34,898 nt of DNA, from NCBI GenBank assembly GCA_017409265.1, contig JAFQSY010000006.1, forward strand, positions 1 to 34,898, given 5' to 3'. The translations under genes were made by a program, and so were the position numbers. Source of the stretch: Clostridia bacterium (GTDB lineage: Bacteria; Bacillota; Clostridia; Oscillospirales; Acutalibacteraceae). Position 1 is the stretch's first letter. Every line of letters starts with the position of its first letter. The notes beneath the pieces are model-generated. The model was not told the DNA's origin. It ran no database searches and was given only the letters and a program-made list of their open reading frames with translations. Below, in pieces: positions 1-34,898 of this stretch.

Positions 1-1
1 T

Positions 2-82
2 GTTGCGGTCAGCAAAAATATTAAAAATATTGATGTGACCGAAACAAAGATGGTTGTTCCGTTCTGTATTCATGAAGTTTAA
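2..82 (+). CDS. C-terminal end of an unidentified protein (partial)
   Basis: An open frame enters from the left edge and runs 26 codons to a TAA at 80-82. It ends in the residues VVPFCIHEV. It is followed 10 bases later by a rho-independent terminator, which supports it as the true 3' end of a gene. Too little is present to name a family. Confidence 0.5.
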   Translation, partial: VAVSKNIKNIDVTETKMVVPFCIHEV

Positions 83-92
83 TTTTATAGGA

Positions 93-122
93 GTCGGTGC
101 AAATTGCATCGGCTTCTTTTTT
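93..122 (+). terminator. Rho-independent terminator of the left-edge gene
   Basis: An 8-bp stem (93-100 with 106-113, two G-T pairs) with a 5-base loop is followed by a T-rich run to 122. It lies just after the stop of the partial gene and before the sigma factor promoter. Confidence 0.75.
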
Positions 123-140
123 GGCTATTGGTTATATTTT

Positions 141-168
141 TGCAACTTTTCGGCACTTTCGCGCGTTC
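141..168 (+). promoter_or_regulatory. Possible ECF-type autoregulatory promoter
   Basis: TGCAAC at 141-146 followed by a T-run, a 17-base gap and CGTTC at 164-168 resembles the bipartite AAC / CGTC promoters read by ECF sigma factors. No good TTGACA/TATAAT pair is present. It lies 24 bases before the sigma gene start, where autoregulation is common in this family. Inferred from pattern only. Confidence 0.4.
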
Positions 169-192
169 TTATGGTTGAGAGGGGATGACGAA

Positions 193-669
193 ATGACTCA
201 ATCCGACAATGCATTGTTTGAAAATCTTGTCAAAATTCACGCTGATTCCGTGACCCGTGTGTGTTATATGAATCTTAACAGCTTATCAGATGCCGAGGAC
301 GCTTGGCAGAATACATTCATTAAGCTTTGGCGTAGCAGACAGATGTGGAATAAGCCCGAAAATGAGCTTCATAAATGGCTTGTGACGGTTGCTCTCAATG
401 AATGCCGCGATATAAAGAGAAAGCTTTTTCACCGTTCGCATTTTGATATTGATGAGCTGAATGTAACATATACAGAGGATTTTGACAGAGAGGTTGTTAC
501 CGCGGTTAAAGCTTTGCCCGAAAAATATTCGTCGGTAATATATCTTTATTATTTTGAAGGCTACGATATCCGTGAAATTTCATCCATACTCTCGGCAAAT
601 GAAAACACTGTCAAATCCCGTCTCAAACGGGGCAGGGAATTGCTGAAAGGAGTGTTGAGAAATGAATAA
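193..669 (+). CDS. ECF-type RNA polymerase sigma factor
   Basis: A 158-residue protein with the two conserved blocks of extracytoplasmic-function sigma factors. Sigma region 2 (about residues 9-75) includes the -10 recognition helix around DAEDAWQNTFIKLW (33-46). Sigma region 4 (about 101-155) has a helix-turn-helix (about 125-147) and the typical ENTVKSRLKRGR motif. It would direct RNA polymerase to a small stress or envelope regulon. The frame is open upstream to 97, but ATG 193 is chosen: it is preceded by GAGAGGGGA at good spacing, and the residues before it are hydrophobic and unlike a sigma factor. It overlaps the next gene by 8 bases (ATGA type), so sigma factor and partner are translationally coupled. 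Start fairly sure, regulon unknown. Confidence 0.88.
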   Translation: MTQSDNALFENLVKIHADSVTRVCYMNLNSLSDAEDAWQNTFIKLWRSRQMWNKPENELHKWLVTVALNECRDIKRKLFHRSHFDIDELNVTYTEDFDREVVTAVKALPEKYSSVIYLYYFEGYDIREISSILSANENTVKSRLKRGRELLKGVLRNE

Positions 670-1639
670 ATTTAAGGTTGAAACCCCCGAAATCTGGAAA
701 GAAAAACTTTTTTTGAGCGCAGATAATCCGAAGAGAAAATTTAATTACAGAGCAGTTGTTGCAATTGCGGCAACCACTGCAATTCTTGTTTTTTCAACAA
801 CGGGAGTTGCTTATTCGCAGGCACCGGAATATATCGGTTCGATGTTTTTTGGTTTATCCCAAGAAAATATGAGCAGCATATATTCTCCCAAAAACACTGT
901 TTTCGAGAGCAGTTCGGACGACTTTTCGCTGACATGCATCGGTATCGCAGGTGACAGAAGGAGTATGGTCGCAGTTTTCGAGCTGAAATCAAACCGTGAT
1001 TTCAGCTTTAATCCCGAGAAAAACTATTTTTTTGGAGAACGTGGAGTTGAAACATCGCCTGTGAGATTAAATGGGTATTCGATAGGCTCATCATCGACTT
1101 ATGTTGATGAAAAAACTCTGCTTATTGACCTTCATTTCAACACGCAATCAACAAATATAATAGGAGAAACGGTTCATCTTGAATTCAGGAACATCACCAA
1201 CGGCTTCGGTGATGATGAGGTAATAGTTTCTTCGTGTGTATTCAAAGGAAAAATAAAGGTTGATTATCCGAATACTGTTGTTAATCTTTCAAAAACAAAA
1301 AATACCGTTTGCACGGACGGTGTAACGGCGAAAGCAAAAAAAGCATGGATAAGTAATCTTGGTTTTGAAATTGAATTTAAAGTAACGGATGGGGCACAGA
1401 TAATTGCAACACTCGAAGACGACGAGTTGGTTTTCAAGAAGATGACTTTGAATTATATTGACGGAACATCTGAAGAGTTCATATTGAGATTACCGTCACA
1501 TTCAGACAGAGATGTAGTGGTGTCATCAGTCTCAAAAAACGAAAATAAAATATGGATTAAAGGCAAGTTCCCAAAACTGATAAATTCATCCGAAGTTGTA
1601 TCGGTTGCAATTGATGATTATGTAATGTTTGTGAAATAA
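662..1639 (+). CDS. Membrane-anchored partner of the sigma factor (probable anti-sigma factor)
   Basis: A 325-residue protein with a short basic cytoplasmic part (about 1-29), one membrane helix (about 31-51) and a large, beta-rich, extracytoplasmic domain. This is the layout of single-pass anti-sigma factors of clostridial ECF pairs, some of which carry DUF4179-like outer domains. I do not see a zinc-binding HxxxCxxC anti-sigma motif, so sigma binding would have to be through the short N-terminal segment. The role is inferred mainly from overlap with the sigma gene and from the topology. GGAGTG precedes the ATG. A strong terminator follows four bases after the stop, closing a two-gene operon. 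Confidence 0.65.
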   Translation: MNKFKVETPEIWKEKLFLSADNPKRKFNYRAVVAIAATTAILVFSTTGVAYSQAPEYIGSMFFGLSQENMSSIYSPKNTVFESSSDDFSLTCIGIAGDRRSMVAVFELKSNRDFSFNPEKNYFFGERGVETSPVRLNGYSIGSSSTYVDEKTLLIDLHFNTQSTNIIGETVHLEFRNITNGFGDDEVIVSSCVFKGKIKVDYPNTVVNLSKTKNTVCTDGVTAKAKKAWISNLGFEIEFKVTDGAQIIATLEDDELVFKKMTLNYIDGTSEEFILRLPSHSDRDVVVSSVSKNENKIWIKGKFPKLINSSEVVSVAIDDYVMFVK

Positions 1640-1642
1640 GAA

Positions 1643-1676
1643 ACAGAGCTGATGCAAAAGCATCAGCTCTGTTTTT
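1643..1676 (+). terminator. Rho-independent terminator of the sigma/anti-sigma operon
   Basis: A perfect 13-bp stem (1643-1655 with 1660-1672) with an AAAA loop is followed by TTTT. The T run merges directly into a copied tRNA-Ser 3' end, giving the same hairpin-TTT-tRNA-end arrangement seen at 1852-1902. Confidence 0.88.
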
Positions 1677-1842
1677 GGCGGAGAAGGGGAGACTCTCCCC
1701 CTCAGAAACATAGTCGCAATTCTCGCTTGGAGTGCTTCGACTTGCTCCTTGTTTCTTCACCTCAGCGCCTCACTTCTTCCGCCACCGGCGGCGTTTCGGC
1801 GCTTCGCCCCACGCCGGTTCCCGGCGCTGTCGTTCGAGTCTC
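1676..1842. repeat. GC-rich hairpin element bordered by tRNA-Ser 3'-half fragments
   Basis: A 167-base noncoding block. Its left end (1676-1695) is identical over 20 bases to the 3' acceptor and T-stem of the minus-strand tRNA-Ser at 1883-1902. Its right end (1832-1842) is an inverted 11-base copy of the T-arm of the same tRNA. Inside lie three compact palindromes: 1686-1700 (7-bp arms), 1779-1791 (CCGCC/GGCGG) and 1812-1826 (CGCCGG/CCGGCG). No convincing gene is present. It may be a small mobile or degenerate repeat derived from, or targeted to, the tRNA gene. Confidence 0.5.
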
Positions 1843-1843
1843 A

Positions 1844-1879
1844 TAAAAAAACAAAACCAATGCTTTTGCATTGGTTTTG
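1844..1879 (-). terminator. Terminator of the tRNA-Ser pair
   Basis: On the minus strand a 12-bp stem (arms 1852-1863 and 1868-1879, 4-base loop) is followed by seven T residues (1844-1850 on plus as A). It lies 3 bases after the CCA end of the tRNA-Ser(GCT). Confidence 0.85.
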
Positions 1880-1882
1880 CTT

Positions 1883-1973
1883 TGGCGGAGAAGGGGAGAC
1901 TCGAACTCCCGCGCCGGTTACCCGACCTACGCCCTTAGCAGGGGCGCCTCGTCACCAACTTGAGTACTTCTCC
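1883..1973 (-). tRNA. tRNA-Ser (anticodon GCT)
   Basis: A complete 91-base serine tRNA with encoded CCA. The acceptor GGAGAAG pairs with CTTCTCC, the anticodon loop CTGCTAA gives GCT (reads AGC/AGU), a long class II variable arm is present, and the T-arm is GGGAG-TTCGAGT-CTCCC. It is the second gene of a two-tRNA transcript. Confidence 0.95.
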
Positions 1974-2012
1974 ATGGTAACTTATATATAAAAATTATTA
2001 AGTTTAAAAAAA

Positions 2013-2103
2013 TGGCGGAGAGAGTGGGATTCGAACCCACGGTACCCGTAAGGGTACGACGGTTTTCAAGACCGTTCCGTTATGACCACTTCGGTATCTC
2101 TCC
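2013..2103 (-). tRNA. tRNA-Ser (anticodon TGA)
   Basis: A complete 91-base serine tRNA with encoded CCA. The acceptor GGAGAGA pairs with TCTCTCC, the loop CTTGAAA gives anticodon TGA (reads UCA-family codons), and a long variable arm built around CGTACCC/GGGTACG is present. It lies 39 bases upstream of the GCT isoacceptor, under one promoter. Confidence 0.95.
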
Positions 2104-2118
2104 GTAAATTGCTTATAT

Positions 2119-2147
2119 ATGTTATCACAACATTTCGTTCTTGTCAA
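2119..2147 (-). promoter_or_regulatory. Promoter of the tRNA-Ser pair
   Basis: A minus-strand TTGACA (2142-2147) and TAACAT (2119-2124) are separated by exactly 17 bases. The tRNA 5' end follows 15 bases after the -10. Confidence 0.8.
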
Positions 2148-2178
2148 TAGCTTTTTCAATTTTAATCTCATTAATTTT

Positions 2179-2213
2179 AAAAACCGCACTGTTGGAAATC
2201 CGACAATGCGGTT
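2179..2213 (-). terminator. Terminator of the lipid kinase gene
   Basis: A minus-strand 11-bp stem (2203-2213 with 2182-2192) is followed by a T-run. It starts 5 bases after the kinase stop codon. Confidence 0.85.
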
Positions 2214-2218
2214 AATTA

Positions 2219-3160
2219 TTATTTTTCAATTGTTTCCTCTGCGACGGTCATTTCGTTGAGCAAGGGCGGACGGAAGAAATTGAAGGCATGCTTATGAACA
2301 TCAATAACAACCTTGTTATCATCGCCGCCGTATTCGCCGTCAAGAGTCCAGGGAAGGGGTGAGCCGTCAAGGGTTTCAAGCTCGATGTGCTTGCCCTTGA
2401 GGAAGACAATGTTGGGGTTGTTGAGATTCTTTTTGAGTACGGCGCCGGCGAGTTCAGCCCAGCCCTTGACGGTGCCGGGATTCTTGGCAAGAATAATCTC
2501 ATACAGACCATCGTTGAGGCAGACCTCGTTACGGTCAAGGTGGATAACCTTGCCTACTGTATATGAATTTGAAATCGCACCGAAGATAAATTCACCCTCT
2601 ACCTCAACTCCGTCAACAACACAGCGGATAGGAATATTATGAATATCCTTGATTTCTTTTGCTGCTTCATAAAAATAAGCGAATCTGCCGATTTTATTTT
2701 TCAGGCTCTGGGGAGTTGCATAGGAGCATTCCGTGAGTGCGCCGAAGGATGCAACATATGTGAAATACTGACCGTTGAAGGTTGCAAGGTCGTAGGGGAG
2801 CGCTGTTTCTTTGACGATGAGCTGTGCTGCCTTCGCTGAAGAACGGACAGGAAGACCGAGATTGTTGGCAATTTCGTTGGTTGTGCCTGCAGGCATATAG
2901 CCGATGTCGGGCTTCTTTTCAAGCTGCATGATACCGTTCATCATTTCGCAGAAGGTGCCGTCGCCGCCTCGGCAGACAACGATATCAAACTTGTCGCCGT
3001 GTTCACGGGCGTAATCGGTTGCATCGCCTGTTTTCGAGGTGTGCATAACGGTCATTTCATAGCCGTGAGCGCCGAAAACCGTGGTTGCATCCATAAGGTC
3101 GTCGTTGATTTTATTAATTCCGGAGCGAGGATTGATTATCAGGAGAAGCTTCTTTTTCAT
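2219..3160 (-). CDS. YegS/DgkB-family diacylglycerol (lipid) kinase
   Basis: A 313-residue cytosolic enzyme of the diacylglycerol kinase catalytic family, expected to phosphorylate a lipid such as diacylglycerol with ATP and so recycle it into phospholipid synthesis. Visible motifs are the nucleotide-loop start NPRSG (10-14), the hallmark GGDGT (65-69), PAGTTNEIANN (90-100) and the C-terminal LDGE (273-276), which carries the conserved acidic residues of the second domain. Length is normal for DgkB/YegS proteins. AAGGTGAG precedes the ATG. The gene has its own promoter and terminator, so it is monocistronic and separate from the aromatic operon upstream. The exact lipid substrate cannot be read from sequence. 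Confidence 0.88.
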   Translation of the reverse strand: MKKKLLLIINPRSGINKINDDLMDATTVFGAHGYEMTVMHTSKTGDATDYAREHGDKFDIVVCRGGDGTFCEMMNGIMQLEKKPDIGYMPAGTTNEIANNLGLPVRSSAKAAQLIVKETALPYDLATFNGQYFTYVASFGALTECSYATPQSLKNKIGRFAYFYEAAKEIKDIHNIPIRCVVDGVEVEGEFIFGAISNSYTVGKVIHLDRNEVCLNDGLYEIILAKNPGTVKGWAELAGAVLKKNLNNPNIVFLKGKHIELETLDGSPLPWTLDGEYGGDDNKVVIDVHKHAFNFFRPPLLNEMTVAEETIEK

Positions 3161-3207
3161 AGGCTCACCTTACTTTCTCTTTATTGTGATACTGTTACAA
3201 TTAAGCA

Positions 3208-3236
3208 ATTATATCATTAAATGTAACATCACGCAA
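3208..3236 (-). promoter_or_regulatory. Promoter of the lipid kinase gene
   Basis: A minus-strand TATAAT (3208-3213) has a 17-base spacer to TTGCGT (3231-3236). It sits about 50 bases upstream of the kinase ATG and after the terminator of the aro operon. Confidence 0.7.
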
Positions 3237-3263
3237 GCGAAAAAAGCAAAAAATTATAATAAT

Positions 3264-3295
3264 AAAAAACTGTCCTGCCAAAGCAAGACAGTTTT
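3264..3295 (-). terminator. Terminator of the aro operon
   Basis: A minus-strand stem (3283-3295 with 3264-3278, TTTG loop) is followed by a T-run, starting 5 bases after the aroQ stop. It ends the 8-kb aromatic operon. Confidence 0.88.
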
Positions 3296-3299
3296 GCAG

Positions 3300-3725
3300 C
3301 TATTTGTTCAGCAAATAATCAATTCCTCTGAGATATCCGTCAAAGCCGAGTCCGATAAATGATTTTTCGCATGCCATGCCTGCATACGATATTTGTCTGA
3401 AATCTTCTCTTTTTGAAACATCGGAAATATGAATCTCGACGGCGGGAATTGCAACGGATTTAAGTGCATCGAGAATGGCAACGCTTGTGTGAGTGTAAGC
3501 GGCAGGGTTTATAACAATTCCGTCATAATTTCCGTAAGCGGCCTGAATTTCGTCAACTATGCTGCCTTCGTGGTTTGACTGAAAAATTTTAACATCAAAG
3601 TCTTTTTCTTTTGCGTAGCTTTCAATCATAGTGCAGAGGTCTGCATAGGTGTTTTTACCGTATATATCAGGTTCTCTGATACCGAGCATATTAAGATTCG
3701 GTCCGTTTATTACAAGGATACGCAT
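3300..3725 (-). CDS. aroQ: Type II 3-dehydroquinate dehydratase
   Basis: A 141-residue protein that removes water from 3-dehydroquinate to form 3-dehydroshikimate, the third shikimate-pathway step. Type II signatures are clear: the N-terminal NGPNLNMLG, the flexible catalytic loop REPDIYG with the essential Tyr (Y22) and Arg (R17), NHEGSIVDEI, NPAAYTHTS, and the EIHISD segment with the catalytic His. Length matches the small dodecameric type II family, which is unrelated to AroD. It is the last gene of the aromatic operon; its start lies 16 bases inside the end of aroEK, with AGGAGG correctly placed, so coupled translation is likely. Confidence 0.95.
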   Translation of the reverse strand: MRILVINGPNLNMLGIREPDIYGKNTYADLCTMIESYAKEKDFDVKIFQSNHEGSIVDEIQAAYGNYDGIVINPAAYTHTSVAILDALKSVAIPAVEIHISDVSKREDFRQISYAGMACEKSFIGLGFDGYLRGIDYLLNK

Positions 3726-4933
3726 TCTGTAATCCTCCTGACTGTTATTTCGGGGTCGGGGTCAACTTCAACTGTAAAATCCGCAGTTTCAAGGTAGAGA
3801 GGAAGTCTTTGAGCAAACATCTGCTCAAGCACTTCGGGACTTTTTGAGAGCGGTCTGCCGTCGGTTGCAAGTCCCTCAACGGGAGCTTTTAGGAAGATGA
3901 CGGTTGAATTTTCACGCAGAGCAATTCTGTTTTCCTCTTTGAGAATTGCGCCGCCGCCGGTTGCGATAATTTTGCCTGCGCCTTTACCTGCAAGGAGCAC
4001 AGCCTCTGTTTCACGTCTGCGAAACTCCGTTTCGCCGTATTCTGCAAAAATATCGGGAATGCTTTTTCCCGAAGCATCAGCAACCATTGTGTCGGTATCA
4101 ACGCATTCGCGCCCTGTTTTCTCTGAAAGCAAAGTGGCGGTGGTGGATTTGCCGCAGCCGGGCATGCCGACAAGAACAATGTTTTTTTGTTCGGATATTA
4201 TTGCATTGTAAATTTCATCAATACGTGAAAGGGGAATTGACTCACCCGTAAAGATTTCGGCGGCACGAAGAGCCTGCGCAACAAGCATATAAAGCCCGTT
4301 TATGCAGTCGATGCCGAGCTTCTCTGCATCAAGCAGAAAAACGGTTCTTGCAGGATTGTAAATCAAATCAAGCGCCTTGCGGCATTTTGTGAATTTTGAA
4401 AGGTCAATGAGCCTTTCTCCGTTGTTGGGATACATGCCGACGGGCGTTGTGTTGACGATGATATCTGCATCGTAATGGTGGCTGATGTTTCCGTAATTTT
4501 CTTCTCCCGAGCGGGAAACAACAACAATTTCCTTTGCGCCTTCATCCCTTGCAACGTGCTGCACGGTAAGGCTTGCACCGCCCGAGCCGAGAATAAGAAC
4601 TTTTTTATCCTTGAAATCGCAGCCGCATTTATTTGCCATATAAAGGAATCCGAAATAATCGGTGTTATCGCCGTAAAGAGTTCCGTCTTTTCTGCGGATA
4701 ACGGTATTGACGCTGCCGACCTTTTTTGCTGTTTCGGAAAGCTCATCACAGCGGTTGTATGCTTCAATTTTGTATGGAATCGTAACATTGAAGCCATTCA
4801 ATGCCGTATTGTCAAAAAAGCTGTCAAGACATTCGGGCTCCATGGGGTATAGCTTATATTCATAATCACAAAGATGCGAATGTATCTGCGGCGAAAGCGA
4901 GTGACCGAGCTTTCTGCCTAAAAGTCCGTACAT
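3710..4933 (-). CDS. aroE-aroK: Shikimate dehydrogenase / shikimate kinase fusion
   Basis: A 407-residue bifunctional protein joining two pathway steps. Residues 1 to about 245 are an AroE shikimate dehydrogenase: SLSP (12-15) binds shikimate, K55 in NVTIPYK and D92 in DNTD are the catalytic Lys/Asp pair, and GSGGAS (116-121) starts the NADP fold. From about 251 follows an AroK/AroL shikimate kinase: Walker A GMPGCGKST (256-264), the DTD metal/substrate motif (279-281), FRRRE (304-308), GGG (326-328) and the lid GRPL (359-362). Both active sites look intact, so dehydroshikimate can be reduced and phosphorylated by one polypeptide. GGAGGAATAACC precedes the ATG, which lies 2 bases after the pheA stop. 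The fusion joint lies around residues 243-250. Confidence 0.93.
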   Translation of the reverse strand: MYGLLGRKLGHSLSPQIHSHLCDYEYKLYPMEPECLDSFFDNTALNGFNVTIPYKIEAYNRCDELSETAKKVGSVNTVIRRKDGTLYGDNTDYFGFLYMANKCGCDFKDKKVLILGSGGASLTVQHVARDEGAKEIVVVSRSGEENYGNISHHYDADIIVNTTPVGMYPNNGERLIDLSKFTKCRKALDLIYNPARTVFLLDAEKLGIDCINGLYMLVAQALRAAEIFTGESIPLSRIDEIYNAIISEQKNIVLVGMPGCGKSTTATLLSEKTGRECVDTDTMVADASGKSIPDIFAEYGETEFRRRETEAVLLAGKGAGKIIATGGGAILKEENRIALRENSTVIFLKAPVEGLATDGRPLSKSPEVLEQMFAQRLPLYLETADFTVEVDPDPEITVRRITECVSL

Positions 4934-4935
4934 GG

Positions 4936-6072
4936 TTATTCCTCCGTGTAGCTTCCGAGGTAGCTGAATTGCTCCGAATCATTTTCAAGCTCGCTGAGAA
5001 GCGCCTTGAGGTTATCCGAATAAACAGAAGCATCGATATCAAAATAAAACATAAATTCAAAGTTGCTGCCGGGTATCGGCCGACTTTCAAGCTTTGTCAT
5101 GTTGAGTCCGAGAGCAGCAAATCTTGAAAGGATATTATAAAGTGAGCCGGGCTCATGGGGAATGGTCATCATAAAGCTTGTCTTTTTTGCGCCGGGATAA
5201 ATTTCAGGCTTCTTTGAAATGCAGATAAAACGGGTGTAGTTGTTATCTGTGTTCTGAACGCCTGTTTTAAGCACTTTAAGACCGTAAAGCTCTGCACTTT
5301 CCTTCGAGCCGATTGAAGCACAGTCTTTTCTGCCGCTTGCGGCAACCATTTTGGCGGCAACAGCGGTGTTTTCGCATGGAGTAATCTTAACTCCGAGAGA
5401 TGCGAGAAATTCCGAGCATTGATTGAGTGCCTGCTCATGAGAGAAGACCTCTTTGATATCGGAAAGCTCAACGCCCTCGGGAGCAAGGAGTGAATGCCTT
5501 ATAAAGAGCTTGAGGCTGTGGACAATGTAGAATTTGTGTTCCTTCATCAGGTCATAAACCTTGTTTACCGTTCCTGCCGTGCTGTTTTCAACGGGAAGAA
5601 CTCCGTAGCGGCAAAGACCGCTGTCAACAGCCTTAAATACATCATTAAAACCTCTGCAGTAAACGATTGAGGGGTAGGGGAACATCTTGTCGCAGGCGAA
5701 CTGAGCATAAGCGCCTTCAACGCCCTGACATGCAACGACAGCTCTGTCGGGACGCTCACAGGGGGTGGAAGCTGTCACATCTTCAATCAGCTTTGAAAGG
5801 CTTGATTGAGGATTGATAATTCTTTTCTGATGTGAACGGCTGACATTAAAGATTGTTTCATAAAGAGTTTTGGTGTAGCCCTGAAGCTCATCGGGCATGC
5901 CTGCCGTTACGCTGCACAGAACTTCTCTTTCACGTTCTTTATTAAAAACGGGAAGATGGTTTTCTTTCTTGTATTTTGCAATATTTGCGGCGATTTCCAT
6001 TCGCTCCTTGAAGAGCTTTGTAAGCTCACCGTCAATTCTGTCAATATCGTTTCTCAATTCTTTTATATCCAT
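4936..6072 (-). CDS. pheA: Bifunctional chorismate mutase / prephenate dehydratase
   Basis: A 378-residue P-protein that converts chorismate to prephenate and then to phenylpyruvate, committing carbon to phenylalanine. Three parts are visible. Residues 1 to about 85 are a helical AroQ-type chorismate mutase with conserved Arg/Lys/Glu positions (for example R7 and ERMEIA). Then comes a prephenate dehydratase domain, with the GVEGAYAQFA start, VLPVENSTAGTV and the catalytic N-x-TRF motif. The C-terminal ACT domain carries an ESRP motif and normally gives allosteric phenylalanine inhibition. Enzyme-level feedback would thus add to the leader-peptide control of the operon. It sits 10 bases after aroC. 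Confidence 0.95.
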   Translation of the reverse strand: MDIKELRNDIDRIDGELTKLFKERMEIAANIAKYKKENHLPVFNKEREREVLCSVTAGMPDELQGYTKTLYETIFNVSRSHQKRIINPQSSLSKLIEDVTASTPCERPDRAVVACQGVEGAYAQFACDKMFPYPSIVYCRGFNDVFKAVDSGLCRYGVLPVENSTAGTVNKVYDLMKEHKFYIVHSLKLFIRHSLLAPEGVELSDIKEVFSHEQALNQCSEFLASLGVKITPCENTAVAAKMVAASGRKDCASIGSKESAELYGLKVLKTGVQNTDNNYTRFICISKKPEIYPGAKKTSFMMTIPHEPGSLYNILSRFAALGLNMTKLESRPIPGSNFEFMFYFDIDASVYSDNLKALLSELENDSEQFSYLGSYTEE

Positions 6073-6082
6073 TGGTAGAACC

Positions 6083-7159
6083 TCATTTTAAAATATAATC
6101 CGCAATAACAATTGCCGCTGCAGCCTCAACGCATGGAACAGCTCTCGGCACAATGCAGGGGTCATGTCTGCCTCCGATGACGAGTTTTTCTTCGCTGCCC
6201 GTTTCGGCGTTGACGGATTGCTGTTCTCTGCCGATTGACGGAGTGGGTTTTACTGCACATCTGAAAACTATCGGCATACCCGACGAAATACCGCCGAGGA
6301 TACCGCCGTGATTGTTTGTTACGGTTTTAATTTTACCGTCAGCGCTTATGAAATCATCGTTGTTCTGACTGCCGAGAAGCCTGCTGCCCTCAAAGCCCGA
6401 GCCAAATTCAATGCCCTTGACTGCGGGAATACCGAAAACGGCGTAGCTCAATTTGTTTTCAATTCCGTCAAAAATCGGGTCACCTATCCCTGCGGACATT
6501 CCGAGAATCGCACATTCGATAGTGCCGCCGACGGAATCTCCGTTGCCCTTTGCATCATAAATCTCTTTTCTCATCATTTCACCCTGCTTATCATCAATAA
6601 CGGGAAATGATTTTTTGAGAATAGCATCAAAATCATCTGCGCTGACATTAACGGGGTCAAATCTTTTGTCATCTGTTTTGCCGATTGACGAAATATGTGC
6701 GCCGATGCGAATACCTTTTTCTTCAAGCATCTGCATGCAAACTGCACCTGCAAAGCATAGGGGAGCGGTCAGCCTGCCGCTGAAGTTACCGCCACCTCGG
6801 ATATCGTTAAATCCGTTGTGTTTCATCATTGCGGCAAAATCGCTGTGTGAGGGGCGGGGCAGCTTGCGCAGTTTATCATAATCGCCGGAGCGTGTGTTTG
6901 TATTTTCAATAACGGCGCAGAGGGGAGCACCGCAGGTAACATTATCAACAACACCGGAAAGAATTTTCACCTCGTCTGCCTCTTTTCTCGGGGTTGAGAG
7001 GTCATTCTGACCCGGTGCACGTCTTGCCATGAATGCAGCGGTTTTTTCGGTGTCAATATTAAAGCCTGCGGGCAGACCATCAATCACAACGCCGATAGCA
7101 TTGGAGTGGGATTGACCAAAAATGGTTATTTTAATGTTGTTTCCAAAGTTACAGGACAC
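6083..7159 (-). CDS. aroC: Chorismate synthase
   Basis: A 358-residue enzyme making chorismate from EPSP with reduced FMN, the seventh shikimate step. Signatures are the N-terminal SCNFGNNIKITIFGQSH (first conserved His retained, but GESHG is changed to GQSHS), RRAPGQND, RPSHSD, the FMN-site GGGNFSGRLTA, and the C-terminal RHDPC block. I place the start at a GTG (7159) because the family begins exactly here and GGGAGG lies 8 bases upstream. The frame is open to 7246, but those 29 extra residues lie inside aroA and match nothing in the family. With this start it overlaps the aroA end by 11 bases. Confidence 0.93.
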   Translation of the reverse strand: MSCNFGNNIKITIFGQSHSNAIGVVIDGLPAGFNIDTEKTAAFMARRAPGQNDLSTPRKEADEVKILSGVVDNVTCGAPLCAVIENTNTRSGDYDKLRKLPRPSHSDFAAMMKHNGFNDIRGGGNFSGRLTAPLCFAGAVCMQMLEEKGIRIGAHISSIGKTDDKRFDPVNVSADDFDAILKKSFPVIDDKQGEMMRKEIYDAKGNGDSVGGTIECAILGMSAGIGDPIFDGIENKLSYAVFGIPAVKGIEFGSGFEGSRLLGSQNNDDFISADGKIKTVTNNHGGILGGISSGMPIVFRCAVKPTPSIGREQQSVNAETGSEEKLVIGGRHDPCIVPRAVPCVEAAAAIVIADYILK

Positions 7160-8378
7160 GGACTTTTCCTCCCAGCTTGTTAAAATCATCAAAAAATGCA
7201 GGATATGATTTATTGACTGCCTCGGCTTGCCTGATGATAACATCACCTTGGCACTTCAGCGATGCAACGGCTGCCGCCATTGCGATTCTGTGGTCATTGA
7301 AAGACGGTGTTTCGCCGCCCGAAAGGATTTTTTTGCCGTTTATTACCATACCGTCATCGGTTTCGGCTATATCGCCGCCGAGCGAGCGAATCATGTTTAC
7401 GGTGGTCTTTATTCTGTCGCTCTCTTTTATGCGGAGTCTTTCAGCGTTATAAATTACGGTTTCGCCCTCGGCTGTTGCAGCAATTGTCGCTATAATGGGT
7501 ACGGCATCGGGAATATCCGATGCATCAATTCTGCAGCCGTGAAGCGAGGATAAATTCGCTTTATAGCATCCGTTCTTTTCGGTAATATCTGCACCCATCT
7601 TCTTGAGTACGTCAACGATTGCCTTGTCACCCTGTGTCGAATCGAGGTTAAGCCCCGTGACTTCCGCACCCATGCAGAGAGGGAAAGCGGCGTTTGACCA
7701 ATCCGCTTCAACGGTAAAGTCACACCCCATAAGGGGGCTTGAATTTATATAAAAAGTATTATTTTCTTCTTTAATATTAGCTCCGAAGGTGCGCAAAACC
7801 TCAAGTGTTATGTCAATATAGGGTCTTGACTGCACGGGAGGCAGCAGCTTTATTCTTCCGCCGCCGAGAAACGAAAGAGCCATTAGCAGACCCGTCACAA
7901 ACTGTGAGCTGACATCACCGCGAAGAGTGTATTCACCTGCCGAAATTTTTCCCGAAACATCAAGAGGAAAGCTGTCGGAGATATTTGCACCCATGCGTAT
8001 TAATTCTTCTTTAAGAGGTGAAAGCGGTCTTTCGGGGAGTCTGCCCGAGCCGCTTATTTGAGTTTTGATGCCCAAAGCGCAGATTACGGGCAGAAGGAAG
8101 CGTATGGTCGAGCCGCTTTCGCCGCAGTCAATCCTTGCGCTTTCGGGCAAAGCATCAATCGGCGTTACCGTATAGATAACACCGTTTTTTTCTATTCCTG
8201 CACCGAGGCTTTTAAGGCATTCAACTGTTGCCTCAATATCCGCAGAGGTAGTATTTATTCTGATTTGGCTTTTGCCCTTTGCAAGACAGGCGCAGATAAG
8301 CGCTCTGTGTGCAAAGGATTTTGAGGCTATTCCCTCAATGCTGCCCGAAACAGGCGAGGGAGTTATTCGGATATCCAT
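7149..8378 (-). CDS. aroA: 5-enolpyruvylshikimate-3-phosphate synthase
   Basis: A 409-residue enzyme that transfers enolpyruvyl from PEP to shikimate-3-phosphate. Two-domain inside-out fold motifs are present: SKSFAHRAL (19-27) for substrate binding, the PEP-loop GESGSTIRF (87-95), LPERPLSPL, SSQFVTGLLMAL, the hinge region around ERLRIKESDRI and the late DHRIAMA. The loop keeps Gly at the position equivalent to G96 of the E. coli enzyme. It therefore lacks the G-to-A change typical of glyphosate-tolerant class II enzymes, though tolerance cannot be judged from this alone. Start and aroB stop share one base (TAATG), indicating tight coupling. Confidence 0.95.
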   Translation of the reverse strand: MDIRITPSPVSGSIEGIASKSFAHRALICACLAKGKSQIRINTTSADIEATVECLKSLGAGIEKNGVIYTVTPIDALPESARIDCGESGSTIRFLLPVICALGIKTQISGSGRLPERPLSPLKEELIRMGANISDSFPLDVSGKISAGEYTLRGDVSSQFVTGLLMALSFLGGGRIKLLPPVQSRPYIDITLEVLRTFGANIKEENNTFYINSSPLMGCDFTVEADWSNAAFPLCMGAEVTGLNLDSTQGDKAIVDVLKKMGADITEKNGCYKANLSSLHGCRIDASDIPDAVPIIATIAATAEGETVIYNAERLRIKESDRIKTTVNMIRSLGGDIAETDDGMVINGKKILSGGETPSFNDHRIAMAAAVASLKCQGDVIIRQAEAVNKSYPAFFDDFNKLGGKVRVL

Positions 8379-9427
8379 TATTTATACTCCGCTATTTTAT
8401 AAAGCTCTTCAATCGGTATTTTTTTCAGTACGCATTCACCCATGTTTTGTGGCACAACAAAATTAATTGTACCGCCTGTACGTTTTTTGTCGGAAAGGGC
8501 AACGTCGGCGAGGTCATGGGGAGCAAAATCGCATTCAACGGGGAGATTGTTGTTTTTATTCGCATCAATAATTGCCTGAGTGCAGTTCTCATCGCTCCAG
8601 CCGAGTGCGTGCGATGCTTTTGCGGCAATAACCATGCCGACTGCAACGGCGCTGCCGTGAGAAATTTCAAAATTGCTGCATTTCTCAATTGAATGAGCCA
8701 TCGTGTGACCGAAGTTGAGAAGCTGTCTGTCACCCTTGTCAAACTCGTCCTTTGCAACAACATCTCTTTTAAGCTCAACGCAGCGTGCAATGATGCTTTC
8801 AATATTTAATTTTACATCGCCGCCGCTTACTTTGTCAAATAAAGCCTTATCAAAGATAACGCCGTATTTTATGACCTCTGCCATGCCGTCTGCAAAAATG
8901 TTCTCGGGCAAAGTGCCGAGGGTAAGGGTGTCACAGAGCACGAGTGCAGGCTGATAGAATGCACCCAGCAGATTCTTGCCTGCTTTGAGGTTTACGGCAG
9001 TTTTACCGCCGACGGAGGAATCAACCGCCGCAAGCAGAGTTGTCGGCACCTGAACAAATTCAATGCCTCTCAAATAAAGAGAAGATGCAAGACCCACCAT
9101 ATCGCCCGTAACGCCGCCGCCGAGAGCAACGGCAAAATCGCTGCGGGTGAGCTTGTTTTCAGCCATAAATTCAATCAGCTCAAATAGTGTTTCCTTGCTT
9201 TTTGATTCTTCTCCTGCGGGGAATATAAATTCAAGTGTATCAATTCCTGCTTTCTCAAGGCTCGCCTTTGTTTCATCAAGCCAAAGCGGAGCAACATTGC
9301 TGTCCGTCACGATAACAGCTCTGTTTTTACCGAACAGAGAAACGCATCTTTCACCGAGAGAGGAGAGAATGCCTTCTCCGATGATAACATCATATTCCTT
9401 TGATGCATTAACTTTGATAATTTCCAT
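8378..9427 (-). CDS. aroB: 3-dehydroquinate synthase
   Basis: A 349-residue NAD- and metal-dependent cyclase that turns DAHP into 3-dehydroquinate. Family motifs are in order: GEESKS, the nucleotide site GGGVTGDMVGL, the PTTLLAAVDSSVGGKTAVN block, FADGMAEVIKYG with a metal-ligand Glu, and NFGHTMAHSIE with metal-ligand His residues. Length is typical. It lies 8 bases after tyrA and overlaps aroA by one base. Confidence 0.96.
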   Translation of the reverse strand: MEIIKVNASKEYDVIIGEGILSSLGERCVSLFGKNRAVIVTDSNVAPLWLDETKASLEKAGIDTLEFIFPAGEESKSKETLFELIEFMAENKLTRSDFAVALGGGVTGDMVGLASSLYLRGIEFVQVPTTLLAAVDSSVGGKTAVNLKAGKNLLGAFYQPALVLCDTLTLGTLPENIFADGMAEVIKYGVIFDKALFDKVSGGDVKLNIESIIARCVELKRDVVAKDEFDKGDRQLLNFGHTMAHSIEKCSNFEISHGSAVAVGMVIAAKASHALGWSDENCTQAIIDANKNNNLPVECDFAPHDLADVALSDKKRTGGTINFVVPQNMGECVLKKIPIEELYKIAEYK

Positions 9428-9435
9428 TTTAAAAC

Positions 9436-10266
9436 CTACTTTGCCTGTTTTTTGCTGTCGGTGCCTTCTTTGAGAAGGGAAACAAGTCCTTCTCTGTCGT
9501 CAGCCTTAAGAGCGGTGCTGTATTCGTTCAGACGCTCAACAAGAAAATCAATTTCATTTATAAGATTATCCTTATTTTCAAAGAAAAGCTCTGTCCACAT
9601 TTTTTCGTTGAGCTTTGATACTCTTGTTAAATCTCTGTAACTGCCTGCGGAAAAGCCTTTCTGTTTAACAGCTGTATGACTTTTTACATAAGCATTTGAA
9701 ATAATATGCGGAAGTTGTGATGTGAACGCTATTACTTTATCATGTTCTTCGGGAGTTGTAAAGTTAATTGCGCCAAATCCTGCATCACTGAGCACATTTC
9801 GCAGCTTTTCAAGGACTCTGATATCCGTATTTTCTTTCGGAGTAACAATCATTGTTGCGTTTTTGAAAAGATTGCCTCTCGATGAGTTGAAGCCCGAAAA
9901 CTGTGTGCCTGCCATGGGGTGTGCACCGATAAATATGAATCCGTTTTTTTCTGCGAGCTTTTCGCATGGAGCGCAAATCGGTCTTTTAACGCCGCCGCAG
10001 TCTGCAACGATTGCTCCCTTTTTGATTTTGTCGGAATATATTTCAACAAACTCAACAGTTGCCTGCGGATAGAGGGCAATGAATATCATATCGCATTCGC
10101 CGATGTTGCTTTCGTTCATTTCGTCTGTAATTGCACCTACCATTTTTGCCGCAAGCAAAGAGCTTCTGTTACGGTCAAGACCGAAAACCTCATGCTTTCC
10201 GCTGTCAGAAAGTGCTCTTGCAAGTGAGCCGCCTATGAGTCCCAAGCCTGCTACACCTATTTTCAT
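9436..10266 (-). CDS. tyrA: Prephenate dehydrogenase
   Basis: A 276-residue NAD(P)-dependent enzyme that oxidatively decarboxylates prephenate to 4-hydroxyphenylpyruvate, the tyrosine branch. It has an N-terminal Rossmann motif GLGLIGGS (7-14), GAHPMAGTQ with the catalytic His, and FTSQLPH followed by the helical dimer domain. It is shorter than TyrA proteins with a C-terminal ACT domain, so the enzyme has no visible tyrosine-binding regulatory module. Control would come from the first enzyme and the transcript leader. It lies 9 bases after aroF. Confidence 0.93.
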   Translation of the reverse strand: MKIGVAGLGLIGGSLARALSDSGKHEVFGLDRNRSSLLAAKMVGAITDEMNESNIGECDMIFIALYPQATVEFVEIYSDKIKKGAIVADCGGVKRPICAPCEKLAEKNGFIFIGAHPMAGTQFSGFNSSRGNLFKNATMIVTPKENTDIRVLEKLRNVLSDAGFGAINFTTPEEHDKVIAFTSQLPHIISNAYVKSHTAVKQKGFSAGSYRDLTRVSKLNEKMWTELFFENKDNLINEIDFLVERLNEYSTALKADDREGLVSLLKEGTDSKKQAK

Positions 10267-10275
10267 AATATCACC

Positions 10276-11283
10276 TTAAAATTTTGTCATAATTTCTCTG
10301 ATTGCGTTCGCTTCCTTAACAACCTTTGCAAATTCCTCGGGCTTGAGTGCCTGGGGGCCGTCGCAAAGAGCATGAGCCGGGTCATTGTGCACCTCAATCA
10401 TTAGTCCGTCAGCGCCTGCAGCAACCGCTGCAAGAGCGAGGGGACGAACCATTCTTGCCATGCCTGCTGCGTGGCTGGGATCTGCAATGATGGGAAGGTG
10501 TGTTTTCTCTTTGAGAAGCGCAATTGCAGAAATATCCATTGTGTTTCTTGTGTAATGCTCAAAGGTTCTGATACCTCTTTCGCAGAGCATAACCTTGCTG
10601 TTGCCGCCTGCCATGATGTATTCTGCGCTCATGAGCAGCTCTTCCATTGTTGCGGAAAGACCTCTTTTGAGGAGAATGGGCTTGTCTGTTTTACCGAGCT
10701 CTTTGAGAAGCTCGAAATTCTGCATATTTCTTGCGCCGACCTGAATAACATCAACATTTTCAAAGAGGGGAAGATGCGAGAGATCCATAATTTCCGTAAC
10801 GATGGGAGCGCCTGTTTCCGCCTTTGCCTGTTCAAGCAGTCCAAGACCCTCTGCTCTCATGCCCTGGAATGCATAGGGTGAAGTTCTGGGTTTGAAAGCA
10901 CCTCCGCGCAGGAAGTTTGCGCCTGCAGCCTTGATATCATTTGCGATTGAACAAATCTGCTCGGGCGATTCAACGGAGCAGGGTCCTGCGATGAACTGAA
11001 AGTTACCGCCGCCGATTTTATGACCGCAGATATCAATTACCGTGTCGTCGGGATGAAATTTTCTGTTTGCGCTTTTATAAGGTTCGCTGATTCGTGCAAC
11101 GTTGTTAACAATATTAAGTCCGCTGATAAGGTCGATATCAACATGGCTTGTGTCGCCGACAAGACCGAGGATTGTGTCGTACTGACCTTCGCTGCGATGA
11201 ATTTCAAGATTAAGGCTCTTGAGCCATTCAATAAGATTCTGAAGCTGGGCTTCGTCTGTTCCTTTTTTGATTGATACTACCAT
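10276..11283 (-). CDS. aroF: 3-deoxy-D-arabino-heptulosonate 7-phosphate (DAHP) synthase, type I-beta
   Basis: A 335-residue first enzyme of the shikimate pathway, condensing PEP and erythrose-4-phosphate. It has an N-terminal ferredoxin-like domain (about 1-70) followed by the KDSA-like TIM barrel. Barrel motifs are FIAGPCSVES, FLRGGAFKPRTSPYAFQG, LKRG near residue 200, the CERGIRTFE metal/substrate block and DPSHAAG. In Thermotoga-type enzymes the N-terminal domain mediates tyrosine inhibition, so allosteric control is plausible (family knowledge, not shown here). It is the first structural gene of the operon, with TGGAGGT upstream and directly downstream of the attenuator. Confidence 0.95.
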   Translation of the reverse strand: MVVSIKKGTDEAQLQNLIEWLKSLNLEIHRSEGQYDTILGLVGDTSHVDIDLISGLNIVNNVARISEPYKSANRKFHPDDTVIDICGHKIGGGNFQFIAGPCSVESPEQICSIANDIKAAGANFLRGGAFKPRTSPYAFQGMRAEGLGLLEQAKAETGAPIVTEIMDLSHLPLFENVDVIQVGARNMQNFELLKELGKTDKPILLKRGLSATMEELLMSAEYIMAGGNSKVMLCERGIRTFEHYTRNTMDISAIALLKEKTHLPIIADPSHAAGMARMVRPLALAAVAAGADGLMIEVHNDPAHALCDGPQALKPEEFAKVVKEANAIREIMTKF

Positions 11284-11307
11284 TTTTGTTTACCTCCAAA
11301 GCAACAT

Positions 11308-11345
11308 AAAAAATAACCCCGCAGTGTAAATTTCACTGCGGGGTG
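11308..11345 (-). terminator. Attenuator terminator in the aro operon leader
   Basis: A minus-strand 10-bp GC-rich stem (arms 11334-11343 and 11317-11326, 7-base loop) is followed by TTATTTTTT. It lies between the leader peptide stop and the aroF ribosome site, so it would stop transcription before the structural genes unless prevented. Confidence 0.88.
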
Positions 11346-11359
11346 TTACGAACCTCATT

Positions 11360-11440
11360 AACGTTTTTCAGCAAAACTTACCAGACCCTATCAAATTACT
11401 TGATAAAGTAAAAGTAAAAATATGCTGCTGTGAAAACGTT
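11360..11440 (-). promoter_or_regulatory. Leader RNA alternative pairing around the Tyr/Phe codons
   Basis: The segment 11426-11440, in leader codons 4-8, can pair with 11360-11374 after the leader stop: 8 bp of AAAACGTT plus 5 bp of TGCTG with a small internal loop. This stem would enclose the Tyr/Phe codons. A ribosome stalled at codons 10-15 would cover its 5' arm and free the 3' arm. I could not identify a convincing antiterminator pairing with the terminator stem. Confidence 0.5.
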
Positions 11441-11449
11441 TTTATTCAT
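11396..11449 (-). CDS. Aromatic leader peptide (MNKNVFTAAYFYFYFIK)
   Basis: A 17-codon gene too short for standard gene calling. It starts with ATG at 11449, 8 bases after a GAGG ribosome site, and ends with TAA at 11396-11398. Seven of 17 residues are Tyr or Phe, including an uninterrupted YFYFYF at residues 10-15; there is no Trp. It sits about 25 bases after the predicted transcription start and 50 bases before an intrinsic terminator ahead of aroF. That is the architecture of amino-acid leader peptides such as those of E. coli pheA and trp. Ribosome stalling when charged tRNA-Phe or tRNA-Tyr is scarce would allow readthrough. The match between codon content and operon products (Phe, Tyr) makes the call strong. 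Confidence 0.85.
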   Translation of the reverse strand: MNKNVFTAAYFYFYFIK

Positions 11450-11481
11450 TGAAATAACCTCGTTTGTTATTTGTTGGATAT

Positions 11482-11510
11482 AGAATAGCACTTCGAAATT
11501 GATTTGTCAA
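11482..11510 (-). promoter_or_regulatory. Promoter of the aro operon
   Basis: A minus-strand consensus TTGACA (11505-11510) and TATTCT (11482-11487) are separated by 17 bases. It lies about 30 bases upstream of the leader peptide ATG. Confidence 0.85.
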
Positions 11511-11521
11511 TACTTTTTCGC

Positions 11522-11548
11522 AAAAAACTTTAGCGATTTAAAGCTTTT
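11522..11548 (-). terminator. Weak terminator overlapping the cysteine hydrolase stop
   Basis: On the minus strand AAAGCTTTA pairs with TAAAGTTTT across a 6-base loop and continues in a T-run. The arm contains the hydrolase stop codon. It would separate the upstream two-gene unit from the aro promoter 12 bases further on. Confidence 0.55.
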
Positions 11549-12054
11549 ATCTGGCAAACTGTCATGGCATCAAGTGCACGCTCATGGCTTTCGGGGGTAA
11601 CGCCTGCGCAGCAGGCTGCATCAACAATAATCGGAGTTCCGGGCAGATATGCTTTTATGAGCATTGCGTTTGAGATAACGCAGATATCCGTGCAAAGACC
11701 GATTAAGGTTATACTATCGATTTTTTCTTCATAGGTATCGTATGCTTTTAAAAGCTGACCGAGGGCAACGCTGCCGAAGGTGGGTTTGTCAATTGGTTCT
11801 TCCTTGCGGAGGGCATCAAGCTCGGGATGAATCTGCCATCCGTCGGTGCCTTTTATGCAATGCTCAACGGGAAGATTTTTGCCCTCCTGCGTTGACATAT
11901 AATCGGCTTCGTGAGTATCTCTCGTAAAAAGCACTCTGCCGTCAAAATTCTTGATTTTTTCTTTTACTGCAGGCAGTATTGCAACAGCCTCTTTTGTTCC
12001 GAGAGCGCCGTCAATAAAATCGTTCTGCATATCAACAACAATCAAAAAATTCAT
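11530..12054 (-). CDS. Isochorismatase/nicotinamidase-family cysteine hydrolase
   Basis: A 174-residue cytosolic amidase-like enzyme. The catalytic triad of the family is visible as D8 (VDMQNDF), K90 (DKPTFGS) and the nucleophile C125 in GLCTDICV, with the preceding cis-peptide region. Nicotinamidases also hold a metal through Asp and three His. D46, H48 and H65 are present, but the middle His appears to be missing (Ser/Met in its place), so nicotinamide as substrate is uncertain. ATG 12054 is preferred over an in-frame GTG three codons upstream because AGGTGA then has normal spacing. It starts 9 bases after the kinase-sortase gene and probably shares its transcript. Confidence 0.8.
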   Translation of the reverse strand: MNFLIVVDMQNDFIDGALGTKEAVAILPAVKEKIKNFDGRVLFTRDTHEADYMSTQEGKNLPVEHCIKGTDGWQIHPELDALRKEEPIDKPTFGSVALGQLLKAYDTYEEKIDSITLIGLCTDICVISNAMLIKAYLPGTPIIVDAACCAGVTPESHERALDAMTVCQIKALNR

Positions 12055-12063
12055 AATAATCAC

Positions 12064-13926
12064 CTATTCAAAAAGTATAATATCGTTCTCATACGGGTTT
12101 TCCATACGTTTTGCATCGTAATATGCCTGCGGAAATTTCGGGACGGGATTTTCCTTTGCAAGCGACATATCAACCTCGGGATTTTCGCCGTCACGCAGGA
12201 GCCTGCCTACAACAACAAGCCTTGCATCTTCAAAATCGTAGCAGCAGGTGGAGAGGGTGATAATCTTATCATTTTCGTTTATGTCAACACCCGTTGAATA
12301 AAGTTTTCGTTTGTCAATCTCGGTTATATAATTTTTGAACCGTTCATTGCCTGCGTTTACGAAAATGTAATTGAAAATCTTTCCGTTATCATCGCTTTCC
12401 TTGCTGTTGGAAATGAAAACGGCATAGATCTTAAAAGTGTAGTCACCGTAAAGGGTGCTCATGCCGATAAGCGGAGCTTTTTTGAAGCCTTCAATCTCTC
12501 TGTACCGCTCAAGAGTGCCGAAGATTTTATCGTCATGCCGCATGTTGTGGCCGTAGAGTACCGTGTTTCGGCTCAATTGACGCAGTCCGCAGCGATAGTC
12601 AAAGAAAGGAACGCCGTAATTTGTGTATTTTCCGTAAATATCCCGACGCAGGTATTTGTCGTTATCCTCTGCCTGAACAACGGAATAATTTATGTTCATT
12701 TCAGGGATTGAAATCCAGCCTGCAAAGTCGGAATTGATTGCGTAAAGGTCAGAAAATGCAGGATTCATTCCGTCGGGAAATTCAACATCGGGGTATTTGT
12801 TTTTTATCTCAATCCACGGGTCAACCATGGGCGTTGTTGTTACTTGCGAAACAAGCTCTGCAAGACTTTCGGATTGTTTATCCTCTTTGAAAGGTTCGAT
12901 TATATAATAGTTTATGAGAACGGCGGCGCCCGCAATCAGAACGATAATTGCCGTAATAAGCACGATTTTTCGTTTTATATCGTTATTCACGGCATGATTT
13001 TTTGGTTTATCCGTAAGTTTGCCGCCGATATCCGATATCAGCTCATCAGCCGAGGAATATCTTTCGTCTTTATCAAGAGCGAGAGCCTTTTCAATGATTG
13101 TTTTTTCGCGTGTACCGATGCTTTCGGGGAAACGCAGAGCCTTGCCCTTGTTTCTTTCGGCGGCTGACGGCGGAAGAAATCCCGTTACCGCTTCGTAAAG
13201 AATAGCGCCGATTGCGTAAACATCGGTGAATGATCCGCAATGCTTTGCGCCAAACTGTTTTTCGGGAGCGTCAAACGGTGTTGAAATGGTTTTCGGCGGA
13301 TAGGAATAACCTGTGAGTGCTGTGATTTTTTCATCTGACATGATTATAGTATAGGGTGAGATGCTGCCGTGCCATTTACCTGCCGAAGCAAGCTTTTTGG
13401 CGCAGTCAATAATGGGAGAGAGGAGCGATACCGCTCTTGAAAACGTCATTGTTTTACCGTTTCCGATTGATGATGAAAGCGGAGTGCCGTTGTTTATTGC
13501 ACATGCATAATAGAAGGTCGAATTTTCCGCAAAGCAGTCAATAAAATCAAGCACGCTTGTTTTGGAAACGGCACAGAGCTTGAGATAATGCGCATAATAT
13601 GCGGCAATTTCCTTGTCGCCCTTTGCGGCGCAGGTTTCGTTGTTATATTTTATTATCATTTCGCCCGGCAAACGATAGATAAGCTTTTCGTGAAGATATT
13701 CGGAGATTTTCACACGCTGTTTGTTTCGGACATCCAAAGCATAATAAGAGGTAAAAACTTTGCCCTTTGAACTGACACCGCCGACGATATAGCGGTTGTT
13801 GAGTCTTGTGCCGACAGGAAGGCAGTTATCGGGATTTTTTTCGGCATGACTGCCGCCGAATCCGCAGCTTGGACATACCGCAGTGTCATCGGGGCATTCA
13901 TTAAGGCAGAAAATGCATCGTTTCAT
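12064..13926 (-). CDS. Zinc ribbon - pseudokinase - membrane helix - class B sortase fusion protein
   Basis: A 620-residue four-part protein. A zinc ribbon has C4/C7 and C18/C21. A protein-kinase-like domain (about 45-300) keeps the fold markers APE (220-222) and DVYAIGAILYEAVTG. It has lost the catalytic residues: VAIK Lys reads Ser (VKISEY, S75), HRD...N reads HGS...T (186-193), and DFG reads LTG (204-206). A single hydrophobic helix follows (about 319-342). The outer C-terminal part (about 390-580) is a class B sortase with catalytic H460 (LYGHN), C561 (TLSTC) and R569. The kinase part should be cytoplasmic and the transpeptidase outside. Sortase B usually anchors surface proteins to peptidoglycan; no obvious substrate gene is adjacent. 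AAGGAGGT precedes the ATG. Confidence 0.85.
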   Translation of the reverse strand: MKRCIFCLNECPDDTAVCPSCGFGGSHAEKNPDNCLPVGTRLNNRYIVGGVSSKGKVFTSYYALDVRNKQRVKISEYLHEKLIYRLPGEMIIKYNNETCAAKGDKEIAAYYAHYLKLCAVSKTSVLDFIDCFAENSTFYYACAINNGTPLSSSIGNGKTMTFSRAVSLLSPIIDCAKKLASAGKWHGSISPYTIIMSDEKITALTGYSYPPKTISTPFDAPEKQFGAKHCGSFTDVYAIGAILYEAVTGFLPPSAAERNKGKALRFPESIGTREKTIIEKALALDKDERYSSADELISDIGGKLTDKPKNHAVNNDIKRKIVLITAIIVLIAGAAVLINYYIIEPFKEDKQSESLAELVSQVTTTPMVDPWIEIKNKYPDVEFPDGMNPAFSDLYAINSDFAGWISIPEMNINYSVVQAEDNDKYLRRDIYGKYTNYGVPFFDYRCGLRQLSRNTVLYGHNMRHDDKIFGTLERYREIEGFKKAPLIGMSTLYGDYTFKIYAVFISNSKESDDNGKIFNYIFVNAGNERFKNYITEIDKRKLYSTGVDINENDKIITLSTCCYDFEDARLVVVGRLLRDGENPEVDMSLAKENPVPKFPQAYYDAKRMENPYENDIILFE

Positions 13927-13947
13927 ATTTACCTCCTTTTTCGTGTA

Positions 13948-13976
13948 TTGAAAATTGATTTTGTTTGTGATATATT
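13948..13976 (+). promoter_or_regulatory. Promoter of the 5'-nucleotidase gene
   Basis: TTGAAA (13948-13953), a 17-base spacer and TATATT (13971-13976) lie 28 bases before the ATG in the divergent gap. I see no equally good promoter for the opposite kinase-sortase gene. Confidence 0.7.
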
Positions 13977-14004
13977 ATTAACACTAATTATTTCAGGTGA
14001 TTTT

Positions 14005-14586
14005 ATGGATAACGGATTTTTTGCAATGGTTTCAAGAATGAAATATATCAACCGCTGGGCGCTTATGAGAAATGAACACAGTGAAAACTTGTGCGAGCAC
14101 AGCTTCGAGGTTGCCGTTATTGCCCATGCGCTTGCGGTTATCGGAAACAAACGTTTCGAAAAAAACCTCAACGGCGAAAGGGCAGCGCTTATCGGACTTT
14201 ATCACGACACTCCCGAAACTTTGACGGGTGATATGCCTACTCCCGTTAAATATTACAGCGAAGAGGTGCGCCTTGCATATAAAACCGTTGAAGAGAATGC
14301 CTGCAAAAGCCTCATTTCGATGCTTCCCGAGGACTTCAGAGAGGATTATTCCTCAATGTTTATCCCCGAAGAGGGCGATGAAGAGCTTTGGAAGCTTGTG
14401 AAAGCTGCCGATAAAATCAGCGCACTCATCAAATGCACCGAAGAGAAAAAGGCGGGCAATACCGAATTTGTAAAGGCTAGCGAGGGCATCAGAAGTGCAA
14501 TTGATAGCCTTGATTTGCCTGAGGCGAGGGTTTTTGTCGAGGAATTTCTTCCTGCATACGAAATGACTCTTGATGAATTGAGATAA
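14005..14586 (+). CDS. YfbR-like HD-domain 5'-deoxynucleotidase
   Basis: A 193-residue metal-dependent phosphohydrolase resembling E. coli YfbR, which dephosphorylates deoxynucleoside 5'-monophosphates. Conserved positions fall in register: R17/W18 for substrate contact, metal ligands H32, H67, D68 and D136, and E71 and D76 in the HDTPETLTGDMPTP stretch. The frame is open upstream to 13846, but ATG 14005 has AGGTGA at 5-base spacing and begins at the family's normal N-terminus; the upstream part overlaps the divergent gene. It is one of few plus-strand genes in this half. It ends only 3 bases from the convergent amidohydrolase, with no room for a conventional terminator. Confidence 0.88.
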   Translation: MDNGFFAMVSRMKYINRWALMRNEHSENLCEHSFEVAVIAHALAVIGNKRFEKNLNGERAALIGLYHDTPETLTGDMPTPVKYYSEEVRLAYKTVEENACKSLISMLPEDFREDYSSMFIPEEGDEELWKLVKAADKISALIKCTEEKKAGNTEFVKASEGIRSAIDSLDLPEARVFVEEFLPAYEMTLDELR

Positions 14587-14589
14587 GAA

Positions 14590-15384
14590 TTAAAGACCAA
14601 GCAGTTTTCGTGCGTTTTCGCCGAGGACTGCTTTTTCTTCATTTTCATTTAATCCGAAGCATTTTATCAGTTCAATATCCTGCCACGGTGCATTCCACGG
14701 TGCATCGCTTGCAAAAAGAATTTTATCGGCTCCGTGGATATCAATAACTTCCTTTGCATATCGGGGAGTAATCATACCGTAGCAATATGCGGTGTCAAGA
14801 TAAATGTTCTTTCCTGCAAGGTGTTTACGGGTTTCGGGCAGAGTCCATATTCCGCCAAAATGAGCTGCGACAACGGGTGCGCCGCCGAAAACAGGCAGAA
14901 CACTTGCGAGCGCCTGTGCCGTGCAATGAACAGGCTCGGGGTAGCCGATGTCATAGCCGCAATGGAAAAGAGTTATGAGTCCGAGAGATGCGATTTTTTC
15001 ATAGATGGGGAGCATTCTTTTTTCGTCAACAAAAAAATCCTGATAATCGGGGTGGAGCTTAATGCCCTTGATACCGTTTTCCTTGAGCCTTTCGAGCTCT
15101 TCAAGAGTGTCGGGACTGTCGGGGTGAATGCTGCCGAACGGAATAAGACCGTCAACCTCTTTCAACGAAATCGCAAAGTTGTTAACCTTGATCTGCTGGT
15201 GCGGATTTGTTGCAATGTTGAGAACAACGGAATAATCAACTCCGTCGTGCTTCTGAAGCCCAACGAGGTCTTTAACCGTTCCGTCATGAAAAGGTTTTGT
15301 TATTCCCGAGCGGAGTTTGAGGACTTCCATAGCATTTTTCGCTATTTTGTCGGGAAAGCAATGGGTATGAAAATCTATAATCAT
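14590..15384 (-). CDS. Amidohydrolase-family metal-dependent hydrolase (PF04909 type)
   Basis: A 264-residue TIM-barrel hydrolase. The N-terminal metal motif HTH (H6, H8), K109 and H111 in GIKLHPDYQ, H141, H175 and the late D227 in FASDAPW match the amidohydrolase-2 / TatD-like pattern of metal ligands and acid-base residues. Substrates of this group include small carboxylic acids decarboxylated or hydrolysed in the cytosol; the true substrate cannot be told. AAGGCGG lies 8 bases before the ATG. The gene has its own promoter and no operon partner. Confidence 0.8.
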   Translation of the reverse strand: MIIDFHTHCFPDKIAKNAMEVLKLRSGITKPFHDGTVKDLVGLQKHDGVDYSVVLNIATNPHQQIKVNNFAISLKEVDGLIPFGSIHPDSPDTLEELERLKENGIKGIKLHPDYQDFFVDEKRMLPIYEKIASLGLITLFHCGYDIGYPEPVHCTAQALASVLPVFGGAPVVAAHFGGIWTLPETRKHLAGKNIYLDTAYCYGMITPRYAKEVIDIHGADKILFASDAPWNAPWQDIELIKCFGLNENEEKAVLGENARKLLGL

Positions 15385-15415
15385 GTTTGTGCCGCCTTAA
15401 GTTTATTACTGAATT

Positions 15416-15444
15416 ATTTTACACCGAAAAGAGAAACATATCAA
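15416..15444 (-). promoter_or_regulatory. Promoter of the amidohydrolase gene
   Basis: A minus-strand TTGATA (15439-15444), a 17-base spacer and TAAAAT (15416-15421) with a TG just upstream of the -10. Confidence 0.7.
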
Positions 15445-15469
15445 TATCAAATTGGGAATTAGTGAAAAG

Positions 15470-15513
15470 CACTTTCGCAGAAGTGGGGATTTATGCACCG
15501 GTTGATAACCGGT
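15470..15513. promoter_or_regulatory. Paired palindromes upstream of the amidohydrolase promoter
   Basis: A small hairpin CACTT/AAGTG (15470-15485) lies beside a perfect 7-bp inverted repeat ACCGGTT-GAT-AACCGGT (15497-15513). They lie 26-69 bases upstream of the -35. This could be an operator or part of a tRNA transcript end. No protein frame explains them. Confidence 0.35.
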
Positions 15514-15540
15514 CAGGCTTATTCCTTTTTGGATAATAGA

Positions 15541-15630
15541 TAAGAGATAATAAAGAATAGATAATGATACAAACAGAATCCGAAAATCAACGGTTACTAT
15601 TATCTCTTATTTATTCAATATTATCTCTTA
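15541..15630. repeat. AT-rich inverted and direct repeats downstream of tRNA-Ala
   Basis: The 12-mer TATTATCTCTTA occurs at 15598-15609 and again at 15619-15630, and in inverted form at 15541-15552. They could form alternative long AT-rich hairpins. The remainder of the 15385-15655 gap holds only these, the palindromes at 15470-15513 and a short GC hairpin (15636-15649) after the tRNA. Confidence 0.55.
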
Positions 15631-15655
15631 TTTCAGCCTCGAAAGAGGCGCCGTT

Positions 15656-15731
15656 TGGTGGACCCAAAGGGATTTGAACCCTCGACCTTTCGGATGCGAA
15701 CCGAACGCTCTCCCAGCTGAGCTATGGGCCC
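15656..15731 (-). tRNA. tRNA-Ala (anticodon CGC)
   Basis: A 76-base tRNA with encoded CCA. The acceptor GGGCCCA/TGGGTCC contains the G3-U70 wobble pair that identifies alanine tRNAs. The loop TTCGCAT gives anticodon CGC (reads GCG). A short GCCTC/GAGGC hairpin (15636-15649) downstream is a weak terminator candidate. Confidence 0.95.
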
Positions 15732-15743
15732 GAATTTAAATTG

Positions 15744-15772
15744 ATTATAAATCTAAAATTAGAAGTTGTCAA
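15744..15772 (-). promoter_or_regulatory. Promoter of tRNA-Ala
   Basis: A minus-strand full-consensus TTGACA (15767-15772) and TATAAT (15744-15749) have 17-base spacing. The -35 begins right at the end of the preceding terminator's T-run. Confidence 0.88.
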
Positions 15773-15773
15773 T

Positions 15774-15816
15774 AAAAAACAGCATTAATCTTACACGAAA
15801 TAAGATTAATGCTGTT
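15774..15816 (-). terminator. Terminator of the flavin oxidoreductase gene
   Basis: A minus-strand 16-bp stem (15801-15816 with 15778-15793, 7-base loop) is followed by TTTTTT, beginning 13 bases after the stop codon. Confidence 0.9.
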
Positions 15817-15829
15817 CTGAATTTTTAAA

Positions 15830-17890
15830 TTACAGTTTCATTGCAACGTCCCATGCGCCCCAGATAACGGTGCGGAGATTTCCGACCTTTGCTGCGTCGC
15901 CGATAACGTGAACGTGCTTGCTTTTCGGGGCAAGGGGAGTGGGAACATAACCGACTGACATGATAACTGAATCAGCGGGAATATCAAACACCTTGCCTTC
16001 TTTATCCTTAACCTTTACGCTGCCGTCGTTGATTTCACACAGAGCAGTTTCAAGGTGTACGGGAACCTTGTTTGTCTTGAAGAAGTCACGGAGATAGCTT
16101 GTGTTTGCAAGCGCAACGCCGGGAGTTGTAACAAGGTCATCCTGCATTTCAACAATTGTGGGTTTTTTGCCGTTGAGATAAAGCTCATAAGCGATTTCAC
16201 AGCCTGTAAGGCCGCCACCGATAACTGTTACGTTTTCGCCGACCTCTGCCTTGCCGAGAAGGAAATCAACAGCTTCAATTGCAGTTTCCGCACCCTTAAC
16301 AGGAATCTTTCTTGCCTTTGAACCGGTAGCAACAATAACCTCGTCAGCGCCGAGAGCATTAACATCTTTGATTTCTGTGTTCATCTTAATTTCGATGGGA
16401 TACTTTGCAACTTCACGGATATACCACGCAATAAGGTCACGGTCTTTTTCTTTGTATGAGGGAGCCGCTGCAGCAATAAATACACCGCCGAGCTTGTCGC
16501 TCTTTTCGTAAAGGGTTACATTGTGACCGCGTTTTGCACAAACGATTGCTGCTTCCATACCGCCGATGCCACCGCCGATAACAGCAATTTTCTTTGCCTT
16601 CTTTGCGGGCTTGATGTTATATTTCTTTGACTGCATTGTTTCGGGATTGAGTGCGCAGCGAGCAAGCCCCATTGTGTCAGTAAGATCCTGGGTGTTTGCG
16701 TGACCCTTTGAGGATGAGAAGTTGAAGCAACCGCTGTGGCAGCAGATGCAGGGCTTGATATCTTCAAGTCTGTCTTCAATAAGCTTTGTAATCCATTCGG
16801 GGTCTGTGAGGAACTGACGTGCAATACCCACGCCGTCAATTTTGCCTTCTTCAACAGCTTTTGCACCAACATCGGGTTCCATACGACCTGCGCAAACAAC
16901 GGGGATATCAACAAACTTCTTGATGTGAGCAACGTCTTCAAGGTTGCAGTTCTGAGGCATATACATGGGGGGATGAGCCCAGTACCATGAGTCGTATGTA
17001 CCGTTATCTGCGTTAAGCATATCATAACCTGCATCCTGAAGATATTTTGCAGCCTTTTCGGATTCGGGCATTGCTCGGCCGACTTCTGTATATTCTTCGC
17101 CGGGCATTGCGCCTTCGCAGAAGCCCTTCATTTTTGATTCAACCGAATAACGGAGCGAAACGGGATAATCTTTGCCGCAGGCTTCCTTGATAGCCTTTAC
17201 AACTTCTGCTGCAAAACGGTATCTGTTTTCAAAGCTTCCGCCGTATTCGTCGGTGCGCTTGTTAAAAAATTCAATTGCAAACTGGTCAAGAAGATAGCCT
17301 TCGTGAACAGCATGAACTTCAACACCGTCAACGCCTGCATCGCGGCAGAGCTTTGCAGTTTTTGCAAATGCTTCGATGATTTCATGAATCTGCTCAACTG
17401 TCATTTCGGGGCAGATGATGTCGTGAGCCCAACGTGAAGGCTGGGGGCTGGGTGAAGCAAGCTCGTGTGAAGTGTCAAGAATAGGCTTTACGAGCGCGCG
17501 GGTAAATTTATTCTTATGAAGAGGTGCAACAAGCTCGGTGATAGCCCATGAACGGCCCATGCCTGCTGTGAGCTGAACGAATAATTTTGCACCTGTCTTA
17601 TGGATTTCGTCCATAAATACTTTGAGATCCTCAAACATTTTGGGATTCTGCCAGAGCCATTTGCCCCAGAAGGTGTCACGAAGAGGTGCGATACCGGGGA
17701 TAATAAGACCTACGTTGTTGTTTGCTCTTTCAAGGAAAAGCTTTGCTGCCTCCTTGTCAAAGTGACAACCGCCGAGCTCAAACCATCCAAAAAGAGATGT
17801 ACCGCCCATGGGACACATAACGATTCTGTTTTTAATTTCAACATTACCGATTTTCCAGGGGGTAAACAGGGCTTCGTACTGTTTGTCCAT
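15830..17890 (-). CDS. Old-yellow-enzyme-type NADH:flavin oxidoreductase with [4Fe-4S], FMN and FAD modules (enoate reductase-like)
   Basis: A 686-residue flavoprotein of the 2,4-dienoyl-CoA / 2-enoate reductase family, which also contains bile-acid BaiCD/BaiH proteins. These reduce activated C=C bonds in anaerobes. Residues 1 to about 370 form the FMN barrel with EVHAVHEGYLLDQF (191-204) and the NKRTDEYGG block. Cys ligands C381, C384, C388 and C412 hold the iron-sulfur cluster. GGGIGG (439-444) opens the FAD fold and GGGLTG (558-563) the NAD(P) fold. ATG 17890 is chosen over an in-frame GTG three codons upstream because AAGGAA then has workable spacing. The gene is monocistronic; the substrate is unknown. 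Confidence 0.9.
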   Translation of the reverse strand: MDKQYEALFTPWKIGNVEIKNRIVMCPMGGTSLFGWFELGGCHFDKEAAKLFLERANNNVGLIIPGIAPLRDTFWGKWLWQNPKMFEDLKVFMDEIHKTGAKLFVQLTAGMGRSWAITELVAPLHKNKFTRALVKPILDTSHELASPSPQPSRWAHDIICPEMTVEQIHEIIEAFAKTAKLCRDAGVDGVEVHAVHEGYLLDQFAIEFFNKRTDEYGGSFENRYRFAAEVVKAIKEACGKDYPVSLRYSVESKMKGFCEGAMPGEEYTEVGRAMPESEKAAKYLQDAGYDMLNADNGTYDSWYWAHPPMYMPQNCNLEDVAHIKKFVDIPVVCAGRMEPDVGAKAVEEGKIDGVGIARQFLTDPEWITKLIEDRLEDIKPCICCHSGCFNFSSSKGHANTQDLTDTMGLARCALNPETMQSKKYNIKPAKKAKKIAVIGGGIGGMEAAIVCAKRGHNVTLYEKSDKLGGVFIAAAAPSYKEKDRDLIAWYIREVAKYPIEIKMNTEIKDVNALGADEVIVATGSKARKIPVKGAETAIEAVDFLLGKAEVGENVTVIGGGLTGCEIAYELYLNGKKPTIVEMQDDLVTTPGVALANTSYLRDFFKTNKVPVHLETALCEINDGSVKVKDKEGKVFDIPADSVIMSVGYVPTPLAPKSKHVHVIGDAAKVGNLRTVIWGAWDVAMKL

Positions 17891-17939
17891 TGAAAACACT
17901 TCCTTATCTTAATTTGTGTTAACATAAATAACCTATTAT

Positions 17940-17968
17940 ATAATAAATTAATTGTCGTTCGATGTCAA
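17940..17968 (-). promoter_or_regulatory. Promoter of the flavin oxidoreductase gene
   Basis: A minus-strand TTGACA (17963-17968), 17 bases and TATTAT (17940-17945). Confidence 0.75.
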
Positions 17969-17979
17969 GTTGTTATTGA

Positions 17980-18016
17980 AAAACCGTGTCCTAATCGGTT
18001 TTAAATGCAAGCATTT
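17980..18016. promoter_or_regulatory. Inverted repeats between divergent oxidoreductase and GH18 genes
   Basis: AAAACCG (17980-17986) and CGGTTTT (17996-18002) flank a 9-base centre, 11 bases upstream of the oxidoreductase -35. The palindrome AAATGC-AA-GCATTT (18003-18016) abuts it. This placement suits a regulator site serving one or both divergent genes. No regulator gene is nearby. Confidence 0.35.
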
Positions 18017-18033
18017 TTATAAAACATATTTAT

Positions 18034-18062
18034 TTTACAATAAGTTTATGCTAAAATATAAA
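18034..18062 (+). promoter_or_regulatory. Possible promoter of the GH18-like gene
   Basis: TTTACA (18034-18039), a 17-base spacer and TATAAA (18057-18062). The predicted transcription start would fall inside the AGGAGG ribosome site (18064-18069), so the real start may be upstream. Confidence 0.35.
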
Positions 18063-18076
18063 CAGGAGGTAAGAAT

Positions 18077-19105
18077 ATGAATATTTTTATTGAAAGAATT
18101 ATTGCGTTTTTTACAGCATTGGCAACCATTATAACGAGTTTTCTGGGACTTGGCGGAAGCGGTGTCGGCAAAAAGGTTGATGATTTCAAGGTCACGACCT
18201 ATATAAGAGGTGACTATGTTCAAACTGAAGATAGCTTGCATGCCGAAGATTTTGACATTGTTACCGATGTTATTCTTTTTGAATGTGCTTCATTCAACAA
18301 TAAGGGCGAGGTTACATACGATAAAGAAAAGCTCGAAACCGCACTCGGAAATATCCGAAAGGCAATCGGAGAAAGAGATGTAAATATTACTCTCAACCTT
18401 CTCGGTCCGTGGGGCAACACGGATTCCGATATATGGGAAGAGCAGATGGAAGCTCAGAGCGAGGAGCATAACAAAGCATTTACAAGCGGCGTTTTGGAGG
18501 ATAATATCATCGCTGTTCTTGATAAATATGATTTCGACGGCGTGCATTTTGACTATGAATACCCGATATCCCTCAAAGCATGGCATTATTACAACAAATT
18601 TCTTGTTTCACTTGATAAAAAGCTTGGCGATTATACTCTCGGTGTTGCAGGGAATGACTGGAACATCAAGTTTTCAACCGCAGCTATAGCTGCAATAGAT
18701 ACCTTTGAGCTTATGACTTATGACTTCGTTGACAGCGAAGGCAGACACGCAACATATGAAGGCACCGTAGAGCTTGTTCAGAGGGTAGGACTTTACGGTG
18801 TGCCTCTCGAAAAGGTTAATGTAGGACTTCCTTTCTACTCACGGCCGACAGATATGACTGCATATTGGTACGGCTACAACGGCTGCTGTGATGCTCTTGA
18901 CGAAAGCGGCTGGTATCACTGCGAAAATACAGGCAAGGATTTTTGGTTCAATACTCCCGACGTTATTGAGAAGAAAACAGAATATGCCATCAGTAACGGA
19001 TACGGCGGAGTGATGATCTGGCACTATAACTGCGACTTGCCTTCTTCTCATGAGGATTCACTTCTCAAAGCCGTAGGCACGGCAATTTCAAAAAATGATA
19101 AATAA
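18077..19105 (+). CDS. Exported GH18-like glycoside hydrolase
   Basis: A 342-residue protein with an N-terminal hydrophobic export or anchor segment (about 1-26) and a TIM-barrel region of glycosyl hydrolase family 18 (chitinase/ENGase/spore-cortex type). The catalytic strand reads DGVHFDYE (154-161). The terminal D159-x-E161 pair with catalytic Glu is kept, but His replaces the Asp normally two residues before it. MTYD (213-216), GLPFYSR (250-256) and the late Trp W315 (GVMIWHYNCD) fit substrate-assisted GH18 enzymes. It probably acts on N-acetylglucosamine-containing polymers outside the cell: wall, host glycans or chitin. AGGAGG lies 7 bases before ATG. It is convergent with jag. Confidence 0.82.
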   Translation: MNIFIERIIAFFTALATIITSFLGLGGSGVGKKVDDFKVTTYIRGDYVQTEDSLHAEDFDIVTDVILFECASFNNKGEVTYDKEKLETALGNIRKAIGERDVNITLNLLGPWGNTDSDIWEEQMEAQSEEHNKAFTSGVLEDNIIAVLDKYDFDGVHFDYEYPISLKAWHYYNKFLVSLDKKLGDYTLGVAGNDWNIKFSTAAIAAIDTFELMTYDFVDSEGRHATYEGTVELVQRVGLYGVPLEKVNVGLPFYSRPTDMTAYWYGYNGCCDALDESGWYHCENTGKDFWFNTPDVIEKKTEYAISNGYGGVMIWHYNCDLPSSHEDSLLKAVGTAISKNDK

Positions 19106-19110
19106 TCATA

Positions 19111-19141
19111 AAAAAGCACACTTCATTGCGAAGTGTGCTTT
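19111..19141. terminator. Bidirectional terminator between GH18 gene and jag
   Basis: A 12-bp stem (19113-19124 with 19130-19141) with a 5-base loop has A/T flanks on both sides. It serves the plus-strand GH18 gene and the minus-strand jag operon. Confidence 0.82.
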
Positions 19142-19145
19142 AATC

Positions 19146-19979
19146 TTATTTGTTGATTTCAATTTTGCCGTAGAGCGATGCGCCTGCTGAATCCGAGCGG
19201 GGAGCTCTTGAGGGAACTGAGGGAGCATCATTATAGCTTCTGCCGCCTCTGTTACCGCCGCGGTAACCGCCTCTGTTGCCGCCCTTGTTGTAGCCGCCGC
19301 GGCCTCTGTTGTTATATCCGCCGCCGTTCAAGGGCTTAACGCCTTCCTCGAGGGTGATAACAACCTTTCTGTCGCCGTCGCTGCCGACTGAATGGGAGGT
19401 TACGCCTTCGATTTCCTGCACGGTTGTGTGGATAATGCGGCGCTCATAGGGATTCATGGGTTCAAGAACAACATTTCTTCCGTACTTTCTGACCTTTGAT
19501 GCGTTCTTGCGCGCAAGAGCGCGGAGAGTGTTTTCTCTCTTTTCTCTGTAATTGCCGACGTTGATTGAAACTCTCTTGTATTCTTCAGAGCCTCTGTTGA
19601 TAACAAGGCGGGTAAGATACTGAATGGCATCAAGTGTTTCGCCTCTTCTGCCGATAACTGAGCCGTAATCTTCGCCGCAGTTGATTGCGATGCGGACATC
19701 CTCATCGTCTGCTTCAACGGAGATTTCCGCATTTTCAACGCCGAGGTTTTTGAGAATGTTGAGAACGTATTCCTTTGCTTTTGCGAAGGGGTCGTCTTCA
19801 AATTCGTAATATGCTCTCATTTTTGCGGGTGAGCCGCCGAAAATGCCGAGCACCTTTGATTTGGGTCTTTCGATAACGTCATATTTAACATCTGCATCCT
19901 CAGGGGCTCCGAGAGCCTTGAGGGCAGCATCTTTTGCTTCTTCAAGAGTTGCGCCAGTGCCGAATGCTTCTTTAATCAA
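19146..19979 (-). CDS. jag: RNA-binding protein Jag/KhpB with RGG-like tail
   Basis: A 277-residue cytosolic RNA-binding protein, usually adjacent to yidC in Firmicutes; KhpB works with KhpA on RNA and cell-size control. Domains: Jag_N (1-51), a KH domain with GSVIGRRGETL (106-116), and an R3H domain around NPYERRIIHTTVQ (176-188). Beyond about residue 217 comes a low-complexity tail rich in Gly, Arg, Asn and Tyr (217-247), not part of a standard Jag. The start is a TTG at 19979: no in-frame ATG exists before a stop three codons upstream, and AGGTGGTGA precedes it. Last gene of the rpmH-rnpA-yidD-yidC-jag run. Confidence 0.92.
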   Translation of the reverse strand: MIKEAFGTGATLEEAKDAALKALGAPEDADVKYDVIERPKSKVLGIFGGSPAKMRAYYEFEDDPFAKAKEYVLNILKNLGVENAEISVEADDEDVRIAINCGEDYGSVIGRRGETLDAIQYLTRLVINRGSEEYKRVSINVGNYREKRENTLRALARKNASKVRKYGRNVVLEPMNPYERRIIHTTVQEIEGVTSHSVGSDGDRKVVITLEEGVKPLNGGGYNNRGRGGYNKGGNRGGYRGGNRGGRSYNDAPSVPSRAPRSDSAGASLYGKIEINK

Positions 19980-19998
19980 AATGTGTCACCACCTGTAA

Positions 19999-20961
19999 TT
20001 AGTTGTGGTTTTCCTTGTTCTTTGCAATCAGCTTCATATTGTTTTCTTTTGAACGGCGTTCAACCGTTTCGTCAACCATGAGCTTTGCAATCATCTTTTT
20101 TGGGTTGTAGATGTGACCGATGATAACTGTTGAAAGGAAACCGAAAATGCTGGATGCAATCCAGTAAATACCGATACCTGCGGGGTAATTAACAACAAAA
20201 TAGAGCGAGAAGAGAGGCATACCGAAGGTCATGCAGCCCATCATGGGATTATTGGCCATGGCGGGATTGCTCTTCTTCTGTTTAATCTGGGAATAAAGAC
20301 CTGTTGCCATTGAAGAAAGGAAGGAGAGAACAGGGATAACCCAGATAACATGAATTTCCTTGTGATTCATGGGAACATCGCCGAGCGAGAAAAGACCGAA
20401 GAAATCAAAATTAACGCTCTTAATTGCTTCATATGTTGCTTCGCTGACTCCGGCAATATTCTGGAGCGCAGGATCGTTGATGTTCTGAATAATGAGAAGT
20501 TCGCTTAAATGAGTGCTGTTAGCGAACTTTGAGTTGCCGAGAGTTTTGACTGCGTCTGAAAGCAGTTTAATCTCAGCGTCTGAAATTCCTGTGAGGAAAT
20601 GGCTCAGAGGATAGTAGATTGCACCGATAAGACCGAAAAGAAGAACAAACTGGAAAAGCATGGGGGCACAGCCTGCATTCATGGGGTTGTAGCCTTCTCT
20701 CTGGTAAAGGGCAGTTGTTTCCTCCTGGATTTTCTGCTGGTTGCCTGCGTATTTGGTCTGAATTTTGCGGATTTTCGCCTGCATACGCTGTGTCTTTGCC
20801 ATGCCCTTCTGCTGACTGATAGATGATGGAATCATGAGAAGTCTTGCAAATAAAGTCAGCAATACAATTGAAATGGCATAGTTGCCGAAACCGATGGTGT
20901 CATAGATAAGTCTGAGCAGAAAGCCAAACGGAACACCGAGTATTTCATAAAGAACGGTCAT
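19999..20961 (-). CDS. yidC: Membrane protein insertase YidC/OxaA
   Basis: A 320-residue integral membrane insertase that helps fold and insert membrane proteins with or without SecYEG. It has the Gram-positive form: no large periplasmic domain, a cytoplasmic helical hairpin rich in Lys/Gln after the second helix (about 48-90), the [12 protein letters not shown] segment, and late helices around [19 protein letters not shown]. The hydrophilic loop between about residues 125 and 195 is longer than usual. No lipobox is seen, unlike SpoIIIJ. The start overlaps the yidD end by 4 bases (ATGA). Confidence 0.95.
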
Positions 20962-21200
20962 TTTTCGTCCTCCGAGTGTGAATGTTTCTTTGGCGGAACG
21001 GGATCATATCCGCCGGGAAAAAGAATATTGCACCGCATTATTCTCAGAATTGCGAGAACGGTGCCTTTGATTGCGCCGTGAACCTGAATTGCTTCAACGG
21101 CATAATGAGAGCAGGTCGGATAATACCTGCAAACGGGCGGAAACAGAGGTGAAATCCGTTTTTGGTAAAAACGAATCAGCGCAAGCAGAATTTTTTTCAT
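20958..21200 (-). CDS. yidD: Membrane protein insertion efficiency factor YidD
   Basis: An 80-residue small protein with the YidD hallmarks [11 protein letters not shown] (24-34) and FPGGYDPVP (61-69) behind an amphipathic N-terminus. It aids YidC-dependent insertion. The frame is open upstream to 21383, but the family starts at [18 protein letters not shown]. This ATG shares one base with the rnpA stop (TGATG), with GGAGGCGG upstream. Confidence 0.95.
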
Positions 21201-21556
21201 CAAAAATCCGCCTCCGCTCTGTTTCTTATAACTCCGAGCTCGGTTAAATGCTCGAGCATAATCGGAGTGAGGTCTGTGCTTTTTGCGTTTTTTGTTTTGA
21301 ATCTCGCAACAAAAACGATATCCCAATTGCCGCTGCATTGTGAAGAAATTGAGGAGAATGCCGCCCTGATGATGCGGCGGCATCTGTTTCTCTCAACTGC
21401 ACTGCCGAGTTTTTTCGCGGCAGTAATGCCAGTACGGCAGCCCATGCCTCTGTTTTTTACAGCATAGGTTACGAGTTTAGGGGAGGCTTTGACCTTGCCT
21501 CTGCCGTAAGCGCGGTGGAATTCCGAATTTTGTTTGAGGGTTACTGCGCGGGACAT
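21200..21556 (-). CDS. rnpA: Ribonuclease P protein component
   Basis: A 118-residue basic protein subunit of RNase P, which trims tRNA 5' ends with the RnpB RNA. The family signature [10 protein letters not shown] (about 55-64) and the N-terminal FHRAYGRGK region are clear. It follows rpmH by 21 bases and is coupled to yidD by a 1-base overlap, the standard bacterial order. Confidence 0.96.
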
Positions 21557-21577
21557 GTTTGCATCAACCCTCTCGGA

Positions 21578-21712
21578 TTAATAAGTGAGCTGCTTTCTGC
21601 CCTTTGCTCTGCGGCGGGCAAGAACCTTGCGGCCGTTTCTGTCAGCCATTCTCTTGCGGAAGCCGTGTTCCATCTTGCGATGACGCTTCTTGGGCTGGTA
21701 AGTTCTTTTCAT
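21578..21712 (-). CDS. rpmH: 50S ribosomal protein L34
   Basis: A 44-residue, very basic protein starting [13 protein letters not shown] and ending [12 protein letters not shown], an exact fit to L34. GGAGG lies 8 bases before the ATG. It is too short for many gene finders. First gene of the rpmH-jag transcript, divergent from dnaA. Confidence 0.98.
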
Positions 21713-21802
21713 TCTGCTAACCTCCGTTTCACTTTATATCTTCAGATTGTATAACAATCCGAGCATGACAAATAAAGGGTAAAATACCCCTCGGAATACA
21801 CA

Positions 21803-21832
21803 TTATATAACAGCTTGACCGCCGATGTCAAC
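21803..21832 (-). promoter_or_regulatory. Promoter of the rpmH operon
   Basis: A minus-strand TTGACA (21827-21832), 18-base spacer and TATAAT (21803-21808). Confidence 0.85.
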
Positions 21833-21869
21833 ATTTTTTTCAATTTAATTGATTTTCTTTTCTTTTTTC

Positions 21870-21898
21870 TTGAAATATTCAAATGCTTGTGTTATACT
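21870..21898 (+). promoter_or_regulatory. Promoter of dnaA
   Basis: TTGAAA (21870-21875), 17 bases and TATACT (21893-21898). A leader of about 60 bases follows before the ATG, with GAGGAGGAAA as ribosome site. Confidence 0.75.
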
Positions 21899-21964
21899 CT
21901 ATTATGTATCGTTATCGTTAAAATGAGAAAGAATGCGTAAAAATTTAAAAGAGGAGGAAACGTA

Positions 21965-23287
21965 ATGGAATCGCTTAAAGAGATGTGGCAACTTGTATGC
22001 GAGCAGCTTAAAGACAGCTGCGGCGAAGTGATTTACGATATATGGTTCAAGCCGCTTGAGATAATACGTTTTGATGGCGCAAAGGCTGAAATCGCAGCCA
22101 GCGAATTTATGAAGAAAATAATTGAACAGAAGTTTCACAATGAACTGAAAGAGGCATTCAGGGCAGTTATGGGTTTTGATGTAGAGGTTGTTTTGACCGA
22201 CCCTGACAAGGCGCAGCCTGTTGAGGAAAAGAAGCCTGCAAATGAAAAGGTGCCATTCATGACTTCGACAAGTATTGAAACAAACACCTTTGAAACCTTT
22301 GTTGTCGGTTCATCAAACAGATTTGCCCATGCGGCGGCGCAGGCAGTTGCCGCAACACCCGGCGCTGCATATAACCCGCTTTTTATATACGGAAATTCGG
22401 GCCTCGGTAAGACCCATCTTCTCTGTGCTATCAGTAATGAAGTCAAGCGCAACAATCCCGATGCCGATATTATTTTCACCAGAGGCGAGGATTTTGTAAG
22501 CCTTATCGTTGAGGGCATTAAAGAGAAAAAGATGAAAGAAATTCACGAGAAATACAGAAACTGTGACGTGCTTCTCGTTGACGATATTCAGTTTATCGCA
22601 GGCAAGGAATCTACGCAGGAAGAATTTTTCCATACATTCAATGCGCTCACGCAGGAAAATAAGCAGATTGTTTTGACCTCTGACCGTGCACCCAAGGATA
22701 TTGAAATTCTTGACGAAAGACTCCGTAACCGCTTTGAATGGGGACTTATTGCCGACATTCAGCCGCCCGATATCGAAACAAGAATGGCGATTATTCAGCG
22801 CAAGGCAACAACTCTCGGTCTTGAGCTTCCGCAGGATGTTGTGCAGTATGTTGCAGAGAAAATCAAGACAAATATCCGTCAGCTTGAGGGAGCTGTCAAG
22901 AAAATCAATGCACTTGTTAATATCGAAGGTGCGTCAATAAATATCGCAATGGCACAGAATGCCATCAAGGATATCATGAATGACAGCAGACCTGTTTCTT
23001 CGATTGTCAACAATATCATCGCAGAAACCTCAAGAACCTTCGGCGTTCCGCAGGCGGATATAACATCGAAGAAAAAGGATGCAAAAACCGCAAAGGCAAG
23101 GCAGGTTGCAATCTATATTGTCAGAGAAACCACTGATCTTACCCAGAAGGAAATCAGCGAATATTTCGGCAACAGAGACAGGACAACCATTCTCTATTCA
23201 ATTGAATCAATCAAGCTTGAGGTTGAGAGGGATTCGTCACTCAAAAAGACGGTTGACAACATTATCAAGAATGCCCGGGAGCAATAA
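21965..23287 (+). CDS. dnaA: Chromosomal replication initiator DnaA
   Basis: A 440-residue AAA+ initiator. Domain I (1-80) and a short linker precede the AAA+ core with Walker A GNSGLGKT (143-150), Walker B LLVDD (203-207) and sensor/arginine segments. A C-terminal DNA-binding domain IV runs from about 350 to 440. The domain IV signature normally reads G-x-RDHTT, in which the His contacts the DnaA box. Here it is GNRDRTT, with Arg at 406 (codon AGG at 23180), and the following conserved His is Tyr (411). The rest of the protein is ordinary, so it is probably functional but may read altered boxes. Downstream lies ftsY, not dnaN. Confidence 0.97.
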   Translation: MESLKEMWQLVCEQLKDSCGEVIYDIWFKPLEIIRFDGAKAEIAASEFMKKIIEQKFHNELKEAFRAVMGFDVEVVLTDPDKAQPVEEKKPANEKVPFMTSTSIETNTFETFVVGSSNRFAHAAAQAVAATPGAAYNPLFIYGNSGLGKTHLLCAISNEVKRNNPDADIIFTRGEDFVSLIVEGIKEKKMKEIHEKYRNCDVLLVDDIQFIAGKESTQEEFFHTFNALTQENKQIVLTSDRAPKDIEILDERLRNRFEWGLIADIQPPDIETRMAIIQRKATTLGLELPQDVVQYVAEKIKTNIRQLEGAVKKINALVNIEGASINIAMAQNAIKDIMNDSRPVSSIVNNIIAETSRTFGVPQADITSKKKDAKTAKARQVAIYIVRETTDLTQKEISEYFGNRDRTTILYSIESIKLEVERDSSLKKTVDNIIKNAREQ

Positions 23288-23318
23288 TTACATATACATT
23301 AATATATAGGGGTACGCA

Positions 23319-24242
23319 ATGGGACTTTTTAAACGAATAAATCAGGGTCTTAAAAAGACAAGAGATAACATGACCGGCGCAATCAACGCCGCTCTTTACG
23401 GAAAAAACGAAATAGATGATGAATTTTATGACGAGCTTGAAGAAATACTTGTTATGTCCGATGTCGGTGTAACAACCGCGATGGAAATTGTCGAAAAGCT
23501 TCGTGATGCAGTTTTTAAGAAGAATCTCCGCAGAGCAAAAGATGTTAAGCAGGAAATCCGCAACATAGTTGCAGAGCTTTTGAGCGGCGGAGAAGAGCTT
23601 GATATGATAACCGTGCCTTCGGTTATCCTTGTAATCGGTGTCAACGGTGTCGGTAAAACAACATCAATCGGCAAGATGGCGGCGATGTTCAAGGCAGAGG
23701 GCAAGAAGGTTATCCTCGGTGCAGCAGATACCTTCAGAGCGGCGGCTATCGACCAGCTTGAAATCTGGGCTGACCGTGCAGGTGTTGATATCGTTAAGCA
23801 TAAAGAGGGCGCAGACCCCGCAGCTGTTGTTTTTGACACAATTGAGGCTGGTAAGGCACGAAACGCCGATATCATTATCTGTGATACAGCAGGCAGACTC
23901 CATAACAAAAAGAATCTTATGGAGGAGCTTGCAAAGATTTACCGTGTAATTGACCGTCAGCTTCCCTATGCCGACCGTGAAATTCTTCTTGTTCTTGATG
24001 CAACAACGGGTCAGAATGCCGTTAATCAGGCGAAAGAATTTAAAGATGTTGCCGAAATTACAGGCATTATTCTGACAAAGCTTGACGGCACGGCAAAAGG
24101 CGGTGTTGTTCTTGCAATCAAGAATGACCTTAAGGTGCCTGTTAAGTTTATTGGCGTAGGCGAAGGAATAGATGATCTCAAGCCGTTCAATCCTGCTGCT
24201 TTTGCAGACGGACTGTTTGAAGAGGACAATGATGAGGAATAA
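23319..24242 (+). CDS. ftsY: Signal recognition particle receptor FtsY
   Basis: A 307-residue SRP-type GTPase that docks SRP-ribosome complexes at the membrane. It consists of only the N and G domains, without a long acidic A domain. It shows the P-loop GVNGVGKTT (107-115), DTFRAAA, DTAGR (189-193) and TKLDGTAKGG (253-262). AGGGG precedes the ATG. It sits 31 bases after dnaA and 5 bases before rdgB, so dnaA-ftsY-rdgB-yhbY likely forms one transcript. Confidence 0.96.
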   Translation: MGLFKRINQGLKKTRDNMTGAINAALYGKNEIDDEFYDELEEILVMSDVGVTTAMEIVEKLRDAVFKKNLRRAKDVKQEIRNIVAELLSGGEELDMITVPSVILVIGVNGVGKTTSIGKMAAMFKAEGKKVILGAADTFRAAAIDQLEIWADRAGVDIVKHKEGADPAAVVFDTIEAGKARNADIIICDTAGRLHNKKNLMEELAKIYRVIDRQLPYADREILLVLDATTGQNAVNQAKEFKDVAEITGIILTKLDGTAKGGVVLAIKNDLKVPVKFIGVGEGIDDLKPFNPAAFADGLFEEDNDEE

Positions 24243-24247
24243 TAATT

Positions 24248-24850
24248 ATGGATTATATAATTGCTACGCATAATATTAAAAAGAGAGATGAGATGCAGAG
24301 AATCCTCGCGCCTCTCGGAATCCGTGTTCTACTTGCGGAAGAGGCAGGCGTTGAGCTTACCGATGCAGAGGAAACCGGCACTACCTTTGAAGAAAATGCA
24401 TTCATCAAGGCTGAAAGCGGATGCAGAGAGAGCGGAATGCCCTGCATTGCCGATGATTCGGGTCTTGCGGTTGATTATCTTGACGGTGCGCCCGGTGTTT
24501 ACTCGGCAAGATATGCAGGCGAGCACGGCAATGATGATGCCAACAACAAAAAGCTTCTCAAGGCTCTTGAAAATGTTGACCCATCCGAGAGAGGCGCCGC
24601 ATTCGTGAGCGTTGCATGCTGCGTTTATCCCGATGGCAGAAAGCTTATTGCAAGAGGCGAGTGCAGAGGTACTATCGGATATGAAGAAATCGGAAACGGC
24701 GGCTTTGGCTATGACCCGCTGTTCCTTCCCGTAGAATACGGCGGAGAAAAGACCATGGCACAGCTTACCGCCGACGAAAAAGATGCAATCAGCCACAGAG
24801 GAAAATCCGTTCGTCTTTTGGCAAAGCAGATTGAGGAGGATAATGCATGA
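24248..24850 (+). CDS. rdgB: RdgB/HAM1 non-canonical purine NTP pyrophosphatase
   Basis: A 200-residue house-cleaning enzyme that hydrolyses XTP, ITP and dITP to monophosphates. It shows the N-terminal ATHNIKK, TFEENAFIKA, IADDSGLAVDYL with the catalytic Asp, GFGYDPLF and the SHRGK end motif. Length is normal. A GAGGAAT ribosome site lies inside the ftsY end. It overlaps yhbY by 4 bases. Confidence 0.95.
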   Translation: MDYIIATHNIKKRDEMQRILAPLGIRVLLAEEAGVELTDAEETGTTFEENAFIKAESGCRESGMPCIADDSGLAVDYLDGAPGVYSARYAGEHGNDDANNKKLLKALENVDPSERGAAFVSVACCVYPDGRKLIARGECRGTIGYEEIGNGGFGYDPLFLPVEYGGEKTMAQLTADEKDAISHRGKSVRLLAKQIEEDNA

Positions 24851-25278
24851 CAAGCAAAGAGAGAGCAGCGCTGCGTGCGCAGGCAAACGGACTCGAGCCT
24901 CTTTTTCAGATAGGCAAGGGCGGAATTTCCGATGCGCTTATTGAGCAGACTGCCGATGCATTGAGAAAAAGAGAGCTGATAAAGCTCAAGGTGCTTCTTG
25001 AAAGCGCTCCCGAATCGCCCAGAGAATTTGCCGATAAGCTTGCCGACGCAACAGGCAGCGAGGTTGTTCAGGTTGTCGGAGGAAGCATTGTTTTCTACAA
25101 GGAAAATCCCGATAAGGATAAGGAAGAAAAAAAGAAGAAGCCTGCAAAGAAGGGAAAGCCCCTCTCAAGGGTAAAGGCAAAGAGAGCTGCAGCCGCAAAG
25201 CGTGAAGCAGAGGAAAAGAAAAACAAAAAAGATTTTTACGCAAAGAAGCGTGTTTATAAAGCAAAAACCGCAAAATAA
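24847..25278 (+). CDS. yhbY: YhbY/CRS1-YhbY-domain RNA-binding protein with a basic tail
   Basis: A 143-residue protein. Residues 1 to about 90 are a CRS1-YhbY (CRM) domain of ribosome-associated RNA-binding proteins, with a GLEPLFQIGKGGISDALIEQ block and VVQVVGGSIVFYK. Bacterial YhbY is usually about 95-100 residues; here about 50 extra residues, almost all Lys, Ala, Glu and Arg, form a basic, probably disordered or helical tail that should strengthen RNA binding. Coupled to rdgB by an ATGA overlap. Confidence 0.9.
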   Translation: MTSKERAALRAQANGLEPLFQIGKGGISDALIEQTADALRKRELIKLKVLLESAPESPREFADKLADATGSEVVQVVGGSIVFYKENPDKDKEEKKKKPAKKGKPLSRVKAKRAAAAKREAEEKKNKKDFYAKKRVYKAKTAK

Positions 25279-25314
25279 TGTGTTTCGGCATTTAATTATG
25301 CACATTATTTTCTG
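25273..25314 (+). terminator. Hairpin terminator after yhbY
   Basis: AAATAATGTG (25273-25282, containing the yhbY stop) pairs with CACATTATTT (25301-25310), with an inner GCAT/ATGC helix, followed by TTTTC. AT-rich but well placed. Confidence 0.5.
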
Positions 25315-25355
25315 AATAAAAATTTCTTCGGCTTCAATGCAACAAAAAACAGGTA

Positions 25356-25385
25356 TTGACACACTTATATAATGTGTGGTACAAT
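25356..25385 (+). promoter_or_regulatory. Promoter of smpB-ssrA
   Basis: TTGACA (25356-25361), an 18-base spacer and TACAAT (25380-25385). It lies 24 bases before the smpB ATG. Confidence 0.75.
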
Positions 25386-25408
25386 CGCAAATCACGAAAG
25401 GTACTGCA

Positions 25409-25867
25409 ATGGATAAAAACAGTAGTATAAAAATAATCGCACAAAACAAAAAAGCCTATCACGATTATTTTGTTCTCGAAAAGCTTGAGGCGGGAATTGA
25501 ACTTTTCGGTACGGAGGTAAAATCCATCCGTCAGGGAAAAATTAATCTTAAGGATTCATGGTGCTTTGTCAAGGACGGCGAAATGTTTGTCAACGGAATG
25601 CACATCAGTCCTTATGAACAGGGTAATATTTTCAATCGCGACCCTTTGAGAACAAAAAGATTGCTGCTTCACAAGCGTGAAATCAGCCGCCTGCATGCAC
25701 AGGTCAAGCAGGACGGACTTGCGATAGTTCCGTTAAGTGTCTATTTCCTTAAAGGCAGAGCCAAGGTCGAAATTGGACTTTGCAAAGGTAAAAAGCTTTA
25801 TGACAAACGTGAAGTTGCAGCAAAAAAGGATGCACAAAGAACAATCGAGCGCAATTTGCGCCGATAA
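25409..25867 (+). CDS. smpB: SsrA-binding protein SmpB
   Basis: A 152-residue tmRNA partner needed for trans-translation of stalled ribosomes. It contains NKKAYHDYFVLEKLEAGIELFGTEVKSIR-type N-terminal blocks, MHISPYEQGN and the basic C-terminal KLYDKREVAAKKDAQR tail. ATG 25409 is preferred over an upstream GTG (25376) because GAAAGG is correctly spaced and the family starts here. The tmRNA gene follows 5 bases after the stop, so the RNA and its binding protein share a transcript. Confidence 0.96.
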   Translation: MDKNSSIKIIAQNKKAYHDYFVLEKLEAGIELFGTEVKSIRQGKINLKDSWCFVKDGEMFVNGMHISPYEQGNIFNRDPLRTKRLLLHKREISRLHAQVKQDGLAIVPLSVYFLKGRAKVEIGLCKGKKLYDKREVAAKKDAQRTIERNLRR

Positions 25868-25872
25868 TATAT

Positions 25873-26221
25873 GGGGATGAAAGGATTTCGACGGGGAATC
25901 TGAGCCCGGATAAGCGAGTAGCGGTGCGGGACCGCTATAAAATCCGCAATTTTCAAATTTAAACGACAACAATAAAGTTGCTCTTGCTGCTTAATTAAGC
26001 AGCCGTCTCTGTGCGGAGGACTGCGGCCGCATAAGAGGCGTCGACAAGCAGTGAACGTGAACGGGTAACGGCGGATAGCCCGTCATGAATAATCTGTCTA
26101 CCAAGTGCCGAAGCCTGCCCGGCGGCGTCGGCATAAGGGAATGTCAATAGACGGGATACACTCGTAGAAAGTCCCTGCAAGGGTTTTTCGGACGCGGTTT
26201 CGATTACCGCCATCTCCACCA
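25873..26221 (+). ncRNA. ssrA: Transfer-messenger RNA (tmRNA)
   Basis: A 349-base one-piece tmRNA. The tRNA-like ends pair (GGGGATG 25873-25879 with CATCTCC 26211-26217) and carry an encoded CCA and a T-arm GCGGT-TTCGATT-ACCGC. The tag frame ends at TAA 25992-25994 and encodes a C-terminal NDNNKVALAA. The resume codon is probably the TCA at 25953 or close to it (upstream limit not certain). Pseudoknot-forming GC-rich segments follow. The tag end VALAA is typical of Firmicutes. No strong terminator is visible before the next gene. Confidence 0.95.
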
Positions 26222-26270
26222 TTTTAATAGTTATTAAACGTAGATAAATAAAAATGAAGGAGGACGTAAG

Positions 26271-27320
26271 ATGAAAAAAAGAAGTGCAAATCTTCCCGTT
26301 ATCGCTGTGGCAGCGGTGGCTGTTTGCCTTGTTGCCGTTGCGGCGACTCTTATCATAAAGGCAAGAGTTGTTATGCCGCCTGCAGAAGAAACAACGGGAA
26401 ACTATCAGAGCGTGGGAAATAATTATTATTACCCCACAACCGAAGAATCAACAACGGGGCAGACGACAAGTTCGATTTTTGACCTCACAACCCAGGTTAT
26501 AACCGACACCTATGTTCCCACAACTCAAAAGGCAACGCAGAAGCCTACGCAGGCGCAGACCACCAAGCCTGCACCTACCGAGCCGAAAACCGAGCCCGCG
26601 ACTGAGGAAGTGACCGTTCCGCAGGTTCAGGCAGGCGCAAACAGCGGTGTTGCGGTTACTCCGAGCGGAAACCTTCCGCAGGATATGTCATTTGCCGGTT
26701 TGAGCCTCATGGGCTATGACGTAATCGGTCAGAAACCTTACATATATAATGACGATAAAGATCCCGAATGCTTCCAGGCAAATCTCGGATATACTCCGCT
26801 TTATGACTGGGGAGCAGGTCTTATTGATTTCAGCATCGAAACAACAAGACTTGATTTTAACTATGACAACAAGCAGTACAGAATCCAGCTCTGGAAGGGT
26901 CAGTATATTTCAGGTTCAATAGGAACAGTCGGCGGTGAAATCGGCGTTTACACACGTCCGAAAGGTTCGGTCGGACAGTTCTACAACTGTGCTGAACAGG
27001 ATGACTGGCTCAAGATGGAGATGACCGTTTACTGGGATGAATTTGATAACGGCGAATATCTTCCCCAGTTCACAAGAAACTATAACGATTTCTGGTGGGC
27101 AACAGGTTTTGTTGACGGTCAGCTTAAAAACCGCAACGATTCAAATACTCTCCGCGTTCTCGGCAGAATTACCTTTGAATCTGAGGAACAGGCGGTTGCA
27201 TTCGACGAAGCAATGGCAAAGAAAGGCTTTACAAAGGTTGAGGATTTCTCACCCTATGAAATAGACACTTATAAGCGTTACGGTAAAGATGTTATCTTTA
27301 TCTGGCAGAACATCAGATAA
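26271..27320 (+). CDS. Membrane-anchored DUF4474-like protein, copy 1
   Basis: A 349-residue protein with an N-terminal signal-anchor helix (about 9-30), a long Thr/Pro/Gln-rich extracellular linker (about 38-120) and a globular C-terminal domain (about 145-349). The domain shows WKGQY, GEIGVYTRP, DDWLKMEMTVYWDE and FWWATGFVDGQLKNR, which I associate with the uncharacterised DUF4474 family of Clostridia. Function is unknown; placement suggests a surface protein. AGGAGG precedes the ATG. It lies 49 bases after tmRNA without a clear promoter of its own, and 18 bases before a paralogue. Confidence 0.78.
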   Translation: MKKRSANLPVIAVAAVAVCLVAVAATLIIKARVVMPPAEETTGNYQSVGNNYYYPTTEESTTGQTTSSIFDLTTQVITDTYVPTTQKATQKPTQAQTTKPAPTEPKTEPATEEVTVPQVQAGANSGVAVTPSGNLPQDMSFAGLSLMGYDVIGQKPYIYNDDKDPECFQANLGYTPLYDWGAGLIDFSIETTRLDFNYDNKQYRIQLWKGQYISGSIGTVGGEIGVYTRPKGSVGQFYNCAEQDDWLKMEMTVYWDEFDNGEYLPQFTRNYNDFWWATGFVDGQLKNRNDSNTLRVLGRITFESEEQAVAFDEAMAKKGFTKVEDFSPYEIDTYKRYGKDVIFIWQNIR

Positions 27321-27338
27321 ATGACAGGAGGAAATGTG

Positions 27339-28604
27339 ATGAATAAATTCAATTTATCAAAGCAAAAGATTCTTATTCTTGCTATCAGCGCTGTTGTTGT
27401 TATCGGCGGTGCGGTGGCAGCGGTTGCAATCTTCAGAAACATGGACAAAGCCAAGGAAGATACAACTACCTCGGCAACTGTTCAGCAGCAGTATGAATAC
27501 GTTGACGAAACCTATTATGCAGATGTTCCCGTTTTCGTTACTGATGAAAACAATTCAACCGTAACAGACCCCTCGGGTAATGCTCTCACAACAATGAAGA
27601 AGGTTGTTCAGACAACAAGAAAGGTTGTCAACAAGACCCCCACCAAGAAGCCTGCCGCAACAGCAAAGCCCGTTGCAACAACGAAAAAGACAGAAGGCAA
27701 CACGGGTCTTGTTCCCGATGCAATCGGTGACGGCGGTTCACAGTTTGCAGGTTACAGATATAATGCAGAGGGCAACTTCTATTACACAGATGACAAGGAC
27801 TGCTGGCAGAAGAATGCAGGCTATAACGAAGTTTATGACCACATGGCTCCCATGGCAGGCATGTTCATTGACCAGGTTCGTATCCGATTTAATTATGGCG
27901 GTAAGGACTGGATGATTCAGTTCTGGAAGGGTCAGTACGGCTTCCTTCTTGTAGGTGCTGAAATCGGTGTTTACACTGCTCCCGGTGGTACATATACAGG
28001 TAAAACAGGCGATGTTAACCATTATGACTGCGCCGGCAAGGAAGATTGGCTCAACATGCAGCTTGACTGCTATTGGAGCGAAAATAACAACGGCCACTAC
28101 AAGAAGATTTTCACAAGAGAATACGGTAAGTATTGGTGGGCAACAGGCTTTGTTAAGGGTCAGCTCACAAAATATACTATCCCCAAGACAGAGCTCAAGG
28201 TTAAGGGCAGAATCACATTCAAATCAACGGAGATGGCAAATCTTTTTGTTTACGGTCTTAAGGAATCGGGCTTTGTAAGAGCTATCGGTGCAGATCAGCT
28301 TGTTGATGACTCCTACTATCAGAAGGGTGCAGATGTCTGGGTTCTTTGGTCAACAATCTATCATGATTGCTTTGTTGATAAGGATGGCGGCAAGGATGAG
28401 CCCGAATCAACAACCAAGGCTCCCACAACAAAAGAGCCCACAACAAAAGAGCCCACAACAAAGGCACCTACCACCAAGGCTCCCACAACAAAGGCCACGA
28501 CCCAGGCAACAACACAGCCCACAACAAAAGAATCCACTACAAAGGAATCAACAACCAGGGAAACAACAGAAGCAACAACTGTTGACAGCAGCTCTGAATC
28601 ATAA
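27339..28604 (+). CDS. Membrane-anchored DUF4474-like protein, copy 2, with PTTK repeat tail
   Basis: A 421-residue paralogue of the preceding gene. It has a signal-anchor (about 11-32), a Thr/Lys/Pro linker (about 85-122) and a domain sharing FWKGQYG, GAEIGVYTAP, DWLNMQLDCYW and WWATGFVKGQL with copy 1. It then adds a C-terminal tail of about 70 residues built of PTTKx pentapeptides and Thr-rich spacers, lacking in copy 1. Such tails suit O-glycosylated or wall-spanning surface stalks. ATG 27339 has AGGAGG 7 bases upstream; an in-frame ATG six codons earlier lacks one. No sorting motif is present. Function unknown. Confidence 0.78.
   Translation: MNKFNLSKQKILILAISAVVVIGGAVAAVAIFRNMDKAKEDTTTSATVQQQYEYVDETYYADVPVFVTDENNSTVTDPSGNALTTMKKVVQTTRKVVNKTPTKKPAATAKPVATTKKTEGNTGLVPDAIGDGGSQFAGYRYNAEGNFYYTDDKDCWQKNAGYNEVYDHMAPMAGMFIDQVRIRFNYGGKDWMIQFWKGQYGFLLVGAEIGVYTAPGGTYTGKTGDVNHYDCAGKEDWLNMQLDCYWSENNNGHYKKIFTREYGKYWWATGFVKGQLTKYTIPKTELKVKGRITFKSTEMANLFVYGLKESGFVRAIGADQLVDDSYYQKGADVWVLWSTIYHDCFVDKDGGKDEPESTTKAPTTKEPTTKEPTTKAPTTKAPTTKATTQATTQPTTKESTTKESTTRETTEATTVDSSSES
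28422..28496 (+). repeat. Five tandem 15-base repeats encoding PTTK(E/A)
   Basis: Units start at 28422, 28437, 28452, 28467 and 28482. The first two are identical at DNA level (cccacaacaaaagag), the others vary mainly at third positions. Unit number could change by slippage. Confidence 0.85.
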
Positions 28605-28697
28605 GCGCAAAATTGGCAGAAAACAGCCGATTATGCAAAATGCACATATTTATTTGATAACTTTTTGAATTTTATACGAATAAAAGTTTAAAAAGTG

Positions 28698-28726
28698 TTG
28701 ACAAAACGGTTACAATATGTTACTAT
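28698..28726 (+). promoter_or_regulatory. Promoter of the zinc-finger-like surface protein gene
   Basis: TTGACA (28698-28703), 17 bases and TACTAT (28721-28726). A perfect palindrome AACAATTGTT (28732-28741) sits at the predicted transcription start, and a TTGCT/AGCAA hairpin follows, so repressor or mRNA-stability control is possible. Confidence 0.75.
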
Positions 28727-28777
28727 TAGGTAACAATTGTTGCTCTAGCAATAAAATTTGAAAGGAATGGTTCTAAA

Positions 28778-29431
28778 ATGAAGAAAGTACTTGCACTTGC
28801 TCTTGCTCTTGTTATGGCTCTCTCAATGAGCGCTATGGCTTTTGCAGCAGCAACACCCACAGATGCACCCGCACAGGCAAAGAATGTTTGCCCCAAGTGT
28901 GACGCTGAATTCACACTCGAAGCTGAATACAACAAGCACCTTGCTATCTGCAGCGTTAAGACATGCTCAAAGTGTGACGCAGAGTTTGCTAACGAAGCTG
29001 AATACAACAAGCACATCGACACTTGCACAGAAGGCGACGAAGTTGACTATGTTAACCTTACAGTTAAGGACATCCTTGAGATGATCATCGACGTAGCTAA
29101 GGCAAGCATGAGCCAGTGGGATTCAATCGAGAGCGTTATCGTTCGCCTTGTTGATTTCATTGAAAACATGGGCGCTGGCGTTCCCGAAGCAGACGTTAAC
29201 GGCGTTATCGCTGAGCTCGAAGGCCTCAACATCCCCGGCATCGAAGACCTCCTCAATGCTCTTAAGGCAAAGATCAAGGCTCTCTATGCTGGCGAAACAG
29301 CAACAACAGTTGTTGAAACAACTGCAGCTGCTCCCGCAGACACAGGTTCAGCATCAGTTGGCATCGCTGTATTTGCAGCTGTTTCAGTTGCAGCAGCAGC
29401 AGCTTACGTTTGCACAAAGAAGAAGGACTAA
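28778..29431 (+). CDS. Secreted protein with two C2HC zinc-finger-like units and C-terminal anchor
   Basis: A 217-residue protein of unknown family. A clean signal peptide (1 to about 24, AMAFAA cut region) is followed by two duplicated units with identical C-x2-C-x12-H-x3-C spacing: C38/C41/H54/C58 and C63/C66/H79/C83. Both contain KCDAEF and EAEYNKH. Then come a helical region (about 92-170) and a Thr/Ala-rich stretch. The C-terminus has DTG, about 20 hydrophobic residues and KKKD (188-217), resembling a cell-wall sorting signal although the motif PADTG is not a standard LPxTG/NPxTG. Codons are strongly biased (AAG, AAC, ATC, GCT), suggesting high expression. AAAGGAATGG precedes the ATG. 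Own promoter and terminator. Confidence 0.8.
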   Translation: MKKVLALALALVMALSMSAMAFAAATPTDAPAQAKNVCPKCDAEFTLEAEYNKHLAICSVKTCSKCDAEFANEAEYNKHIDTCTEGDEVDYVNLTVKDILEMIIDVAKASMSQWDSIESVIVRLVDFIENMGAGVPEADVNGVIAELEGLNIPGIEDLLNALKAKIKALYAGETATTVVETTAAAPADTGSASVGIAVFAAVSVAAAAAYVCTKKKD

Positions 29432-29490
29432 TATTTAGTTCGATTCGCTTATTTGATTGAATTAGCGCAAGAATTTAATTGAATAGCCGA

Positions 29491-29521
29491 GCGGCGTATC
29501 CGAATGGATGCGCCGCTTTTT
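29491..29521 (+). terminator. Terminator of the zinc-finger-like protein gene
   Basis: An 11-bp stem (29491-29501 with 29506-29516), a GAAT loop and TTTTT. It starts 59 bases after the stop. Confidence 0.88.
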
Positions 29522-29574
29522 GCTTTGGTCAACTCTACCAAAAAGGGCAATTGTTTTTAGTGGAAAATGTTGTC

Positions 29575-29603
29575 TTTAAAATCGGTGACATAAGTGTTAT
29601 AAT
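29575..29603 (+). promoter_or_regulatory. Extended -10 promoter of the MFS transporter gene
   Basis: TATAAT (29598-29603) is preceded by TGT (29595-29597) as an extended -10, with a weak -35 TTTAAA (29575-29580) at 17 bases. An 8-bp hairpin (29612-29619 with 29625-29632) lies in the resulting 5' leader. Confidence 0.65.
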
Positions 29604-29658
29604 ACTAACATAGGTTCTCATAAAGAGAGCCTTCTAAATTCGTAAGGAGAAATAAGCA

Positions 29659-31152
29659 ATGAACAACACCTTTTTCTGTGCAAGGGAAAACGGCAAGCTT
29701 CACCGCCCAAGAACCATTCTTACGGGCTTTGGCTTCATGGCTTCCTCAATTGCATGGGCAATTTATGACCCCTACATTACCAAAATCCTTGAAAGACTGC
29801 TTAATGCTTCCGAAATGGTAACCCAGTGGAGCGCAAAGCTTAACGAAATGTTCCCCGTGCTTGCAAAATTTGCAGAGTCGCAGGGTGAAAACGTTGTTAC
29901 CGAAGCAGGCGGTATAACTCTTGTTCCGCTTTTCATCGGTATCATTATGACCTTTGATAATATTTTCGGTGTTATTTTCCAGCCGACCTTCGGCAAGCTC
30001 TCTGACCGTTGCCATTCAAAGCTCGGCAAGCGCCGTCCGTTTATCGTTTTCGGTGCTCCCGTTTCGGCATTCCTTTTTGCTGTTATTCCTTGGGTTGCAT
30101 TGAGCGGATCTCTTCCCTTAACAATGCTCTTCATTATTCTCTTTGTTTTCTCAATGTCACTCTGGAGAGCTCCTGTGGTTGCGCTCATGCCTGCGCTTAC
30201 TCCTCCTGCTCTTCGCAGTGAGGGCAACGCCATCATCAATCTCATGGGCGGTATCGGCTCTGCTATCGGTATGGTTGCAGGCACAATCGTCGGAGCAATT
30301 TACACAGCAATTACAGGCACGGAAATCACAACCGCAAACGAGCAGATTGCATTCCCTTATGTTTTCCTTACCGGTGCAATTGTTATGATTATCGGTATGC
30401 TTGTTATTCTGTTCTTCGTTAAAGAACCTTCAAGCAAGCTTGAGGCTGTTGCTGAGCAGAATAAGGCAGCTGATGCCGCTGCAAGAGCAAAGGCGGAAAA
30501 AGAAGCAAAGAAGGCAGCGAAGGCTGCCCAGAAGGCTCAAAAGCTCTCAAAGGGCGAAAGAACAAGCCTTATCTTTATGCTTTGCGGTCTTTTCTTCCTC
30601 TTCTGCGGAACAAATGCAATCACCACATTCTTCGCTCTCTTCGCTGCTGAAGTTCTTGGAAAAACTACTTCGGAAGCAACTATTATGACAACTCTCTTCG
30701 CCGTTTGTTCGGCAGTTGCAGCTATCCCTGCAGGCTACATGGGCAAGAAAATCGGCAGAAAGAAGACTATTCTTATCGGTCTTGCGGTTTTTATGGCGGT
30801 ATTCCTTCTCTATGTTGTAACACAGAGCATGGCTCTTATCTGGGTAGCTCTTATTCTTGGCGGTTTTGCAAATATGTTCATTACCGTTAACACCCTTCCT
30901 CTTGTTCTCGAAATTGGCGGCATTGATAAGGTCGGCACCTTCACGGGCTATTACTACACCGCAACATTCTCGGCACAGATTGCTTCACCCATCGTTTACG
31001 GTATCGTTCGTATGCTTTCGGGCACATATATGTCGCTCTTCATTTACAGCCCCGTTATGTTTATCTTAAGCATGCTCTGCATCTTCGTTGTCAAGCATGG
31101 CGAGGCGGTTCCCGATTCCGTTATCAAAGAAGCGAAAGAGGCTAACGATTAA
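29659..31152 (+). CDS. MFS/GPH-like sugar transporter
   Basis: A 497-residue polytopic membrane protein with about 12 predicted helices. The loop between helices 2 and 3 reads PTFGKLSDRCHSKLGKRRPF, the hallmark of GPH and SLC45-type sugar symporters in the major facilitator superfamily. A second copy of the fold has AGYMGKKIGRKKT. The central cytoplasmic loop is unusually rich in Ala, Lys and Glu (about 264-302) and probably a charged helix. It likely imports a sugar or glycoside with a cation. AAGGAG precedes the ATG. Monocistronic. Confidence 0.85.
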   Translation: MNNTFFCARENGKLHRPRTILTGFGFMASSIAWAIYDPYITKILERLLNASEMVTQWSAKLNEMFPVLAKFAESQGENVVTEAGGITLVPLFIGIIMTFDNIFGVIFQPTFGKLSDRCHSKLGKRRPFIVFGAPVSAFLFAVIPWVALSGSLPLTMLFIILFVFSMSLWRAPVVALMPALTPPALRSEGNAIINLMGGIGSAIGMVAGTIVGAIYTAITGTEITTANEQIAFPYVFLTGAIVMIIGMLVILFFVKEPSSKLEAVAEQNKAADAAARAKAEKEAKKAAKAAQKAQKLSKGERTSLIFMLCGLFFLFCGTNAITTFFALFAAEVLGKTTSEATIMTTLFAVCSAVAAIPAGYMGKKIGRKKTILIGLAVFMAVFLLYVVTQSMALIWVALILGGFANMFITVNTLPLVLEIGGIDKVGTFTGYYYTATFSAQIASPIVYGIVRMLSGTYMSLFIYSPVMFILSMLCIFVVKHGEAVPDSVIKEAKEAND

Positions 31153-31236
31153 TCAAAATTCTCCTGCCGCAGAACGCGGATGTGCGGTATCCGCAACCGC
31201 ACGGAAGCTTCTTCGGTGAAACATACATCCTTCTAT

Positions 31237-31275
31237 AAAGTTAAAGACACCGTTTATCGGTGTCTTTAACTTTTT
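31237..31275 (+). terminator. Terminator of the transporter gene
   Basis: A 16-bp stem (31237-31252 with 31258-31273), a TTTAT loop and a T-run. It overlaps the possible -35 of the next gene. Confidence 0.9.
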
Positions 31276-31303
31276 GTTGTCTTTTTCGGTGATATGTGAT
31301 AAT
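31274..31303 (+). promoter_or_regulatory. Possible promoter of comM
   Basis: TTGTTG (31274-31279), an 18-base spacer and GATAAT (31298-31303). Partial consensus. Confidence 0.4.
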
Positions 31304-31331
31304 ATATTCGCGAAAGAGGGGAGTTGATTTA

Positions 31332-32861
31332 ATGTTTGCACGCATAAACAGCATGGGCCTTTTCGGCATTGACAGCTATATGGTCGGTGTTGAGGTTGAT
31401 TACGGTCAGGGTCTGCCGAGAGTTGACCTCGTCGGGCTGCCCGATGCTGCCGTCAGCGAATCACGCAACAGAGTGCGCTCCGCAATTAAGAACAGCGGCT
31501 ATTCCTTCCCTCAAAGCCGGATTACGATCAATCTTTCCCCTGCGGATATACGCAAAGAGGGTCCTGTTTATGATTTGCCGATTCTTATTGCTCTCCTCAA
31601 AGCAGGTCAACAGCTCAAATGCAACACTGACGATATGGCGTTTATCGGAGAGCTTTCGCTTGACGGACTTATCCACCATGTCAACGGCGTTCTTCCAATG
31701 GTTATCAGAGCAAAGAAAAGCGGAATAAAGCAGGTTTTTGTACCTGCGTCAAACGCACTCGAAAGCTCGGTGGTTGACGGAATTGATGTTTACGCAGTTG
31801 AAAATGTCCGTCAGGTTGTCCGTCATCTTATCGGCGAAGAAAGGCTCATGCCTGTAAAATTCAATCCCGATTCGCAGCAGAAATCGCAGCTTTATATGCC
31901 CGATTTCAAGGATGTTATGGGTCAGCAGGAAGCAAAATTTGCTCTCGAGATTGCCGCGGCAGGCGGTCATAATGTGCTTATGGTCGGTCCTCCGGGCTCG
32001 GGCAAAAGCATGCTTGCAAAAAGGTTGCCATCAATTCTTCCTGACATGACATTTGAAGAAAGTCTGCAGACAACGGAACTCTATTCAATAGCAGGCGTAT
32101 TACCCGAAGGCGTGTCACTCATAACAGAAAGACCGTTTCGTGCGCCGCATCACACGGTTTCTCCTGCAGGACTTTCAGGCGGCGGAGCAATTCCCAGACC
32201 GGGTGAAATATCGCTTTCACATAACGGCGTTCTGTTTCTCGACGAGCTTCCCGAATTTTCACGGGTCGCCATGGAGGTTTTGCGCCAACCTATTGAGGAC
32301 GGAAAAATCACTATTTCCCGAGCAAACGCATCGTTTACGTATCCGTGTTCCGCAATGGTAGTTTGTGCAATGAATCCGTGCCCATGCGGATATTACGGTC
32401 ATCCGAAAAGAGAATGCACCTGTCCGTCTGGTTCTGCGAGACGCTATCTTTCAAGGGTTTCGGGTCCCATGCTTGACAGAATTGATATCCACATCGAAGT
32501 TCCGCCCGTCGATTTTGAAAAGCTCTCGTGCAAGGTGCCGTCAGAGCCGTCTGCGGAAATCAAAAAGAGAGTCAATGCTGCAAGAAAAATTCAGCAGGAA
32601 AGGCTTAAAGGCTCGGGCGTTTCATGTAATGCAAAAATGGATCCTGCAATGACACGCGAATTTTGCAGACCGACTCCTCAGGCGATGGCGATGCTTGAGA
32701 AAATCTTTGACAAGCTTGACTTTTCTGCCAGAGCATATGATAAAATTCTTCGCGTCGCAAGAACAGCCGCTGATCTTGAAAGCAGCCCCACAATCGAGGC
32801 GAATCATATTGCACAGGCGGTGCAGTTCAGAAGTCTTGACAGAAAACTCTGGGGTCGTTGA
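31332..32861 (+). CDS. comM: ComM/YifB-family AAA+ ATPase (Mg-chelatase-like)
   Basis: A 509-residue protein of the YifB/ComM group. ComM in Vibrio is a hexameric helicase promoting branch migration during transformation; in Clostridia its role is less clear. An N-terminal ChlI-like domain (about 1-170, with VEVDYGQGLPRVDLVGLPDAAVSES-type start) precedes the AAA+ core with Walker A GPPGSGKS (219-226), Walker B NGVLFLDELPEF and the Cys-rich NPCPCGYYG...CTC loop. The C-terminal lid domain is complete. ATG 31332 has AGGGGAG upstream; an earlier in-frame start (31296) adds twelve atypical residues. It stands alone here, without dprA or topA. Confidence 0.92.
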   Translation: MFARINSMGLFGIDSYMVGVEVDYGQGLPRVDLVGLPDAAVSESRNRVRSAIKNSGYSFPQSRITINLSPADIRKEGPVYDLPILIALLKAGQQLKCNTDDMAFIGELSLDGLIHHVNGVLPMVIRAKKSGIKQVFVPASNALESSVVDGIDVYAVENVRQVVRHLIGEERLMPVKFNPDSQQKSQLYMPDFKDVMGQQEAKFALEIAAAGGHNVLMVGPPGSGKSMLAKRLPSILPDMTFEESLQTTELYSIAGVLPEGVSLITERPFRAPHHTVSPAGLSGGGAIPRPGEISLSHNGVLFLDELPEFSRVAMEVLRQPIEDGKITISRANASFTYPCSAMVVCAMNPCPCGYYGHPKRECTCPSGSARRYLSRVSGPMLDRIDIHIEVPPVDFEKLSCKVPSEPSAEIKKRVNAARKIQQERLKGSGVSCNAKMDPAMTREFCRPTPQAMAMLEKIFDKLDFSARAYDKILRVARTAADLESSPTIEANHIAQAVQFRSLDRKLWGR

Positions 32862-32884
32862 GCGGATGTTGTGTTAAATGGATA

Positions 32885-32913
32885 TTGATAATAAATATAA
32901 GATAGTATATAAT
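32885..32913 (+). promoter_or_regulatory. Promoter of the sufC-sufB operon
   Basis: TTGATA (32885-32890), 17 bases and TATAAT (32908-32913). No terminator separates comM from it, so readthrough is possible. Confidence 0.82.
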
Positions 32914-32945
32914 ATAAGAACAAAAATGTTTCATGGAGAATATGT

Positions 32946-33674
32946 ATGTTAAAGCTCGAAAAAGTTTCATTCAAGGTTGATGTTGACGGCAAAGACCTCG
33001 AAATCATCGATAACGTTGATATCGAAGTTCCCGACGGCGCATTTACTGTTATAACGGGTCCCAATGGCGGTGGCAAGTCAACCCTTGCACGTTTGATTAT
33101 GGGTATTGAAAAGCCTACAAGCGGCAGAATACTTTATAATGATATAGATATAACAAATCTTTCCGTAACCGAGAGAGCAAAGCTTGGTATCGGCTATGCT
33201 TTTCAGCAGCCCCCGAGATTCAAGGGGCTTACCGTGCGCAGGCTTCTTTCGCTTGCTGCAGGCAATGAGCTTCCCGTTGATGAGTGCTGCGGATACCTTA
33301 CAAGCGTCGGTCTGTGCTCAAAGGATTATCTCAACAGAGAAATGGATAATTCCCTTTCCGGCGGCGAAGCAAAAAGGATCGAAATTGCAACTCTTATGGC
33401 AAGAAAACTCGGTCTTGCAATTTTTGACGAGCCGGAGGCAGGCATTGACCTCTGGAGCTTTTCAATGCTTGTTGAAAGCTTCAAGGCTATGAGCAAGGGC
33501 AGCCATAACAGCGTTATCATCATTTCGCATCAGGAAAGAATTATGCAGCTTGCCGATGAAATGGTTATTATTGCTGATGGCAAAGTCAGAGACAAGGGTC
33601 CGAAAGAAAGAATTTTCCCCCAGCTTATGGGTGAATTTAACGAAAACTGCGGCTTCAGAGGGAAGGAGGAATAA
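32946..33674 (+). CDS. sufC: SufC-type Fe-S cluster assembly ATPase
   Basis: A 242-residue ABC ATPase without membrane domains. It shows Walker A GPNGGGKST (38-46), the Q-loop FQQP, signature LSGGE (137-141), Walker B LAIFDEPEAGID (157-168) with the SufC-typical EAGID, and the H-loop His H195. SufC powers cluster assembly on SufB/SufD scaffolds in the cytosol. GGAG lies 7 bases before the ATG. The partner gene follows 3 bases downstream, so they are co-translated. Confidence 0.93.
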   Translation: MLKLEKVSFKVDVDGKDLEIIDNVDIEVPDGAFTVITGPNGGGKSTLARLIMGIEKPTSGRILYNDIDITNLSVTERAKLGIGYAFQQPPRFKGLTVRRLLSLAAGNELPVDECCGYLTSVGLCSKDYLNREMDNSLSGGEAKRIEIATLMARKLGLAIFDEPEAGIDLWSFSMLVESFKAMSKGSHNSVIIISHQERIMQLADEMVIIADGKVRDKGPKERIFPQLMGEFNENCGFRGKEE

Positions 33675-33677
33675 GCG

Positions 33678-34595
33678 ATGGAAAAAATTGACAGCAATCT
33701 TCTTGAATCTATTGCGGATCTTCATGAAATTCCTGCAGGAGCATATAATATCAGAAAAAACGGCGAGGGATTTGCTCGCCGTTCAACCGCAAACATTGAA
33801 ATAGTTCCCAAAACAGACAAGCCGGGCATTGACATAATTATCGCCCCCGGCACAAAAAACGAGAGTGTTCATATTCCCGTCATTATCACCGAAACGGGCA
33901 TAGATGACCTTGTTTATAACGATTTTTATATTGGTGATGATGCTGATGTTGTGATTGTTGCAGGTTGCGGAATACACAACAGCGGTGATGAAAAGTCGCA
34001 GCATGACGGCATTCATTCGTTTCATATCGGAAAAAATGCACGTATTAAATATGTTGAAAAGCATTACGGCGAGGGTGACGGCAAGGGTGAGAGAATACTA
34101 AATCCTGTAACCTATGTTGAGCAGGATGAAAATTCTGTCTGCGAAATGGAAATGGTGCAGATTAAGGGCGTTGATTCAACTGTCCGTGATACAAAGGCGC
34201 ATCTTGCCGCAGGCGCAAAGTTGATTATGACCGAGCGCCTTCTTACTCACGGCAATCAGTATGCACGCTCCGATATGGAGGTGTATCTTGACGGTGAGGA
34301 TGCATCGTCACAGATTATTTCCCGCTCCGTTGCAAAGGATAATTCAAAACAGATTTTCCATCCCAATGCAATCGGCAATGCAAAATGCCGTGCTCATGTC
34401 ACCTGCGATTCAATTATCATGGATGACGCAACCGTCAGCTCAATTCCTGCAATCACAGCAAACTCGGCGGATGCACAGATAGTGCATGAGGCGGCAATCG
34501 GCAGAATAAATAATGACCAGCTCATCAAGCTTATGACTTTCGGCATGAACGAAGAAGAGGCGGAAGAGGTTATTATTCAGGGGTTTTTAAAATAA
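33678..34595 (+). CDS. sufB: Short SufB/SufD-like Fe-S scaffold protein
   Basis: A 305-residue beta-helix protein homologous to the core of SufB/SufD, shorter than the usual 420-480 residues because the N-terminal domain is missing. C-terminal family blocks are clear: the C237/C243 region (KCRAHVTCDS), SSIPAI, VHEAAIGRIN and MNEEEAEEVIIQGFLK. Only this one scaffold gene lies next to sufC, with no sufS, sufU, sufD or sufA. This matches the minimal SufC-SufB (SmsCB-like) arrangement known in archaea and anaerobes, where one protein forms the scaffold homodimer. GGAGGAATAAGCG precedes the ATG. Confidence 0.88.
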   Translation: MEKIDSNLLESIADLHEIPAGAYNIRKNGEGFARRSTANIEIVPKTDKPGIDIIIAPGTKNESVHIPVIITETGIDDLVYNDFYIGDDADVVIVAGCGIHNSGDEKSQHDGIHSFHIGKNARIKYVEKHYGEGDGKGERILNPVTYVEQDENSVCEMEMVQIKGVDSTVRDTKAHLAAGAKLIMTERLLTHGNQYARSDMEVYLDGEDASSQIISRSVAKDNSKQIFHPNAIGNAKCRAHVTCDSIIMDDATVSSIPAITANSADAQIVHEAAIGRINNDQLIKLMTFGMNEEEAEEVIIQGFLK

Positions 34596-34604
34596 TAAAA
34601 TACA

Positions 34605-34640
34605 AACCGGAATTGCAAATGCAGTTCCGGTTATTTTATA
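34605..34640 (+). terminator. Terminator of the sufC-sufB operon
   Basis: A 12-bp stem (34605-34616 with 34621-34632), an AAAT loop and a T-rich tail. Confidence 0.87.
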
Positions 34641-34734
34641 TAATTAATTACATAATAAAATATGAGCATAAATGATGAAAACCCAATAATATCAACAGTT
34701 TTCGCACTCCAACATCAAGAAACGCTCGGAGGAG

Positions 34735-34898
34735 TTGACAAGTTGACGAAAAAACTTTTGAAAAAGGTGTTGACAAAGAGGGATAGATTTGATATTATAG
34801 TCGAGCGCTCTGGAAAACAGAGCAGCCAACGCACCTTGAAAATTAAACAACGATAGAAAGAAAAACCCTTGAAGATTAATTTGAGAAAGTACTTGAAA
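34735..34898 (+). promoter_or_regulatory. rRNA operon promoter and leader
   Basis: TTGACA (34770-34775), 17 bases and TATTAT (34793-34798) form a strong promoter, with a second TTGACA at 34735-34740 upstream. The transcript begins with a GCTCTG/CAGAGC hairpin (34807-34823), followed by the CACCTTGAAAATTAAACAACG element (split here from 34831 to about 34853). Such sequences precede 16S rRNA genes in clostridia. The 16S gene itself would start beyond the window. No gene is seen from 34641 to 34734. Confidence 0.7.

Follow-up and report, generated by a model that had tools for sequence, protein, structure and literature searches.

How does a clostridium adjust one operon, holding the shikimate pathway together with the phenylalanine and tyrosine branches, to the supply of both end products? 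The usual picture places leader peptides in Proteobacteria and T-boxes in Firmicutes. The question raised by the nucleotides just before aroF in the 34,898-nucleotide stretch of DNA analysed here (the window) is whether a single short peptide could read both amino acids for the whole pathway, as the original prediction had it.

The leader locus and its operon

The genes downstream of the leader lie on the minus strand as follows:

10276-11283, minus: aroF, DAHP synthase with a ferredoxin-like N domain (NF006421 and TIGR01361 over cut-off; PF00793, PF18152)
9436-10266, minus: tyrA, prephenate dehydrogenase (PF02153 and PF20463 over cut-off; NCBIfam models below theirs)
8378-9427, minus: aroB, 3-dehydroquinate synthase (TIGR01357 over cut-off)
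7149-8378, minus: aroA, EPSP synthase (TIGR01356 over cut-off)
6083-7246, minus: aroC, chorismate synthase (TIGR00033 over cut-off, match from residue 39)
4936-6072, minus: pheA, chorismate mutase / prephenate dehydratase (PF01817 and PF00800 over cut-off)
3710-4933, minus: aroE-aroK fusion, shikimate dehydrogenase and shikimate kinase (PF08501 and PF01202 over cut-off)
3300-3725, minus: aroQ, type II dehydroquinase (TIGR01088 over cut-off)

The order by NCBIfam and Pfam is aroF-tyrA-aroB-aroA-aroC-pheA-aroE/K-aroQ, then a lipid kinase gene, and these names cover the entire shikimate pathway and both of its branches, to Phe and to Tyr, the final transamination apart, which bears out the claim of a complete aromatic pathway operon. 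The listed GTG frame of aroC begins upstream of its profile match, and aroE-aroK is a single fused frame, AroE then AroK. Elsewhere the window holds a gene for a 620-aa sortase-domain protein (12064-13926, minus) upstream of an isochorismatase-like gene (11530-12063), two adjacent tRNA-Ser genes (1883-2103, anticodons GCT and TGA), a tRNA-Ala (CGC) gene at 15656-15731 and a tmRNA gene at 25873-26221 with the tag peptide DNNKVALAA.

The elements of the leader, whose terminator and T-run end upstream of the aroF start (ATG at 11283), are:

11482-11510, minus: promoter, TTGACA (11510-11505) and TATTCT (11487-11482), 17-nt spacer; TG precedes the -10
11458-11461, minus: Shine-Dalgarno (SD) GAGG of the leader peptide, 8 nt upstream of the ATG
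11396-11449, minus: leader peptide frame MNKNVFTAAYFYFYFIK, 17 codons plus TAA; ATG at 11449, stop at 11398-11396
11405-11422, minus: control codons 10-15, Y-F-Y-F-Y-F; 71 of 72 residues kept in 12 sequences
11360-11440, minus: 1:2 hairpin of the minimum-energy fold, holding the control codons and segment 2
11369-11381, minus: segment 2, GTAAGTTTTGCTG, common to 1:2 and to antiterminator 2:3
11326-11338, minus: segment 3, CAGTGAAATTTAC, comprising the end of the terminator 5' arm, the loop and the first 3'-arm base
11308-11344, minus: 3:4 intrinsic terminator (hairpin 11344-11316, 11 pairs) and T-run

The consensus promoter, the ribosome site and the 17-codon frame with YFYFYF at codons 10-15 were all found as predicted, and MNKNVFTAAYFYFYFIK contains four Phe, three Tyr and no Trp. 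Among 12 near relatives TTGACA-17-TATTCT is present in 11 and the -10 is TATTGT in one, and a promoter match of at least 10 of 12 positions occurs in 145 of 177 leader-positive regions of the wider sample (below) versus 3 of 177 shuffled ones (best site in each). The consensus scan is weak alone, giving 5 promoter-like sites in 2 kb versus 3.5 expected and 2 terminator-like sites versus 2.2 expected. The RNA would start near 11475. In the comparison of codons among 12 sequences (window included, AroF at least 91% identical) the single departure from the run at codons 10-15 is Tyr to Cys at codon 14 in locus L007, and there is synonymous variation at codon 10 (TAT/TAC) and codon 11 (TTT/TTC).

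Three mutually exclusive pairings

The folding energy of the 171-nt leader is -51.2 kcal/mol (z -6.2, none of 200 shuffles as good), and its minimum-energy hairpin does enclose the control codons, as the alternative pairing of the original prediction was said to do. The terminator hairpin has 8 G-C pairs among its 11 and is followed by TATTTTTTAT; the prediction of a terminator and T-run before aroF was right, and the length it gave, 10 bp, was not. The suggested folding search for an antiterminator identified a 13-bp helix, 2:3, in which 11381-11369 pairs with 11338-11326 and segment 3 reaches into the terminator loop; the conservation of that loop, GTGAAATTTAC, is explained by its use in the 2:3 pairing. 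On the minus strand 1:2, 2:3 and 3:4 share parts and are mutually exclusive. The locus has, in sum, a short SD-preceded frame rich in codons of the end products, an intrinsic terminator between leader and first gene and, by folding and comparison, an antiterminator incompatible with terminator and 1:2 hairpin alike.

Alignment A1 (16 close sequences, the window and 15 relatives) has 2:3 formed in all 202 cells, versus 38-53% for slid versions, while 91.6% of 475 cells are paired in the 1:2 hairpin and 97.2% of 176 in the 3:4 terminator. The covariation that had been proposed as a check is there in part: changes on both sides occur in 8 of the 11 pairs of 3:4 and 7 of the 30 of 1:2, but in none of the 13 of 2:3, where 9 pairs are invariant across these 16 sequences and the covariation measures equal those of shuffles.

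Pairing was also measured in 173 of 232 aroF upstream regions (below), selected for a core of 8 codons with no fewer than 4 Phe/Tyr, a terminator more stable than -6 kcal/mol and 15 nt between core and terminator. In distant loci the pairing letters vary and complementarity is retained. Duplex z values against shuffles were -2.08 for 2:3 and -3.11 for 1:2, versus -0.36 and -0.18 for the controls 1:3 and 2:4; a pairing of segment 1 with segment 3 is at chance in these loci and was rejected. Ranks against swapped segments were non-uniform for 2:3 (p 5e-31) and 1:2 (p 2e-67), and those of the controls did not depart from uniformity (p 0.31 for 1:3, 0.73 for 2:4), where the small p values are too small, since related loci are not independent, and the two controls carry equal relatedness. 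The window's own swap rank is exceptional for 1:2 (0.03) and unexceptional for 2:3 (0.40), that is, its segment 3 is paired equally well or better by 40% of the segment 2s taken from other loci, probably because GCTG (114 of 173) and CAG (116 of 173) are shared. Six of the 173 loci are at the lower level of 4 Phe/Tyr, and one of these, L108 on a contig labelled Spirochaetales, probably has no leader. The other orders of the class contributed 41 leader-positive loci, of which 37 could be used (L335, whose leader call is a false positive inside a T-box, having been left out); these gave z values of -2.52 (2:3), -2.97 (1:2) and 0.13 (1:3), with 2:4, a wrong pairing, somewhat off chance there (-0.79). 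At the level of sequence, then, the frame, the promoter and terminator sequences, and the three exclusive pairings with their conservation are established.

We consider it very likely that a ribosome-mediated transcription attenuator controls the aro operon, in the following way. A ribosome would translate the 17-codon leader while RNA polymerase moves ahead. When charged tRNA-Phe or tRNA-Tyr is short it would stall at codons 10-15, covering segment 1 and freeing segment 2, which would pair with segment 3 once that is made, so that no terminator forms and the whole operon is read. When both charged tRNAs are plentiful, the ribosome would finish and leave, segment 2 would refold on segment 1, and the 3:4 terminator would halt transcription before aroF. 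The alternating codons would act as an OR gate for a shortage of either end product. We infer from the anatomy that the leader is translated, that ribosomes stall in it and that the operon responds to both amino acids.

Simulated stalling, in which the RNA up to the terminator loop was folded with the bases under the ribosome held single-stranded (assumed footprint, 17 nt before and 13 nt after the first A-site base), is consistent with this scheme. For the window the probability of 2:3 is 0.05 in the absence of a ribosome and 0.07 when one is placed at codon 1 or at the stop, and it is 0.63-0.65 at codons 8-14 and 0.28 at codon 15; the fold shifts from 1:2 to 2:3 with the ribosome on codons 8-14 and not in the start- or stop-codon position, and the probability is already 0.44-0.54 at codons 4-7, upstream of the Phe/Tyr run. 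Over the 173 loci the mean probability is 0.33 free, 0.59 stalled at the core and 0.51 at codon 2. Stalled values exceed free ones by more than 0.05 in 117 loci, are lower by more than 0.05 in 12 and lie within 0.05 in 44, and core values are higher than those at codon 2 in 82 loci and lower in 39. The closeness of the codon-2 and core means makes the effect of position modest outside the window.

The high degree of structure in the leader would also suit a frame that is untranslated, with the T-rich tract and hairpins acting through an RNA-binding protein or small-molecule aptamer, or with a constitutive terminator. That reading is very improbable in view of the SD, the synonymous changes, the reading-frame specificity (below) and the two helices with segment 2 in common, which change in simulated folding when a ribosome sits on the Phe/Tyr codons. 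An Rfam search of the window's leader also gave no family at gathering score, the sub-threshold matches having E values of 0.33 or worse, and the T-box or other aptamer named at the outset as a possible explanation of the leader was not found.

Distribution and amino acid specificity of the leader

The aroF upstream regions came from genomes of the genus, order and class and from 80 titled contigs (including Angelakisella massiliensis, Sporobacter termitidis and Ruminococcus sp.). From 242 loci we removed L025-L027 (not taken as AroF) and L122 and L135 (short upstream), leaving 237, and then 5 with identical last 180 nt, leaving 232 dereplicated regions. The set was made up of the best AroF matches instead of being drawn at random, and it still includes near-identical loci (the 177 leaders below give 167 distinct peptides). 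A leader was called when, within 420 nt upstream, an SD precedes a frame of 8-60 codons with at least 5 Phe/Tyr in 8. By this rule 177 of the 232 regions have such a frame, as expected if homologues keep the Tyr/Phe codons. Applied to the reverse strand, the rule is satisfied in only 1 of 232; it is satisfied by 16 of 655 stretches drawn at random from these loci (some of which may overlap the leader) and by 3 of 696 shuffles. The best terminator-like hairpin lies 3' of the frame start in 167 of the 177 positive regions.

Positive regions make up 126 of the 156 from the order, with the leader present in 19 of its 20 sampled families, and 51 of the 76 from titled contigs. Among the 55 regions without a frame by the rule, L094 has a Phe/Tyr frame just outside the 420 nt and some with 4 of 8 (L018, L020, L212, L222, L230) look like weaker leaders. 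Twelve titled contigs are labelled as other phyla (Treponema, Spirochaet-, Bacteroid-, Coriobacteriia, Lentisphaerae, Kiritimatiellae, Victivallales), of which 11 are negative and L095 is positive; the other negatives among the titled contigs, 14 in number, have the label Clostridia or that of a family belonging to it. Outside the order but within the class, 18 of 27 near AroF relatives (L281 being too short) and 25 of 40 further ones satisfy the rule, and the leader is either old in the class or has spread with the operon.

Within the window's genus, a search of 45 genomes with model R1 gave matches in 14, of which 13 lie upstream of an AroF match and one, in G423, upstream of aroB; under the strict filters used there was no R1 match in G017, G024, G418 and G425, which have AroF. 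In G013 the AroF match covers the first 45 residues only, and a second R1 match overlaps the first on the other strand. G423 (75% complete, no AroF match) has the Phe/Tyr leader MNNIFATAYFYFYFCSEK and a terminator directly before aroB (L346:288-1501), with a 2:3 pairing of 10 bp. An AroF match was obtained in only 17 of the 45 genomes, and G006 and G011 have trpE and no AroF match; aromatic synthesis looks patchy in this genus.

The 177 peptides consist of 19.8% Phe, 13.4% Tyr and 0.3% Trp residues (12 Trp), and when all 190 amino acid pairs were ranked FY came first with 155 of 202 regions, the next being AF with 82. Phe and Tyr residues per 8-codon core number 6.2 in the SD frame versus 1.6 and 1.5 in the others (the core was chosen in the SD frame), and over whole frames the Tyr fraction is 0.146 in the SD frame versus 0.008 and 0.043 in the other two.

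An attenuator that senses Phe only or Tyr only, with the other residue a by-product of a T-rich, pairing-constrained tract, might be suspected from the excess of Phe over Tyr and from the two T-boxes that replace the leader (L021 and L024), which have UUC (Phe) at the specifier position as read from the alignment. We regard it as improbable: peptides with Phe only or Tyr only would pass the rule, yet all 177 leaders hold both and 166 have at least two of each; Tyr codons vary, at codon 10 among the close sequences and overall (TAT/TAC, 291 to 354 in the 177 leaders); and the alternation of the two residues exceeds that of a random order (4.57 versus 3.93 switches per leader). Sequence comparison thus supports the prediction that one peptide serves both amino acids, and we take the leader-peptide attenuator to be well supported and its dual Phe/Tyr input to be probable.

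An arrest peptide would sense free Phe or Tyr in the exit tunnel rather than tRNA charging, as TnaC senses free Trp in the ribosome exit tunnel. The peptide is hydrophobic and aromatic, and none of the 12 near relatives differs in the residues at codons 6, 9-13 and 15-17. Known arrest peptides generally keep fixed residues at fixed distances, unlike these variable peptides, whose length and sequence outside the run and between families differ while Phe/Tyr content stays; the logic would also be reversed, as arrest in plenty would free segment 2. We find this reading scarcely credible and prefer stalling for want of charged tRNA.

The absence of Trp codons could be put down to loss of Trp synthesis. 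This fits the window's genome (80% complete), in which trpE was not found, as it was not in 4 of 30 relatives with that genome counted, but the leaders of the trpE-positive G030 and G032 also lack Trp, and we rejected the explanation. In 80 genomes chosen from 171, a full-length trpE match (the partial match of G609 not counted as positive) is present in 10 of 24 with Trp in the leader versus 15 of 56 without (Fisher p 0.20); post hoc, with Trp inside the run only, trpE is found in 9 of 17 (p 0.07, same chosen genomes). Six leaders of distant Clostridia (L312, L313, L318, L322, L324, L332) are longer, with Trp inside the Phe/Tyr run, and several share an FSAGYLFCKK-like C-terminal stretch; such leaders are possibly three-input.

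T-boxes and other known systems

The T-box model RF00230 has no match in the window, and the Rfam Phe_leader model has none at gathering score and none listed up to E 10. Elsewhere in these genomes T-boxes are in use: of 20 pheS loci, 12 have one upstream by Rfam, that of the window's genome (L266) included, and a T-box motif by pattern precedes trpE in 2 of 4 loci. Before aroF, Rfam found them in 2 of 20 leader-negative loci scanned, L021 and L024, and pattern found the same two alone among the 232, and 3 among 40 class loci (L331, L334, L335). In this sample, therefore, the clade possesses T-boxes but rarely puts them in charge of the shared pathway. Their rarity at aroF may be explained by the number of tRNAs read, one for a T-box and potentially two for a leader peptide. 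More broadly, Clostridia may split aromatic sensing by number of inputs, an idea whose chances we judge evenly balanced: single-tRNA T-boxes would serve genes tied to one amino acid (pheST), and a two-input Phe/Tyr leader would serve the shikimate operon, be old in the class, follow the operon and not aroF, and perhaps gain Trp codons in Trp-making lineages.

Across a large group of bacteria, some of them gut inhabitants, a leader peptide is what commonly precedes the aromatic pathway, and T-boxes serve other genes of those genomes. Since leader and T-boxes occur in the same genomes, the choice between the two devices becomes a testable question. The proposed attenuator also allows a prediction of when these bacteria synthesize Phe and Tyr themselves, and the leader would be a natural two-input sensor.

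The closest known systems of proteobacterial type are pheL (pheA) and pheM (pheST) of E. coli, the Phe attenuators of the Rfam Phe_leader family. Like them, the window has a leader peptide with a Phe run, 1:2, 2:3 and 3:4 pairings and a terminator before the gene; unlike them, it interleaves Phe with Tyr, stands before aroF and a full shikimate operon and has no Rfam match. The T-box resembles the proposed leader in reading tRNA charging and controlling termination, and differs from it in having no match in the window. Leaders for several amino acids include E. coli thrL (Thr/Ile) and ilvL (Ile/Val/Leu); these and the ilvB uORF of Corynebacterium, a multi-amino-acid leader according to an excerpt of PMC11109978, share with the window codons for more than one end product and differ in amino acids and phyla. 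Gram-positive hosts are on record too, in excerpts that describe a His leader among 'regular' leader peptides of Firmicutes, in place of a T-box (PMC2965389), His attenuators in several Firmicutes lineages (PMC9413887) and a Leu-rich ilv attenuator in Staphylococcus aureus (PMC5794164), each for another amino acid and operon than here, and in the Bacillus cereus group a T-box is reported to precede an operon for tyrosine biosynthesis (PMC2494555). At aroF itself, the relevant part of PMC8632094 mentions an earlier hypothesis of an attenuator at E. coli aroF and gives the uORFC-13-1 motif before aroF in Acholeplasma, which like the window has promoter, RBS, start codon, Phe codon(s) and terminator and, unlike it, comprises 24 sequences from Acholeplasma and environmental DNA only, with at least one Phe and no Tyr named in that part.

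The claim that a dual sensor of this kind would be unusual was not supported: the leader is common before aroF among the sampled loci of the order and occurs in other orders, and candidate Phe/Tyr uORFs are already in print. Two such candidates at shikimate genes appear in the Fig. 6b legend of PMC6429828, Clostridium novyi being among the five source genomes given in the excerpt. Compared by description only, they are short Phe and Tyr frames at shikimate genes like that of the window and may belong to the same family; in contrast to the present analysis, neither an antiterminator nor a host or distribution is given in that legend. The open-access literature searched yielded no account of the complete attenuator, of its wide distribution or of the contrast between T-box and leader in one genome. 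The mechanism is an ordinary one, ribosome-mediated attenuation, multi-amino-acid leaders and candidate Phe/Tyr shikimate uORFs all being known already; what is notable beside these systems is the host range and the common use of the arrangement for a whole pathway.
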